Origin: Acidobacteriota bacterium | Lineage (GTDB): Bacteria > Acidobacteriota > UBA6911 | Direction of reading: 5' to 3' | NCBI GenBank assembly: GCA_012719355.1 | Contig: JAAYAM010000217.1 | Span: 1-60,904, forward strand | DNA: 60,904 bases | Shown here: piece after piece, positions 1-60,904 of the stretch | How positions within the stretch are numbered: the stretch's first letter is position 1 | How the letters are laid out: every line of letters starts with the position of its first letter | Translations under genes and position numbers: made by a program | Notes under the pieces: generated by a model | Database searches by the model: none | The model's input: the letters and a program-made list of their open reading frames with translations, nothing else | Told to the model about the DNA's origin: nothing

Positions 1-137
1 GCCTCTTTCAGGCTGCGGAGTTCAGCGGCGCAGGAGGCGCAGCGGCTTACATGAGAGTACACCTGCTTGGCAAGATCCGGTTTCAACTCGTGGTCGAGAA
101 ATGCAGTCAATTCCTCAATACAACGCTTGCATTCCAT
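1..137 (-). CDS. Anti-sigma factor with N-terminal zinc finger (partial, runs off the window)
   Basis: Only the first 45 codons are inside the window. The start ATG lies at 137 and the frame is open to the edge. The visible part has Cys3 and Cys6, then His29-x3-Cys33-x2-Cys36, which is the ZAS/zf-HC2 zinc-binding pattern of anti-sigma factors that hold an ECF sigma factor in the cytoplasm. It begins 3 nt after the stop of the ECF sigma gene at 141-746, so the two are probably translated together and work as a pair. Whether a membrane segment and a sensor domain follow cannot be seen here. Confidence 0.85.
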   Translation of the reverse strand, partial: MECKRCIEELTAFLDHELKPDLAKQVYSHVSRCASCAAELRSLKE

Positions 138-140
138 AAT

Positions 141-746
141 TCAAACCTTCAGATATTCCTTGACACGTTTGCGAACTTCCAATCTGGCCCTGTGAATGTC
201 AGTCTTTATGCTCGGCAGGCTGCGTCCGACAATCTCAGCGATCCGCTGATAGCTGAGATGTTGAAGCGCGGACAGGACAAATACCTCCCGGTACTTCTCG
301 GGCAGGCTCCCAATAACTTCTGCCACAACATCCTCGAGTTCCGTCGTCTGATAGGCTTCATCAGGATTCTTTCGCGTATCCACCAGCTGTGTCACAGCCT
401 GACCGTTTTCGTCGAGGGCATCAATCGAGAGAGTCGAAGGAGAACGTGTCCGGTATCTCTGGTATACAAAATTTCTTGCTATGCGAAAGAGCCACGGCTC
501 AAATTTACTGTTGTCCTTCAAAGTTCTCAGCTTCTGGTAAACCGCAATAAACGTCTCCTGAGTGAGGTCCTCGGCTTCATCCGGAGAATTCACCATCCGG
601 TAAATAAAGTTCAGAACCTTGCGGGCGAAAACCTGATATATCTCCTGGTACGCTCCTATGTCACCCTTTTTCGCCTTCCTGATCCATCTCGTCAGCGTGG
701 CCGGATCGACGGTCGCAGTACCCGGGTTCAAGTTTCTTTTCGTCAA
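141..746 (-). CDS. ECF-family RNA polymerase sigma factor
   Basis: This 201-residue protein has the two-domain layout of sigma-70 ECF factors. Region 2 (about residues 28-95) contains the AEDLTQETF core-binding stretch and the -10 recognition helix around FRIARNFVYQRYR. Region 4 (about 140-195) contains LPEKYREVFVL and the LSYQRIAEIVGRSLPSIKTD helix-turn-helix for the -35 element. It directs RNA polymerase to its own stress or envelope regulon. The anti-sigma gene follows by 3 nt and presumably controls it. The divergent region 747-1025 separates it from the PDZ gene and holds no other gene that I can see. Confidence 0.92.
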   Translation of the reverse strand: MTKRNLNPGTATVDPATLTRWIRKAKKGDIGAYQEIYQVFARKVLNFIYRMVNSPDEAEDLTQETFIAVYQKLRTLKDNSKFEPWLFRIARNFVYQRYRTRSPSTLSIDALDENGQAVTQLVDTRKNPDEAYQTTELEDVVAEVIGSLPEKYREVFVLSALQHLSYQRIAEIVGRSLPSIKTDIHRARLEVRKRVKEYLKV

Positions 747-1025
747 ACTGAACTCACAAGAGTTGATTCATCGCGATGCAGAAAGTTTCGCACGGGTTCA
801 AATTTTCGCGTGTGGAAAACGTCCGGCCTCGCGCCCTATTCGGTTGATAACGCAATTCGTACCTTTGCGGAAGCGGCTGGGTCCCGTCCCCTGTTTCAGG
901 TATCACGTATAGTGTAACAGAATTCTCACCCGTGCCGGGGCGAGAGCCAAATTTTGGAACACGTTAGAACCCGCTCCGTAATGATTGTGTCGTAAGAAAA
1001 AAAGAATTCAAGATTTGGAGGCAGC

Positions 1026-1859
1026 ATGAGCGTCTTGATCAGATCCGGTCTCTCCCTTCTGGCGGCATTAATCCTGTTTGCTGCGGCATCTCCGCAGTCG
1101 TACGCCCAGACCAGAAGCTACTCCCAGGTGTTTCAACTGGATACAGGCGGAGGATACCTGGGAATCCAGATGGAGGACGTAACCGCGGACGACGTCAACA
1201 AGCACAAGCTCAAGAGTGAGAAAGGGGTCATTGTCAGGTCTGTCCGAAGGGGAAGTCCAGCCGCTGAAGCCGGCCTCCAGGAGGACGATGTTATTGTTGA
1301 ATATTCAGGATTCCAGGTGTGGTCGTCGACGCAGTTCTCGCGGCTGGTACGGGAGACCCCTCCCGGCCGGAAGGTTGAACTTGCGATAGTGCGCGGGGGC
1401 GAACCGCTGACGTTGACCGCCCGGGTCGAAGGCCGGTCCGCAAGCTCCGATGATAACCGAATCGAGGTCTTCCCGAGGGACTTGTTCCGGCAGTTCGAAC
1501 TCGCCCCCTTTGGTCGGAGCCGTAGTGACGACAGGGATGAGGAGCGGCCGCGTCTCGGCGTCACCCTGCAGCCTCTGACGGAGCAGTTTGCTGATTACCT
1601 CGGCATTCCGGGCAGGGAAGGAGTCCTGGTGGTAGCGGTTACGAAGGGATCGCCAAGTGACGGAAAACTGGCTGCGGGAGATGTGATCGTGAGTGCAGAT
1701 GGGCGGAACATCCGAAATCCTGAGGATCTTATGCGGCTTGTCAGCCGCAAGTCCGGCGGTGATCTTGTTATAAAGATCATTCGAGACAAAAAAGAACTGT
1801 CGGTCACCGTCAGGCTCCCTGCTTCCGGTGATGACCCTGGAAGGGGTATAAAACTGTAG
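1026..1859 (+). CDS. Secreted protein with two PDZ domains (DegP/DegQ-like PDZ region without a protease domain)
   Basis: The 277-residue product starts with a signal peptide (about 1-27, ending SYAQT). Two PDZ modules follow. The first is at about 43-135, with the carboxylate-binding loop GGYLGIQ and the GSPAAEAGLQEDDVI signature. The second is at about 175-265, with PRLGVTLQ and GSPSDGKLAAGDVI. No trypsin-like His-Asp-Ser triad is present, so it is a peptide-binding protein and not a HtrA protease. A likely role is binding C-terminal tails of periplasmic proteins, possibly as an adaptor for a protease encoded elsewhere. A GGAGG ribosome site sits just before the ATG. A rho-independent terminator follows at 1875-1900. 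Confidence 0.85.
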   Translation: MSVLIRSGLSLLAALILFAAASPQSYAQTRSYSQVFQLDTGGGYLGIQMEDVTADDVNKHKLKSEKGVIVRSVRRGSPAAEAGLQEDDVIVEYSGFQVWSSTQFSRLVRETPPGRKVELAIVRGGEPLTLTARVEGRSASSDDNRIEVFPRDLFRQFELAPFGRSRSDDRDEERPRLGVTLQPLTEQFADYLGIPGREGVLVVAVTKGSPSDGKLAAGDVIVSADGRNIRNPEDLMRLVSRKSGGDLVIKIIRDKKELSVTVRLPASGDDPGRGIKL

Positions 1860-1874
1860 TCCAAACCCGCTCAG

Positions 1875-1900
1875 AGGCCCGCCACCATGGCGGGCCTTTT
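1875..1900 (+). terminator. Rho-independent terminator after the PDZ gene
   Basis: A perfect 9-bp stem (AGGCCCGCC / GGCGGGCCT) with the 5-nt loop ACCAT is followed directly by TTTTCTTC. It lies 16 nt after the PDZ gene stop and before the lexA promoter. Confidence 0.9.
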
Positions 1901-1925
1901 CTTCTCACTCCAATCGAAAACTGGC

Positions 1926-1973
1926 TTGACTTTCACCATATCCACACCTATCATAGTGGAAAAAAGGTGAAAG
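1926..1973 (+). promoter_or_regulatory. lexA promoter overlapped by nested dyad symmetry (candidate autoregulatory operator)
   Basis: A sigma-70 promoter is visible: TTGACT at 1926-1931, a 17-nt spacer, and TATCAT at 1949-1954. Two inverted repeats with nearly the same centre (about 1951) cover it. The outer arms are CTTTCACC (1930-1937) and GGTGAAAG (1966-1973). The inner arms are TCCAC (1941-1945) and GTGGA (1956-1960). The right outer arm also contains the ribosome site for lexA. LexA proteins bind dyads in their own promoters, so autoregulation is a reasonable inference. The sequence matches neither the E. coli CTGT-N8-ACAG box nor the Gram-positive GAAC-N4-GTTC box. Confidence 0.55.
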
Positions 1974-1975
1974 CA

Positions 1976-2584
1976 ATGAAGCTGACCAAAAGGCAGAAGG
2001 AAATCCTCGACTTCGTTTCCGGATTTATCGAAGAGAACGGCTATTCACCGAGCATGGAGGAAATCGCTCAGCAGTTCCATTTTGCCTCTCTGAATGCCGT
2101 CTTCAAGCATCTGTCCGCTCTGGAGAGCCGGGGTTACCTGCAGCGGGATTCAAATCGGGCGCGGTCAATTCAGCTTTCTCAGACCTGTGCCGCAGGCGGG
2201 ACCCGGGCGGTGCCGCTTCTCGGGTACATAGCCGCCGGCAGGCCTATTGAAGCCGTCTCGGCCGAGGAGACAATGCAGATCCCCGATTACCTCTTGCCGG
2301 GCAAAGGGGAGTACTACGTTCTCCGGGTCAAGGGGGACTCGATGATCGACGAGCACATCAGGGACGGCGATTACGTCGTCGTCGAGTCGCGCCAGACTGC
2401 CGGGCAGGGCGACACGGTAGTGGCGCTCATTGACGACGAGAACGTCACATTAAAGAGGTTTTTCGCAGAGGGACCCCGGGTAAGGCTGCAGCCTGCGAAC
2501 GAAAAGCTTGCTCCCATCATACTGGACGGAGCCAGAGTGAAAGTGCAGGGCGTTGTGGTAAGCGTGATGCGGAAATACCGCTAG
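1976..2584 (+). CDS. lexA: LexA repressor (SOS response, self-cleaving)
   Basis: LexA represses DNA-repair genes until RecA filaments on damaged DNA trigger its self-cleavage. The N-terminal winged helix (about 1-65) includes LTKRQKEILDFV and the recognition region SPSMEEIAQQF. The cleavage site is the Ala-Gly in GYIAAGRPIEA. The latent S24 protease domain has the nucleophile Ser in GDSMID and the catalytic Lys in TLKRFF. The product is about 202 residues, normal for the family. I prefer the ATG at 1976 over the GTG at 1967 because AAAGGTGA is correctly spaced before it. A small ORF of unknown function begins 10 nt downstream and may be co-transcribed. Confidence 0.95.
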   Translation: MKLTKRQKEILDFVSGFIEENGYSPSMEEIAQQFHFASLNAVFKHLSALESRGYLQRDSNRARSIQLSQTCAAGGTRAVPLLGYIAAGRPIEAVSAEETMQIPDYLLPGKGEYYVLRVKGDSMIDEHIRDGDYVVVESRQTAGQGDTVVALIDDENVTLKRFFAEGPRVRLQPANEKLAPIILDGARVKVQGVVVSVMRKYR

Positions 2585-2594
2585 GTGGAGCCAT

Positions 2595-2792
2595 ATGAGC
2601 AAAGTGTACTATGTAACGATAAAAGGGAAGACTCTGGAGAGTCGCGACCTCAAGGAATTGCTTGCGCGCGCCGTTACCGTGAAGCGGAATCTGGGTGCCG
2701 GGGCGTCCATGCAACCGGTGGGATGCCGTCGGGGACCTGTTGAAAATCTGCACGGAGTGCAACGGGTGGCGGAAGCGGCGGTTGTAATGTGA
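2595..2792 (+). CDS. Small unknown protein downstream of lexA, possibly frameshifted
   Basis: The ORF begins with a good ribosome site (GGTGGAG) 10 nt after lexA and encodes 65 residues starting MSKVYYVTIKGKTL. The first 33 residues look like a real compact domain. From about 2690 onward the next frame (+1) reads more like protein, ending in GDLLKICTECNGWRKRRL with a Cys-x2-Cys pair before a TAA at about 2788. The gene may therefore carry a +1 frame change, and its true C-terminus may be the Cys-pair tail. I do not recognise the family. The rest of the gap up to 3039 has no gene that I can support. Confidence 0.45.
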   Translation: MSKVYYVTIKGKTLESRDLKELLARAVTVKRNLGAGASMQPVGCRRGPVENLHGVQRVAEAAVVM

Positions 2793-2985
2793 AGCCGAAA
2801 ACGGGATGCGTTTCCGCCTCAATTCGCTGGAGCGGTTCCGTTACGGTGGTTTTGACAGGCGTTTGCATTTTACGCTCTGACCTCAATGCACAGACTTTAT
2901 GCAAAGAGGTAGGAATTCATTTCAATTCAAGGGTTTAGTCCTGTTAAAAACGCCGCTTTCTCACAGTTTTCCACAAAACCTGTGA

Positions 2986-3006
2986 AAAACGTCACACCTT
3001 TGTGAC
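2986..3006 (-). terminator. Likely rho-independent terminator for the DraG-like gene
   Basis: On the minus strand GTCACA-AAGG-TGTGAC forms a 6-bp hairpin followed immediately by GTTTTTC. It lies 34 nt after the stop codon of the DraG-like gene at 3040. The arms resemble half-sites of Crp-type operators, but they lie downstream of both flanking genes, so termination is the simpler reading. Confidence 0.6.
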
Positions 3007-3039
3007 AAACGGCATCGGTCCCGACGCAGGGCGTGGCGC

Positions 3040-4017
3040 CTAACCATGCCGGACGCTCTTCTGCGGCTCGATGAGGATGTCGGCCAAGGTCCTGCCTACG
3101 CCGATCAGCACGTCGATGTTTTCCAACCCGTCCTGCCAACGTTTGTCAATGGCATTCAGGCCGGAGAGTGCGCCCACAAAGCTGCCTGCGAGCGCCCCGA
3201 TCGAATTCGGCGCGTCGCCTGCATTGACGGCCGTGAGGACTGCTCCTGAAAAGCTTCGTGGGTGCTTAAGAAAGCAATAGATTGCGGCCGGGACGGCTTC
3301 GAACGCGTCAGAACTGGTTCCGATCTCAAAGAGCGCCTCATCCGGTGGGAGATGTGTGATCTGTGTCGACCAGCGCAGCACCGCGGCGAAATCCTGATCG
3401 ATATATGCGATATGGTCGGCTGTCTCCAAGATCTGGTCTGCGGGCCAGGAGCGTTCGTCCGACCTCAGCAGCCGTGATGTCAGATAGGCGACGGCCACGG
3501 CTGCGGCTTTCGCCTTTGGTTCGGTATGGGTGATGATGCAGTCGTCCAGCGCCGCACGCGTCAATTCATCCGGAGAGAAGCAGTAGACGAGTCCGATCGG
3601 CGGCATACGCATTGCCGCAGCGCATCCGCCGCTGAATACGCCACTCTTGTGCCATGGCTTGCCGCTGGCAAGGTGCCTGCATGCCCCGAGATTTGCGGTG
3701 GAGGGTGTCCTGGGAGGGCTTCCATCACGACACCAGGCAAGGAGTGCTTCCGCCTGCAGCGCCGGGTCCATCCGCCGACACTCGATCAGGCATTCGGCAG
3801 TTGCGAGCATCGTCTGGGTGTTCGAGGTGTATGATCCCGGCGGCAGGAAATCATTTGCGTGCCCCGGATGGGCGCGCAGGTAATCCGAAATCGGCTTTCC
3901 GTAGTATCGACGTATCTGGTCACGGCTCAGGAACTCTGCAGGCATCCCCAGTGCATCTCCCGCAGCAAATCCGACGAGCGCACCCGTGCATCGATTTCTA
4001 AGTTCCTTGGAGTCCAT
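3040..4017 (-). CDS. ADP-ribosylglycohydrolase-fold protein with degenerate metal site
   Basis: The 325-residue protein has the all-helical DraG/ADP-ribosylglycohydrolase fold signature: GALVGFAAGDALGMPAEF near the start, the SGGCAAAMRMPPIGL region, ITHTEPKAKAAAV, and GALAGSFVGALSG near the end. Family members remove ADP-ribose from proteins using two Mg2+ ions held by a TDDT motif and a GDxDT motif. Here the first reads TSNT (within SYTSNTQTM) and the second reads GDAPNS, so most acidic ligands are gone. It may be a binding protein or act on another substrate. I chose the ATG at 4017, which has AGGAAG upstream; the frame is open to 4125 but that extension does not resemble the family. Confidence 0.85.
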   Translation of the reverse strand: MDSKELRNRCTGALVGFAAGDALGMPAEFLSRDQIRRYYGKPISDYLRAHPGHANDFLPPGSYTSNTQTMLATAECLIECRRMDPALQAEALLAWCRDGSPPRTPSTANLGACRHLASGKPWHKSGVFSGGCAAAMRMPPIGLVYCFSPDELTRAALDDCIITHTEPKAKAAAVAVAYLTSRLLRSDERSWPADQILETADHIAYIDQDFAAVLRWSTQITHLPPDEALFEIGTSSDAFEAVPAAIYCFLKHPRSFSGAVLTAVNAGDAPNSIGALAGSFVGALSGLNAIDKRWQDGLENIDVLIGVGRTLADILIEPQKSVRHG

Positions 4018-4152
4018 AGAATCACTTCCTGTGAAGAAGTATAGCACGCCGGGAAGGGCGCGGCGGATTTCGAAGTCTTGGTTGTTGCCACGCATTTTCA
4101 AACCGGTATATAACTGTGGATTCATTGAACACCAAGGTGGCGGGAGGCGGGG

Positions 4153-5934
4153 ATGCAGCTTTCGTTTGTCGACTGGTTGGCTGTCGCACTCTATTTTCTT
4201 TTCAATCTTCTCATCGGCCTTTACTTCAGAAAACGAGCAACCAGAAGCACAGAAGAGTTTTTCGTCGGAGGAAGAAAAGTCAGCTGGTGGCTGGCTGGAA
4301 CCTCGATGGTAGCGACGACATTCGCCGCCGACACGCCTCTCGCGGTCACCGGCCTTGTTGCAAGCTATGGCATAGCAGGAAACTGGCTCTGGTGGAACAT
4401 GCTGATGAGCGGAATGCTCACGGTATTCTTCTACGCCCGTTTATGGCGCCGGGCCGGGATCATGACCGATGTCGAATTCGCCGAGATCCGCTACAGCGCC
4501 CGTCCGGCGGCTTTTCTGCGCGGGTTTCGAGCGCTCTATCTCGGGCTGCCCATCAACTGCATCATCATGGGCTGGGTGAACCTCGCAATGGTCAAGATCC
4601 TCATGATGGTCTTTGATGTTACCAAGATCCAGGCCCTCTTGATCGTCCTCGGCATCATGCTCCTGACGGCAATGATTTCGACCCTTTCAGGGCTATGGGG
4701 AGTGCTGGTGACGGACCTTTTCCAATTCGTGCTCAAAATGGGCATGATGATCGTCCTTGCGTATTATGCTGTGGAGGCCGTCGGGGGAATGGGAGCCTTG
4801 AAAGAAAAGCTGCTCCTCCTCGATGCCGAAAAGGGTGCAGGAGGCCAGGGTTCCATCCTCTCATTTACGCCCGAAATCGGATCGCCCTGGATGCCCATGC
4901 TGACCTTTTTTGTGTATATCGCGGTCACCTGGTGGGCCACCTGGTATCCGGGAGCGGAACCTGGCGGCGGCGGCTACATCGCCCAACGGATTATGTCCGC
5001 CCGCGATGAGAAACACTCTCTGCTGGCCACACTCTGGTTCAATATTGCGCATTATGCAGTGCGCCCGTGGCCATGGATTCTGACGGCTCTTTGCTCCCTG
5101 GTGTTGTATCCCTCACTCGTCGACAAGGAATCCGGTTTCATCAAAGTCGTTGTCGATCCTCAGGTGTTCCCGCCGGCACTGCGAGGATTGATGATCGCGG
5201 CATTTGCGGCGGCTTACATGTCGACAATAAGCACTCAGCTGAACTGGGGCGCATCGTATATAGTGAATGACTTCTACAAGAGATTCCTGGTGCGCGGCCG
5301 GACGGAAAAGCATTACGTCGCGCTTTCGCAGGTGGCGACAATTCTGATCATGCTGGTGTCCTGCATCGTCACCTACTACCAGGATTCGATTGCCGGGGCC
5401 TGGAAATTCCTGATCGCGATCGGGGCGGGGACCGGAAGCGTTTTTCTGCTTCGCTGGTTCTGGTGGCGTATCAATGCCTGGAGCGAAATTTCCGCCATGG
5501 CCTCCTCGTTTTGTGTCTCTATTCTCCTGCAGGTGTATTTTCGGATGGACAACGATGACCCGCACGATTTTGCCTGGATCGTCATTATCACGGTCCTCTG
5601 CTCCACCGTCATCTGGCTTGCCGCGACGTATCTGACCGCACCGGAAAAGGAGAATGTGTTGATGGCCTTCTACCGGCGTGTCCGGCCGAGCCCCTATCTC
5701 TGGGGCCCGATTGCCCGGAAAGCGAAAGATGTGAAGCCGCAGCGTGACGACGCCTATAATCTGCTTGACTGGATCTGCGGTTGCGTGCTCGTGTACACGA
5801 CTCTTTTCGGCGTCGGCAAGATCATATTGGGCAGTGTTGCGGAAGGATTTGCATTCCTCGGCATTGGTGCACTCGCCGGCTGGATCATCTATCGGGATCT
5901 TGACCGGCGCGGCTGGAAATCGGTCGTCGAATGA
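4153..5934 (+). CDS. Sodium:solute symporter (SSS family)
   Basis: This 593-residue, strongly hydrophobic protein has about 13-14 membrane segments and the SSS-family N-terminal pattern: a first helix, then STEEFFVGGRKVSWWLAGTSMVATTFAADTP. It should couple Na+ entry to uptake of an organic solute across the inner membrane. The substrate cannot be read from sequence. Its position directly before a NamZ-type muramidase suggests amino sugars or cell-wall fragments as one possibility, and SSS transporters are reported beside MurNAc-utilisation genes in some Bacteroidetes. The ribosome site GGGAGGCGGGG precedes the ATG. It is divergent from the DraG-like gene and starts the co-directional run that ends at 12,025. 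Confidence 0.9.
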   Translation: MQLSFVDWLAVALYFLFNLLIGLYFRKRATRSTEEFFVGGRKVSWWLAGTSMVATTFAADTPLAVTGLVASYGIAGNWLWWNMLMSGMLTVFFYARLWRRAGIMTDVEFAEIRYSARPAAFLRGFRALYLGLPINCIIMGWVNLAMVKILMMVFDVTKIQALLIVLGIMLLTAMISTLSGLWGVLVTDLFQFVLKMGMMIVLAYYAVEAVGGMGALKEKLLLLDAEKGAGGQGSILSFTPEIGSPWMPMLTFFVYIAVTWWATWYPGAEPGGGGYIAQRIMSARDEKHSLLATLWFNIAHYAVRPWPWILTALCSLVLYPSLVDKESGFIKVVVDPQVFPPALRGLMIAAFAAAYMSTISTQLNWGASYIVNDFYKRFLVRGRTEKHYVALSQVATILIMLVSCIVTYYQDSIAGAWKFLIAIGAGTGSVFLLRWFWWRINAWSEISAMASSFCVSILLQVYFRMDNDDPHDFAWIVIITVLCSTVIWLAATYLTAPEKENVLMAFYRRVRPSPYLWGPIARKAKDVKPQRDDAYNLLDWICGCVLVYTTLFGVGKIILGSVAEGFAFLGIGALAGWIIYRDLDRRGWKSVVE

Positions 5935-6036
5935 TACGGCGGAACCAAAACGGTAAATGGCGCTGATTTGATGTATAATCGCAAACCAAAATTTTATAAC
6001 GGCTCTGTTGAGCCCTGACGGAAGAGACCGGATGCT

Positions 6037-7272
6037 ATGACATGTGTAGTCAGGCTTTGTATGCTGCTGTTGCTGTTCGGAATCGCTTCGTCCGCAACGG
6101 CCGCAAGCTCGCCAAGAGTCCTGAACGGGATAGATGTTTTGCGGGCGAGCCGATTCAGAGTTCTGTCAGGCAAACGTGTGGGTCTGATCACCAACCATAC
6201 GGGGCGGGCGGCCGACGGAAAAACGACCATTGAGCTGCTTTTCAGATCCGACGTCTGCGAACTCGTGGCGCTGTTCAGTCCGGAGCACGGAATCACCGGT
6301 ACCATGGATGAAGAGTTCGGTTCGTCCACCGATCATACGACATCGCTGCCGGTCTACAGCCTCTACGGTGCTGCGAAACGGCCGACTCCCGCGATGCTCA
6401 AGAACATCGACGCCCTCGTCTTTGACATTCAGGATGTCGGCGCAAGGTTTTACACCTACATCACCACAATGGCCTACTGCATGGAGGAGGCCTCCAAAGC
6501 GCGCATTCCGTTCTATGTTCTGGATCGTCCGAATCCGATAGGCGGGAACCGGGTTCAGGGTCCAATGCTCGATCCGGATAAAACATCCTTCGTCGGATAT
6601 ATGCCCCTTCCGGTCCGACATGGGATGACGGTTGGAGAGCTTGCCCGCTACTTCAATATTGCAAACAGAATCGGCGTGGAGTTGCACGTGATTGAAATGG
6701 AAGGATGGGCGCGGTCGTACTACTTCTGGGATACCGGACAGGTGTTTCGGAATCCTTCGCCGAATCTGCGGAACATGGTCGAAGTACTCCTGTATCCCGG
6801 CGTCTGCCTTCTGGAATTCACCAACGTTTCCGTCGGACGTGGTACTGATCGGCCGTTCGAGGTGGTGGGGGCCCCCTGGATCGATCCTTACCGCCTTGCG
6901 ACCGAACTCGAAACGCGGAGAATCCCTGGGGTGAAGTTCGTACCGATGTTTTTCACTCCGGACGCCGGCAGACACAAGGGAACCGATTGTGGGGGGGTGA
7001 ACCTGCTGATCAGCAACACCGAAGAGCTGGACCCGGTGTTTCTCGGTCTCTCCCTTATTTCAACGCTGCGGAAACTTTACCCGGATGCATTCGAAATTGC
7101 GAGAGTCATGGACCTGTTGGGAAACGCGAAGGCAATGAAGGAACTTGAACAGGGGAAGACTCCTTCCGAAGTGCTCCGGAACGGAAGGGACCGGTTGCGC
7201 GATTTCATGGAAGAACGCGAGAAGGTTCTGATATATGGGGAATCACCGAGAAGCAAGAAAGGGAGGGACTGA
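6037..7272 (+). CDS. namZ: NamZ-type exo-beta-N-acetylmuramidase (DUF1343), secreted
   Basis: NamZ-family enzymes release N-acetylmuramic acid from the non-reducing end of peptidoglycan fragments. The 411-residue product has a signal peptide (about 1-22, ending ATAAS). DUF1343 landmarks are all present: GLITNHTG, LFSPEHGITG, LPVYSLYG, FDIQDVGARFYTYI, LDRPNPIGG and PSPNLRNM. The length is typical. It sits between a Na+/solute symporter and an acetyltransferase gene whose ATG overlaps its TGA. The amgK-murU genes at 14,976-16,711 could recycle the MurNAc it releases. Function is assigned by family; substrate preference is untested here. Confidence 0.88.
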   Translation: MTCVVRLCMLLLLFGIASSATAASSPRVLNGIDVLRASRFRVLSGKRVGLITNHTGRAADGKTTIELLFRSDVCELVALFSPEHGITGTMDEEFGSSTDHTTSLPVYSLYGAAKRPTPAMLKNIDALVFDIQDVGARFYTYITTMAYCMEEASKARIPFYVLDRPNPIGGNRVQGPMLDPDKTSFVGYMPLPVRHGMTVGELARYFNIANRIGVELHVIEMEGWARSYYFWDTGQVFRNPSPNLRNMVEVLLYPGVCLLEFTNVSVGRGTDRPFEVVGAPWIDPYRLATELETRRIPGVKFVPMFFTPDAGRHKGTDCGGVNLLISNTEELDPVFLGLSLISTLRKLYPDAFEIARVMDLLGNAKAMKELEQGKTPSEVLRNGRDRLRDFMEEREKVLIYGESPRSKKGRD

Positions 7273-8135
7273 TGGCTCCGGCGGCCCGCAAAACAAGACG
7301 AAAAGACGAAATCAAGGTCACGATCGCTCCTTTCCGGAGTCCGGCGGATTTCAAAAGCTGTGAAGAGATACAGCGGGAAGTATGGCATGCGCCGGACATC
7401 GACATCGTTCCGGCATCGTTGCTGCTGACTTCAAGCCGCACAGGGGGCGTAATCCTCGGGGCGTTCAACAACCTCGGAGACATGGTCGGCTTTGTCTTCA
7501 GCATGCCCGGTTCTCTCAGCGGCCTTCTGATACACCATTCACATATGCTGGCCGTCCGATCGGCGTACAGGAACTTTGATGTAGGCTATAAACTGAAACT
7601 TGCCCAACGCAAAGAAGTGTTGAAGCGGAAGATCTCGTGGATCACGTGTTCACTGGATCCGATGCAGCCGTTGCACGCCTATTTCGCGTTCGGCAAACTC
7701 GGAGCCTGGGGCGACTCCTACCAGGAGGATTCTCGCGGAGAGCGCGGCCTTCCCGCCGACAGGATCACAGCGCGATGGCACATAGAGAGCGGTGATGTGG
7801 CCCAGCGGCTCGATGCCGGGCCGCCCCGCAGAGATCTGCGCAGGGAATTGAAGCAGAAGCCGGTGATAAACACCCTGGTGGAAGCAGCACCGGGGATGAT
7901 GAATTCCTCGCCGGTGAAACTCAACTGCTCCGCGGACAAATTCCTGTTCGAGGTCCCGTACAATCTGCCGGAGATAAAGAATCGCGATCTTGGGGTAGCG
8001 TTGGAATGGCAGGGGCGAATGCGTCAGGTTTTTAAGCATTACTTCAAGAAGAAATATGCGGCGACCGATTTTCTGGTTGCGGAACAGGACGGCCACCTTC
8101 GGTCCTTCTATCTCCTCGAGAAGAAAGAATCCTGA
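7272..8135 (+). CDS. Predicted GNAT-superfamily acetyltransferase (COG3375-like)
   Basis: The 287-residue protein resembles the COG3375 group of predicted GNAT enzymes. Recognisable parts are an N-terminal strand-helix unit (ITIAPF-like start and CEEIQREVW), the GGVILGAFN segment, and HSHMLAVRSAYRNFDVGYKLKLAQR, which corresponds to the acetyl-CoA-binding helix region. ITCSLDPMQPLHAYFAFGKLGAW follows. The substrate is unknown. Its ATG overlaps the namZ stop (TGATG), so translation is coupled to namZ, and a LarA-like gene follows after 18 nt. A cytoplasmic role in processing a product of the muramidase/transporter pair is possible but unproven. Confidence 0.7.
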   Translation: MAPAARKTRRKDEIKVTIAPFRSPADFKSCEEIQREVWHAPDIDIVPASLLLTSSRTGGVILGAFNNLGDMVGFVFSMPGSLSGLLIHHSHMLAVRSAYRNFDVGYKLKLAQRKEVLKRKISWITCSLDPMQPLHAYFAFGKLGAWGDSYQEDSRGERGLPADRITARWHIESGDVAQRLDAGPPRRDLRRELKQKPVINTLVEAAPGMMNSSPVKLNCSADKFLFEVPYNLPEIKNRDLGVALEWQGRMRQVFKHYFKKKYAATDFLVAEQDGHLRSFYLLEKKES

Positions 8136-8153
8136 ATCCGGAAAGGACGGCAG

Positions 8154-9446
8154 GTGCTTCTCTTCAGCCGCGGCTCAGCCGGAACGTCGTTTTCTCCCGC
8201 CGAAGTCAAAGACGCTCTGTTTTCATCGCTTGACAAGCTTGGCAGGCGGAAACGCGTGCTCGCCATCCCTCCTGATTTCACGCGCTTCCATTCGCAGGCC
8301 GGCCGTATTGCGGAGCTTGTCTGGAACTACTATGGCGAGCGCCTCGTCGATGTCCTCCCCGCTCTCGGTACTCACTCGCCAATGAGCGGAGAACAGATCA
8401 AATCCATGTTCGGCTCGATCCCGGCGGACCTTTTCCGGGTGCACGACTGGAGAAGCGGCCTTACTCTGCTCGGGACCGTACCTGCTACATTTATATCAGA
8501 GGTGTCTGAGGGGAAACTCGACTACGGCATCCCGATTCAGGTCGACAGCTCAGTCGCCGAAGGAGCCCACGATTTGATTCTCTCTATCGGACAGGTCGTT
8601 CCTCACGAGGTGATCGGGATGGCGGGATATAACAAGAACATCTTCGTGGGGACCGGCGGCGCAGAAATAATTAACCGGACGCATTTTCTCGGTGCGGTGT
8701 ACGGGATGGAGCGCATGATGGGGCGTATCGACACTCCGGTACGCAGAGTACTGAACTATGGGTCGGCTCGTTTCGCGGCACACCTGCCGATCGTCTACAT
8801 CCTCACGGTAGTCGAGACTGATCGCAGCGGAACGCCGGTCATCCGCGGGCTTTTTATAGGCGATGACCAGGAATGTTTTGAGCAGGCGGCAGAGCTTTCG
8901 CGGAAAGTCAATCTGCAGCTGCTGGATGAGCCTCTCAGAAGAATAGTCGTGTACCTCGATCCGCGTGAGTTCAGAACCACATGGCTGGCGAACAAGAGCA
9001 TCTACCGTACCCGTATGGCCCTGGCAGACGGAGGAGAATTGGTGGTCCTCGCGCCGGGGCTTGCAGGTTTCGGTGAAGACGAGACTATAGACGCGTTGAT
9101 CCGAAGATTCGGTTACGCCGGGACACCGCGGATCCTGGAACTGGCTCGCACAGACGAGGACCTGCGGCGGAATCTCGGCGCAGCAGCTCATCTGATTCAC
9201 GGATCTTCGGAAGGTCGCTTTACCATTACCTATTGTCCCGGCCATCTCACACGGCGCGAAATCGAAGACGCAGGGTTCTGCTATGCTCCCCTCGACCGTA
9301 TGGCAGCGAGGTACGAAAATCTTACCGACGGTTTCAATGAACTGCCGGACGGAGAAAAGGTTTTCTTTATATCGAATCCTGCACTCGGGCTGTGGGCATG
9401 CCGTAAACGATTCGAGCCCGCGACACCGCTGGAAGGAAGGAAATGA
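8154..9446 (+). CDS. LarA-like protein (DUF2088; lactate-racemase superfamily)
   Basis: The 430-residue protein matches the LarA/DUF2088 superfamily. The N-terminal domain has PDFTRFHSQAG, equivalent to the DxTR motif, and a His in ALGTHSPMSG. A Lys in AGYNKNIFVGTGG lies where LarA covalently carries its nickel-pincer nucleotide. Known members racemise or epimerise alpha-hydroxy acids, and this one is probably an epimerase or racemase of a sugar-acid-like compound. The next genes are 6-phosphogluconate dehydrogenase and a PfkB sugar kinase, which supports work on sugar acids. The start is GTG at 8154 with GGAAAGGA upstream. Its end overlaps gnd by 4 nt (ATGA). Confidence 0.75.
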   Translation: MLLFSRGSAGTSFSPAEVKDALFSSLDKLGRRKRVLAIPPDFTRFHSQAGRIAELVWNYYGERLVDVLPALGTHSPMSGEQIKSMFGSIPADLFRVHDWRSGLTLLGTVPATFISEVSEGKLDYGIPIQVDSSVAEGAHDLILSIGQVVPHEVIGMAGYNKNIFVGTGGAEIINRTHFLGAVYGMERMMGRIDTPVRRVLNYGSARFAAHLPIVYILTVVETDRSGTPVIRGLFIGDDQECFEQAAELSRKVNLQLLDEPLRRIVVYLDPREFRTTWLANKSIYRTRMALADGGELVVLAPGLAGFGEDETIDALIRRFGYAGTPRILELARTDEDLRRNLGAAAHLIHGSSEGRFTITYCPGHLTRREIEDAGFCYAPLDRMAARYENLTDGFNELPDGEKVFFISNPALGLWACRKRFEPATPLEGRK

Positions 9447-10915
9447 TCAAAGAGAGAGCTGATATTGGAATGATAGGACTTGCGGTGATGGGTGAAAACC
9501 TGGCCCTCAACATGGAGAGCAGGGGATTCACGGTTGCCGTGTACAACCGGACGGTCCCCGGAATCGAAGAAGGAGTCGTCGCCCGCTTTCTGAACAGGCG
9601 GGGGAAAGGAAAGAGATTCATCGGCGCGGAAAAAATCAGCGACTTCGTCCAGGCGCTTTCCTCTCCGAGGAAGATCATGATGATGATCAAGGCCGGCAAG
9701 CCTGTTGATGAGATGATCGAACAGCTCCTCCCTCTCCTGGACGCGGGCGACGTGCTCATTGATGGAGGGAATTCGCATTTCCTTGACACGATCCGGCGTA
9801 CCAGATATCTCGAGTCAAAAGGAATCCTCTTTATCGGCACCGGGATTTCGGGTGGCGAGGAAGGAGCGCTTCACGGCCCGTCGATAATGCCGGGAGGCTC
9901 GCCTGCGGCATGGCCTCACGTCAGACAGATTCTGCAGGCAATCGCGGCCAGAACCGACGACGGCACTCCCTGCTGCGACTGGGTGGGAGAGGACGGCGCC
10001 GGTCATTTCGTGAAGATGGTCCACAACGGTATCGAGTATGGCGAAATGCAGATCATTTGCGAGGCATACCAGGTGATGAAGGAACTTCTGGGAATGCCGG
10101 CAGACGAGATACACGAGGTCTTCAGACGCTGGAACGATGGAGACCTCAACAGCTATCTGATCGGGATTACCGGCGAGATTCTCGCGTTCAAGGACACCGA
10201 CGGACAACCGCTTGTCGACAGGATCCTCGACACGGCGGGGCAGAAGGGGACGGGCAAGTGGACAAGCGAAGTGGCGCTCGATCTCGGCAATCCGCTCACC
10301 CTCATCAGCGAAGCCGTCTTCGCCCGCTGCCTCTCAGCCATGAAGGAAGAACGCGTCGAGGCTTCAAAGGTCCTGACGCGTCCATCTCAGAAGTTCACCG
10401 GCGACAGAGAGGCTTTGCTGCGCGATCTCGAGGCTGCGCTGTACGCTTCGAAAATGGTCTGCTACGCGCAGGGGTTTGCGCTCTTCAGAGAGGCGGCCGG
10501 CGAGTACAAGTGGAGTCTTGATTATGGCGGGATTGCGATGCTGTGGCGGGCAGGATGCATTATCCGTTCGGCGCTCCTGTCGAGAATCAAAGACGCCTTC
10601 GATCGGAATCCCGGGTTGACAAACCTGCTGTTGGACGGTTTTTTCAGCGACCGGATAGAACGTTGGCAGCCGGCATGGCGGCGCGTCGTCTCAGAGGCGC
10701 TGCTGCACGGCGTCTGGGTGCCCGCTATCTCGGCCGCGCTGTGCTATTACGACGGGTACAGCAATCCGCGGCTTCCTGCAAATCTGCTCCAGGCGCAGCG
10801 CGACTACTTCGGGGCGCATCTCTATGAAAGAATCGACAGGCCCAGGGGTGAGTTCTTTCACACAAACTGGACGGGACAGGGCGGCGATACTTCTTCTTCT
10901 TCCTACAATGCCTGA
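9443..10915 (+). CDS. gnd: 6-phosphogluconate dehydrogenase, decarboxylating
   Basis: The enzyme converts 6-phosphogluconate to ribulose 5-phosphate with reduction of NADP+. The 490-residue protein has the Rossmann start IGMIGLAVMGENLALN, the NRT cofactor loop, IDGGNSHFLDTIRR, the substrate motif GTGISGGEEGALHGPSIMPGG, the catalytic region FVKMVHNGIEYGEMQ, and the C-terminal helical tail RIDRPRGEFFHTNW. Length and motifs are normal for the long, dimeric type. It overlaps the LarA-like gene by 4 nt and is followed by a PfkB kinase after 27 nt, so the three are likely one transcript. Confidence 0.95.
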   Translation: MIKERADIGMIGLAVMGENLALNMESRGFTVAVYNRTVPGIEEGVVARFLNRRGKGKRFIGAEKISDFVQALSSPRKIMMMIKAGKPVDEMIEQLLPLLDAGDVLIDGGNSHFLDTIRRTRYLESKGILFIGTGISGGEEGALHGPSIMPGGSPAAWPHVRQILQAIAARTDDGTPCCDWVGEDGAGHFVKMVHNGIEYGEMQIICEAYQVMKELLGMPADEIHEVFRRWNDGDLNSYLIGITGEILAFKDTDGQPLVDRILDTAGQKGTGKWTSEVALDLGNPLTLISEAVFARCLSAMKEERVEASKVLTRPSQKFTGDREALLRDLEAALYASKMVCYAQGFALFREAAGEYKWSLDYGGIAMLWRAGCIIRSALLSRIKDAFDRNPGLTNLLLDGFFSDRIERWQPAWRRVVSEALLHGVWVPAISAALCYYDGYSNPRLPANLLQAQRDYFGAHLYERIDRPRGEFFHTNWTGQGGDTSSSSYNA

Positions 10916-10942
10916 AGAACTCTGGTGCGAAAGGAAAACATA

Positions 10943-12025
10943 ATGGGAGACGGTTTGAGGATTCCGGCAGTCGGCACATTTGACCTGGTTTCGCTGGGTG
11001 CTCTGGTACACAGACTTGACCCCGGGATAATTCCTTTTCGGAAGGCGGCTGAATGCCGGATTCACGTGAGCGGCGGAGAGTTCAATGTTGCTGCGAACCT
11101 GGCTGATTGTTTTCAGATGAAAACCGCCGTGGTCACTGCGATGGTCGATTACCCGATCGGCGAGCTGATTGCGGAACGGGTCAAGGCAATGGGAGTGAAA
11201 CCGTTCTACAAGCGGTTCGCGCACGATGGCGTCAACGGCCCTAATATGGCCACCGTGTACAGCGACCGGGGTTTCGGGGTTCGTCCTCCCGTGGTGTTCT
11301 ACAACCGTTCCAATGAGGCTGCCGCGCTCCTCAGGCCGGGCGATTTCGATTGGACTTCGATTTTTGCCGGAGGAGTCAGGTGGTTTCACAGTGGCGGCAT
11401 CTTTGCATCGCTGTCAGAAACGGCCGGTTTTCTCATCGCGGAAGGAATGGAGGCGGCAAAGAGCAAGGGTGCCGTCACGAGCTTTGATCTCAATTTCCGG
11501 GAAAAACTCTGGAGCATCCGGGGAGGCCGGAAGAAGGCGGTCGAAGTAGTCTCCCGGATTGTCGAGAACGTCGACGTCCTGATAGGAAATGAGGAAGATC
11601 TGCAGAAAGGGCTCGGAATAGAAGGGCCTGAAGTCGATGCAAGGGCAGGACTGGATCCTGCCTCGTTTTTCGCCATGATCGAAAAAGTCGTCGCTAAACA
11701 TCCGCACATCCAAGCTGTCGCGACAACGCTGCGCGAGGTGCAGTCATCAAGTCGCCACAACTGGGGAGCGGTTGCCTGGGTCAACGGCCGGAAATGCGTT
11801 TCGCCTGTGTGTGCGCTGGATGTCTTCGATCGCGTGGGCGGCGGCGACGGCTTTGCGAGCGGTTTCATCTACGGGCTGCTCACGGGCGCGACCCCGGAAG
11901 AGGCTGTCAGGCTGGGCTGGGCGCACGGCGCGCTCCTGACCACCTTCCCGGGGGATACCACGATGGCTACGGCTGAACAGGTACGTGCATTCGCACAAGG
12001 CGGAACGGCGCGCATTCAGCGCTGA
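10943..12025 (+). CDS. PfkB-family carbohydrate kinase
   Basis: The 360-residue protein is a ribokinase/PfkB-type sugar kinase. The N-terminal Gly-rich sugar-binding part is HVSGGEFNVAANLADCF. The C-terminal PfkB signature is DRVGGGDGFASGFIYG, in which Asp is the catalytic base and the Gly run forms the anion hole. FDLNFREKLWS and IGNEEDLQKGLG fit the 2-keto-3-deoxygluconate kinase subgroup, so KDG or a similar keto sugar acid is a plausible substrate. I chose ATG 10,943, preceded by AAAGGAAAA, over the in-frame GTG at 10,925. It ends the run of co-directional genes, with a convergent gene ending 9 nt away. Confidence 0.85.
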   Translation: MGDGLRIPAVGTFDLVSLGALVHRLDPGIIPFRKAAECRIHVSGGEFNVAANLADCFQMKTAVVTAMVDYPIGELIAERVKAMGVKPFYKRFAHDGVNGPNMATVYSDRGFGVRPPVVFYNRSNEAAALLRPGDFDWTSIFAGGVRWFHSGGIFASLSETAGFLIAEGMEAAKSKGAVTSFDLNFREKLWSIRGGRKKAVEVVSRIVENVDVLIGNEEDLQKGLGIEGPEVDARAGLDPASFFAMIEKVVAKHPHIQAVATTLREVQSSSRHNWGAVAWVNGRKCVSPVCALDVFDRVGGGDGFASGFIYGLLTGATPEEAVRLGWAHGALLTTFPGDTTMATAEQVRAFAQGGTARIQR

Positions 12026-12034
12026 TGATCGACC

Positions 12035-13033
12035 TTACCTCCAGCCGGCGGGAGGAATCTGAGGTATCAACTCCTCGTGCAAAACAGGGATAGGCGCAAT
12101 CGCCTGAATGCTTCTCACCTCGATTGGGCCCGTATGGATCGGTCGCTCGAGTTCGGGCGGACTGGCCAGTTCAGGCGCCTGAATCAAAGGAGGGACAGTC
12201 TCGGCGAGTGCCTGCCTGTTGCCTGCGGAGGCTGACCCTGTCCGGCGCCGTTTGCTGCCTGTGCGGGTCTTTCCTGCCTTGCCTGCCGATGCGGAGAGCA
12301 CTTCGGGTTTTCGGAACACTTCTGCTACGTGTTCGATTTGACAGAATTCGGCCAGCTCGGCAATCTGGTCCAGCGTGGGCGTCGGAGCAATAATGCTGTG
12401 ATAGTCTCCGGGGCCGAGCAACAGGAATGCGAACGTCTCTGCGAAATCGCCGGCCGGCGTATTGTAGTCGGGACAGGCATCACAGCCGAACCAGGGAGTG
12501 GAGGGATCGATGCCTCTCAATTCGCACCATTTTCTGCGGCGTTCATCGGTATTGAAACTCAGGTCGAACGCGTGTCCCAGTTCATGTGCAAGATCGTACG
12601 CCTGGTGGATCGGGTCCTCTCCATTCCTGACGTACACTTCGATACGACGTTCTCTGGTCAGAGTCATTGCCCGGTAACCGGGTCGCGAATTCATGAAGGT
12701 AACGCTGAAACCGAGCTCTTCCCAGGGATACCGGATGAGCGACAGAACGGCTTTTTCCCGCTCTTCACTGAATCTCGGCTTGGAGGAACCGTCAGGTCGG
12801 GCCGGCACGGGATCCGAAATGGTTCCCTTGGCGTGATCGGCGGCCCCGGCTGAGGAACCACCCTGTCGAGTGATTTCTTTGGTTTTCTTGACGGTCTGCC
12901 GTTCCGCCCGAGTCAGATACTCGAAAGGAGAAGAGTTCGGTGCAGGACGGCGGTTCATTGGAGTGGCTGCTATTATCGCTGCCACTGCCATGGACAAAAA
13001 GATCACACTTCTTCTTCTGGAGTCTTTGCGCAT
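12035..13033 (-). CDS. Zincin-like putative metallopeptidase, membrane-anchored or secreted
   Basis: The 332-residue product begins with a basic stretch and one hydrophobic segment (about 9-24), then a low-complexity region. A domain at about 100-235 contains YDLAHELGHAFDLSF, a gluzincin HExxH variant in which the zinc ligands would be the two His. The nearby GDFAETFAF offers a Glu as third ligand. Cys residues in CELRG and CDACPDY could form a structural site. The C-terminal 100 residues are rich in Pro, Ala and Glu. The fold resembles short ImmA/IrrE- or M48-like zincins, but the exact family is not clear to me. Confidence 0.6.
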   Translation of the reverse strand: MRKDSRRRSVIFLSMAVAAIIAATPMNRRPAPNSSPFEYLTRAERQTVKKTKEITRQGGSSAGAADHAKGTISDPVPARPDGSSKPRFSEEREKAVLSLIRYPWEELGFSVTFMNSRPGYRAMTLTRERRIEVYVRNGEDPIHQAYDLAHELGHAFDLSFNTDERRRKWCELRGIDPSTPWFGCDACPDYNTPAGDFAETFAFLLLGPGDYHSIIAPTPTLDQIAELAEFCQIEHVAEVFRKPEVLSASAGKAGKTRTGSKRRRTGSASAGNRQALAETVPPLIQAPELASPPELERPIHTGPIEVRSIQAIAPIPVLHEELIPQIPPAGWR

Positions 13034-13255
13034 TCCAGGATTCCGGATATAAGGGGGCCGAGGAGCAGGCGAACAACTGCTCTCGAACCGGTTATTCTAG
13101 ATCCGATTGTCTTCAGCTAAGGATTAACGCGAGCAGCCACTGCAGCATCATGAGCTCAACGCGGGGCAATTTCAATCGAGTCGGATCCATTTAACATAGT
13201 TTCTCCTGTAAGCGCAACAGAAATTCGGTACCCGGTCGGGTCCCGCAGGAGTTGT

Positions 13256-13648
13256 CTAGGAATTGCTGCGAGGGAAGTCCTGACCGAAAGCCAGAATGCG
13301 GCGGATTTCGTTGCCAAGTTGGAGCGGGTCTGTAGGTTTTCCTATTACCCCCTTCGCGCCCGACAAAAGGAGGTTTCTGATCTCAGCGGGACTGGTTCGT
13401 GCAGTATGGAAGATTACGGGTATGGAATCGGTTTCTGCTTCCTTTCGCAGCCGATCGAGTACAGAAAGCCCGTCGATGTCATGCATGACGATATCCATCA
13501 GAATGGCATCGGGCCGGTTCTCTTTTGCGCACTCGATGGCATCCATCCCGCTGCTCGCGAGCAGGACCTCGTACCCTCCTGCGTACTGCAGCGCCATGGA
13601 CGAGACAAGAAGTGTGGCGGGATCGTCGTCAACAATCAGGATTTTCAA
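13256..13648 (-). CDS. Single-domain response regulator (CheY-like receiver)
   Basis: The 130-residue protein is a stand-alone receiver domain. The acidic pair lies in VDDDP, the phosphoryl acceptor is the Asp in ILMDIVM (about residue 52), the Thr/Ser position is in FHTART, and the conserved Lys is in GKPTDP (about 103). No output domain is present, so it acts by protein contact or in a phosphorelay. The start is TTG at 13,648, with AAGGAAG upstream, inside the end of the HPt gene. The 20-nt overlap with that gene makes a phosphorelay pair very likely. No histidine kinase is encoded nearby. Confidence 0.88.
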   Translation of the reverse strand: MKILIVDDDPATLLVSSMALQYAGGYEVLLASSGMDAIECAKENRPDAILMDIVMHDIDGLSVLDRLRKEAETDSIPVIFHTARTSPAEIRNLLLSGAKGVIGKPTDPLQLGNEIRRILAFGQDFPRSNS

Positions 13649-14009
13649 ACAAATCTTCCTTGCCGGGGGGCGCCAACAGGCTGGTCTTTGCCATCAGATA
13701 AGCCTTCTGGAGCTCAGCCATTAGCGGCTGGACTTCCTCGATCCTGCCATGTTCGGCGAGGTCCTCAATCGTGCCGGCAAGATTCTGAACCTGGTATGCT
13801 CCCAGGTTCGCAGCACTGGACTTCAGGGAATGGGCCGCGCGGCGGACACCCTCGAGATCTCCTCTCCCGAGAGCGATCTCCGCATCGCGCAGAACTGGTT
13901 CTGCATGGGATATAAAGAGATGCACCATATTAGTCAGAAGCTCGCCGCCCCCCAGGGTGCGCAGCCGTTCCAGTGCCCGCAGGTCTATGCAGCCGGCATT
14001 ACCTTCCAT
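13629..14009 (-). CDS. Histidine phosphotransfer (HPt) domain protein
   Basis: The 126-residue helical protein carries the HPt motif RRAAHSLKSSAANLGA, whose His (about residue 58) accepts and passes on a phosphoryl group. It consists of the HPt helix bundle alone with a short extension. The receiver gene overlaps its 3' end, so the two should exchange phosphate. The histidine kinase that feeds them must lie elsewhere. The region 14,010-14,110 upstream shows no other gene. Confidence 0.85.
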   Translation of the reverse strand: MEGNAGCIDLRALERLRTLGGGELLTNMVHLFISHAEPVLRDAEIALGRGDLEGVRRAAHSLKSSAANLGAYQVQNLAGTIEDLAEHGRIEEVQPLMAELQKAYLMAKTSLLAPPGKEDLFENPDC

Positions 14010-14110
14010 ACATCATTTCCACTGATCGAGAGTGACACGGATGAAAACACTTCATTAGTGAAATGCTAGCTGTAGCGCTTCGATTCAGCAAGGAGGGAAT
14101 TTGGAGGGGA

Positions 14111-14974
14111 TCACTCCACCAGCCTTACTTTCAGGCCCTGGATACGCGAGGAATTCAACAGGAGCGTCTGTGCCGATCCAGGCCCTTGCAGCTTTTCAGC
14201 CTTCAGATGGTTACGGGCGCTGTTGAGTGACTTCACTCTGAGTACCAGTTCTTCCAGACGGTCTTCCTGACCCCTGACCACGCGTATGGCAGGCCCTGTG
14301 CCCGCCGTGAAGGTCCCCGAGGAAGAGGGCTTGCCCAGAATCTGCTCCCAGGCCTTTCTCTCTTTGGCCATATCCGCCGCAGCGATGACAATTTCCTTTG
14401 CGCCGAGCAGCCCGAGCGGTCCGCCATCGTTCAGGGTAAGCCTGTTTCCCAGTTGCTTCCGCCTCACCTCCACCCTCAGAAACGATGGACTGTACTCATA
14501 AAGAAAAGCCCTGAACGAAAGCCTGGAGATTGAAGGAAGCTCCACCCGGGTCCACAGAACGCCCTCTTTCCCGCCGGGAAGGGTGGAAACATGAGTTTCC
14601 GGTTTCCCATGACGCACCCTGAGATACTTCAGTTCATCCAGCACATAATCCATGGGATACGGCTCAAAGATAATGCCTGAGAAGTGAGCCGCCGGACTTT
14701 GCTGCGTTCCCTCGTACCGGTAGATCTCGACTGTAAGGTTTCCCGTACTGAATGCGCCGGTTACATACTGCTGGTTCCGGGTAAGCGGCCATACGACCGG
14801 CAGCTCGAGCGTTTCCGTGAATATCCGGAAGAGGCCGTCAGGATCGACTGATGTTATCTGCAGTTGGTCGACCTGCCTTATGACTGGCGCGCGAAGCGCG
14901 GGAGCCTGTTGCGCCGGGACTGCGGCCGCCAGCACTGTACCGAGCGCCGCAAGAAGTGCGTAACGGATGATCAT
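14111..14974 (-). CDS. Secreted VOC/glyoxalase-fold protein of unknown function
   Basis: The product is 287 residues, starting at ATG 14,974, with a signal peptide (about 1-22, ending AAAVPAQQ). The segment VDQLQITSVDPDGLFRIFTETLELPVVWP followed by GNLTVEIYRYEG resembles the first beta-alpha-beta-beta-beta half of a vicinal-oxygen-chelate domain. A second similar half starts near AKEIVIAAADMAKERKAWEQILG. Clear metal ligands are not evident. It starts 1 nt after the end of amgK and so belongs to the murU-amgK transcript. A link to cell-wall metabolism is only by position. Confidence 0.6.
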   Translation of the reverse strand: MIIRYALLAALGTVLAAAVPAQQAPALRAPVIRQVDQLQITSVDPDGLFRIFTETLELPVVWPLTRNQQYVTGAFSTGNLTVEIYRYEGTQQSPAAHFSGIIFEPYPMDYVLDELKYLRVRHGKPETHVSTLPGGKEGVLWTRVELPSISRLSFRAFLYEYSPSFLRVEVRRKQLGNRLTLNDGGPLGLLGAKEIVIAAADMAKERKAWEQILGKPSSSGTFTAGTGPAIRVVRGQEDRLEELVLRVKSLNSARNHLKAEKLQGPGSAQTLLLNSSRIQGLKVRLVE

Positions 14975-14975
14975 T

Positions 14976-16004
14976 TCAAAAAACCCGGGTTGAACTCGAA
15001 ACCCCTGCACTGATCGTCCTCTCACACTGCATGCTGATTTCAAGCAGCAACGGAAGCGATCCGGCATTTTCCGCCGCCACGCACAGATTGCGGAGCCCGG
15101 ACGGGACATGCGCCAGATAGCTCTTCAGCCCCTTCCTTATCCCAAGGAAACCGTAGGCTCCCAAAGCCTGCATGAGCCTCTGAGCCGACGCTTCCCAGAA
15201 TGCCTTCAGGAACTCATTCCAGTCAGGCTCAGAGCTGGTCAGACCGTAGTAAAAGGAAAGAAGCTGGTGTCGTTCTTCAGCAGAAAACCTGACGTATGGA
15301 TCGCAGAGTAACGAGCCCAAATCATACAGACAGTTCCCGAAACGCATGCCCTGGAAATCAATCAGGAAAGGCTCCCCATCGTGGATCATTACGTTCTGGG
15401 ACTGCAGGTCGCGGTGGACAAGCGTCGGATTCTGTGATGCCAGCCGTTCAGCCAGTCCCTGCAGTTCTTCTTCCAGCGCCTCTGCAAAAGGAGGTTCGAG
15501 CGGAAGCCGGCAGAGCCCGGTGACGAAATTCTCTCTGAAGTAATCCCTCTCCCAGCGATAGAGTCCTGGTCCGAAAGCATCCATAAGCGCTGTCCTGCCC
15601 GAGAGAAAAGCCTCGTCCGAACACGCATGGAGCTTCCTCACAAGACGGAGAGTTTTTTCGTACATCTTCCTGCGGACGTTCCAGGATTCATTGCGGAGCG
15701 ACCAGAGATCGACGTCGCCCAAATCCTGCATGAAAACGAGGCATGCCATCCTGTCGTGATGCAATATCCTGGGGACCGATATGCCGTTGCGGGCGAGTGT
15801 AAGTGCGATATCGGCATAGTAGGTGTTTTCCACGCGGCAGGGATCGTAGCTTCCTATCATGACGGAGGCGCCCTTGTTCCACACAAAGCGGTGATAACTC
15901 CTGTCCGAGCCTCTCCCTTCAAAGGAAATCAGTTCACCGTCGTCCTCATCCGCCAGTCCCAGCACGTCGCGCGCGATTTTGACTATCTCATCATGTGATT
16001 TCAT
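14976..16004 (-). CDS. amgK: AmgK-like amino-sugar anomeric kinase (APH fold)
   Basis: AmgK phosphorylates MurNAc or GlcNAc at the anomeric carbon during peptidoglycan recycling. The 342-residue protein has the aminoglycoside-phosphotransferase fold. The ATP-binding N-lobe is followed by the catalytic loop LVHRDLQSQNVMI, with the base Asp, and the metal motif FLIDFQGMRFG. It begins in a 4-nt overlap with murU (ATGA) and has GGAGGGGCGG just before the ATG. That pairing is the main reason for choosing AmgK among APH-like kinases. NamZ at 6,037-7,272 would supply free MurNAc. Confidence 0.82.
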   Translation of the reverse strand: MKSHDEIVKIARDVLGLADEDDGELISFEGRGSDRSYHRFVWNKGASVMIGSYDPCRVENTYYADIALTLARNGISVPRILHHDRMACLVFMQDLGDVDLWSLRNESWNVRRKMYEKTLRLVRKLHACSDEAFLSGRTALMDAFGPGLYRWERDYFRENFVTGLCRLPLEPPFAEALEEELQGLAERLASQNPTLVHRDLQSQNVMIHDGEPFLIDFQGMRFGNCLYDLGSLLCDPYVRFSAEERHQLLSFYYGLTSSEPDWNEFLKAFWEASAQRLMQALGAYGFLGIRKGLKSYLAHVPSGLRNLCVAAENAGSLPLLLEISMQCERTISAGVSSSTRVF

Positions 16005-16711
16005 CCGCCCCTCCGGCCGACCAGATTTCTATACGATTCAGGCGAGCCGATATCATCCCAGTTTCCTTCGTCGATCACAATTCCCATGATGGAACCCGGC
16101 TGCTCGACGATTCTCTGAACAAAAGTGTTGATAACGGTCTCAGGCTTTCCGGGTTCAATGTGCCTGAGAATGTCGGTTTCCAGCCCATAGATCCCTGTGA
16201 AGACGCATGCCTTTGCGCCTTTTTGCTGCGTTTTTCCCCGGATATCACAGATCCTGCCGCCTTCATCGACGATAACGTTCAGCGGACCTCCCGTGCTTCT
16301 CAACACCAGGGTGACTTCCGGTGAGTTCTGCAGATGGTACTGCACCAGCTTCTGCAGCGGAAAATCTGCTATGACATCCCCGTTATAGCAGAGAATCGTC
16401 TGTTCGTCTCCGAGAAGGTCTTCAATGTTCTTCAGCCCTCCCGCGGTATCGAGCAGCACGGGCTCGTGCCGGAATATGATCGGGACCCCACGCCAGCGAT
16501 TGTCGGGGAACTTCTGCCTGTAAATCTCAGGGCAATGGTGGGTGTTGACGATGAAGCGTTCTATGCCGATCTGCAGGAGATGATCCATCGCGTGGGTGAT
16601 GACCGGGCGACCGTCAAGCGGGAGAAGCGGCTTGGGACAATGCTCCGTGAGGGGACGAAGACGGGTTCCCAGTCCTGCCCCAAGGATGAAGGCGGTCTTG
16701 AATTTTCTCAT
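16001..16711 (-). CDS. murU: MurU-like N-acetylmuramate-1-phosphate uridylyltransferase
   Basis: MurU makes UDP-MurNAc from MurNAc-1-phosphate and UTP, bypassing de novo synthesis. The 236-residue protein has the nucleotidyltransferase start FILGAGLGTRLRPLT and the Lys of PKPLLPLDGRPV. A metal-binding GD occurs in CYNGDVIADF, and the product region reads DEGNWDDIGSPESY. Size and motifs fit the short MurU type; a mannose-1-phosphate guanylyltransferase is the main alternative. The overlap with amgK favours MurU. A VWFA gene on the same strand ends 54 nt upstream. Confidence 0.82.
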   Translation of the reverse strand: MRKFKTAFILGAGLGTRLRPLTEHCPKPLLPLDGRPVITHAMDHLLQIGIERFIVNTHHCPEIYRQKFPDNRWRGVPIIFRHEPVLLDTAGGLKNIEDLLGDEQTILCYNGDVIADFPLQKLVQYHLQNSPEVTLVLRSTGGPLNVIVDEGGRICDIRGKTQQKGAKACVFTGIYGLETDILRHIEPGKPETVINTFVQRIVEQPGSIMGIVIDEGNWDDIGSPESYRNLVGRRGG

Positions 16712-16765
16712 GGGTCTATTCTAATGGAATTCAGAATTTGGAAAAGGGTGATGTCGGGCGGGTTC

Positions 16766-17731
16766 CTACCGTCGCGCAGCGAAGTAGCCCTGACGCGCCC
16801 GCACCCGCAGGTCCGGCCGTCCGGGGATGGATACGGCTATGCGCCGGAACTGATCGTCCAGGCTGGAGTTTGAGGAGTAGTAGCTGAGAAGATACTGCGC
16901 CCTGAGTTCCGTGGCTATGAGGCTGAATATTCCATCGAGATCACTCCTGTCGTCGGAGATGAAGGCAGTTCCGCCGGTCTGGGAAGCCAGTGAGTGGAGG
17001 TCGCGCTGTCCTTTGATGCTGATCTCGTTGAGGCGGATCGACGCCCCTCCGGGATTTATGGAATAGAAGATCGTATCGCAGCGCTGCACTTCTCTCAGCG
17101 CATCAAAGATGGTCCGGTCGCTGCGGTTGTCCTCCCCGTCGGAAAGCACAATCTGCGCCCGCCTCGTTTCAGGCGCCGCCATCTGCTGCAGAAGCTTTGC
17201 GGTGTATACAACGGAATCGTAAAACGCCGTGGCGCTTTCGGTCGGCTTCAGCATCAGGAGCTGGTGCAAGGCGTCTTTGAGCGAAGGAGAATTGCGGAGC
17301 AGAATCTGCTGATCTTCGGTAAACGTCACGATCGATACCGTGTCTCCGGGTTTCATTATCTTCTCAAGGAACCTGATTGCCGCTTTTTGTTCAAACTCGA
17401 AACGCGGGCTGAGGCTTCTGGAGAGATCGAACAGAAGTGCGATCTGGAGAGGCGACTGGCCCGCCTCAGCCATCTTCTGCACTTCCTGGAAGCGGCCGTC
17501 CTCCTCGATCCTGAATTCATCCATTCTCAGGTCAAGAACAGGCCTTCCCTTCGAATCCGTAACCGAGACCGGAACCGTCACAAGGCTGGTGTTGACGCGT
17601 ATGACACTTGAAGATGGGTAATCGGTAACGTCTGAGCTTATGAAATTCGCAGACAGTTGGCCATACAGGCTCCTGATCGCGAGAGAGAGCACACAGAACC
17701 ACAAAAAGCTTCTACTTTTCCAGAACCGCAT
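16766..17731 (-). CDS. VWFA-related acidobacterial-type secreted protein (copy 1)
   Basis: The product is about 321 residues from ATG 17,731, with a signal peptide (about 1-24). Next comes the short N-terminal strand unit VPVSVTDSKGRPVLDL typical of this family. The von Willebrand A domain has the MIDAS metal motif DLSRS, a Thr in the TAFYDS region and the acidic loop SDGEDNRSD. The C-terminus AQYLLSYYSSN ... RARQGYFAA is shared with the copies at 26,698 and 42,513. The family is expanded in acidobacteria and its function is unknown; Mg2+-dependent protein binding outside the cytoplasm is likely. Residues before Met17 overlap the upstream terminator hairpin, so I excluded them. Confidence 0.85.
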   Translation of the reverse strand: MRFWKSRSFLWFCVLSLAIRSLYGQLSANFISSDVTDYPSSSVIRVNTSLVTVPVSVTDSKGRPVLDLRMDEFRIEEDGRFQEVQKMAEAGQSPLQIALLFDLSRSLSPRFEFEQKAAIRFLEKIMKPGDTVSIVTFTEDQQILLRNSPSLKDALHQLLMLKPTESATAFYDSVVYTAKLLQQMAAPETRRAQIVLSDGEDNRSDRTIFDALREVQRCDTIFYSINPGGASIRLNEISIKGQRDLHSLASQTGGTAFISDDRSDLDGIFSLIATELRAQYLLSYYSSNSSLDDQFRRIAVSIPGRPDLRVRARQGYFAARR

Positions 17732-17762
17732 ATTGACCCATCCGATTGTGCGCGAACAGAAA

Positions 17763-17795
17763 CCTGCCGGGGGCGGCACAGCCGCCCCCGGCAGG
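17763..17795 (-). terminator. Very strong terminator hairpin after the OmpA gene
   Basis: A perfect 15-bp GC-rich stem (arms 17,763-17,777 and 17,781-17,795) with a 3-nt loop lies 5 nt after the ompA-like stop. On the minus strand it is followed by GTTTCTGTTC. It separates the OmpA gene from the VWFA gene. Confidence 0.85.
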
Positions 17796-17799
17796 AATC

Positions 17800-18879
17800 C
17801 TACTGCTGGTTGGATTCCGGCATGTTCATCGTCGAAGTCCCCTCAGACTGGGCGAGCCCCTTGCTCACCAGGACTCGGACTTCAACACGGCGGTTCTCCT
17901 TACGCCCTTCACGTGTGGAGTTGTCCGCAACCGGCTGACTTTCGCCATATCCCATTGCAGGGACGAAGCGCCGGAGAGGAATGGAATACTTTTCCGCAAG
18001 GTACTGGATAACGGCGTCGGCACGTCGCTGGCTGAGCCTGCGGTTAAACGCCTCGTTCCCGTCTGATGATGCGAAGCCGGCAACTTCAATAAGGAAGCCT
18101 CTTTCCACTTTGGTCTGTTCGGCAAGCCTCTCAAGCTCGGCCTTGACTTCCGGGCTCAGAATGGCGCTTCCTGCCTTGAAATGGACAACCGTGGAATTCT
18201 TTACATCGTAGTCGTCCAGCGAAGAGATGCGATCGTTTGCAGCATCGACGCCGGACCGGGCGAGGTCGGCAATGGATTGGGCATTGTTAGCCGCCGACAT
18301 GGCATTGTCGGCTGTCTCCTGCGCGGCTTTGGCTCCGCCTCTGGCCGCATTGGATACTGCAGCGAGTTCCTGGACTTGGCCGGAAAGCCTCTGGGCGTTC
18401 TGTTCTGCTTCACCCAGGCGGGCCTTGGTGGCAGTCAGCTCGCTTTCGACCGGGACGACTCTCGTGTCCATGGTCTGAGCTACTTTGAAATCGTCATGTC
18501 TGAATTTGATCTCTCTTGCGGCAAGCGCACCTGCGTCGTTGCCTAATCCTTTTACTTCTACCTGCAGGCCGGGGACAAGGTCAGCTTTGCTGAATCTCTT
18601 GGCTCCGCGGAAGGGGTTACTCTTTTTTTCCTTCACCTCGGGATTGTTCGCGAGGGAGACGTTGTAAACCGCCCCTCCTGTACTGCGGACGGAAATGGTG
18701 TCTTCCTGCTGGCCGAGAATGACTCCTTCGATTTCCAGCTTCTGGCCGGCTGGAACCTGCACGGTGCTGGTTGTTCCGGACTGAGCTTCCTGTCCGTAAC
18801 CCACCAGGGCTATCATGAATACGAATACGAAAGCAGCGAACAGCACAGGCATTAAACGGCGGGATTGAATCGATCTCAT
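17800..18879 (-). CDS. OmpA-family outer-membrane/periplasmic protein with coiled-coil linker
   Basis: The 359-residue protein has a signal peptide (about 1-29) and an N-terminal beta-rich domain with VILGQQEDTISVRS, similar to small OB-like domains. An Ala-rich heptad region (about 150-215) is likely to be coiled-coil, as in Lpp-like linkers. The C-terminal OmpA peptidoglycan-binding domain is at about 230-340: VVHFKAGSAILSPEV, IEVAGFASSDGNEAFNRRLSQRRADAV and AMGYGESQPVADN, with the diaminopimelate-contacting Asp and Arg. It anchors the envelope to peptidoglycan. AGGAGG precedes the ATG, and a sigma-54 promoter lies 73 nt upstream of the start codon. Confidence 0.88.
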   Translation of the reverse strand: MRSIQSRRLMPVLFAAFVFVFMIALVGYGQEAQSGTTSTVQVPAGQKLEIEGVILGQQEDTISVRSTGGAVYNVSLANNPEVKEKKSNPFRGAKRFSKADLVPGLQVEVKGLGNDAGALAAREIKFRHDDFKVAQTMDTRVVPVESELTATKARLGEAEQNAQRLSGQVQELAAVSNAARGGAKAAQETADNAMSAANNAQSIADLARSGVDAANDRISSLDDYDVKNSTVVHFKAGSAILSPEVKAELERLAEQTKVERGFLIEVAGFASSDGNEAFNRRLSQRRADAVIQYLAEKYSIPLRRFVPAMGYGESQPVADNSTREGRKENRRVEVRVLVSKGLAQSEGTSTMNMPESNQQ

Positions 18880-19412
18880 ATATCCTCCTGATTATTGAGT
18901 CCTAAACCTGTCCTTCTCCGCGTTTAGGGGAGCGTGAGCCAGGGCCAAACAGTTTCTCTTAAAGCAATCGATGTGCCACTTCCTAAGACATTAATAATTG
19001 CTTTCAAATCAGATACTTGCAAGACAAGGGCAAAATACCCGTGTGTCCTGAGACCCGGTAAAAATTCCCTGCCTGGCGGTGCGGAAGCAGCCGCGGGGAC
19101 GTCCGCGGCCAACCTGATTACATCCCGGTAGGAATTCGCTTCCTGTACTACAAAATTGTATTTGGAGGCACTGACTGCGCCGCCGTCGCGCCTCGAAGCC
19201 GTGCCTGTTGTCGTGAACCACGTTACAGATCTGTTGGTTTATCAACTCGATCTTACGATTATGTTGCCTCTGCCGTCCCGGGGCGCCGGGAGTGAGAGAC
19301 TTATAAACCATTGAAAACAAAACATCAATCTTATTTAATTCGCTGCAATCGCGGGCATGGCACGGCTGGTGCAATTGTTCGGGAACGAAAAAACTTGAAA
19401 AAAGGAGACATG
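18880..19412 (+). other. 533-bp divergent intergenic region between OmpA and the barrel protein
   Basis: No coding sequence is convincing here; the short open frames lack family resemblance. On the minus strand it holds the OmpA leader and the sigma-54 promoter. Further along there are short symmetric stretches: a CCGCGG-centred hairpin at about 19,091-19,109, and TACAA-AA-TTGTA at 19,149-19,160, which could be an operator. The right end leads into the ribosome site AAAGGAG at 19,401-19,407. Confidence 0.5.
18963..18978 (-). promoter_or_regulatory. Sigma-54 (RpoN) promoter for the OmpA-family gene
   Basis: The minus strand reads TGGCAC-ATCGA-TTGCT, matching the consensus TGGCAC-N5-TTGCW at every fixed position. 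The predicted start is about 18,952, giving a 73-nt leader before the OmpA ATG at 18,879. Sigma-54 promoters need an enhancer-binding activator; none is encoded in the window. Confidence 0.75.
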
Positions 19413-20192
19413 ATGAATCTGAAGAGAATGATCCCGAGCGCAGGCCCCCTGATCCTGATCTTGATAGTCGTCTGCCCGCTCGACGCGGGCGACAACAGTC
19501 CCCTCAAGGCGAACGTGTCGGCCAACTATTACAGCAAGTACATCTGGCGCGGGCAGAACGTCAATGACACAAGCGTGTTCCAGCCCTACATCTCCGGCAG
19601 CATCCATGGATTCACCGGTTCCGTCTGGGGGAACATGGACCTGACGGATGGCTCGCAGACCGCGCCCGAAAACGGCGGCAGATTCAGTGAAGTGAACTAC
19701 ACGCTCGATTACTCGGCAAGCGTCCCCGGCACGAAGAGAATGGGATTTTCGCTTGGAACCATTCATTACCGTTTTCCTCACACGGATGCCGAATCGACGA
19801 CCGAGATTTACGGTGCGTTGAGTTGCGACGTTCTTCTGAAGCCCCGCCTGGTGTGGTATCGGGACGTCGATGAAGTCGACGGGAGCTACATTCAGGCCGC
19901 CATCGGTCACTCTTTCGAAAAGGCGCTCAAATGGAACAAGGACTACTATGTCGATCTGCTCGTCGGGGGCAGTGTCGCCTGGGGGACTTCCGGCTACAAC
20001 AGGGGGTATTTCGGGATCGACGGCGGCCGGTTCAACGATCTTACCCTTGTGGTGAGCGCCCCCGTCTCGCTGAAACACCTCAGCGTTATCCCCACCTTCA
20101 ACTTCTCCTCACTGCTCAGTGAAAGCATCGGAAACGCCACGTTCGAACGTAATAATATCTGGTTCGGAATAGGATTCTCGAAGAGTTTCTGA
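19413..20192 (+). CDS. Predicted outer-membrane beta-barrel protein (TIGR02001-like)
   Basis: The product is 259 residues with a signal peptide (about 1-23, ending CPLDAG). The mature part alternates polar and hydrophobic residues in about 10-12 strands and ends in a terminal Phe (GFSKSF), the usual barrel-insertion signal. The segment NYYSKYIWRGQNVND near the mature N-terminus is characteristic of a barrel family seen in Gram-negative bacteria (TIGR02001-like). Function is unknown; a pore or structural role is likely. I chose ATG 19,413 because AAAGGAG is 5 nt upstream. A hairpin follows at 20,207. Confidence 0.75.
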   Translation: MNLKRMIPSAGPLILILIVVCPLDAGDNSPLKANVSANYYSKYIWRGQNVNDTSVFQPYISGSIHGFTGSVWGNMDLTDGSQTAPENGGRFSEVNYTLDYSASVPGTKRMGFSLGTIHYRFPHTDAESTTEIYGALSCDVLLKPRLVWYRDVDEVDGSYIQAAIGHSFEKALKWNKDYYVDLLVGGSVAWGTSGYNRGYFGIDGGRFNDLTLVVSAPVSLKHLSVIPTFNFSSLLSESIGNATFERNNIWFGIGFSKSF

Positions 20193-20206
20193 TCCGGATG
20201 TGGCCA

Positions 20207-20232
20207 GCAGAAGGCGCACCTGTGCCTTCTGC
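20207..20232 (+). terminator. Hairpin after the barrel gene (possible terminator)
   Basis: A perfect 9-bp stem (GCAGAAGGC / GCCTTCTGC) with an 8-nt loop starts 14 nt after the stop codon. No T run follows, so termination is uncertain. Confidence 0.45.
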
Positions 20233-20315
20233 CTGCCGGTGGAAGACTATCCCCATTGCCGTCACCTATTGTTTCCCATAAGATGGGTACATAGGGTGAG
20301 GGGGGTGAAAGAATC

Positions 20316-23030
20316 GTGAGTTATCTACAACTGCCTGACTCGGATCCTGCCGAAACGCAGGAATGGATTGATTCGTTGCATTCCGTGGCCCGAGCCCGCG
20401 GGACGATGCGTGCCAATTATCTTGTCAGCGCTGTTCTGGAGCGTGCCCGGGCGTTGAACATCGGGCTGCCGGAACCGGTTCAGACCCCGTACATCAACAC
20501 GATCCCCCCGGCCGAGGAGCCGCCGTTTCCCGGCGACGAAAAGATGGAGAAGAGAATACGAAGGCTCGAGCGCTGGAATTCGGTCGTGATGGTCACGAGG
20601 GCCAATAAGCAGTACGACGGAATAGGCGGTCACATTTCGACCTTTGCCTCCTCTGCCGCACTGTACGGTGTCGGATTCAACCACTTCTTCCGCGGCAAGG
20701 ATAAGCATCCCGGAGATCAACTGTTCTTTCAGGGACACGCCGCTCCGGGAATCTACGCCAGGGCATTTCTTGAAGGGCGCATCACCGAGGCGCAGATGGA
20801 CAACTTCCGTCGCGAGATAGTTCCCGGCGCCGGGCTTTCATCCTATCCGCATCCCCGCCTCATGCCCCATTTCTGGGAGTTTCCAACGGTTTCGATGGGA
20901 CTGGGGCCGCTGAATGCCATCTACCAGGCCCGCTTCAACCGGTATCTACAGGCTCGTGGAATCGCCAACACTGAGAATTCCCGCGTCTGGTGCTTTCTCG
21001 GCGACGGTGAATGCGACGAGCCCGAGACGCTCGGATCACTCTTCCTTGCTTCGCGCGAACGGCTGGACAACCTCATCTTCGTCGTCAACTGCAACCTGCA
21101 GCGGCTGGACGGGCCGGTACGAGGCAACGGCAAGATTATTCAGGAACTGGAGATGGTCTTCCGGGGTGCCGGCTGGAATGTCATAAAAGTCATTTGGGGA
21201 AGGGAATGGGATGACCTGCTCTGCCGCGACAAAGACGGCTTGCTTGTTGAAAAGATGAACGAGACCGTCGACGGAGCCTACCAGAAGTATGCCACGGCCA
21301 AGGGAGATTACATCAGGGAGCACTTCTTCGGGCCTGATCCCCGGCTTCGCGCCATGGTCGATCATTTGAGCGACCGCGACCTGCAGAACCTCCGGCGTGG
21401 CGGGCACGATTACATCAAACTTTATGCGGCTTACAAGCATGCGACCGAGCATAAGGGACGGCCCACTGTCATCCTTGCCAAGACAGTAAAAGGATGGGCT
21501 TTGGGAGAAGGATTTCTCGGCAAGAACGTGACCCACCAGCTCAAGAAGATGAGTCTGGACCAGCTGCGAGAGTTCTGTGCCCTTCTCGAGCTTCCCATCA
21601 CGGACAAGCAGCTCGAAGATGCGCCGTATTATCACCCCGGGCCGAAGAGCCCTGAAATCGAGTATCTCCTCGAGCGGCGTCGCGCGCTTGGCGGTTTTCT
21701 GCCAAAACGCGTAGTCAGGGCGAAGCCCCTCAATCTGCCGACTCACGATCTGTACGACGAATTCAAGACCGGGACAGGGAAGAGCCGTGAGGTTTCCACC
21801 ACGATGGCCCTGGTCAGGCTCATGCGAAAGCTGATGCGCGACAGGGAGATCGGCAGAAGAATCGTGCCGATCATTCCTGACGAAGCCAGAACCTTCGGAA
21901 TGGATGCAATGTTCCGTGAATTCGGCATCTACTCGTCCCTGGGACAGCTCTACGAGTCGGTTGATGCCGGCATGCTGCTGAGCTACAACGAGTCGAAAGA
22001 CGGCCAGATACTGGAAGAAGGAATCACGGAGGCGGGAGCCACCGCAAGTTTTACGGCGGCGGGGACGAGCTACGCCACTCACGGTGAGTATATGATTCCC
22101 TTCTACCTCTTCTATTCGATGTTCGGATATCAGAGGACCGGCGACCTCTTCTGGGCTTTCGGCGACGCCCGCGGGCGCGGATTCGCCATTGGAGCGACTG
22201 CAGGGCGAACGACTTTGAACGGAGAGGGACTGCAGCACGAAGACGGGCACAGTCAGGTGCTGTTTTCAGTCGTTCCCAATGTCAAGGCCTACGATCCCGC
22301 GTTTGCCTTCGAGGTCGCGATGATTGTGAAAGACGGCCTGCACAGGATGTATCAGAAGGGGGAGGATGTCTTCTACTACATCACCGTGTACAACGAGAAT
22401 ATATATCATCCACCCATGCCCGACGGTGTGGAAGAAGGAGTAATCAAAGGACTGTACCTCTTCCGCCCGGCCCCGGAAAGGCTGAAGCATCACGTGCAGC
22501 TTTTCGGCAGCGGTTCAATCATGCAGTGTGTTCTCAGGGCGCAGGAACTGCTTGCCGAGAAATTCCAGGTTTCGTCCGACGTCTGGAGCGTCACGAGCTA
22601 CCAGCAGCTGCGTGACGACGCACTCTCGTCCGCGCGCTGGAACCGTCTGCACCCTGAGGATGCGCCGAAGGTTCCTCACGTGACCGCAGTGCTTGAAGAT
22701 GTTCCCGGTCCTTTTATCGCGGCCACCGACTTTGTCAAAACGCTTCCCGACCTTATCCGCCCCTGGATCAATCAGCGTTATGTCGTACTCGGAACGGACG
22801 GATTCGGCAGGAGCGATACGCGGGAAGCATTGAGGCGCTTTTTCGAGGTGGATGCCGAGAGCATTGCCGTTGCCGCCCTCCATGCACTCTCGCAGGATGG
22901 GCTGATTCCGGCGCGGGAAGTCAGCCGCGCCATCAGGGAACTTGGCATCGATCCTGACAAGCTCGATCCGGTGCACCCGCGAATGATTGATAAGGTTACA
23001 AGCATGGCTGAAGCGAAGATGGTGGGATAG
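20316..23030 (+). CDS. aceE: Pyruvate dehydrogenase E1 component, homodimeric type
   Basis: E1 decarboxylates pyruvate on thiamine diphosphate and passes the acetyl group to the E2 lipoyl domain. The 904-residue length and collinear motifs fit AceE. HISTFASSAALYGVGFNHFF is near the start, the ThDP/Mg2+ motif is GDGECDEPETLGS ... NCNLQRLDGPVRGN, and GQLYESVDAGMLLSYNESKDGQILEEGI and GLQHEDGHSQ follow in the second half. The start is GTG at 20,316 after GGGGGGTGAAAG. No E2 or E3 gene is adjacent, which is unusual compared with the classical aceEF-lpd operon. The Sec-containing thioredoxin-like gene begins 67 nt downstream on the same strand. Confidence 0.95.
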   Translation: MSYLQLPDSDPAETQEWIDSLHSVARARGTMRANYLVSAVLERARALNIGLPEPVQTPYINTIPPAEEPPFPGDEKMEKRIRRLERWNSVVMVTRANKQYDGIGGHISTFASSAALYGVGFNHFFRGKDKHPGDQLFFQGHAAPGIYARAFLEGRITEAQMDNFRREIVPGAGLSSYPHPRLMPHFWEFPTVSMGLGPLNAIYQARFNRYLQARGIANTENSRVWCFLGDGECDEPETLGSLFLASRERLDNLIFVVNCNLQRLDGPVRGNGKIIQELEMVFRGAGWNVIKVIWGREWDDLLCRDKDGLLVEKMNETVDGAYQKYATAKGDYIREHFFGPDPRLRAMVDHLSDRDLQNLRRGGHDYIKLYAAYKHATEHKGRPTVILAKTVKGWALGEGFLGKNVTHQLKKMSLDQLREFCALLELPITDKQLEDAPYYHPGPKSPEIEYLLERRRALGGFLPKRVVRAKPLNLPTHDLYDEFKTGTGKSREVSTTMALVRLMRKLMRDREIGRRIVPIIPDEARTFGMDAMFREFGIYSSLGQLYESVDAGMLLSYNESKDGQILEEGITEAGATASFTAAGTSYATHGEYMIPFYLFYSMFGYQRTGDLFWAFGDARGRGFAIGATAGRTTLNGEGLQHEDGHSQVLFSVVPNVKAYDPAFAFEVAMIVKDGLHRMYQKGEDVFYYITVYNENIYHPPMPDGVEEGVIKGLYLFRPAPERLKHHVQLFGSGSIMQCVLRAQELLAEKFQVSSDVWSVTSYQQLRDDALSSARWNRLHPEDAPKVPHVTAVLEDVPGPFIAATDFVKTLPDLIRPWINQRYVVLGTDGFGRSDTREALRRFFEVDAESIAVAALHALSQDGLIPAREVSRAIRELGIDPDKLDPVHPRMIDKVTSMAEAKMVG

Positions 23031-23097
23031 ACGCCAAAACGCGGCGGCGCCATTGAATCGGGTGGTTGCAGGGGGTAAGACATTCGTGAGGTGCCGC

Positions 23098-23523
23098 ATG
23101 AGAACTTGGTTTGCAATAACGCTGTCCCTGACGCTTTTCGTTCCCGCCGCCGCAGGTGACGAAGTCGCCTGGCTGAAGATGGACCAGGCTCTGAAGAAAG
23201 CCTCGGCCGAGAACAAGTTCATTGTACTTGATATTTCGGCGACGTGGTGACCACAGTGTCGGCGAATGACCCGTGAGGTCTATTCAGACAAGGAATTCAT
23301 AGAATTCTCCCGCAGCCAGATCTATGTACGGGTGTTTCAGGATGCAGAGCCCGAAGGCGACCGGCTCGCCCGCAGGTACAGAGTCGAAGGGTTTCCGACC
23401 ATCATAATCCTCGATTCTTCCGGCCGCGAAGTGAAGCGCCTGTTGGGTGCGATGCGATCTCGGGATCTGATCGACGTACTCAGCACGATTTTCGAAGATG
23501 CGGGCGACAGGATAACGCTTTAA
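23098..23523 (+). CDS. Thioredoxin-like selenoprotein (U-x-x-C), exported
   Basis: If the UGA at 23,248-23,250 is read as selenocysteine, the gene is 141 residues in one unbroken frame from ATG 23,098 (GAGGTG upstream) to TAA 23,523. It has a signal peptide (about 1-20, ending AAAGDE), then the thioredoxin_7-type pattern KASAENKFIVLDISATW. Sec51-P-Q-Cys54 stands exactly where this family has Cys-x-x-Cys. RRMTREVYSDKEF, the cis-Pro loop GFPTIIILDSSGREV and a last helix follow. It is likely a periplasmic thiol-disulfide or peroxide-handling reductase. A SECIS-like hairpin lies at 23,258-23,289. The alternative, a nonsense mutation, would have to have hit precisely the catalytic Cys codon. Confidence 0.85.
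23258..23289 (+). promoter_or_regulatory. Candidate bacterial SECIS element of the thioredoxin-like selenoprotein
   Basis: Downstream of the UGA the mRNA can pair GAAU-GACC (23,264-23,271) with GGUC-U-AUUC (23,277-23,285). This gives 8 bp with one bulged U (23,281) and the apical loop CGUGA. A lower extension GUC/GAC (23,258-23,260 with 23,287-23,289) is possible. The loop contains the G-U pair of bases important for SelB binding in the E. coli element and starts 22 nt after the UGA, within the usual distance. In E. coli the bulged U is on the 5' side; here it is on the 3' side. Confidence 0.65.
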
Positions 23524-23527
23524 TGAG

Positions 23528-24172
23528 CTATTTCCTTCTTAAGCGCGCCGGCCCTGACACGGCCCGCGAGGTTGTGTCGAAAAAGCGCAAAGGCCATTCG
23601 GCCGCTTCACCCGCATAATCGACTCCGATTCGTTTCGACACCCCGATTGTGTCGCAGCCGGTCCCCTGAAAGAGCCGTATATCGCCCCCCGACAGAAGAT
23701 CAATTCCACTCGACGCCACCGTGATTCCCAGTGCGGCACAGAGCCTGCCGGGCCCGCTCAGGAGTTTTGCCGGCGTTCCTTCCGGACCCTCGGCCGCACG
23801 CAGCAGAACTGCTTCAGGTATACCCGGAGGACGGGTGACGACATTAGCGCAGCTGTGCATTCCATAAACAAGAAAGACGTAGAGGTGCCCCCCGTCACGG
23901 TACATCGGTTCCACACGGGGGGTGCGCCGCCCGCGCCAGGAGTGCGCAGCCTTGTCTTCTATTCCGAGATAGGCTTCCGTTTCGATTATACGGGCTCCGT
24001 ACCATTTGCTTCGATATCTCCGGACAAACCATGCGCCTATGAGTCCGCGCGCGACGTGAGCGGTTTCGAGACGGAAGAACTCGCGTGGAAAGTCCTCGAG
24101 ACCCGCAACATCCGGATCAATCCGCAAACTCGAATCAGGAAGGTATTCTGTCAGGAGCGATTCAGATTTCAC
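23528..24172 (-). CDS. mpg: 3-methyladenine DNA glycosylase (AAG/MPG family)
   Basis: This monofunctional base-excision enzyme removes alkylated and deaminated purines. The 214-residue protein has [11 protein letters not shown], the catalytic Glu in [11 protein letters not shown], the DNA-probe region [35 protein letters not shown]-like [11 protein letters not shown], and [11 protein letters not shown]. Length and motifs are normal for bacterial members; there is an extra 25-residue N-terminal stretch before the conserved [13 protein letters not shown]. It overlaps the aroF-type gene by 4 nt and is therefore translated from the same transcript, although the functions are unrelated. Confidence 0.92.
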
Positions 24173-25242
24173 TGCAAAAGCTGTGCCTGGATTGTTGAAC
24201 GTGATGCGATGTCTGCCGGTTCGGGAGATACGGTGCGGCCGACAACCGTCGCTATCTGTCGTATCTCGGCCATCAGTTGCCGGAACTCGGGAGGCTGTAT
24301 GGACTGGTTTCCATCCGACAGCGCCTCTTCCGGATGCGCGTGGACCTCAATCATGAGTCCGTCGGCTCCGACCGCGATGGCCCCGCGGGAAAGGGGTATG
24401 ACTTTCTCCCTGCGTCCCGTTCCATGGCTGGGATCGACAATAATCGGCAGATGACTCAGGCGCTGAACGGCCGGAACGACGCTCAGATCGAGCGTATTGC
24501 GTGTGTGATCGGCAAAGGTCCTTATTCCGCGCTCGCAGAAGATCACATTGTAGTTTCCCTCGGACAGGATGTATTCGGCCGCCATGAGCATCTCGTCAAG
24601 CGTGGCTGAGATGCCCCGCTTCAGAAGCACCGGTTTGGACGACCGGCCCGCGCGCTTCAAGAGCGAAAAATTCTGCATGTTACGCGCACCTATCTGGATG
24701 ACGTCGCCGTATCGTTCCACGATGTCCACACTTTCCACGTCTATCGCTTCAGTTACGATCCTGAGCCCGAAGTCTCGGCGGACTTCCGCCAGAATCTTCA
24801 GCCCATCCTCCGCCAGTCCCTGAAAGCTGTAGGGGGAAGTGCGTGGTTTGTACGCGCCGCCACGGAAGAGCTTTGCTCCGGCGGCCGCCACCGCCTCGGC
24901 CACAGCCCTCGTCTGCTCGCGGGTTTCCACTGCGCACGGACCCGCAATGATCGCAACCTCGGATCCTCCTATCCGCACGCCATCTCCGAGATCAATAATG
25001 GTGGTGGCCTCTTTGACTTCACGTCCGACCAGCTTGTACGGTTTCGAGACCGGTACGCATTCACCGACTCCCGGGAGCGCCTCCAGCGCGGCTGCTTCCA
25101 CCGGTCCCTGGTTGCCTGTTATTCCGATTGCAGTGCGGGTAATTCCTGGAATAGGGTGGGCTTTGAAGCCCATTAATTCGATCTTACGGCAGACGGCACT
25201 GATTTCATCCGCCGTCGCATGCGATTTCATCATCACAAGCAT
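24169..25242 (-). CDS. aroF: 3-deoxy-7-phosphoheptulonate (DAHP) synthase, class with N-terminal ferredoxin-like domain
   Basis: The enzyme joins phosphoenolpyruvate and erythrose 4-phosphate in the first step of aromatic amino-acid synthesis. The N-terminal 70 residues form a small ferredoxin-like domain ([14 protein letters not shown] ... [17 protein letters not shown]), as in the T. maritima type, where it mediates feedback control. The TIM barrel contains [54 protein letters not shown] and [11 protein letters not shown], covering the metal and substrate ligands. The divergent region 25,243-25,382 should hold its promoter. The mpg gene overlaps its 3' end. Confidence 0.93.
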
Positions 25243-25382
25243 ATGTCATTCTCCTGCTGGTCACTCCAGGAAGGAACAGGCTCCCGGGAAAAAATCATTC
25301 TAATACAATACCCCACAAAAGAGTAATGGCGTCTGGCCCCATAGTATAAACTACTGGGAGAGGACGAACCGAGGAGGCGCCA

Positions 25383-26552
25383 ATGAATCCCAGGGACAAC
25401 GTGGCAGAGAGACTGAATCGAGTATACCCGAGACTGCTGGACCTGAGTCATCGGATTCACCGGCACCCTGAAACGGGCTTTGAGGAAGTGAATGCCGCAG
25501 CGTGGCTGGCCGGAATGCTGCAAGATGAGGGCTTTCACGTTGAAGTGGGAATCTGCGGACTCCCGACGGCTTTTGCAGCAAGGACAGGGAACGGTCCCCT
25601 CAACATTGCCATATGCGCCGAATATGACGCTCTCCCGGGCATCGGCCACGCCTGCGGGCACAACATCATCGCGGCGGCTGCAGCGGGAGCCGGAATCGCC
25701 GCTGCTGCCGCGGCAGATGATGTCGGGCTGACCGTAACCGTCATTGGGACACCTGCCGAGGAACTGGGGGACGCGGGAGGGAAGATACTGCTGCTCGAGC
25801 GCGGCGCCTTCGAGGGAGTTCACGCCGCCATGATGGTACATCCGGCTCCTTTTGACGTCCTCACCCCCAGAATAATCGCAGCCTCCATGTTCGAGATCAG
25901 GTATACAGGCAAGGAGGCGCATGCGTCAGCATTTCCGGAGATGGGAATCAATGCCGCAGACGCGATGACAATTGCCCAGACTTCCATCGGACTCCTGCGC
26001 CAGCATATTCTCCCGACCGACCGGATCCATGGCATCATCACACATGGCGGCGATGCTCCCAACATCGTCCCCGCTTTCACTTCCGCCCGGTTCATCGTGC
26101 GTTCTCAGACCATCGAACAGCTCGAGCAGCTGCGCCCGCGCGTTTACCGCTGCTTCGAAGCCGGTGCAATCGGCAGCGGCGCAAAACTCGAGATCATCGG
26201 TGGAGACAAACCTTATTCGGAAATGCTGCATGACCGCGAGATCGCTGCAGTGTTCCGGCGTAATGCGGAATTGCTCGGGCGTAATTTTCCGAATGTGGAA
26301 GGTGCCGCCGAGAGAGCCGCCGCTTCCACCGACATGGGAAATGTCTCCAAAACCATCCCTTCCATTCATCCCATGATAGGAATCGACTCGCTCCCCGCCG
26401 TCAATCACCAGCGCGAGTTCACAAACCACTGCATAACAGAAGCCGCAGATAAGGCCGTCTATGACGGTGCGCTCGCGATGGCCTGGACCGCCACAGACCT
26501 CGCGTCGGACCCTGCCGCCCGAAATCGCCTCAATCCGGGATTTTTACCCTGA
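25383..26552 (+). CDS. M20-family amidohydrolase/peptidase
   Basis: The 389-residue protein is a di-zinc M20 hydrolase of the aminoacylase/HipO/AbgB-like group. Visible landmarks are LSHRIHRHPETGFEE, the metal motif YDALPGIGHACGHN, the general-base Glu in GTPAEELGDAGGK, and VHPAPFD. The dimerisation domain begins YTGKEAHASAFPEMGINAADA, and the last His ligand is in the INHQ-like VNHQREFT stretch. There is no signal peptide. It probably cleaves an N-acyl- or aminobenzoyl-amino acid type amide; the exact substrate is unknown. GAGGAGG precedes the ATG. It stands alone between the divergent aroF and the second VWFA gene. Confidence 0.85.
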   Translation: MNPRDNVAERLNRVYPRLLDLSHRIHRHPETGFEEVNAAAWLAGMLQDEGFHVEVGICGLPTAFAARTGNGPLNIAICAEYDALPGIGHACGHNIIAAAAAGAGIAAAAAADDVGLTVTVIGTPAEELGDAGGKILLLERGAFEGVHAAMMVHPAPFDVLTPRIIAASMFEIRYTGKEAHASAFPEMGINAADAMTIAQTSIGLLRQHILPTDRIHGIITHGGDAPNIVPAFTSARFIVRSQTIEQLEQLRPRVYRCFEAGAIGSGAKLEIIGGDKPYSEMLHDREIAAVFRRNAELLGRNFPNVEGAAERAAASTDMGNVSKTIPSIHPMIGIDSLPAVNHQREFTNHCITEAADKAVYDGALAMAWTATDLASDPAARNRLNPGFLP

Positions 26553-26697
26553 ACGGTCCGCCTTTCCGGATTTTGGACTGGCAGGGACTGGGGCCCGGAA
26601 CTGGCCTTATTGTACCAGTTCGGGGAGAGTTGAAAGGCAATTGCAACTGGGGTCTTCGTAATGCATCCTCCGTACTAAGATAGTCGGAGGGTTTGAA

Positions 26698-27807
26698 GTG
26701 CATCAAAAAATCTTTCTGATCCTATTGGCCGTCTGGTTTCACGGCCATTGCCTAGTTCATGCGCAGGAATCAAAACCCGATCTGATCCAGGGTGATTACG
26801 AACTGAAAGTAGACGTCGAAACGGTGTTCCTTAACCTGTCTGTGCGGGACAGATTATCCAACCGCAGCCTCGCCGGGCTGCAGCAGCACGACTTCATAGT
26901 CTATGAAGACGGCGTTCTGCAGAATATCCAGCAGTTCCTCCCCACTGAAGCTCCTTTCAATCTCCTCCTTCTGATGGACGTCAGTGGCAGTACGGGCGCT
27001 TACTTGAAGATGATGAAGCATGCTGCTATTGAGTTCACCCGGCAAATAAAGCCGGGGGACCGCGTTGCGGTCGCCACATTCAATTCCAGGGTGAAGCTTG
27101 TGCAGGAGTTCACCGACGATCTCGACAAGGCCGAGCACGCGATTAAACGGATGAGATCAGGTGGCGGAACGGCTTTTTATGACGCATTGATGACCGGCGT
27201 AACCCAATACATGGACGGTGTGCAGGGCCGCAGCGCCATCGTGGTCTTTACCGACGGCATCGACAACCGGCTCGATGGCATGCCCGAGAGCGGCTCCCGG
27301 ACAAGCTTTGACGATTTGTACCGGAGAGTCCAGGAGACGGACATGATCATCTACACAATCTTCCTCAATACCGAGAAAAATTCCCCGCATTTCAGCCGGA
27401 GTTCCGGTCCATCCGGTTCCGGCTGGCCCGGTCGCCGGGGACGCGGTTTCCAGTTCCCGTTCCCCTTTCCGTTTCCTTCCCCCTCGCCTCTTCCCCCCGG
27501 GTCTCCGCCTTACGGCCGCAGCGATGATCCGGTCTGTGAACTGGCACGGGAACAGCTCCAGATGATCGCAGACCAGACAGGTGGCCGGATGTATTCCCCG
27601 ACCAAGACGTCGGAACTGTCGGGCGTCTACTCTGAAATCGCCGATGATCTGCGTATCCAATATCAGCTGGGGTACAACTCATCGAACAGGAGTCACGACG
27701 GTAAATGGCGAAGCATACGAGTCGAACTCGAGGGGAATCCTGATGCCGTGGTACGGACGCGACGGGGCTACTATGCGCGCCGCGCCGTTGCTCAGGACAC
27801 TCAATAG
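26698..27807 (+). CDS. VWFA-related acidobacterial-type secreted protein (copy 2) with Pro/Phe-rich insert
   Basis: The product is 369 residues from GTG 26,698 (CGGAGG upstream), with a signal peptide (about 1-22, ending VHAQE). The short leading domain has LSVRDRLSNRSLAGLQQHDF. The VWA domain has the MIDAS motif DVSGS, a GGGTAFYDAL Thr loop and FTDGIDNRLDG. Compared with the other two copies it carries an insert after FLNTEKNSPHF that is rich in Arg/Gly and then in Phe-Pro and Ser-Pro repeats (about 240-275). The C-terminal half ends RIQYQLGYNSSN ... RTRRGYYARRA, the shared family tail. The following SDR gene is convergent and ends 3 nt away. Confidence 0.85.
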   Translation: MHQKIFLILLAVWFHGHCLVHAQESKPDLIQGDYELKVDVETVFLNLSVRDRLSNRSLAGLQQHDFIVYEDGVLQNIQQFLPTEAPFNLLLLMDVSGSTGAYLKMMKHAAIEFTRQIKPGDRVAVATFNSRVKLVQEFTDDLDKAEHAIKRMRSGGGTAFYDALMTGVTQYMDGVQGRSAIVVFTDGIDNRLDGMPESGSRTSFDDLYRRVQETDMIIYTIFLNTEKNSPHFSRSSGPSGSGWPGRRGRGFQFPFPFPFPSPSPLPPGSPPYGRSDDPVCELAREQLQMIADQTGGRMYSPTKTSELSGVYSEIADDLRIQYQLGYNSSNRSHDGKWRSIRVELEGNPDAVVRTRRGYYARRAVAQDTQ

Positions 27808-27809
27808 CC

Positions 27810-28541
27810 TCATTTGGCGGGTTCCGATGGCCGCATTTCGATTCGGCTCTGCAGGCCCCTCGGGTCAGAGTCGAGCAGGAACACTATGGCCTTGGCCACA
27901 TCCTCGGGGAGGAGCTTCCAAGTCTTTGAGTTCCTTTCCCGGGATTGTGGCGCAGGGCCGTTGAAACCCGTCTCCACAGAGCCCGGCATGATGTAGCTCA
28001 CCCGGATGTGGTCGTACCGGAGTTCCTGCATCAGCGCCTCGGAAAAGGCGATGAGGCCTGCCTTTGAGGCTCCGTATGCGGAACCTCCCGGGAAGTAATT
28101 CTTCCCGGCAAGACTTCCTATATTGATGATGTATCCGCCGCCCCCCTTCTTCATATGCGGAATCGCTTCATGGCAGCAGTAGAACAGGCCCGACAAGTTC
28201 GTGTCGATGGTCGCGCGCCAGTCTTCGGGGCTCATCTTTTCAACACTGCTGAAGCGGCCTATCCCGGCATTGTTCACCAGCACATCCAGCCTGCCATGCA
28301 GGCGTATGGCTTCCTGCACCAGCTCTTTAACCTGCTCGTGCCTTCGAATATCGCACACTAGCCCCTCGATAGCCGGATGGCTTTGCTTCAGTTCGTTGAC
28401 GGCCTTCTTCACACCCTCTTCGGTTGTGCCGCAGATCAGCACTTTCATCCCCTTTTTCAGAAGCTCTTCCGCGACTGCAAACCCTATCCCGCGGGTTCCG
28501 CCGGTTACAAGAGCTGTCTCGTATCTGTTCGACTTGTCCAT
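27810..28541 (-). CDS. Short-chain dehydrogenase/reductase (FabG-like)
   Basis: The product is about 243 residues from ATG 28,541 (AGAGG upstream; an in-frame ATG at 28,565 is less well placed). Classical SDR motifs are present: the NAD(P) loop TGGTRGIG, NNAGIG, and catalytic Ser in NIGSLAGKN with Tyr-x3-Lys in YGASKAG. A basic residue after the Gly loop and CGTTEEG suggest NADPH, though this is not certain. It is the last gene of the enoyl-CoA hydratase - AtuA - AtuA C-terminal - SDR set, so it may reduce a 3-oxo or hydroxy acyl intermediate of that pathway. Confidence 0.88.
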   Translation of the reverse strand: MDKSNRYETALVTGGTRGIGFAVAEELLKKGMKVLICGTTEEGVKKAVNELKQSHPAIEGLVCDIRRHEQVKELVQEAIRLHGRLDVLVNNAGIGRFSSVEKMSPEDWRATIDTNLSGLFYCCHEAIPHMKKGGGGYIINIGSLAGKNYFPGGSAYGASKAGLIAFSEALMQELRYDHIRVSYIMPGSVETGFNGPAPQSRERNSKTWKLLPEDVAKAIVFLLDSDPRGLQSRIEMRPSEPAK

Positions 28542-28566
28542 AGGTTGCCTCTTTCGCCCGAGCACC

Positions 28567-28899
28567 TCATTCGTTGCAGTCGTCAGGCACCAGTATCTTC
28601 ATTCTCATCAGGGCGGCTGCATAGGTCTTCCCCTGTGGATCCAGCCGCAAGGATGTTGTTCCACCTCCCCCGAGTGCCTGGGTCAGAACGAAGTTGAATG
28701 CATATATGCGGGGGAGATCATATCGTTTCACCGTCCCCTTGCAGAAGTCGCCGAAATGGGCTTTGACCCGCTCCGCCGTCACCTGTTCGGCAATGAGGCA
28801 GTAATACTCGGGCTTGCGTGCAACTATTCCGCAGTTGACGGTATCTCCTTTGTCGCCACTCCTTCCATGCGCGATCCTGGCCAGTGGCACTTCCTTCAT
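28567..28899 (-). CDS. AtuA-like C-terminal domain protein (stand-alone subunit)
   Basis: The 110-residue product starts at ATG 28,899. It contains the conserved AHGRSGDKGDTVNCGIVA, VKAHFGDFCKGTVKRYDLPRIYAFNFVL, ALGGGGTTSLRLDPQGK and a short tail, the signature of the small domain found fused to AtuA (DUF1446) in many species. Here it is encoded separately, overlapping the AtuA gene by 4 nt (ATGA), so the two probably form a complex in equal amounts. The catalytic role of AtuA-type proteins in acyclic terpene breakdown has not been settled. Confidence 0.85.
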   Translation of the reverse strand: MKEVPLARIAHGRSGDKGDTVNCGIVARKPEYYCLIAEQVTAERVKAHFGDFCKGTVKRYDLPRIYAFNFVLTQALGGGGTTSLRLDPQGKTYAAALMRMKILVPDDCNE

Positions 28900-30260
28900 G
28901 CCGCTCCTCCGGTGATTTTCACAACCGGCGTGACCTCCGATTTCGGAATCAGGCTCGGCCAATAGACTATCTGGTGGTGCGGGGCGGGCCTGAAGACGTC
29001 AGGGAGGCATCCTGTCGGGATTCCGCACAGGACGTGAGTTATGACTTCGCGGGAGATCCTGTCCGCCGTCACGGGGTCATCCACCAGGAATGCCATCCTC
29101 AGGTACACTTCATCCGGATCTTTGCCCCCCTGCGACATCGGCCCGTGCACCGCGTCGCTGCCGAATATCGAAACCAGCACGTCCCGGTACGGCACTCCCA
29201 GTCTCGCCAGTCTTTTCAGGATCAACTCCGAACTTGCCTTTGCCTTGGCTATGCAGTCCGGCCACGTGTAGATGAGTCCCGTCACAATCCGATAGCCCCC
29301 TTCGTAGCTCATCGAGACTTTGTAGTGCGAGGGAGGCGGATGACCTTTTGTTCCCTTTACCCTGACGCGATTGTTTCCCAGGTCATCCACTTCGAGTTCC
29401 GTGAGGTCGCAGGTTACATCCGGCACCACGTACGCGGACGGGTCGCCGATTTCGTACAGCAGTTGTTCCTTCACAACCGCCGGAGTCATGAGTCCGCCCT
29501 GGCCGGGGTGTATAGTCATGACCAAAGAGCCGTCTTCTCCGAGTTCTGCAATAGGGAATCCGAGCCGGTCCAGATCAGGCACGCGCTGCCATCCTCCGTT
29601 GAAATTCCCACCCGAGGCCTGTCCGCCGCATTCAATCAGGTGTCCTGCGATTGTGCCGCAGGCCAGAAGGTCGTACTGGTCGGGTTTCCACTTGAACTCA
29701 TGTATTGCGGGGCCGAGCGCGAGAGCCGCGTCATTAACTCGTCCTGTCACCACGATATCAGCGCCGGCCGAGAGAGCCTCGGCCACCGGGAAAGCACCGA
29801 AGTAGACGTTGGCGGAAGTGATGGGGCCGGGCATCTCTCGCTGCGGCGCGCCCGTATCCAGGTTGATGAAGTCAATGCCGCGCGCCGTTAACTCCGCCAG
29901 CCGGGGCATGAGATCGTCTCCATACACTACCCCGACCCTGAGCCCCGGGCGCCCCAGTCCTTTTGCCTCATGGATCAGAGCTTGGGCGAGTCCCAGCGGA
30001 TTCATCCCGCCCGCATTCGTGACCAGCCGCACTCGTTTCTGGTGCAACAAGGGGATCGCCTGCCTCATGAGCGGTATGAAGTCGGCCGGGTACCCTGTTT
30101 GCGGATCCTCCTTCCTCTGCTTCTGCAGAATCGACATCGTGATTTCCGCAAGGTAATCCATCATGACGTAATCGAGCGGCCCTCCGTTCAGGAGATCGAT
30201 CAGTGCGTCCGTGCGGTCGCCCCAATACCCGAGTGCTCCGCCGATCCTGATGGTCTTCAT
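28896..30260 (-). CDS. atuA: AtuA-family protein (DUF1446), acyclic terpene utilisation type
   Basis: The 454-residue protein begins IRIGGALGYWGDR and has LDYVMMDYLAEITMS, RLVTNAGGMNP, TGRVNDAALALGPAI, CGGQASGGNF and GQGGLMTPAVVKEQLLYEIGDP, all typical of AtuA/DUF1446. The family is required for citronellol/geraniol degradation in pseudomonads, but homologs occur widely beside acyl-CoA enzymes and probably act on other branched acyl-CoA compounds. It overlaps the preceding enoyl-CoA hydratase gene and the following small subunit by 4 nt each, so the three are tightly coupled. Confidence 0.9.
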   Translation of the reverse strand: MKTIRIGGALGYWGDRTDALIDLLNGGPLDYVMMDYLAEITMSILQKQRKEDPQTGYPADFIPLMRQAIPLLHQKRVRLVTNAGGMNPLGLAQALIHEAKGLGRPGLRVGVVYGDDLMPRLAELTARGIDFINLDTGAPQREMPGPITSANVYFGAFPVAEALSAGADIVVTGRVNDAALALGPAIHEFKWKPDQYDLLACGTIAGHLIECGGQASGGNFNGGWQRVPDLDRLGFPIAELGEDGSLVMTIHPGQGGLMTPAVVKEQLLYEIGDPSAYVVPDVTCDLTELEVDDLGNNRVRVKGTKGHPPPSHYKVSMSYEGGYRIVTGLIYTWPDCIAKAKASSELILKRLARLGVPYRDVLVSIFGSDAVHGPMSQGGKDPDEVYLRMAFLVDDPVTADRISREVITHVLCGIPTGCLPDVFRPAPHHQIVYWPSLIPKSEVTPVVKITGGAA

Positions 30261-31024
30261 GAGAAGCGCTCCCTGCGTTTTTCGAGGAATACTTGAATTC
30301 CTTCCTTGCTGTCTTCCGTCTCCATGACTTCGGCGAGGGCCGATTCGAGAAAACTCTCTTCTTCAGCAAGTTTCTCATCGAGAAACCGGGAGATCGCCTT
30401 CTTGCCGAGCGCCAGTATTGTGGGGCTCTTCGCCGACAGCTTCTGAAGCAGCTCTCCGGAGGCTTCGTCAAAGCGGTCACGGCTGCAGGCATGATTTATG
30501 ATTCCGTATTCCCGTGCCTGTGCGGCGGTTATGCTTTCGCCCAGAAACATCATTTCGGTCGCCTTCTTGCGCCCCACATTCCTGTAGAGCAAGCCGAGCA
30601 CCATCATCGGGAACATCCCCACCTGGATTTCGGGTGTGGAGAAATGGACATCGTCGCAGGCAATACACAGGTCGGAGGCCAGTACGATTCCGATACCGCC
30701 GCCCAGCACATGTCCGCGCACAAGAGTGACCGTGGGCTTCGGAAATCCCGTGATTTCGAGCAGGAGGTTCCGGTAATCAGCCGGCCGGACCTTCTGCTCT
30801 TCCGCCGCGGACGAGAGCGTGGATCTGAGGTCAAGCCCCGCACAGAATACCTGCTCTCCGGCTCCTGTCAGTGCGACCACCCTGGCTGCGTCGTCCTCTT
30901 CCGCCTTCTGCAGGCACTGGCGCAGCTCTCTGATGGTTTGTCCGGTGAGGGTATTTCTTTTCCCGGGTCTGTTGATCGTGATGCGGGCGACGCCCGCATC
31001 CACAGAGAAGACTACGTCCGGCAT
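30257..31024 (-). CDS. Enoyl-CoA hydratase/isomerase family protein
   Basis: The 255-residue crotonase-fold protein has the oxyanion-hole elements GAGEQVFCAGLDL and VRGHVLGGGIGIVLASDLCIA. STPEIQVGMFPMMV follows, where Glu is in the usual catalytic position, and the C-terminal trimerisation helices complete it. It hydrates or isomerises an unsaturated acyl-CoA. As the first gene of the AtuA operon it fits the AtuE or methylglutaconyl-CoA-hydratase-like role in branched acyl breakdown, together with the two acyl-CoA dehydrogenases at 36,473-38,778. The promoter should lie in the divergent gap 31,025-31,138. Confidence 0.88.
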   Translation of the reverse strand: MPDVVFSVDAGVARITINRPGKRNTLTGQTIRELRQCLQKAEEDDAARVVALTGAGEQVFCAGLDLRSTLSSAAEEQKVRPADYRNLLLEITGFPKPTVTLVRGHVLGGGIGIVLASDLCIACDDVHFSTPEIQVGMFPMMVLGLLYRNVGRKKATEMMFLGESITAAQAREYGIINHACSRDRFDEASGELLQKLSAKSPTILALGKKAISRFLDEKLAEEESFLESALAEVMETEDSKEGIQVFLEKRRERFS

Positions 31025-31138
31025 GGGTACCGCCTTTCAGAAGAAAGTTACCATTAAAGTTCCTATATGGATAGGCGGGTGTGGCCGTGGGCCGATAAGA
31101 TATAATCAGGAGAACGCCTGGAAGGGTTGGTTTCAGAG

Positions 31139-31867
31139 ATGTTTCCTCTTAGAGACGACAATCCGGTTTCGATTACACCGGTTATCAACTGGCTCCTCAT
31201 TTTCGTGAACGTGGTGATCTTCATGTACCAGGTTTCCCTCGGCCCCAGAGACATGCAGATCTTCGTGTATCAGTATGGAGCCATTCCGGCTGTGATTACC
31301 GGGGAACAGAGGCTTCCGGATGCTCTCGCGGCCGTTCCTCCAATGGCGAGCACGTTCACGAGCATGTTCCTGCACGGCAGCTGGATGCACCTGATCGGAA
31401 ACATGTGGTTCCTGTGGATCTTCGGCAACAATATCGAAGAGGCGATGGGGCCCCTGCGCTATCTCGTGTTCTATCTCCTGTCCGGCATATCAGCTTCGTT
31501 CGCGCACGTATTGTTCAATCCGGCATCCGCCATTCCATCGATCGGAGCAAGCGGCGCAATTGCCGGAGTCATGGGGGCGTACGTGATGCTCTACCCGAGG
31601 GCGCATGTCCTTACCCTCATTTTCCTCGGATTCTTCATCCGCCTCATCTATTTGCCTGCGGGGCTGATTCTCGGATTCTGGTTTCTTCTTCAAGTTCTGA
31701 GCGGTAGTATGGGTAGCGTGTCCGGGGGGCAGGATTCCGGCGGGATCGCGTTCTGGGCCCATGCCGGAGGGTTCGTCGCGGGAGTTATGCTTGTCGGGGT
31801 GTTCAAGAAGAGGAGCGTCAGGTTCTTCAATCCACCTCACACCCGGATTGGAGCTTATTATCGTTGA
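31139..31867 (+). CDS. Rhomboid-family intramembrane serine protease
   Basis: The 242-residue protein with about six membrane helices begins MFPLRDDNP, a common rhomboid start; I chose ATG 31,139 over the in-frame TTG at 31,127. The L1 loop and HGSWMHLIGNMWFLWIFGNN provide the conserved His/Asn. The nucleophile Ser is in IGASGAIAGVMG, and the catalytic His is in WAHAGGFVAG. It cleaves transmembrane substrates within the bilayer. A TATAAT at 31,101-31,106 could be its -10 box, but no good -35 box accompanies it. A cytochrome c gene follows after 30 nt on the same strand. Confidence 0.92.
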   Translation: MFPLRDDNPVSITPVINWLLIFVNVVIFMYQVSLGPRDMQIFVYQYGAIPAVITGEQRLPDALAAVPPMASTFTSMFLHGSWMHLIGNMWFLWIFGNNIEEAMGPLRYLVFYLLSGISASFAHVLFNPASAIPSIGASGAIAGVMGAYVMLYPRAHVLTLIFLGFFIRLIYLPAGLILGFWFLLQVLSGSMGSVSGGQDSGGIAFWAHAGGFVAGVMLVGVFKKRSVRFFNPPHTRIGAYYR

Positions 31868-31897
31868 AAGGCACCCGGGAGAATATCGGAGGATTTC

Positions 31898-32215
31898 ATG
31901 AAATCGGCAATCATAGCATGCGCGGTCCTGATCCTTTGCGTCGGTGCCTGCATCGTCTCGGCGGTCGATGCCGTAGCTGAACACGGCAAGCAGGTGTATG
32001 CGGCGCAGAAGTGTGCCATGTGTCATTCCATTTCGGGAGCGGGGGGCAAAAGGCTGGCACTCGACGGTGTCGGATCCAGGCTGAAGCCCAAGGAGATGCA
32101 GAAGTGGATTCGGACACCCAAAGAGATGAAGTCCAACACGACAATGAAGGCTTATCCCAACCTTCCCGAAAAGGACCTTGACGCTCTCACTTCATATTTG
32201 TTGTCACTGAAGTAA
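31898..32215 (+). CDS. Small c-type cytochrome
   Basis: The 105-residue protein has a signal peptide (about 1-22) and a single heme-attachment motif CAMCH within AAQKCAMCHSISGAGG. Met84 in NTTMKAYPNLP is the probable second axial ligand, and the C-terminal helix is LDALTSYLLSLK. It is a class I monoheme cytochrome, probably a periplasmic electron carrier. GGAGG lies before the ATG. It follows the rhomboid gene closely and is convergent with the encapsulin gene, which ends 19 nt away. Confidence 0.9.
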   Translation: MKSAIIACAVLILCVGACIVSAVDAVAEHGKQVYAAQKCAMCHSISGAGGKRLALDGVGSRLKPKEMQKWIRTPKEMKSNTTMKAYPNLPEKDLDALTSYLLSLK

Positions 32216-32233
32216 GCCGCTTGAGTTTCGGTT

Positions 32234-33037
32234 TCAGGAACGCTTCAGCGTTATCGCCGCTTCTGGAGTAAGCACCTGGAACGTGACGCTTTCCTCAAGG
32301 TAGAGCCGCACCCTGTGCGCGTCATGATCAAGATACCCTATCGAGACATCGCGCCCCACCGTCATTTCGAAATCTCCGCTGCGAAGTGCCACGAGGAGCG
32401 CTCCGTCAAGGGCAGGAGCCCATATCACCCGGCCGGAGAGTAGCCGGCGCACGTGCAGCAGGACGGGGAATCCGCTTACCGTGGTCTTCGAAAGAGCCGT
32501 GTAGCCGGCGGCGTCAAAGGCGAGAGCATATGGTCCGTGAATCCCCCCGTCGCGCAGCCTTTCCCTGGCTTCAGCGATGACCTGTGGGTAGGCTGCCGGA
32601 TCAGGAGGCAAGGACAGCGCCGCGTGTGGCGATGCTTCGCATATTCCTCGTATTCCGGCCGGGGCATATCCGTAATACGCCAGCTTGTCTTCCGCCGAGG
32701 CCAGCCTGAGCGCAGCGTCTATAGCGGGGTGCACATCCACGTCGCGCGCGCCGCGATTCGCAGAATCGATGTCGTCCCGCAGCAGTTCGAACTCAGCCCT
32801 CAATTCGACTAAAGGGAGGACCATCCGAATTCGTGTCTGGAGCCCTTCGACAAGTGCGGATTCTGCTGTCCGGGTGCGGCCCAGGTTTACTGCGGAGTAT
32901 TCCCAGCCGTGCGGCCCCTTGAAATCGGCGATCTTCCTGACAGAAAGCGCCGCTTTGAGCGTACGGGTCACCTCTTCTTCCAGTATTTCCCATGTCTCAT
33001 CAGGTATAGGGGCCAGTTCCCGCCTCAGGTCGTTCAT
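32234..33037 (-). CDS. enc: Family 1 encapsulin nanocompartment shell protein
   Basis: The 267-residue protein matches the encapsulin (linocin M18-like, HK97-fold) shell protein along its length. The N-terminal arm is RRELAPIPDETWEILEEE, then DFKGPHGWEYSAVNLGR, LPLVELRAEFEL, GIRGICE, GGIHGPYALAFD, LSGRVIWAPALDGALLVALRSGDFEMTVGRD, and SIGYLDHD followed by the last strand TFQVLTPEAAI. Such shells self-assemble into 60-, 180- or 240-subunit cages that store cargo enzymes. The gene overlaps the encapsulated-ferritin gene by 4 nt, which identifies the cargo. The likely job is iron storage and protection from oxidative damage in the cytoplasm. Confidence 0.95.
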   Translation of the reverse strand: MNDLRRELAPIPDETWEILEEEVTRTLKAALSVRKIADFKGPHGWEYSAVNLGRTRTAESALVEGLQTRIRMVLPLVELRAEFELLRDDIDSANRGARDVDVHPAIDAALRLASAEDKLAYYGYAPAGIRGICEASPHAALSLPPDPAAYPQVIAEARERLRDGGIHGPYALAFDAAGYTALSKTTVSGFPVLLHVRRLLSGRVIWAPALDGALLVALRSGDFEMTVGRDVSIGYLDHDAHRVRLYLEESVTFQVLTPEAAITLKRS

Positions 33038-33417
33038 CGCTTGCCTCCTTTCCGCAGGCTGCCCACCGTCAGGGATTCATGACCCTTCGTGCCGGCAGCT
33101 TGTTCCTCATTCTCGTTATCGTGATCAAGAGCAGCTATATCCCCCTCGGTGAAAAGGATCTTGCGGAGATTCGCGTCCATCTCAGGATCGCGCCGTCTGA
33201 TCCATTCGAGCAGCATTACGGCATGTTCTTTTTCCTCGTCCCGGTTATGTTCCAGGATGTGCCGGAGTTCCTCGTCTTTAGTGGCATCAATCCGCTGGTC
33301 ATACCAGTCGATTGCCTCGAGTTCTTCCATCAGTGAGACTACGGCGCGATGCCTGTCAATCGTCTCGGTTCGCAGCTGATCTGCAGGTTCGTGTAATGAA
33401 CCACTGGAAGTTGCCAT
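33034..33417 (-). CDS. encFtn: Encapsulated ferritin-like protein (EncFtn), cargo of the encapsulin
   Basis: The 127-residue protein has the EncFtn helical pair with the iron-binding set: Glu in LMEELEAIDWYDQR and the Glu/His cluster in EHNRDEEKEHAVMLLEWIRRRDP. EncFtn is half of a ferritin bundle and forms a ring of dimers with ferroxidase centres at the interface. After a flexible acidic linker (about 95-112) the C-terminus carries LTVGSLRKGG, the encapsulin cargo-loading peptide. Fe2+ oxidised here would be stored inside the shell encoded by the overlapping gene. AGAGGTCCG precedes the ATG. Confidence 0.95.
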   Translation of the reverse strand: MATSSGSLHEPADQLRTETIDRHRAVVSLMEELEAIDWYDQRIDATKDEELRHILEHNRDEEKEHAVMLLEWIRRRDPEMDANLRKILFTEGDIAALDHDNENEEQAAGTKGHESLTVGSLRKGGKR

Positions 33418-33648
33418 ATCGGACCTCTTGGGTTATGCCGGGGAAGGGGGGATTACCGGCGGACAGAATCGAGGTAATTCTACTTCCTTCCGGGTGCAAA
33501 TCAAACTCGTGTCACCTGCGCAGTAGTTCCAAGTGTCGATTGGGTACATGTACGTATTGTGCGGACCTGTCATCGATGGCTCAATTCTCTATATTTCGAA
33601 GAGCGAGTGAGCGCCCTGCCGGGCGTTCACCGGCATGAAGAAGGATGC

Positions 33649-33846
33649 ATGGTTGTAACGATTCTTCTCAAGAACGGTCAAAAACACGAATATCAAAACG
33701 CAGATATACAGAAAAAGAACGAAGGGAGGTCCACTGCGGTCTACGATGTGAACACATTCAGAATCATCGCCGAGTATAAAGCAGAACAGATTCTGATGTG
33801 TCAGGCGTCATCCGGGAAAAGTACCGCTGCGCGATGGCACCCCTGA
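33649..33846 (+). CDS. Small protein of unknown function
   Basis: The 65-residue product starts at ATG 33,649 with GAAGGA upstream. It begins MVVTILLKNGQKHEYQNAD and continues with beta-rich sequence (VYDVNTFRIIAEY) and an unordered tail. No family is recognised. It is divergent from the encapsulin operon and could be a small ligand-binding or regulatory domain, but nothing in the sequence decides this. Confidence 0.45.
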   Translation: MVVTILLKNGQKHEYQNADIQKKNEGRSTAVYDVNTFRIIAEYKAEQILMCQASSGKSTAARWHP

Positions 33847-33985
33847 TGGGCATGGGGGTAATTGCTCAAGTATCAATGGGTATTTCAGCGCATTGATAGG
33901 TTGCCTCCCGGTGACTTATAAAGACACCCGCATGCTTTCGTTGCCGTTCGTCGTGGCCTTGCCGTCATCAGTCGGAGGAGAGGTG

Positions 33986-34186
33986 ATGTCCATGGTATAC
34001 ACCCGGGAAATTCGTGAGCTGTTGGAGGCTTGTGAATACAAGGCAACAATCTACGAACGTGAGCCTGTCAGAGAGGAAGCGAAGGTTCGGCGGATGACTC
34101 CGCGCGAACGCAGTCAGGTCGAACGGATGAGCTATCCCGAACAGGGATACAGGAGATTTCGAGCTGAAAGAATGACGGTCATCTGA
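33986..34186 (+). CDS. Small basic protein of unknown function
   Basis: The 66-residue product starts at ATG 33,986 with a strong GGAGGAG ribosome site. It is highly charged, with a helical N-terminal part (YTREIRELLEACEY) and an Arg/Glu-rich C-terminal part. No family is recognised. A bidirectional terminator follows 11 nt after the stop, which supports a real transcription unit here. Confidence 0.5.
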   Translation: MSMVYTREIRELLEACEYKATIYEREPVREEAKVRRMTPRERSQVERMSYPEQGYRRFRAERMTVI

Positions 34187-34197
34187 TCCGCCTGATA

Positions 34198-34226
34198 AAT
34201 GACCCGCCGGCGGCCGGCGGGTCATT
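34198..34226. terminator. Bidirectional terminator hairpin
   Basis: A perfect 13-bp stem (34,198-34,210 with 34,214-34,226) and a 3-nt loop lie between the convergent small gene ending at 34,186 and the hemerythrin gene ending at 34,233. The stem's AATGA/TCATT ends give short A/T flanks on both sides. Confidence 0.75.
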
Positions 34227-34232
34227 CTCAGC

Positions 34233-34718
34233 TCAGGATGCAAGTTCCGATCTTATCGCCAGCTTCCTTTCCTCCATCTGCCGGCCCATTTCCTGCAGGG
34301 TCTTCGGTTCGATGCTCTTTCTCGCCACCGGGAACATTCCTTTCTCTTCTTCCTTGATGTGATGGCTCACCAGTTCCTGGAGCAGCCTGCATTTTGCTGA
34401 AAAGGAATCCTCCCCGTCATGCAGGTTGTTGATTTCCTCAAGCACGACATCCACGACATGGTGTTCTTCCCTGGCTTCGAAAAAGAGTTGCCTGTCGTCC
34501 TTCTTCTGAACTGCTTCTTTGAAGGCCGGATAAAAGATCTCCTGCTCAACCTGCTCATGGGTCTTCAACTCATCGTGGACTTTCGACAGTATGTTGTCGC
34601 GCGATTTCGAAGGGCGGCTCGAGGCGTCGACCAGCCTCTGCAGCAGATCCTGCATCACCTTGTGATCTTCTTTGAGAAGGGAGATTGCGTCCTTTCGGTT
34701 GTTCCGCTTTTGTGGCAT
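34233..34718 (-). CDS. Hemerythrin-domain (HHE) protein
   Basis: The 161-residue protein starts at ATG 34,718 with AAAGGAG upstream. It is a four-helix HHE cation-binding domain. Likely di-iron ligands are His in LKEDHKVM, His and Glu in HEQVEQEIFYPAF, His in REEHHVVDVVLEE, and His/Glu in SHHIKEEEKGMFP. Such proteins bind oxygen, nitric oxide or iron, or repair iron-sulfur clusters. It is only 0.8 kb from the encapsulin/EncFtn pair, and both relate to iron and oxidative stress. It has no visible encapsulin targeting peptide at its C-terminus (RSELAS). Confidence 0.88.
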   Translation of the reverse strand: MPQKRNNRKDAISLLKEDHKVMQDLLQRLVDASSRPSKSRDNILSKVHDELKTHEQVEQEIFYPAFKEAVQKKDDRQLFFEAREEHHVVDVVLEEINNLHDGEDSFSAKCRLLQELVSHHIKEEEKGMFPVARKSIEPKTLQEMGRQMEERKLAIRSELAS

Positions 34719-34766
34719 CTTGACTCCTTTGGCTTGGAAGATCCAATCCAACAACGATGCTAGCAA

Positions 34767-35393
34767 TTAGCGGACCAGAACGGGTTCATGCATCGCGGCA
34801 ACGATAAGGCGCGCCGTCTTCCGGGTCTGGTTTCGCGAATTGATCATGATGTCGTACAGGTGCGGGTTAAGCCAGTTCTCGCGGTAGTTACGGCGGATAT
34901 ACTCAGTGCGCCGGGAATCCGTTGAGCGGATCAGTGCCTCAACATTCGTTCCCTGAGGCTCTCTTCCGCGGATCTTCTCCACCTTGTCCTGCCAGTCCGC
35001 GTAGACGAAGGCGTGGAAAACATCCTCCCTGTCTCTGAGAATACACTGTGCGCCCCGCCCGACGATGACGCACCTGCCGATCTTGTACGCTTCTTCAATG
35101 ACTCTCCTGGCAAGCTGTGCCGCCTTTTCGGCGTTGAACACGTCGTGCGCCACGATGGGGGAGACCCCGTCTGCGGTTACGCTCCAGATCGCGTCTGTGA
35201 GCCGGTGAAGCCAGGTGTCGACTCGTTCATCAAACGCCGCCACTTCGCTGGCAGGCAGCTGTTCCATGCGGCTGATTTCCAGGATCAGCTCTTTGTCTAC
35301 AAGCTTCCACCCGAGATCTTGCGCGATGATTTCGGCGATCTCAGCGCCACCGCTGCCGTACTCTCTCGAGACTGTCAGTGCCCTGTACTTCAT
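34767..35393 (-). CDS. Cytidylate kinase-like P-loop protein
   Basis: The 208-residue product starts at ATG 35,393 with a strong AGGAGG site; the open frame upstream of it is not conserved-looking. It resembles the cytidylate-kinase-like family. ALTVSREYGSGGAEIAEIIAQDLGW provides a P-loop variant lacking the classical GKS/T. IGRCVIVGRGAQCILRD and a helical lid with RTEYIRRNY follow, then LYDIMINSRNQ. A true nucleoside-monophosphate kinase activity is uncertain because the Walker A Lys is replaced. It stands upstream of the hemerythrin gene on the same strand. Confidence 0.75.
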   Translation of the reverse strand: MKYRALTVSREYGSGGAEIAEIIAQDLGWKLVDKELILEISRMEQLPASEVAAFDERVDTWLHRLTDAIWSVTADGVSPIVAHDVFNAEKAAQLARRVIEEAYKIGRCVIVGRGAQCILRDREDVFHAFVYADWQDKVEKIRGREPQGTNVEALIRSTDSRRTEYIRRNYRENWLNPHLYDIMINSRNQTRKTARLIVAAMHEPVLVR

Positions 35394-35436
35394 GCTTCCT
35401 CCTGGTGACTCAAGGGATGCGCGGAAGTGTGTTTCT

Positions 35437-36450
35437 TTATCCTGTATGCCGTATTCCCGGAAGCCCGACACCGGGCGCCGGCCTTTCACGTAGTACGTCC
35501 CTGCGGAAACGGAACAGTTCGGCCGGCCTTCCCCCGGTCTGCTGGTCGAACTGACCTGTGCCTTCAACCAGACGGCCGGTTTCCACCAGCCGTCGCAGAT
35601 TCTGTTTGTGAAGCCTGACGCCTGCCAGCGCCTCGACGACGCGCTGCAGTTGCAGTAACGTGAATGCTGACGGCAGCAGTTCGAAGACCACCGGACGGTA
35701 CTTGAGTTTTCCCCGAAGGCGCCCCAGCGCCGTGGCCAGAATCCTGCGGTGATCCAAAGCCATGGGCCGGCCCAGGGCCAAATCCGACGGGAAAGGATGT
35801 TCCTCAATGGGAAGGCCGCTGTCCCGGGATGCTTCCGCCGCCAACCCGACTTCGTAAATCAGTTCATATCGTTCCAGGACGCGCTCCTGAACCCACGGCG
35901 CACCCCCCAGTCCGAAATTGATATCAATCCGTTCTCTCCTTTCCTGCCTCACCCTGTCGTCAAAGGCGCTGTCGGCCCACTGCCGCAGCGCCGGCGCGAT
36001 ATGGTTTTCAATGACGGCGGGTCTGCCTCGGCGCCAGTCTTCCCATGGAAAAAACAGGTAACATTGCCGCCAGTGAGCTCCGGCCGTCCCGGAGAGTATG
36101 CCTTCCCTTACAAGGGCGAGGTACGCGACCGATACGACGCGGGGCCCGCCCTCTTCTTCGGACGGATCGCGGTTCTTGTCTCCGAAGGTATAGAGCTGCT
36201 CAACATACCCGAGTTCGAGCCCGGTCTGCTCCCGCACCCAGCGCCGCAGTCCCAGTTCGAGCGTCCGGTCGCAGGCAGGGTCGAAGGGACCGAAGGGAAT
36301 TGCATCCGCGGCATTGCTGTCATGCTTCAGTTCGCCCGTCAGCGAATGTCCGGTTCCCTTGACTGTCAGAATCAGCGGCGTTTCCTCGGTGACTGCGGCG
36401 ATTACGGCGTTGAGCCCGATCACGACTGGTGGATATATTGTCTTCTCCAT
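35437..36450 (-). CDS. Nudix-fold protein with C-terminal winged helix (NrtR/NadQ-like regulator)
   Basis: The 337-residue protein has an N-terminal Nudix-like domain and a C-terminal winged-helix region (about 255-330, SAFTLLQLQRVVEALAGVRLHKQNLRRLVETGRLV), the arrangement of NrtR-type NAD-metabolism regulators. The Nudix box is degenerate: the expected REx2EExG reads RRWVREQTG, so hydrolysis is unlikely and ligand sensing is more probable. Compared with NrtR it has a long middle segment (about 115-250), as in the COG4111 group. No NAD genes are adjacent, so the regulated genes are unknown. The acyl-CoA dehydrogenase gene ahead of it on the same strand has its stop at 36,473. Confidence 0.7.
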   Translation of the reverse strand: MEKTIYPPVVIGLNAVIAAVTEETPLILTVKGTGHSLTGELKHDSNAADAIPFGPFDPACDRTLELGLRRWVREQTGLELGYVEQLYTFGDKNRDPSEEEGGPRVVSVAYLALVREGILSGTAGAHWRQCYLFFPWEDWRRGRPAVIENHIAPALRQWADSAFDDRVRQERRERIDINFGLGGAPWVQERVLERYELIYEVGLAAEASRDSGLPIEEHPFPSDLALGRPMALDHRRILATALGRLRGKLKYRPVVFELLPSAFTLLQLQRVVEALAGVRLHKQNLRRLVETGRLVEGTGQFDQQTGGRPAELFRFRRDVLRERPAPGVGLPGIRHTG

Positions 36451-36472
36451 TTTCGATCGTTAGTGACGCGTC

Positions 36473-37675
36473 TTACTTGAGCTCCCTGCTGGAATAGCCC
36501 AGAATCCGTCTTGCGATGACGAGCCGGTTGATCTGGCCCGTCCCTTCAAACACATCGATGATCTTGCCGTCTCTCATCCACTTCTCAAAGAGGAGGCGGC
36601 GCGAATAGCCCAGCGGGCCCATCAGTTCGACCCCCTTCTGGGTTATCTTTGTAACGACCTCCCCGGCTTTTACCTTGCACATCGAGGATTCAATCGTGTT
36701 CGGCCTGTGCCGGTCAATCAGCCAGGCGGCTCTGACCACCAACAGCCATGCAGCACGGAGCTGCGCCTCCATATCAATTATGTCCCGTTCGATCGACGTG
36801 AGGAGATTGCGTGGAACCCCGTAGCGGATCCTGATGCCGTTGAGATCGAGATGTTCCTTCAGAAGGTCGAGTGTGGCACGGGCCACTCCCAGTCCTGCAG
36901 CGGCCACCGACGGTCTGGCGGCATCGAAAGTGGCCATCGCCCCTTTGAAACCGGTACTTTCCATTCCTCCCAGGATGTTCTTAAGCGGTATCCGGCAGTC
37001 TTCCAGTATCACGACCGCCGTGTCGCTCGCTCGCAGCCCCAGCTTCTTTTCCAGCTTGGTGATCTTCACGCCGGGATTTTTTGCATCTACGAGGAAGGGC
37101 TTTATCGCCGACGCCCGCTTCGAAGGATCGGTGGTTGCCCAGACGACCATCAATCCATCGGAATCGAGCATCGATGTCTTCGCCGTGGTGACAAACAGCT
37201 TCTCCCCGTTGAGCACCCAGCTGTCGCCGTCGCGCACCGCAGTCGTGCGTATTGCAGATGAATCCGATCCGCAATGGGATTCCGTCAGGGCCATCGATGT
37301 CCAGGTGGGGCTGTCCGCCTGAAATTTCTCCTTCAGATGCTCCTTCTGCTCCTCGGTGCCGGTGGCTTTGATGGCGGAGCCGCCCAGCGCGGGCCATGGC
37401 AGGCACATGTAGAACCCGATGTCTCCCCATGCGATCATTTCATTCACATGTATAAGCAGCATGAATGGTTCGTCCGGGAAGGATTTCCCCGGATGGAGGC
37501 TTTCGAGATCCTTGCGCGCGACCTGCCACATGAAGTTGACAAAATCCCACGGCAGTTCGTGTTCGTGATCGTATTCATCGTAGTAGCGAGCCTGCGGCCG
37601 GATTCTTTCCCGTGCAATCGTTTCTGCGTAGTCCTGCCGCTGTCGTATGGCCCTGGAATTCTCAAAACTTATCAT
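36473..37675 (-). CDS. Acyl-CoA dehydrogenase (second of a pair)
   Basis: The 400-residue FAD enzyme starts at ATG 37,675 after GGGGAG. It has the helical N-terminal domain and the FAD/substrate strands MALTESHCGSDSSAIRTTAVRDGDSWVLNGEKLFVTTA. The C-terminal domain shows GVELMGPLGYSRRLLFEKWMRDGKIIDVFEGTGQINR, whose Glu (FEGT) is in the position of the medium-chain enzyme's catalytic base. It oxidises an acyl-CoA at the alpha-beta bond and passes electrons to ETF. The partner acyl-CoA dehydrogenase ends 11 nt upstream, so they form an operon and may even make a mixed complex. Confidence 0.92.
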   Translation of the reverse strand: MISFENSRAIRQRQDYAETIARERIRPQARYYDEYDHEHELPWDFVNFMWQVARKDLESLHPGKSFPDEPFMLLIHVNEMIAWGDIGFYMCLPWPALGGSAIKATGTEEQKEHLKEKFQADSPTWTSMALTESHCGSDSSAIRTTAVRDGDSWVLNGEKLFVTTAKTSMLDSDGLMVVWATTDPSKRASAIKPFLVDAKNPGVKITKLEKKLGLRASDTAVVILEDCRIPLKNILGGMESTGFKGAMATFDAARPSVAAAGLGVARATLDLLKEHLDLNGIRIRYGVPRNLLTSIERDIIDMEAQLRAAWLLVVRAAWLIDRHRPNTIESSMCKVKAGEVVTKITQKGVELMGPLGYSRRLLFEKWMRDGKIIDVFEGTGQINRLVIARRILGYSSRELK

Positions 37676-37686
37676 CGATTTCTCCC

Positions 37687-38778
37687 CTAGACGATTGCGA
37701 TTCCTTCCAGCACTCCGCATCCCCGCGCATTGCGCAGCCAGAGCTCCACCGGGTGATCGCGGACGTATCCGTATCCTCCGAGGATCTGGACTGCCCGGTC
37801 CGCGACCATCAGCGCCATATCACCGGTGAAATTCATTGCGTACTGCGCTTCCTTCGTCGCGTCTCTTCCCTGATCCAGGCGCCATGCCGCCTCCCAGACC
37901 AGCATGCGTGCCGCGTCTATTTCGATCGCCATTTCTGCGAGTGTGAAGGCGATCGACTGCCGCTGTGCTATCGCCTCGCCAAACGCCTTCCTCTGTTTTG
38001 CATACTCCAGCGCGTATTCGTATGCGGCGCGTGCGACCCCCACCGCCAGTGCAGAAAGCGCGACGCGTGACGAGTTGTGGAGGAGCGCAAAATCGCATCC
38101 CGCATCGCCGCCGAGCCGCTGTGTCGCGGGGATCGAGCATTCCTTCAGTTCCACCGAATACAAGGGAAGCGCATTGATTCCCATGTTCGGCTCCCGTTCG
38201 CCTATCGACAAACCCGGAGAGTCCTTCGATACCAAAAATGCCTGGCTCTGCCCGTCCAAAGATGCATAGACGAGCAGCCACTCGGATTCCGCTGCGAAAG
38301 GCACATTGCACTTGAGTCCTGTGAGCACATAGCTCCCGTTGTTTCTGTGCGCCGTGGTCTTCAGTTCATAGGGATTGAACCCGAAATGAGGCTCCATCAG
38401 GGCGGCCGATCCGTGCGCGTAGCGGTCGGTGCAGTAAACGGGGAGGAATTCCGTCTTCTGCTCTTCCGTCCCGCAGTAGAGGATCGGGAGCGCGACCAGA
38501 TTCGGAGCGGTAAGAACGAGTGCGGCGGTCATATCTCCCCAGGCCAGTTCTTCCGCAGCCAGAACCCAGGTCATCGCCGAATGGTCGCCGAATCCGCCGT
38601 ACCTCTCAGGTATGCTCGCCGGCAAGAGTCCCAGTTCCCAACCGGCTTCCACCCAGGAAGGGTGATGCCGGCCGGTTTCATCTGCATCTCGCATCCGGTC
38701 CCTGAATTCCTTCAATGCCAGCTTCCTTGCAGCGCTGATGATGATTTTCTGCTCTTCGGTCGGTTCAAATGAATACAT
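37687..38778 (-). CDS. Acyl-CoA dehydrogenase (first of a pair)
   Basis: The 363-residue protein has the acyl-CoA dehydrogenase fold: EQKIIISAARKLALKEF at the start, PERYGGFGDHSAM, and ALMEPHFGFNPYELKTTAHRNNGSYVLTGLKCNVPFA for FAD binding. The C-terminal part has RQSIAFTLAEMAIEIDAARML and AVQILGGYGYVRDHPVELWLRNARG. It stops soon after VLEGIAIV, where the Glu is the likely catalytic base, so it is shorter than most. Together with the following gene and the AtuA/hydratase/SDR operon at 27.8-31 kb it suggests breakdown of branched or unusual acyl-CoAs. Confidence 0.9.
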   Translation of the reverse strand: MYSFEPTEEQKIIISAARKLALKEFRDRMRDADETGRHHPSWVEAGWELGLLPASIPERYGGFGDHSAMTWVLAAEELAWGDMTAALVLTAPNLVALPILYCGTEEQKTEFLPVYCTDRYAHGSAALMEPHFGFNPYELKTTAHRNNGSYVLTGLKCNVPFAAESEWLLVYASLDGQSQAFLVSKDSPGLSIGEREPNMGINALPLYSVELKECSIPATQRLGGDAGCDFALLHNSSRVALSALAVGVARAAYEYALEYAKQRKAFGEAIAQRQSIAFTLAEMAIEIDAARMLVWEAAWRLDQGRDATKEAQYAMNFTGDMALMVADRAVQILGGYGYVRDHPVELWLRNARGCGVLEGIAIV

Positions 38779-38855
38779 GGCAAGGCCTCGTGCATGAAAT
38801 GCCGTGCATTTCAGACTGAGGGACGGTCGATGAGCTGTGCCGGCGCGGTTTCGGC

Positions 38856-39701
38856 TTACTCGTCACTCATTGACGTCCCGAGATTGCGTGTTTCACAACA
38901 ATGAACCTCTCGGCCGTAGAAAATCGTGGCCGAGCGGTCGAATACCTCTGCGCTTTCAGAACTGAAAAAATCACGTCGTCCCCGTCTGGAGCACCTGCTT
39001 TCGATTTCAGGATGACGGTCCAGGTAATCCGCAAGACTCCTGGCGACGATTGCTCCCTGTGATATAACCTGGATGCCTGGAGGCAGAAAACTGCGTATCT
39101 TTTTCTGCAGAAGGGGGTAATGCGTGCATCCGAGAATCAGCGTGTCGATGAGCGGATCGGCTGCGAGAATTCGGTCGAGGTGCTGCCTGACGAAGTAATC
39201 GGCGCCATCGCTGTTGAATTCGTGGTTCTCCACCAGCGGCACCCACATCGGGCACGCCTCCTGCACTACGTTCACGCCGGGGAAGTACCTCCGGATTTCG
39301 ATCAGATATGATTGCGAATCAACGGTTCCGCGCGTCGCCAGGATGCCGATGTGGCCCGAACGGGTTATTCTTCCCGCCAGTTCGGTCACCGGCCGGATTA
39401 CCCCCAGGACTCTGTTGGCGGGTGCGATGCGTGGAAGATCCTTCTGCTGTATGGTGCGCAGCGCCTTGGCGGCTGCCGTGTTGCACGCCAGAATAATCAG
39501 TGGACAGTTCCGTCTGAACAGCCATCGAACCGCTTCGAGAGTGTATCCGTAGACGGTCTCGAAAGATCTCGTGCCGTACGGCGCGCGGGCATTGTCGCCG
39601 AGATAGAGCAAATCGTATTGAGGAAGGACCTGCTCTATCTCCTTGAAAACGGTGAGCCCGCCGAAACCTGAATCGAAAACTCCAATGGGACAATAGTCCA
39701 T
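38856..39701 (-). CDS. murI: Glutamate racemase
   Basis: MurI makes D-glutamate for peptidoglycan. The 281-residue protein shows the motif order of the family: GVFDSGFGGLTVFKEI with the first catalytic Asp/Ser, YLGDNARAPYG, the first catalytic Cys in LILACNTAAAKALR, ATRGTVDSQSY, and the second catalytic Cys with the adjacent His in LILGCTHYPLLQK. Length is normal. It is followed by a Nudix CoA pyrophosphatase and the KDO genes on the same strand; the spacing (34 nt or more) leaves co-transcription open. Confidence 0.95.
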   Translation of the reverse strand: MDYCPIGVFDSGFGGLTVFKEIEQVLPQYDLLYLGDNARAPYGTRSFETVYGYTLEAVRWLFRRNCPLIILACNTAAAKALRTIQQKDLPRIAPANRVLGVIRPVTELAGRITRSGHIGILATRGTVDSQSYLIEIRRYFPGVNVVQEACPMWVPLVENHEFNSDGADYFVRQHLDRILAADPLIDTLILGCTHYPLLQKKIRSFLPPGIQVISQGAIVARSLADYLDRHPEIESRCSRRGRRDFFSSESAEVFDRSATIFYGREVHCCETRNLGTSMSDE

Positions 39702-39735
39702 GATAAATCCTGATGGAAACTGCGCGAGCCGAAAC

Positions 39736-40299
39736 CTAGCAGTTGAGGTTCAGGGTTTCCATGAATTCTTTTATGATGCGGGCCGTGAGCCCCCAGATCT
39801 GGTGATTGCCGTAAGAGAAGAAATATACGTTTACTTCCTTGTCCCGGAAAACGCTTTTCTCCTTTCGCAGCTTTTCCGGATCAAGGAACAGCCCGAAGGG
39901 GACCTTCAGGACCTCGGCGACTTCATGTATCTGAGGCGTCGTGGTGAACGGCCCGTCGATGAATCCGGCGAAGGGGGCAACTCGATATCCGTTGATTGAA
40001 ATGTAGTCGTGAAAACGGCCGAGTATCTCTATCCTGTCTTCTGCTATCCCGACTTCTTCGAACGTTTCGCGAAGTGCCGTCTGGACGAGTTCCTCTTTTC
40101 CTTCGCGCATTCCGCCCGGAAATGATATCTGGCCCTTATGAGTCTGGACCTCTTCGGTGCGACGCGTGAGCAGAAAGCAAAAATCGTCGCCGGATCTGAA
40201 TACCGGCATGAGCACAGCCGCTTCGCGGGTGAAACCGTTTGTGAAAAGCCTCGGCTCGAGAGCCGCGAGGCAATTACGAATGCGATCTTTCATTTCCAT
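39736..40299 (-). CDS. Nudix CoA pyrophosphatase (NudL-like)
   Basis: The 187-residue protein has the UPF0035 extension LLTRRTEEVQTHKGQISFPGG directly in front of an intact Nudix box (GGMREGKEELVQTALRETFEEVGI) with all catalytic Glu residues. That combination marks enzymes that hydrolyse coenzyme A to 4'-phosphopantetheine and 3',5'-ADP. PFAGFIDGPF and a C-terminal helix complete the fold. It is cytoplasmic, and likely to clear damaged CoA. Its stop codon is at 39,736 and its start at 40,299; waaA ends 47 nt upstream. Confidence 0.9.
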   Translation of the reverse strand: MEMKDRIRNCLAALEPRLFTNGFTREAAVLMPVFRSGDDFCFLLTRRTEEVQTHKGQISFPGGMREGKEELVQTALRETFEEVGIAEDRIEILGRFHDYISINGYRVAPFAGFIDGPFTTTPQIHEVAEVLKVPFGLFLDPEKLRKEKSVFRDKEVNVYFFSYGNHQIWGLTARIIKEFMETLNLNC

Positions 40300-40346
40300 C
40301 CATGCAAGTATTGCGGGCGGCGGCCGTCCGCCCTTCCCAGTATATA

Positions 40347-41693
40347 TTATGTCTTAACTTCGGCAACTGATTCTGAACGCACGATTGTCTCCTCGAAAAC
40401 AGCGGCTATCGTATCCGCCGTGCGCCTGGCTGCGCCGCGATTGTTCTCGAGAATTGAACCGGCATTTCTTCCCAGCCGCCCTCGCTCATCCGGATTCTGC
40501 AGCAGATCAAGCATGACGTCGCGCAGCTGATCCGCTTGCCGGCCCCGCTGCGTAGCATTCGCCGTGATCTGCCGCATGCCTTGTTTGGCGCGAAACTCGT
40601 CTGCAATCCACCGGAAATTCTCCATGGACGGTCCCGTGACGATTGCTTTGGAAAAGAGCGCCGGTTCTATGATGCTGTGTCCCCCGTGCCGGCCGAGCGT
40701 TCCGCCAATGAACACGACCGTCGCGTATCTGTACACGGCTGCCAGCTCTCCGACCGTATCGAGAAGCAGAACATCCTCGCTCACCGGCTGTGAGTGGATG
40801 GATCGTCGGCGAAGTGTGAAGCCGCTGCGCGCAACCAGGTCGGCTGTTTCGTCGAACCGTTCCGGGTGACGCGGCGCCAGGAGAAGCCTCGTCCGTGAAA
40901 GCGCCGGGGTGCGTCGAATCCGTCGAAGCACCTCGAGAAGGATCTCTTCCTCTCCCGGATGTGTGCTTCCCGCAACGATGAGCATTTTCTCGGGATCTGC
41001 GGAGACAAACGCTTCGAGCGAAGTGTCCGCGGCCCGTAACGGCAGGTTCGTGTCGAATTTTATGTTTCCCGTCACCTGGATCTTTTCGTTAGGTGCTCCT
41101 ATCCCGGCGATGCGTCGGGCGTCCTCTTCGGACTGCATCAGCAGCATGCGGTAATTCCGGAAGACCCTCCGCAGCAGGCGTTTTGCCAACCGATAATGAC
41201 GGAACGAAGCGGCGGAAATCCGGCCGTTGACCAGCATAACTGGAATGCTTCTGCGGCGGGCCTGATTCAGGAGATTCGGCCAGATTTCCGTGTCGACGAT
41301 GACGATCATGGACGGACGTATCCAGTCGAGCACTCGTCTGTCGATGGAGGAAAGATCGACGGGGAAGTAGAATGTGTCGCCCGCGCCGGCAGAAGAGAAC
41401 CGCTCTCTCGCGACGGTCTGTCCCGTCGCGGTGATCGTGGAAAAGACGAAGCGCGCCTGGGGGAAACGGGAGCGGAGATTCTCCACCACAGGCTGAAGAC
41501 TGAGGGTTTCGCCGACAGAGCAGGAGTGAAACCAGATCGTGGGGCGGCCATCAGACCGCAGGCAGGCGGGGAGCCGTCCGAGTCGCTGCGAAAGGCCGGG
41601 AAGGTACTTGTGATAGCGCCATGCCCTGTAAAGGAACACCGGGAGCAGGAGCAACCCCCAGAACACCAGAAACAAAGAGTACAGCAGATACAT
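40347..41693 (-). CDS. waaA: 3-deoxy-D-manno-octulosonic acid (KDO) transferase
   Basis: WaaA (KdtA) transfers KDO from CMP-KDO to lipid A precursors at the inner membrane. The 448-residue GT-B enzyme has one N-terminal membrane helix (about 5-25), IWFHSCSVGETLSLQPVVENL, VFSTITATGQTVA, DTEIWPNLLNQARRRSIPVMLVNGRIS, and TGNIKFD. Then follow VAGSTHPGEEEILLEV, LAPRHPERFDE, and the nucleotide-binding C-terminal domain with FIGGTLGRHGGHSIIEPALFSKAIV. It overlaps kdsB by 1 nt, so the CMP-KDO supplier and user are made together. This confirms a diderm, LPS-bearing organism. Confidence 0.95.
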   Translation of the reverse strand: MYLLYSLFLVFWGLLLLPVFLYRAWRYHKYLPGLSQRLGRLPACLRSDGRPTIWFHSCSVGETLSLQPVVENLRSRFPQARFVFSTITATGQTVARERFSSAGAGDTFYFPVDLSSIDRRVLDWIRPSMIVIVDTEIWPNLLNQARRRSIPVMLVNGRISAASFRHYRLAKRLLRRVFRNYRMLLMQSEEDARRIAGIGAPNEKIQVTGNIKFDTNLPLRAADTSLEAFVSADPEKMLIVAGSTHPGEEEILLEVLRRIRRTPALSRTRLLLAPRHPERFDETADLVARSGFTLRRRSIHSQPVSEDVLLLDTVGELAAVYRYATVVFIGGTLGRHGGHSIIEPALFSKAIVTGPSMENFRWIADEFRAKQGMRQITANATQRGRQADQLRDVMLDLLQNPDERGRLGRNAGSILENNRGAARRTADTIAAVFEETIVRSESVAEVKT

Positions 41694-42433
41694 TATTCCC
41701 GGTCCTCTGTCGACAAAAACGCGGCCGCCTGTTTCAAATCGTCTTCTGTATCCACGCCGATCGTATCGTGACTGGTTTCCGCAACGATGATCGGGATGCC
41801 GTTTTCAAGATAACGCAGCTGCTCGAGCCGTTCGGCGAGTTCCAGTCCGGACTGGGGCAGCGCGTGAAAAAGGGCGAGTGCCGCCCTGGTGTAGCCGTAC
41901 AGGCCGATGTGCTTGTAGTGAGTGACGCCGTCTTGCGAGTCTCTTGCGTACGGAATAGGAAATCTCGAGAAATAGAGTGCGCGCCCGCCGGTGTCGGTAA
42001 CCACTTTTACGATATTGGGATTCTGTGCGGCGGAGTGGTCGATCGCTTTCTTGAGCGTAGCCACTTCGGCTGTGCCCTTGATCAGCGGCTCCAGCAGCAG
42101 TCGTAAATGCTCCGCCCGCACCGTGGGCTCGTCTCCCTGGATGTTGACGTAAATGTCTCCATCGGTCCGTTCCATCACTTCGTGCAACCTGTCGCTCCCC
42201 GAAACATGCCTTCGGGTAAAGAGCACCGGGATGTCGGAAGCGCGACAGTAATCCCGGATCTTCTCGCTGTCGGTGGCAACGAGAAGCGTACTCAGCAGAG
42301 GCGACCTGCGCGCCCGGTCGTAGACCCACCGTATCATCGGCTTGCCGTTGATCGGAAGCAGGGCTTTACCCGGAAGCCTCTTAGAATCAAAACGTGCCGG
42401 AATCACTCCTATGATCTTCTGATCGCTTTGCAT
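41693..42433 (-). CDS. kdsB: CMP-KDO synthetase (3-deoxy-manno-octulosonate cytidylyltransferase)
   Basis: KdsB activates KDO with CTP. The 246-residue protein begins IIGVIPARFDSKRLPGKALLPINGKPMI, and has LLVATDSEKI, RHVSGSDRLHEVM, and the metal/substrate motif VNIQGDEPTV. ALYFSRFPIPYARD, HIGLYGYTRAAL, the EQLRYLENG segment and the terminal GVDTEDDL complete the family signature. I take ATG 42,433 as start; the frame is open 14 codons further. The downstream waaA gene overlaps by 1 nt. The divergent VWFA gene starts at 42,513, leaving an 79-bp shared promoter region. Confidence 0.95.
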   Translation of the reverse strand: MQSDQKIIGVIPARFDSKRLPGKALLPINGKPMIRWVYDRARRSPLLSTLLVATDSEKIRDYCRASDIPVLFTRRHVSGSDRLHEVMERTDGDIYVNIQGDEPTVRAEHLRLLLEPLIKGTAEVATLKKAIDHSAAQNPNIVKVVTDTGGRALYFSRFPIPYARDSQDGVTHYKHIGLYGYTRAALALFHALPQSGLELAERLEQLRYLENGIPIIVAETSHDTIGVDTEDDLKQAAAFLSTEDRE

Positions 42434-42512
42434 AGGCTCGACATTATCCCACAAACCCCTGCAGAAATCGGACAATTCATGGATCTGGATAAGCTGCTAT
42501 CATTAGGGACGT

Positions 42513-43454
42513 ATGAAAATTGTTCAGGTTGTTCTGCCGATTCTTTTGCTTGTCCCTGCAATGATCGCCCAGGAGCCGATCAGGGTAGAGAGTGCGCTCG
42601 TCAATGTTCCGGTTATCGTAACCGATCAACACGGAAGATTCATATCCGGTCTGAAGCAGGAGAAGTTCGAGCTGTTGCATGATGGCCTTAAGGAGAAGAT
42701 CACCCATTTTGCCACCTCTGAAGATCCGGTCAACATCGCTCTTCTGCTGGATACGAGCGTGAGTACGACGACAGTGCTGAAGAAGATCAAGAAAGCGGCG
42801 GAGCGTTTCCTTCTGCAGATGCGGCCTCAGGACAGGGCGCTGGTAATGACGTTTGATTCGAAACTCGAGGTTCTGTGTCCATTGAGTTCCGACCGCAGAG
42901 AGCTGAAGGAAGCGATTAAGAACGTGCGGGAGGGGGGATCAAGCACGAAACTGCGCGACGCGATCTTCCAGATTGTCCAGAAGCGATTCCGCTCCATTGC
43001 CGGGCGCAAGGCGATCGTGCTTCTGACCGACGGGCAGGATCACGGCAGTGCAACATCAACGCAGGAGCTGTTCGACGCTATCGCAGCCTCAAGCACTCTT
43101 GTCTATCCAATCTTCTACCGCGTGGATCCGATACAACTGATGGAGAAGATCGCCGAAATCTCGTCCCGTCTGCCCAGGGAAGCGGTGGAACCCGCCTGGA
43201 GGAAGATGGAAGCAGAGGCGGCGGAATATCTTGAAAGAATCGCGGAGCTCTCCGCCGGCCGCTTTTACCAAAGCGATGTCGCTCAACTGGACAAGGCTTT
43301 CAGACAGATCTCCGAAGAACTGAGGTCCCAGTACCTAATCGGCTTCTATCCCGACCAGTCGAAGCTGAGAGGGGAGACCCATTTGCTCGAGGTCCGCGTC
43401 TCGATTCCCGATGCGGTCGTGCGCAGCCGCAGGAGCTACCGGACAAGTCCCTGA
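42513..43454 (+). CDS. VWFA-related acidobacterial-type secreted protein (copy 3)
   Basis: The 313-residue product has a signal peptide (about 1-19, ending MIAQE) and the short strand unit VPVIVTDQHGRFISGL. The VWA domain has the MIDAS motif DTSVS, a Thr in GGSSTKLRDAIF and TDGQDHGSATS. The family tail SQYLIGFYPDQS ... RSRRSYRTSP closes it. It is the shortest of the three copies in the window. Its 3' end overlaps the convergent DUF2911 gene by 19 nt. Function is unknown; metal-dependent binding of another envelope protein is likely. Confidence 0.85.
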   Translation: MKIVQVVLPILLLVPAMIAQEPIRVESALVNVPVIVTDQHGRFISGLKQEKFELLHDGLKEKITHFATSEDPVNIALLLDTSVSTTTVLKKIKKAAERFLLQMRPQDRALVMTFDSKLEVLCPLSSDRRELKEAIKNVREGGSSTKLRDAIFQIVQKRFRSIAGRKAIVLLTDGQDHGSATSTQELFDAIAASSTLVYPIFYRVDPIQLMEKIAEISSRLPREAVEPAWRKMEAEAAEYLERIAELSAGRFYQSDVAQLDKAFRQISEELRSQYLIGFYPDQSKLRGETHLLEVRVSIPDAVVRSRRSYRTSP

Positions 43455-43972
43455 CCGCCGCCTGCGGCGGTAAATCGTGTGCTGAGCCTTACCTTACCCC
43501 ACTCGACCACCAGGGCCCCGCCGCCTTCGGGTTGAAGCCCGATTGTGAGGGTCTCCACCGGGCTCTGGATTTCCGATTTGGTCATGGCAACCGTGGCGAC
43601 GTCTTTTGATGTGTCGTGCTTCATGGCGTGACCGGTAGTCTGCCGGTTGAAGACCAGGTCGTACTTATCGGATTGCGTCCGTTTCAGCCAGAGGCCGTAG
43701 GTCCCTTTAGCGATGCGGGTTGATCCGAACATGAGATCGACCGGAGTTGTAATGGTGGTGACTTCATTCTTTCCCAGTCTCCACGACTCTCCGACCGCGA
43801 GCTTCGATAACATGTCGCGCCCTTTGAGCGACGGACGTCCGTAATCGATCGTAATCACACCTCCGGAAACCTTCAATTCCGCTTTGCCTCTTTCATCCTG
43901 GGCGATGGATGTCGGCAGGAGCATAGCCGACACGATTAAAACCATACTGAGCAACGTTCCTGTTTTTGCCAT
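43436..43972 (-). CDS. DUF2911 secreted protein
   Basis: The 178-residue product has a signal peptide (about 1-24, ending SIAQD). The DUF2911 pattern is clear: VITIDYGRPSLKGRDML, WRLGKNEVTTITTPVDLMFG, IAKGTYGLWLKR, DLVFNRQTTGHAMKHDTSKDVATVAM and a final LVVEWGKVRLSTRF. The family is common in Bacteroidetes and acidobacteria and has no assigned function; it is probably a small beta-sandwich in the periplasm. It overlaps the end of the convergent VWFA gene by 19 nt. Region 43,973-44,147 upstream contains a GCCGCA/TGCGGC hairpin (44,043-44,060) but no gene. Confidence 0.88.
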   Translation of the reverse strand: MAKTGTLLSMVLIVSAMLLPTSIAQDERGKAELKVSGGVITIDYGRPSLKGRDMLSKLAVGESWRLGKNEVTTITTPVDLMFGSTRIAKGTYGLWLKRTQSDKYDLVFNRQTTGHAMKHDTSKDVATVAMTKSEIQSPVETLTIGLQPEGGGALVVEWGKVRLSTRFTAAGGGQGLVR

Positions 43973-44147
43973 GGTGGCCCCCCTTCATCTGCCTGCAATT
44001 GTAGGCTATGAAATATATGTCTCTCAAGCAATTCGTCTCTGCGCCGCACGCAGCTGCGGCATAGGAATTTGGCAGGGCTGGATGCTGGGGGTATCATCAA
44101 TAGAGCATGCATGATTGGGGTCTGAAAAAACGCAACTCGGGGTCATC

Positions 44148-46997
<2,850 letters not shown>

Positions 46998-47040
46998 AAT
47001 CAACGGTTTTTGCAGGTGATTGATTTTATTGAGGATTAGC

Positions 47041-47069
47041 TTGACTCGTCAGGAGGCGAGTCCTATAAT
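47041..47069 (+). promoter_or_regulatory. Sigma-70 promoter of the initiator tRNA gene
   Basis: TTGACT (47,041-47,046), a 17-nt spacer and TATAAT (47,064-47,069) form a near-consensus promoter. Transcription would begin at about 47,076, just before the tRNA. The spacer contains the inverted repeat GACTCG/CGAGTC. Confidence 0.85.
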
Positions 47070-47080
47070 TCTTGCGTTAT

Positions 47081-47157
<77 letters not shown>

Positions 47158-47194
47158 GCAATCAAAATCACTTACAGCTGAATTCAGAAGAGAA

Positions 47195-47219
47195 AAAGGG
47201 GCTCGTAAAGAGCCCCTTT
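47195..47219 (+). terminator. Rho-independent terminator after the tRNA
   Basis: A perfect 10-bp stem (AAAGGGGCTC / GAGCCCCTTT) with loop GTAAA lies 37 nt after the tRNA end, with Ts in the 3' arm. Confidence 0.85.
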
Positions 47220-47424
47220 CCATTGTCCAGAACCAATCCGAGAATCGGGGCTGTTTTCTTTTCTTTTCAACCATACATACACCACTCCTGACGGGAAGCA
47301 GGTCTTGATGTGGAATCAATAATCGTGTCGTGGAGTCCAAGGGGAGCATCATCGTGCGAAAGAATTCAAAGTACGTGAAAAAGGACTGACGAAGCAACCC
47401 TGCTGCAATCGTTTTAAGGACTGT

Positions 47425-47583
47425 GTGGCTGAGAAGTCGATTGTGTATTGTGGAACGGAAGATGAGACTGAATGGGCGATCCCGGGCTTCTATCACCTTT
47501 ACTACTGCCCCTTCTGCGGAACCTTGGTCAAAGGGCAGGGCTGGGGTGCGTACGTCAGGCAGCAGGGAAGGAAAAGCGGATGA
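47425..47583 (+). CDS. Small Cys-rich, probably zinc-ribbon-like protein (start uncertain, maybe frameshifted)
   Basis: From GTG 47,425, with AAGGA correctly spaced upstream, a 52-residue product reads through to TGA 47,583. It contains YCGTED and the pair YYCPFCGTLVKG, a CxxC zinc-knuckle pattern. The same frame stays open upstream and includes another Cys cluster (QPCCNRFKDC), but no start codon. A GTG at 47,354 in another frame, reading VRKNSKYVKKD before a TGA, could be the original start if one frame change occurred. The protein is therefore either a short zinc-binding protein or a damaged longer one. I do not recognise the family firmly. Confidence 0.4.
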   Translation: MAEKSIVYCGTEDETEWAIPGFYHLYYCPFCGTLVKGQGWGAYVRQQGRKSG

Positions 47584-47703
47584 GACGGCCGAACAGGGAT
47601 TGTGCACACCTGAAATGATCGGATGTTCCTACAAGATTTGATTTCCAACACTTCCGTGCGGGGAAAAGCGTATAGAAACGGGATTGGACAGTGCGTTTGT
47701 TGA

Positions 47704-47850
47704 TTCCCGTATTTGCGTGTAATACAATCCGACCACCTATTCTGCGTCGCCTTCGTCAAACGCATACGCGGCGGCGAAGTGATCCGCATCATCCCGGGCC
47801 GTCGCGCAATCCGGCATGAAAGGAAGCTATATGGCGAAGCTAACGGCTGA
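47704..47850 (+). pseudogene. Remnant of a BrnT-type toxin (C-terminal part only)
   Basis: The frame 47,704-47,850 has no usable start. Its C-terminal half reads CVAFVKRIRGGEVIRIIPG followed by RRAIRHERKLYGEA. This matches the end of BrnT toxins, where the catalytic Arg-rich RIISARxAxxxERxxY motif lies. The N-terminal half of the toxin is absent from this frame. It overlaps the start of the BrnA antitoxin gene, the normal brnT-brnA order, so this looks like a broken toxin-antitoxin pair. Confidence 0.6.
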
Positions 47851-48082
47851 CATACGCAAGAAGCTCAAGAAGCCAGCGGCCCGTCCTGACCGCGAAACCA
47901 ACCGGGAGATGCGGGAATTGCCTCCGGACGCCGTGATTGTAAAATTTCACAGACCCAGGAAGGAGAGCGTCACAATGAGGATAGATTCTGACGTTCTCGC
48001 ATGGCTGAAGGCATCGGGTTATCAGACTCGAATCAACGAGTATTTACGTCGGCTCATGAGGCAGAGCAGGAAAGGCTCCTGA
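47831..48082 (+). CDS. brnA: BrnA-type antitoxin
   Basis: The 83-residue product starts at ATG 47,831 (GGAAG upstream). It is Lys/Arg-rich at the start and has the BrnA DNA-binding module: RKESVTMRIDSDVLAWLKASGYQTRINEYLRRLM, a ribbon-helix-helix-like fold. BrnA normally binds BrnT and represses the brnTA operon. Here the toxin gene just upstream appears truncated, which would leave an orphan antitoxin or DNA-binding regulator. An inverted repeat GCAACTT-G-AAGTTGC follows downstream near 48,160-48,175. Confidence 0.85.
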   Translation: MAKLTADIRKKLKKPAARPDRETNREMRELPPDAVIVKFHRPRKESVTMRIDSDVLAWLKASGYQTRINEYLRRLMRQSRKGS

Positions 48083-48253
48083 ACCGTGCCGGCGGGCGAA
48101 TTGACGCGAGGTAACTGTTGTTGCGTCCATCCATGTACGCTATCCTTCCTGAGTAGCGCAACTTGAAGTTGCGTGCATCCATCTCATGCCAGGGCTCGTT
48201 CCAAAATGCAACCCGTTTTCGTGCGAACCCTACGCAAAACCAAGGAGGTCATT

Positions 48254-48751
48254 TTGGAAAGAGTTGAGAACGGCAGCTTTGTCAGCGTGCAATACAAGGG
48301 AACCCTGGGAAACGGTCAGGTGTTCGATTCCAGTGAGGGACGACAGCCCCTTGAGGTACATATGGGGGCTGGAGAGATGATTCCAGGGTTTGAAGCACAA
48401 TTGATGGGAATGGCCCTGCACGAAAAGAAGACGTTCACCCTCGCGCCGGAAGAAGCATACGGGCCGCGAAATGACGGCCTGATGCACTCGATCCCCAGAT
48501 CAGAAGTTCCGCCGGATATGGATCTCAAGACTGATATGATCGTCGGGCTGATCACCCCGGAAGGGAGGCAGGTTCCGGCACGAATTGCGCAGTTCGACGA
48601 ACAGCAGGTCACCATGGATCTGAATCATCCTCTGGCCGGCGAGACATTGACGTTTGAAATTGAGGTCGTCGGAATCAGCAGCACCTCCACCGAGCAGTCG
48701 ATGAACTGTCCCTCGGGATGTGACTGTTCCGGCGGCGGCTGTGCCGAGTAG
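48254..48751 (+). CDS. FKBP-type peptidyl-prolyl isomerase, SlyD-like, with Cys-rich tail
   Basis: The 165-residue protein has the SlyD layout: an FKBP domain (SVQYKGTLGNGQVFDSSEG ... LEVHMGAGEMIPGFEAQL) split by an insert-in-flap chaperone domain (about 68-125). The C-terminal tail CPSGCDCSGGGC offers metal ligands, as SlyD's His/Cys tail does for nickel. It probably assists protein folding and may handle metals. I chose TTG 48,254 because AAGGAGGT lies 4 nt before it; the in-frame ATGs at 48,173 and 48,206 would add residues without family likeness. The next gene begins in its stop codon. Confidence 0.85.
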   Translation: MERVENGSFVSVQYKGTLGNGQVFDSSEGRQPLEVHMGAGEMIPGFEAQLMGMALHEKKTFTLAPEEAYGPRNDGLMHSIPRSEVPPDMDLKTDMIVGLITPEGRQVPARIAQFDEQQVTMDLNHPLAGETLTFEIEVVGISSTSTEQSMNCPSGCDCSGGGCAE

Positions 48752-49794
48752 TGCGGGACGCGGTGGTGTTTCGTCCGGTTGAAGAGGAAGACAGGATCTT
48801 CGCGGAGCAGCAGATACTGCGAGCCGGCGCCGCCGCGAACGTGAGTCTGTGCCAATACAAAGAGTTTTCCTGCGTCAGGTGCTGTCTTCCTCACATCGGT
48901 GGAGACGTCGCGATGGATGCGAGGGGGTACCTCGGTCCGGGCGGTGTCGTAATGAAATTCACCAATTTCAATCCCTTGATGGGACCCCGGATAGAAGCTT
49001 CGCAATACGAAGATGCATTCCCGGACGTTGGAAGGGAAGAGATGGAAAGACGGTTCTCAAGAAGAAGAGAACTGTTTCTCCGGATATATGACCGCAGACA
49101 ACCGGCGCAATCACTTGCCCGTTACATGAAGACTGTACAAGCCGTCGAAGGGTACCGTTACCGGCATTCGGCCGTCGCGGGACCCTTCTCCCTGTACATC
49201 GGCGGATCTGTGGGAAGCGTCTGCGGCTTGCCTGAGTGCCATCTTCTGGCTTTCCTTGACCGGGAAGGGCGCGTCGGGTGCATGGCCCATCCACAGGCCG
49301 AGACGTCCCAAGGGTATGACGGACGCGACGAGGCCGGCTTCTTCAGCCATACCGGCTGCTGCCGGAACGTAGGCTGCGAGGCCTGCAGGGAGTTCGGTTT
49401 GCTGAGCCGAGCGGCTTTCAAGGTTTTCGACAAGGGAGTCGCGGGGATGACCTGGTACGAGTACAGCAGGCATTCCACTTCCGTGTTTGTCTACTACCTC
49501 AGGAGCTACGATCAGGTCTTGCAGAAATGTGAGGAACGAGGGCTTCTGGACAAGCTGACGATGCAACAGCTCGTTGCTTTCACCAATACCCTGTACGATG
49601 ACTGGCCATTGAGAAATCAGGAATGTGCCGATCCCGTTGCAATACTGTCAACTGATATCCCGCTCTCCGAGAGAATTCTGTATATCGCTCTCGCAACCCG
49701 CTTCAGGCGTGGCGATTTTGCGGTACAGCTGCAGAATGCCAGGGCCCGCATCGAAAAACGTATTGACGACCTGAGCGCCGAAGTGTCCTGCTGA
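48751..49794 (+). CDS. Cys-rich protein of unknown function coupled to the FKBP gene
   Basis: The 347-residue frame begins at GTG 48,751, sharing one base with the FKBP stop; a start at GTG 48,841 is also possible. It has two Cys clusters. One is near the N-terminus, KEFSCVRCCLPHIGGD, resembling the Fe/Zn-chelating YkgJ pattern without its full CxxCxxCC. The second is in the middle: VCGLPECHLL, VGCMAHPQ and HTGCCRNVGCEACREFG. There are no signal peptide or membrane segments. The last 150 residues are helical. It is probably a metal- or cluster-binding protein. Coupling to a Cys-tailed FKBP suggests a shared metal-related job. I do not recognise the family. Confidence 0.65.
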   Translation: MRDAVVFRPVEEEDRIFAEQQILRAGAAANVSLCQYKEFSCVRCCLPHIGGDVAMDARGYLGPGGVVMKFTNFNPLMGPRIEASQYEDAFPDVGREEMERRFSRRRELFLRIYDRRQPAQSLARYMKTVQAVEGYRYRHSAVAGPFSLYIGGSVGSVCGLPECHLLAFLDREGRVGCMAHPQAETSQGYDGRDEAGFFSHTGCCRNVGCEACREFGLLSRAAFKVFDKGVAGMTWYEYSRHSTSVFVYYLRSYDQVLQKCEERGLLDKLTMQQLVAFTNTLYDDWPLRNQECADPVAILSTDIPLSERILYIALATRFRRGDFAVQLQNARARIEKRIDDLSAEVSC

Positions 49795-49942
49795 TACCGG
49801 CAATAGCTCCCTCCACATCCAGCTATACACCTCCTGGTGAAGTGAAGAAGATTTGTTCTAAATACTTCCCTTGACAATATTGAAGAGATGAAATGACTAT
49901 TCAGACGACTGCATTCCGGTAGTCGATTGTGATTTCAGGTAG

Positions 49943-50014
49943 ATGGATGTTCTGGGTATTGCTCTCGGCTTCTTGCTGTACATGTCCGGTATGGAGGCGA
50001 AGCGGACCTTGTGA
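49943..50014 (+). CDS. Very short ORF overlapping the AraC-type start (possible leader peptide)
   Basis: A 23-codon ORF from ATG 49,943 (MDVLGIALGFLLYMSGMEAK...) ends in a TGA that overlaps the GTG start of the following regulator (GTGA). The peptide is mostly hydrophobic. Only a weak ribosome site is visible. It could be a leader that couples translation, or chance. Confidence 0.25.
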   Translation: MDVLGIALGFLLYMSGMEAKRTL

Positions 50015-50337
50015 CGTACAATCACGAGAGGCTTCTGGATGAGCTGGACGCCCTTCTTCAGGGGAATCCTGGCAGGAGATTGTCAGAGATTGCCCGCCTG
50101 CTTCGCGTGAGCCGTCACACCATTGAACAGGTGTTGCGTGCGAATAGAAAGATGACTTTTCGCGAGTATAAATATCAGGTTCTCTTGCGCACCGCTCTGG
50201 AAAGACTCGATATACCGAATCTCTCTATCAAGGAGATCGGCATCAGCCTCGGGTATACATCGGCCGCATCTTTTTCCCGTTTCATACAGAAATAGACGGG
50301 GAAAACCGCCAGTGAACTGCGCAAACACGGAATCTGA
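50011..50337 (+). pseudogene. AraC-type HTH regulator interrupted by a TAG stop near its C-terminus
   Basis: From GTG 50,011 the frame encodes 94 residues of an AraC/XylS DNA-binding domain with both helix-turn-helix units (SEIARLLRVSRHTIEQVLR; SIKEIGISLGYTSAASFSRFIQK). A TAG at 50,293-50,295 interrupts it. The same frame continues TGKTASELRKHGI to TGA 50,337, the standard end of this domain. The stop stands where most homologs have a Trp, Arg or Gln. The protein lacks a sensor domain, so it may itself be a fragment. It lies 0.3 kb before the damaged TonB-dependent receptor, which it may once have regulated. Confidence 0.65.
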
Positions 50338-50654
50338 CAGCCGATCCTGCATCTGCACGCGGCCAAGTATAGTGCAGCTCCGAAATCGGCCACTTCTGCA
50401 TAGTCTTTCTCCAAAGAGATAGGCGTAATTCCTTGTCGGGAACTACGAACAAGATCATAGTTACTATCGATTCAGCTACAACGGCCAATTCATTTTTGTT
50501 TCATTGTTTTAAAAAGAAGCGGGGCAGCTGAAGGGATGCGCCGCTTCTATCTTTCCATAGTCCTGACTTGCGCTTGAGATCAGTTGCAAAGGCACGCCGT
50601 TTACCTGGCGAGCGGCCGCAGGGAAGAAATCTCTATTTTCTAAAGGAGAAAGTG
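50338..50654 (+). other. 317-bp non-coding leader region before the TonB-dependent receptor
   Basis: No gene is supported here. A hairpin with an 8-bp stem (AGAAGCGG 50,515-50,522 with CCGCTTCT 50,541-50,548) is followed by ATCTTTCC and could be a terminator or attenuator. The ribosome site AAAGGAG (50,642-50,648) precedes the receptor ATG. Confidence 0.5.
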
Positions 50655-53600
50655 ATGACATCACGCAGACGCGTGCTTGGGATGGCAGTGCTCGTTTTGC
50701 TGATGATTTCAGCACAGGCTTACAGCCAGACTGCCTCCATCAGCGGAATTGTAACCGACGAATCGGGAGGAGTATTGCCCGGCGCTGATATTACGGTAAT
50801 CAATGCCGCCACTAATGTTACTCAGAAGCTGGTGACTAATGAGACCGGAGCATATTCGGTGCCCGGACTCCCTGTTGGATCGTACAGAGTGACTGCGGAA
50901 TTCACAGGTTTTCAGACCCAGACCAAGACCGATATCAAACTCGGAGCCGTTTCACAGCTTCGCGTGAACTTTGAATTGGCTGTGGCCGCCAGGGACGAGA
51001 CGATTGAGGTCAGTGTCGCACGAGAAAATCCTGCTCGAGTCAGGTTCATCTGTCGGGATGATGCTGCCGGAAGAGAAACTGACTGAACTTCCCGTGGTCG
51101 GCAGCAATGTACTTGATCTGATGAAGGTGATGGGTGGAGTCAACATGACGGATAGCCCCACGTTCGGGGCCGACCGGACGACTTTCGGCGGAGTAAGCGC
51201 CGCCAACGTAAACCTGCAGCTCGATGGTATCACTTCCAATGACGTCCGTTGGGCTACGGGTGCGAGTGCCCCGGTTTTCCTCAATCCGGAAACCGTGGGG
51301 GAGTTCAAACTGGTGGTATCTCCCGTCGATGCCGAGATGGGGCGGGGTGCCGGCCAGGTCCAGCTGATAACCCGCTCCGGAAGTAATGAAATTCATGGAA
51401 GCGGCGTCTGGAATATCCAGGAACACTGCGCTGGACGCCAACCAATGGTATCAGAACCTCCAGGATGTTCAGACGAACTGGCGGAATCAGCAGGAATACA
51501 CTCTCAGTGTCGGCGGTCCTATCATCAAGAACAAGACCTTCTTCTTTGTGTCGTGGGATCACCAGATATCGAGGATTCGAGAGCACAACGTGAATATCCA
51601 GGTCCCCACGCCCTGTGCCCGAAAAGGCATTTTCCGTTACTTTGACGGGTACTCGAACGGCAACTTTCTGACGAATCCGTCGGCCGCAATATCTCAAGTC
51701 AGGGCTTACAGCGTATTCGGTCCTATGCTCAAGGAGATTCCTGCCAACGACTTCGATTGTGCTTCCGTCGCAGTCGATCCGTCGACCGGCATGCCAACGG
51801 CCGACTGGGTGGATTACAACAACCCATGGGATGAGCTTCGCAGGCCCGATACTACCGGATACGTCAGCAAGTTCATGGGACTGATCCGTGATTTGCATCC
51901 GAACAATTATGATGTCGGCGACGGTCTGAATTGAGCAGGTTACCGCTGGGTCCGGACCAACAAAGGCATCGACAACGTATACGGACTTGGAGAAGGACCC
52001 AATCGGAAACAGATCAACCTAAAAATCGATCACAATTCCAACAGCAACCACAGGATCAGCGGTGCCTACACGTGGGAAACGAACAATGGCGAGGATGCTC
52101 AGCCGCAATGGCCGGTGAACAGCTATGGGGGAGGAATTACAAGGGATCCGAGGAGGGTTTCGATCAGCCTGACCTCGACGCTGAAACCGACCGTCCTGAA
52201 TGAATTCCGGTTTAGACTCACCCGAACCGAGTCCTATGTTGTGTCGCCGCTCCACAACAAGACCGACGATTCATCGGACAAATTGAAGGCCCAGGAGCTT
52301 TATCCTCCTTCACTGCTGCCAAACTATGATCCTGATGTCCCCATTCTCATAGGGTTGGGGAGTCAGTTTCAGATATCGGGTGGGAGTCATCCCTACGGAA
52401 GCGGCCGCGGCAATTTCGGTACCTATTGGGGCGGGCACGATCCGCGATATGTCTGGGCGGATACCGTAACGTGGACGAGGGGAAGACATTCGTTCAAATT
52501 CGGTGGGGAGATACAGCGGACGAAGTCGTATCAGGAAATCAACGGTTCTATCAGCTTCGGTACTTCCAATATTACGTCTCCTTACGTCCTTGACCGGAGC
52601 GTCCGATAACTTCCCGAATTCGGGACTGGTAATGGGCTCTTCATTGGCTCCCACATACGCTCTCCCGGGACTCACCGGCAGCCAGACCGGCGGAATGGCC
52701 GGGAGCATGTACTCCATGCTGAACATGTCCGCCGGCTCTGTCGGCAGCGTCGGTCAGTATTTCTACATCAACAGTCCGACGGCTATGTCCTACAACGATG
52801 TGACCAAAGGCGAGGATCTCTGGATCACGGATTATCGTCAAAACATGTTCAACTTGTTCATTAAAGACGACTGGAAAGTCAACGATTCTCTGACTCTCCA
52901 TCTTGGCCTCCGGTACGAGTGGTTTGGAGTGCCCTACCTTGCAAATGGTATGACCACCTCGTTGAAGGGAGGGGCGCTCTCGGTGTTCGGGAGATCAGGA
53001 AGGAGCTTCAGCGACTGGATGTCCGTTCCTGATTTCATTCCCGGCCAGAGTATCAACTACCGCGGGGAGGATGCCGAAATTGCGTTTGTGGGGCCGGATT
53101 CACCGAATCCCGGTCAGCAGCTCTACAACGATGACTGGAACAATTTCGCTCCTTCAGTCGGTTTCAACTGGCAGCTCCCCTGGGGAGGGAAAGGAAAAAC
53201 AACGCTCCACGGTGGCTATTCGATCAACTACCTGACGGCTGGGCGAGCTAATATAACCTATCCGCCGGGCGTTGCGCGGGACTACACCGATACCGGTCCA
53301 TCCTGGACGAGCTATACGGATCTTTCAAACCTGGGAAATGTACTTCCTGTCCGGGTGCCCGAACACATGAAGACTCCGGCCGCCGATCCGGTGATTCCCG
53401 TGAATCAGCGGCAACAAAGTATTACCGTGTATGATCCGAACCTGCGAACACCCTATGTGCAGAATCTCACGCTGGCGATTACGCGAAACATCGGATCCAG
53501 CCTGACTGTAGACCTGCGGTACATCGGACAACTGACCCGCAAGCAGCCGAGTACCATCAACCTCAACTCGTCAAACTTCATCTCCAACGGGCTGAAGGAT

Positions 53601-54423
53601 GTGTTTGATGCGGCCCGCCGTGGCGAGAATCCGGTGGAGCTTGACCGGATGTTCAATGGCGTTTCCCTCATGGCGGGCGCTGCTCCCGTGGGCACAGAGG
53701 ACGACGCGGGCGTGTACCAGACAGGCGCCATGCATCTTCGTGGTGCATTTCAGCCAAGCGCACAGCAATTGCTCGCCAACGGCAGATATGCCGAACTGGC
53801 AACTGAGCTGGATCCACACCATGCAAACGGGCCGTCCGGCGTCGAGCACTGCCGTGAACTCCCTCTGGGGCGGGAACGGTCTGCCGGATCTGGTCGGTGA
53901 ATTCGATCCCAAGTCCGGCCATGTCACCTGGGAACACGGCGAGCGTTACGGGAATTACTTCAACAACATGTACGAACTTGTCCCGGATCCGCAGTGCGCG
54001 AACGTCACGTCCCTGCAGGGTCTCGCTAACCAGTGTACGTTGCAGGCGGCTGCCCGGGCCGATACGGGAGAAATCGTTTTTCAGAATCCTCAACCTGGAA
54101 CCCGTGGGAATTTCCATCCGGGCGTCATTACGACTCCGTTGACCTGGAATACCGATATGGCCTTGACGAAGGAAATCAGGGTTATGGAAGGCACGCGGAT
54201 TCAGTTGCGGATCGATGCTACGAACGTATTCAACCATCCTCTGCCCAGCAGGGGCACCTTCGGTTCACAGGGGAGTCGTGTTGTGGCGCCGGGTGACTTT
54301 TCGGGCAACTTCACAATGATGAGTCTGGGACCGGCTTTTTTCTTCGCCCCCAACGCACCGGGGTATCTGGATTCGAAAGTCGGGGCCTGCACATTTCAGG
54401 CCAAGATACGCATCGATTTCTAG
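50655..54423 (+). pseudogene. TonB-dependent receptor (Oar-like, carboxypeptidase-regulatory-like domain) with multiple disruptions
   Basis: Pieced together, the reading frame covers about 1,255 codons from ATG 50,655. There is a signal peptide (ending AYSQT), then an N-terminal carboxypeptidase-regulatory-like domain (SISGIVTDESGGVLPGADI ... FQTQTKTDIKL). A plug domain (LTELPVVGSNVLDLMK; LQLDGITSNDV) and a large barrel ending in FQAKIRIDF follow. Frame changes occur near 51,025, 51,415, 52,590 and 53,800, all shifting the frame by +1, and there is an in-frame TGA at 51,932. Protein-like sequence resumes correctly after each break. It would import a large substrate across the outer membrane if intact. 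Real decay and sequence error cannot be told apart here. Confidence 0.8.
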
Positions 54424-54552
54424 ATCGAGCGCTTCCGGATCCGCCGTAATTGCGGCGGATCCGGTTTTTCGCCACCAATGCAGACGCGGGCTTTTTGAGC
54501 TGCGATCAAAATTGCTGCGGCGTCGGCTGCCGGCGAATCCGAGGAAAAAGTC

Positions 54553-55495
54553 ATGGTTGCAGCAAAAAGTCTATGCTGTGTTGTGATGTTGTTTTGCTGT
54601 TCAGCATCCGTCCTCTGCTCAGATGGATTGTTTGCTCAGGGTGAAAACCTTACGGCAGGAGAGGTGATCGCAAGGCATCGTGATTCGATCGGGAAGCCTG
54701 AAGAACTGGCGAAAATAGCATCACGCGGAATCAGCGGCAAGGCTGCGGTTCAGTTCATTCAGGGCGCCACGGGACTTCTGAATGACGGACGCTTTCTCTG
54801 CGTTTCAGAGGGCCGGAAGATCGAAATGGTGATGAAATTCGGGGCCAATCCGCTATCCAGGTGAGTATTTCGCCTACAATGGAAGCGAGTCCAGCGTAGG
54901 TCACATCAGTCCAGGACAAAGATCTCCACTGGCGGATATCCTCTTTCGCTACGATGCTGTGATGAAGATGGGCTTTCTCGGCGGAGTACTGTCGGTGGCC
55001 TGGCCTCTGTTGAAGCCGCTGGAGGAGCAGCCTGGTATGCTTTACAGGCACGAGGAAATAGAGGGGCAACCTGTTCACACGATTGAATACCTTTCTGACA
55101 AGAGTCTCGGCGACGTAAGAGTCAAGCTTTTCTTCGACATCAGAACTTTTCGTCACGTCCGGTCTGAGTACAGGGTACGGTTGAAGAACGATATGACCGC
55201 AATGGATAGTGTTGTTTCCGGCCTTCCTCGATCGGCCCGTGATTCTGCGAGGAGGCCGGCGGATCTCAGCCCCCGCCCGACGATCCAGGAGAGTCAGCCC
55301 GATTCGATCTATGTCCTGATCGAGAAGTTCAGCAATTTGGCAAAGGTCGGCGAAGAGGTGCTTCCGCAGGACTATTTGATCGAATATTCCGTTGAAGGGT
55401 ATGGAGCATCGTTTGTGGCGAGATGGGCAGTGCTGATCGAACATTGGAGAAACAACGGAGTTGTCGACGAAAGCTTTTTCACGGCTCAAAAATGA
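54553..55495 (+). pseudogene. Secreted LolA-like protein, frameshifted
   Basis: The first part (ATG 54,553 to about 54,840) has a signal peptide ending LFAQGE and EVIARHRDSIGKPEELAKIASRGISGKA, similar to LolA/outer-membrane lipoprotein-sorting folds. From about 54,840 the coding frame moves by +1 and continues YPGEYFAYNGSESSVGHISPG through IEYLSDKSLGDVRVKLFFDIRTFRHVRSEYR to TGA 55,495. Joined, it gives about 314 residues. It lies between the receptor and the UGSC selenoprotein gene in the same direction, so the three probably formed one unit. The fold assignment is tentative. Confidence 0.6.
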
Positions 55496-55567
55496 AGCTG
55501 TCGATCGGCAGAATCTGTGGATATAATCGGATCCACCCGCGATATCGCATCACAAGGAGGTCAGATT

Positions 55568-57268
55568 ATGTCCGTAGTTCGATTATCACTGGGCGCTGCA
55601 ATACTGGCCATTCTGGCAATACAGCTGCCTTGCACGGAAACATTTGCGCAGAATCCGGAGCCGCAGTATGAAGTCCTCAGTCCGTGGGCCGAAGTGGACC
55701 CTGTACCGGTTCGGGGGATTTCGTCGCGGATACAAAGCCTGGCGGGCAGGAAGATTGGACTGTTCGTCAACTACAAGCGCGCTGCCACGCCTATCGCAGC
55801 CGCGCTCGAGAAGAAGCTGAAATCGATGTATCCCGATGCTGAGATCAGCTCCTTCTATTCTCTTGAGTGGAATGTCACGGAAGTCGAGACCAGCGACCGC
55901 GACAGGTTCACAGCCTGGGCCAAAGGTGTAGACGCCGTCATCATGTCGGTAGGGGATTGAGGGTCCTGCACAAAGTTCCTCGTCTATAACGCAATATCGA
56001 TCGAGGACTTTGGCACGCCGGTCGTGTTACTGGCGAATCCAGGATTTGTAAAAGACGCTCACTCCGCAGCTTCCAGCAAAGGTATGCCCGGAATCCGGGT
56101 TCTCCCGTTGAACGTGGCATGCGAATCAACCGTAGCCGCTGAAATTGAGGCGGGGACTACAGCTGCCATGCCCGGTATTGTCGAAGCCTTAACCAAGCCT
56201 TTGACTGAAGAAGAGAAGAATCCAAAGCCGGCGGCCGCGGAGCCGCGCCGGATCGCCTTCAAGGGAGACTATGAGGACGTAAACCGGTTCTTCTACCGTA
56301 ATGGCTGGACAGACGGCCTTCCGATATTCCCTCCCACGGAGGAAGCCGTGAAGGAGATGATGACCGGTACGGATCTGCCTCCGGATCACGTGGTTGCAAA
56401 GGTCATACCGAGGCTGGGCAAGGCGACCGTCGAGAAGATCGCGATAAACGCGGTCATGGCCGGCGCGCTCCCTACCCATATGCCGGTCCTGATAGCGGCG
56501 GTGCAGGCTTTGATGGACCAGAGATCCAGGTTCGACACCTTCGAAGTGAGTACCGGATCCTGGGCGCCGTTTTTTGCAATCAACGGTCCTATCCGCAATG
56601 ACATCCGTGTCAACTACAGCTCGGGCGCCCTCAGTCCCGGAGACATCGCCAACGCTGCAATCGGCCGTGCGGTCGGATTGATCGTGAAAAACATCGGGGG
56701 TGCGAGAAAAGGGATCGAGGACATGGGCGTGATCGGCAATCCCTCGAAATACAGCCTCGTAATCGGCGAGAGCGAAGAAGAAAGCCCATGGGAACCACTT
56801 CATGTCGAGCGTGGATTCGCCAAAGAGGAGAATACCGTTACTCTGTTCTTCCCTAACAGCTTCGTTCAAAGCGTGCCGCGCGAGACCAGCGCCGAAGGGA
56901 TTGCGAAATCGCTGGCGGCCATGGGACCATGGAACATGTCCTGTCTTATCGTGATCCCCTCGCATGCAAAGGTCCTGTCCGACGCCGGGTGGACGAAAAA
57001 GAAGCTGAGGGATTTCGTCCTTCAGAACGCGCCCAATCCGTTCCCGTCGAACCAGGACACCTCGCAGATCCTTTCCCAACCGCCTGCCGCCGATTCTGAC
57101 GGTCTTATGATCCTCGTCGCGGGAGGACCGGGTGCCTGGATGGCGATGCTCCGGAGCGTCGGCGGAATCGAGAACGGATTCATTACGAAGAAGATCGAAC
57201 TGCCGCGCAACTGGGATAAACTGGTTGCGAAGTACAGAAACGTTGTACCTGTTTATCGCGGGTATTAG
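55568..57268 (+). CDS. UGSC-family selenoprotein with signal peptide and large C-terminal domain
   Basis: Reading the UGA at 55,958-55,960 as selenocysteine gives 566 residues in one frame from ATG 55,568 (AAGGAGG upstream) to TAG 57,268. A signal peptide (about 1-27, ending ETFAQ) comes first. The UGSC domain (about 33-225) has LAGRKIGLFVNYKRAA, VDAVIMSVGD and then Sec131-G-S-C134-T, the motif that names the family. The C-terminal domain (about 240-566) has NGWTDGLPIFPPTEE, KIAINAVMAGALPTHMPVLIAA, NGPIRNDIRVN, NAAIGRAVGLI and SPWEPLHVERGF. The reaction is unknown; Sec-x-x-Cys suggests redox chemistry or metal binding. It follows the LolA-like gene and ends at a strong terminator. Confidence 0.88.
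55971..56012 (+). promoter_or_regulatory. Candidate bacterial SECIS element of the UGSC selenoprotein
   Basis: Eleven nucleotides after the UGA the mRNA can form an 11-bp stem. CAAAG-U-UCCUCG (55,971-55,982) pairs with CGAGGA-CUUUG (56,002-56,012), leaving one bulged U on the 5' side (55,976 or 55,977), as in the E. coli fdhF element. The 19-nt loop may close further with AUA/UAU. The apical region starts about 22 nt after the UGA, within the usual distance. Confidence 0.65.
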
Positions 57269-57282
57269 AAAACACAGAGAAG

Positions 57283-57319
57283 AATCAAGTCCCGTGGGCC
57301 GTCGCCACGGGACTTGATT
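57283..57319. terminator. Bidirectional terminator between the selenoprotein and sigma-factor genes
   Basis: A perfect 15-bp stem (57,283-57,297 with 57,305-57,319) and a 7-nt loop separate the convergent genes ending at 57,268 and 57,322. A/T-rich stem ends provide the terminal run on both strands. Confidence 0.85.
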
Positions 57320-57321
57320 TC

Positions 57322-58029
57322 TCAGTTCCCGTGTGTGGGCGTGCGTCTCCCGGCACAGATCTCCGGCTTTAGGTCGGCCGCACTGATGCGTGCCATAACC
57401 GCCTTTACGACCCTGTCGCAGCGGGTTCCTGCGAAACTGAACAGTTGGTTTTGCGCGATCCCGGCAGTTGTGTAAAGTTCTTTTCTCATCAGTGCCCGGG
57501 CCCTGTGAAGCCTCGTCTTCACAGTTTCCTCCGATATCCCCAGACATTCCGATGTTTCGGCTGTATCGAGTCCCTCGACGTCCCTGAGGACCAGGACGCT
57601 CCGGTAATGCTCCGGCAGCCGGTCCACTGCATGTTCGAGGATGCTCCTGAGTTCGGAGTCAAACGCTTTCTGTTCCGGAGTCCCATCAACAGAAGCAAGC
57701 GTTCGCATTCCTTTCTCCGTTTCCGCAAAAGATTCGAAATCGACAAAGCGTTTCCGCCGACGCAGTCTTGCCAGCGATTCATAGACTGCGATCCTGGTGA
57801 GCCAGGTTGAGAACTTTGACTTCGCCGCGAACTGGTTCAGATGTGTGTAGGCAAGGAAGTAGGCGTCCTGCATCACCTGTTCTGCTTCGCTTTCATCGCG
57901 CAGAATCGCACGTGCCGTCCGGTAAAGGCGCTGGTTATACCGGCGCATGATGATCTCGAAAAGTTCCGTCTCGCCTGCCAGCACGCGATTGACTACCTCG
58001 GAATCGGTAAGCGAGCCATCATTCTGCAT
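57322..58029 (-). CDS. ECF-family RNA polymerase sigma factor
   Basis: The 235-residue protein starts at ATG 58,029; the open frame extends far upstream but that part is not sigma-like. Region 2 has NRVLAGETELFEIIMRRYNQRLYRTARAIL, DESEAEQVMQDAYFLAY and FSTWLTRIAVYESLARLRRRKR. Region 4 has LPEHYRSVLVLRDVEGLDTAETSECLGISEETVKTRLHRARALMRKEL. A 45-residue tail with Cys residues follows, ending RRTPTHGN, which may bind a regulator. No anti-sigma gene is adjacent; its divergent neighbour is a DoxX gene 115 bp away. Confidence 0.9.
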   Translation of the reverse strand: MQNDGSLTDSEVVNRVLAGETELFEIIMRRYNQRLYRTARAILRDESEAEQVMQDAYFLAYTHLNQFAAKSKFSTWLTRIAVYESLARLRRRKRFVDFESFAETEKGMRTLASVDGTPEQKAFDSELRSILEHAVDRLPEHYRSVLVLRDVEGLDTAETSECLGISEETVKTRLHRARALMRKELYTTAGIAQNQLFSFAGTRCDRVVKAVMARISAADLKPEICAGRRTPTHGN

Positions 58030-58144
58030 CTCAATCGCTCCCCCCGATACACTTGAGTCACGCCCCTGTGAAAAGGTTACACCCTTTTCTTTCCTGTAAC
58101 CGATTGCCGGCTGGTTTCTCAGTTGTTTTGGGAGGAGATAAAAA

Positions 58145-58579
58145 ATGAACGATTTCAACGCTCGACTGAATTCTTCCTGGTGGGCGCTGCGACTCTGTCT
58201 GGGAGGCGCCGCGTTTCTGGCAGGATTGGACAAGTACTTCAACATACTCGCGGACTGGCAGGCGTATCTCAGTCCTGTAGTGACCCAGGTTCTTCCGGTA
58301 AGCGGGGCGGTATTCATGGCCCTGGTCGGGATAATTGAGATGATTGTTGGGTTGGCAATTCTGACTCGATGGACCAAGGTAGGAAGCTACATAGCCATGG
58401 CCTGGCTTGTTGCTATCGCTCTGAATTTGTTGATGACCGGAAGATTTTTTGACGTCGCGGTTCGCGATGTTGCGATGGCGATTGCGGCTTTCACTCTTGC
58501 GCGCCTCACCGAATCCCGCGAGGGTGCAACGGAGTCGGGAACCGCTTACGTCCCGCATGGTGCCGGCAGCAGAGCCTGA
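58145..58579 (+). CDS. DoxX-family membrane protein
   Basis: The 144-residue protein has four predicted membrane helices and the DoxX-family pattern WWALRLCLGGAAFLAGLDKYFN, VSGAVFMALVGIIEMIVGLAIL and WLVAIALNLLM. Some DoxX members are quinone-linked oxidoreductase subunits, and others take part in redox and stress systems; the exact function is unknown. GGAGGAG lies before the ATG. It is divergent from the ECF sigma gene, which suggests it could be in that sigma factor's regulon. The following gene is convergent. Confidence 0.85.
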   Translation: MNDFNARLNSSWWALRLCLGGAAFLAGLDKYFNILADWQAYLSPVVTQVLPVSGAVFMALVGIIEMIVGLAILTRWTKVGSYIAMAWLVAIALNLLMTGRFFDVAVRDVAMAIAAFTLARLTESREGATESGTAYVPHGAGSRA

Positions 58580-58602
58580 TCGGTAAGGTGCAACTTTACC
58601 AA

Positions 58603-60219
58603 TCAGGCTTCCGTGACCTGCGGGCGGAACATGCCGCGGTGTACAAGCCTTACCAGGGCTCCGAGGCCGACGAGGGTAATGAGAAAACTGAGTATCCCCC
58701 CTATGAACGGCAGATTAATCGCGACGATCACGATTGCCAGCCCTATCAGGAGCGGCAGCGCCGTCCCCGTACGGCTTCCCGTTGGCGCGATCATCTCCCC
58801 GACATGTCGTGCGACGACAATGTGGGCCAGGTAAAGAGCTATCAGCCAGAGACCGAAAGCTATAAAAGCGATCGGCAGTCCCACTACCGTGATGACGAGG
58901 ATCACTGCGGCAATAGGAGTTGCGACAAGAGCCAGGAAACCGATCCCGCCGGAAAGGAGCGCCTCGCGACCGCTCCCCAGCGGGGCGTGCCGTGCGGTGG
59001 GGAACAGCCGGAACAGCAGAAAACCGGTGAGGAAGGCTCCCGCCAGCCTGAAGATCTGGCCGACATAGAATCCGGCCGTGAGATATTTGCTCGGTTGGGG
59101 CGGTTCGAATTCGATACCTCTTTTTCCCCCAATAGTGGCTTCCGGATCGATTTGCAGGTTCTCGCCTGAATGTACTCTGGCGCTGAGATCCCGTCCTACG
59201 TGTGCCGGAGCTCGAACAGCAAGTTTCCTTCCGCGGAAACGAAGATCCCGCTCAATTCTTCCCTGTACTTCCATTGTTCCGGCAAAGCCGGCGACATCAC
59301 GGCCGACGGTGCCATCGACGATTACGTCCGAGCCAAAGAGCATGGCATCGTCCGTCCTTCCCGTCTTATCCAGAGTCACGGTCTGGCCGAATCCCCAGAG
59401 GGTGCGTTGAACCGTTCCTGCAATCCGGAGAGACTGGCCGAACGCGTAGACACTGTTCTGTGCCGTGCCCGTCATCTCGATTCTCTGGGCAAATCCGATG
59501 ACATTTCCCTGAACGGCTCCCTCTATTCTCAGTTGACGCGTGAACGCGACAACATCGCCGTTGACCGTCCCTTTGATGTCCACCGACTCAGCGAAGACAA
59601 TCAGGGTGTCATTGATGGTCTCTCCTTGAGGAATCGTTATTCCTTCGTCATCTTCTGCTTTCCTTATGTCGATGGCGTACACGGGCGCTGTGAGAGCAAC
59701 CATCAGAAGGGACGAGAAAAGGACCGAGGCTGCAATCCTCGTGGCACGGCGACCGAGAGCAAAGAGAGCCCAAACCATGAAAAGGGATGCCAGCATGGTG
59801 CCGGCCCTGTAAGCGTATGAGGTCACGATCGATCCTCCGTTTTCTATGACATAAAAAAGGCTGTTTACGATCCAGTTTAGACTCCCTGACAGACTCAGCG
59901 GCGACAACCATTCCAGCACAGCGGGGACCTCGAATTTCCGTACAAGATCCATGCCGAGGCGCAAACATAACGAAACGATAAAAAGAGCCGCCGCGGGGCG
60001 CATGAGCTCCGGCAATCGAGCCTCGCACGACGATTCGAATTCCCGCCATTCGACGGACTGAATGCTTTCGGCCAGGATGCGGGCCTCGGCCCTGAAAGCC
60101 GCGACCTTACTCCTGCACGACGGGCAGAAGTCGATATGGGGAGCGAGGATGCGCAACTCCTCTTTCGGCAATTCACCGTCTCCGTACTGAGCCAGGACAA
60201 ATTCGTCAGGGCATTTCAT
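58603..60219 (-). CDS. Zinc-finger anti-sigma domain fused to membrane segments and a bactofilin-like repeat region
   Basis: The 538-residue protein has an N-terminal ZAS zinc finger (Cys3, then His28-x3-Cys32-x2-Cys35), which should bind the ECF sigma factor encoded just before it. Membrane helices follow (about 73-90, 105-130, 140-185). A long polymer-forming, bactofilin/DUF583-like right-handed beta-helix at about 190-350 shows repeats such as DIKGTVNGDVVAFTRQLRIEG and GTVGRDVAGF. A C-terminal part has about four to five helices (385-520). It overlaps the sigma gene by 4 nt. It looks like an envelope-sensing anti-sigma factor with an unusual periplasmic sensor; the sensing role is inferred. 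Confidence 0.82.
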   Translation of the reverse strand: MKCPDEFVLAQYGDGELPKEELRILAPHIDFCPSCRSKVAAFRAEARILAESIQSVEWREFESSCEARLPELMRPAAALFIVSLCLRLGMDLVRKFEVPAVLEWLSPLSLSGSLNWIVNSLFYVIENGGSIVTSYAYRAGTMLASLFMVWALFALGRRATRIAASVLFSSLLMVALTAPVYAIDIRKAEDDEGITIPQGETINDTLIVFAESVDIKGTVNGDVVAFTRQLRIEGAVQGNVIGFAQRIEMTGTAQNSVYAFGQSLRIAGTVQRTLWGFGQTVTLDKTGRTDDAMLFGSDVIVDGTVGRDVAGFAGTMEVQGRIERDLRFRGRKLAVRAPAHVGRDLSARVHSGENLQIDPEATIGGKRGIEFEPPQPSKYLTAGFYVGQIFRLAGAFLTGFLLFRLFPTARHAPLGSGREALLSGGIGFLALVATPIAAVILVITVVGLPIAFIAFGLWLIALYLAHIVVARHVGEMIAPTGSRTGTALPLLIGLAIVIVAINLPFIGGILSFLITLVGLGALVRLVHRGMFRPQVTEA

Positions 60220-60752
60220 AGGTCTTCCTTCTTCAGCTCCTTTCTGAGCTGTTCTTTCCCTCTGAACAGGAGGGTTGCCACTGTATTTCTGGGGATTCGC
60301 AGTGCGGCTGCGATCTCGTCATAGCTCATCTCGCTGTAGTAGGCGAGGATGAGCGGGATCCTGAATTTCTCCGGCAGGCGCCTCAATGCATCACGTACAC
60401 GCCTGCTCCTTTCATCGGTGACGACGCCGGTAAGCGGCCCCGGATCGGAGGCCCGAGGTTCCGGGGATTCGCCGTCGTCCGCCTCGAACAGCCGCCTTTC
60501 GACCCCGCGTCTTCGGAGCACGTCCACGCAGTAGTTGCTCGAGATTTTCAGGATCCAGTTCCTGAGTGAAAGCTCCGGATTATAGCCGTCGATCTTGTTG
60601 TGTACGCGCAGGAAGACTTCGTGGGCTGCGTCTTCCGCCGCGTCTCTGGAACCCAGCAGGTACGCACACAGATTCCGCACCCTGTGGTAGTGCTCCCGGT
60701 ATATGGCATCGAGGTCCGTTTCGCCCTGCATCGTCGGTTCCAACGCGTACAT
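60216..60752 (-). CDS. ECF-family RNA polymerase sigma factor
   Basis: The 178-residue protein has region 2 (DLDAIYREHYHRVRNLCAYLL, AEDAAHEVFLRVHNKI, LRNWILKISSNYCVDVLRRR) and region 4 (LRRLPEKFRIPLILAYYSEMSYDEIAAALRIPRNTVATLLFRGKEQLRKEL), connected by an acidic linker. The start is ATG 60,752 or, equally possible, the Met eight codons in. Its stop overlaps the anti-sigma/bactofilin-like gene (ATGA), the usual arrangement of a sigma factor with its controller. Bases 60,753-60,904 upstream hold its promoter region and no further gene. Confidence 0.92.
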   Translation of the reverse strand: MYALEPTMQGETDLDAIYREHYHRVRNLCAYLLGSRDAAEDAAHEVFLRVHNKIDGYNPELSLRNWILKISSNYCVDVLRRRGVERRLFEADDGESPEPRASDPGPLTGVVTDERSRRVRDALRRLPEKFRIPLILAYYSEMSYDEIAAALRIPRNTVATLLFRGKEQLRKELKKEDL

Positions 60753-60904
60753 GCTGTTCCTACGGACCAGTGGGGGAACTAGGAGCCTGTCCGAGAATTA
60801 GCTGAAATTTCTGTTGATCGCGGACAGAAAGGAAATTAGATTATGTTTCATGGCAAAAACATACCGTCCTTACTGTCCAGATCAAATGTTTCTGCTGCCG
60901 CCCA

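Follow-up and report, generated by a model that had tools for sequence, protein, structure and literature searches.

An expanded family of predicted exported UGSC selenoproteins in an Acidobacteriota genus, with a selenocysteine domain related to that of glycine and D-proline reductases

The window analyzed here, a stretch of 60,904 nucleotides from an Acidobacteriota bacterium, contains a long reading frame that runs through an in-frame TGA. Is this codon read as selenocysteine (Sec), and what might the resulting two-domain protein do? The features of the locus are collected in Table 1. A sequence-only reading had placed the TGA at 55,958 within the context G-D-TGA-G-S-C-T, in a frame that stays open for 436 codons after it. 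Inspection of the frame confirmed the motif and the open frame, but not the exact count, since 435 sense codons follow and the TAG (57,266–57,268) makes the 436th. The same reading had described the selenoprotein gene as intact and both upstream genes as damaged, and this also holds: the barrel gene lies in at least three pieces and the gene for a protein of about 320 residues is split between two frames.

Table 1. Features of the selenoprotein locus, in positions of the window
Feature	Position	Strand	Basis
Upstream TonB-dependent-receptor-type outer membrane barrel, at least three pieces	51419..54423	+	
Upstream gene, ~320 aa, split by a frame change at about 54,864	54553..55495	+	
Likely ribosome-binding site AGGAGG	55555..55560	+	sequence
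Two-domain UGSC selenoprotein gene, ATG start, 566 residues with Sec131, stop TAG	55568..57268	+	
Predicted signal peptide (residues 1-27), possibly cleaved after TFA27	55568..55648	+	sequence, model, paralogs
N-domain, Pfam PF24696 UGSC, residues 36-209	55673..56194	+	E 2.9e-25
In-frame TGA, codon 131, selenocysteine	55958..55960	+	frame, column conservation, Sec machinery
TGC, Cys134, presumed resolving partner in the UxxC pair	55967..55969	+	
SECIS-like hairpin with an 11-bp stem and a single bulged U at 55,977	55971..56012	+	
C-domain, residues 226-566, no Pfam family	56243..57265	+	

The damage upstream may mean that the locus is decaying, though the selenoprotein gene itself is not; the frame changes may reflect either real decay or assembly error. 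Relatives of the ~320-residue gene stand unbroken beside two other paralogs (L117 and L170), and relatives of the barrel adjoin three (L013, L155, and L158), being unbroken in L013. As set out below, the export signal and the UGSC fusion are already ordinary for the family; new here are the paralogue expansion, the homology to the Sec proteins GrdB and PrdB, and the linkage to Sec machinery and thioredoxin reductase (TrxR) in other genomes.

Comparison of the Sec/Cys column across 185 UGSC domains from many phyla showed 154 with TGA and 8 with Cys; none of the Cys-type domains comes from a locus of the genus. A cysteine follows three residues later in 153 of the 154 TGA-bearing domains. The sequence-only reading had made its interpretation depend on Sec genes in the genome, and these are present: SelA (555 bits), SelB (398 bits), and a tRNA-Sec with anticodon TCA (68.7 bits). 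Downstream of the TGA, dN/dS is 0.065–0.097 in comparisons with five orthologs and 0.115 with the nearest paralog (0.07–0.12 in round figures), which indicates purifying selection on this part of the gene. The window gene belongs to an ortholog group of six in the genus, one per genome, all of them intact. A true stop or a pseudogene was excluded on these grounds, namely TGA conservation, low dN/dS, and intact orthologs. The frame changes in the neighboring genes lend something to the view that the TGA reflects genuine termination or a sequencing error, with the halves on either side being independent or defunct genes, but set against the three observations above, and against the Sec machinery that adjoins a family gene in other genomes, we regard its probability as practically nil. 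Selenocysteine insertion at codon 131 is predicted with all the certainty that sequence can give.

The linkage to Sec machinery takes the form of a compact cassette. In L089 (5740-13140), the family gene, SelD, TrxR, SelA, SelB, and tRNA-Sec follow each other in a row, and variants of this arrangement are present in L103 (5791-13245), L029 (2954-13108), and L026 (6001-9235), giving four proteobacterial genomes in all. SelA of L029 was identified by Pfam and tRNA-Sec by ARAGORN, the other genes of these four loci by homology clustering or N-terminal sequence. These proteobacterial cassettes are apparently self-contained selenocysteine units, in which one or more family genes adjoin SelA and tRNA-Sec and mostly also SelB, SelD, and TrxR.

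The hairpin after the TGA agrees with its first description, an 11-bp stem with a single bulged U that starts 11 nt 3′ of the TGA: counting from the TGA, positions 14–19 and 21–25 pair with 45–55, and U20 is unpaired. Folding of the single sequence gave z values of −3.75 for a 63-nt piece, −2.7 for 60 nt, and −1.85 for 81 nt, which are supportive, not decisive. An alignment of 19 clade members has 97.1% of its pair cells paired, with two pairs changed on both sides and a covariation score that was matched by 10 of 500 shuffles; in the double change from A-U to G-C at 15/54 in L154, both substitutions are synonymous and fall at third codon positions. Because this region is 90% identical within the clade and the arms are also coding, support from conservation is moderate. 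Across 69 genes, the 60 nt after the TGA give a weak signal (mean z −0.79 vs −0.17 in controls). Other paralogs contain shorter hairpins a few bases 3′ of the TGA, and many of these have a loop containing GGUC or CGUGA.

The N-domain matches the Pfam family UGSC (PF24696) with 89.8 bits against a gathering score of 25 and carries the GDUGSC motif, so that the family assignment made from the letters alone was correct. The score with the NCBIfam equivalog NF041046 (73.3 bits) lies below its cut-off of 125; judged by these scores, the gene product is related to the short NF041046 protein without being its equivalog. The latter is described by 147 positions, whereas the window protein is predicted to be exported and is fused to a further domain; common to the PF24696/NF041046 family are the GDUGSC motif and Sec in most members. 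Among paralogs, the motif varies (GDUGSC, GHUSSC, GHUSVC, SGUDGC, AGUWGC, and others), always as UxxC. According to a Global Ocean Sampling study (Zhang and Gladyshev 2008, PMC2398784), UGSC ranks among the most frequent selenoprotein families of water metagenomes, and a thioredoxin-like fold was assumed for it. In the AlphaFold model, beta strands and helices alternate in the N-domain and Sec131 opens a helix after the third strand, an order unlike that of the assumed thioredoxin fold. Sequence searches of the PDB with protein and profile queries returned nothing meaningful, and Foldseek matches of the whole model were dominated by generic Rossmann-like folds. The modeled order and these neighbors argue against a thioredoxin fold, though a missing fold match is no proof in this matter.

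When other genomes were searched with the UGSC profile, it found GrdB and PrdB-like genes and placed the Sec column on their in-frame TGA, the aligned sites of the Grd/Prd type being TUGTC, TUGTS, LUQVC, and VUPVC. In hhalign, the UGSC and Grd/Prd profiles matched with a probability of 94.1% (P 1.2e-7), against 0.2–0.6% for controls composed of column-shuffled profiles and the C-domain, and at most 0.4% for column-shuffled profiles alone. In the reverse search, the Grd/Prd profile scored above 10 bits in 80 of 185 UGSC domains but in no member of a decoy set of 370 reversed or shuffled sequences; with Sec masked, it still matched 27 of 155. The NCBIfam glycine and sarcosine reductase models match a few family members, at about 1e-4. 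These profile comparisons show that the Sec domain of UGSC shares an ancestor with that of GrdB/PrdB, with Sec aligned on Sec. The homologous domain, with the same Sec column, is that of GrdB, GrdH, and GrdF (component B of glycine, betaine, and sarcosine reductase) and of PrdB, and the similarity to Grd is limited to 50–90 residues around the Sec. A further likeness to the Grd/Prd systems is the presence of thioredoxin reductase near some UGSC relatives. Unlike GrdB, the window protein is predicted to be exported, does not match PF07355 (GRDB), for which we found no match anywhere in this genome, and has its own C-domain with no similarity to GrdB/PrdB sequences. GrdB and PrdB work with a pyruvoyl subunit (GrdE/PrdA). 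No such subunit was noticed in the UGSC neighborhoods read. No solved structure convincingly matched a GrdB-type Sec domain in sequence searches, and the portion of the open-access literature covered contained no statement of a relationship between UGSC and GrdB/PrdB.

The second half of the protein is, as first described, a large fused domain without an assigned function; a Pfam scan of 40 C-domains gave chance matches only. The fusion had been considered unusual, which is not the case: of the loci obtained from elsewhere, 57 contain a fusion, and a fusion of UGSC with a domain termed “Unknown_1” was reported as early as 2008 (PMC2398784). This is probably the same architecture as in the window gene; a genus-wide expansion, export, a split-gene partner, and a link to GrdB/PrdB were not found in the passages of that paper covered here. 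Besides these 57 fused loci, the C-domain is encoded as a separate gene less than 600 bp away on the same strand in 23 loci. It is coupled with UGSC as a partner half, fused here and encoded by a neighboring gene in many other bacteria. In seven loci, C-domain genes have no UGSC gene in the fetched flanks; six are from Poribacteria (L076, L079, L080, L090, L091, and L092), where the C-domain genes are shorter than the others, and one is from Binatia (L078).

AlphaFold modeled the whole protein with pLDDT 89.4 and pTM 0.88, values that suggest that its two domains are arranged in a defined way. The C-domain alone, a structure prediction of which had been proposed at the outset, was modeled with pLDDT 91.6 and pTM 0.92. 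Its best Foldseek hit, a class I fumarase (E 0.014, TM 0.22), was treated as no match, and VIA-align gave no convincing match either (best Z 5.6). Class I fumarase and cyclic amide hydrolases are its best, though weak, fold neighbors (E 0.014–0.09; Z below 6), and the absence of a fold match does not make the C-domain a new fold. Its conserved residues include D249, N362, R367, E401, and E403, with no invariant Cys.

By its N-terminal sequence, the window protein is a predicted exported selenoprotein. The signal peptide that the sequence-only reading had proposed is present, its region being modeled as a helix (residues 5–18) at low confidence, but it is not unusual, as a simple hydropathy rule found a hydrophobic N-terminus in 59 of the 66 Sec-type members of the genus. 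Relatives of the window gene’s subfamily from Dehalococcoidales and Proteobacteria (L027, L028, and L029) have almost nothing ahead of the domain; export of this subfamily may therefore be a feature of the genus.

The genus also stands out by the number of copies. In the genome of the window, the Pfam family search found 12 loci, 11 of them with one in-frame TGA, and a search with a paralogue profile added one further TGA locus, so that the genome has a minimum of 12 Sec genes plus one family gene lacking Sec. Across ten genomes of the genus, family matches range from 12 to 34 per genome; at least 18, 17, and 9 Sec-type fusions were read in the DNA of G113, G266, and G085, respectively. Sampled genomes from other genera of the same family gave zero matches, and elsewhere in the phylum no more than two family genes occur per member, mostly short. 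In a tree of 137 fusions, the ortholog group of the window gene is fully supported, and its nearest outsider is a Phycisphaerae gene. The published size record for a whole selenoproteome is 63 genes in one genome (PMC13188914); here, a single family supplies 12 to at least 18 Sec genes per genome, which makes the expansion unusual. Where a paralog lacks the TGA, the Sec place is filled by Met, Ser, Thr, or Leu and never by Cys. Given this minority without Sec and Cys, not all family members can use a Sec mechanism; the paralogs without Sec probably form a branch that works differently. The Sec-less members (L019:7627-9336, L128, L129, L131, L132, L145, L147, L148, L149, L150, and L168) are often clustered, some of them beside FAD and Mo oxidoreductases.

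The gene neighborhoods were compared within the genome and across taxa. Matches to tungsten enzymes of the aldehyde ferredoxin oxidoreductase (AOR) type occur at 18 places in the genome, a large number in itself. Four of the 18 lie less than 6 kb from a family gene (expected 0.47, P about 0.001), three of these four being accompanied by a ferredoxin-like Fer4 protein, and TonB-receptor-type barrels lie beside three family genes, the window’s included (expected 0.36 for about 14 genes, P about 0.006); both enrichments were tested after the neighborhoods had been seen, which makes the P values optimistic. The window’s own copy has no AOR beside it, and molybdenum hydroxylases adjoin two paralogs. 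In other taxa, the recurrent neighbors are TctC-type binding proteins (14 loci), peptide-type ABC binding proteins (9), thioredoxin reductase-like proteins (9), class III CoA-transferases (7), and MmgE/PrpD proteins (7), all as raw counts. These neighbor types are catabolic and uptake surroundings. The record of locus L034 is titled Bordetella parapertussis; it is a metagenome bin, and the label is probably wrong.

By analogy with GrdB/PrdB, we lean slightly toward the view that the window gene product is a periplasmic Sec-dependent substrate reductase; the relationship of its Sec site to those of glycine and proline reductases probably places it in a set of Sec-dependent reductases. UGA131 would be decoded by the resident SelA, SelB, and tRNA-Sec, aided by the hairpin. 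As in GrdB/PrdB, the selenolate of Sec131 would then attack a substrate held by the C-domain, with release of a reduced product, after which Cys134 would resolve the selenenyl-sulfide and a thiol donor would re-reduce the site; some cytosolic relatives are encoded next to thioredoxin reductase. As the C-domain lacks known relatives, its suggested part as substrate holder comes from linkage only. The dozen or more mostly exported copies with varied UxxC middles are probably specialized for different small organic compounds, and several paralogs adjoin TonB receptors or tungsten/molybdenum oxidoreductases. Several points count against the reductase explanation: these neighbors differ between paralogs, the window’s own copy has no AOR beside it, no pyruvoyl subunit was noticed nearby, the Grd similarity is confined to the surroundings of the Sec, and a minority of paralogs have neither Sec nor Cys. 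We rate as somewhat less than even the wider proposal that UGSC and the C-domain, a new partner domain, form a further branch of Sec-dependent substrate reductases, of which the genus would have a periplasmic set of a dozen to 18 or more for different substrates.

Two other assignments of roles to the domains have to be weighed. The thioredoxin-type spacing of UxxC, the export signal, and the thioredoxin-like fold assumed in PMC2398784 would all suit a general periplasmic thiol-disulfide oxidoreductase or antioxidant, in which Sec131 and Cys134 act in a thioredoxin-like manner on proteins or peroxides and the C-domain merely positions them. We consider this rather unlikely, as the modeled beta-alpha order is not that of thioredoxin, homology points to GrdB/PrdB, and at least ten diverged paralogs per genome near catabolic oxidoreductases and transporters fit substrate specialization better than housekeeping. 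Alternatively, catalysis could reside in the C-domain, for example as a hydratase, hydrolase, or isomerase acting on a carboxylate, with the Sec domain only a helper that puts on or takes off a redox group, or a regulator. Its conserved polar residues without an invariant Cys, the seven loci lacking a UGSC gene nearby (six poribacterial, one from Binatia), and the weak resemblance to class I fumarase and cyclic amide hydrolases speak for such a role, whereas those fold matches are at noise level and Sec is conserved far beyond the needs of a mere helper, which makes it improbable.

Placing the Sec domain with GrdB/PrdB provides testable chemistry for a family without a known function, and the split C-domain genes and compact Sec cassettes are units suited to expression. 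A second expansion within one genome is seen in JACPQD, a Chloroflexi groundwater metagenome-assembled genome, which contains many fused and split UGSC/C-domain genes (L036, L043, L047, L049, L067, L068, L070, and L094).
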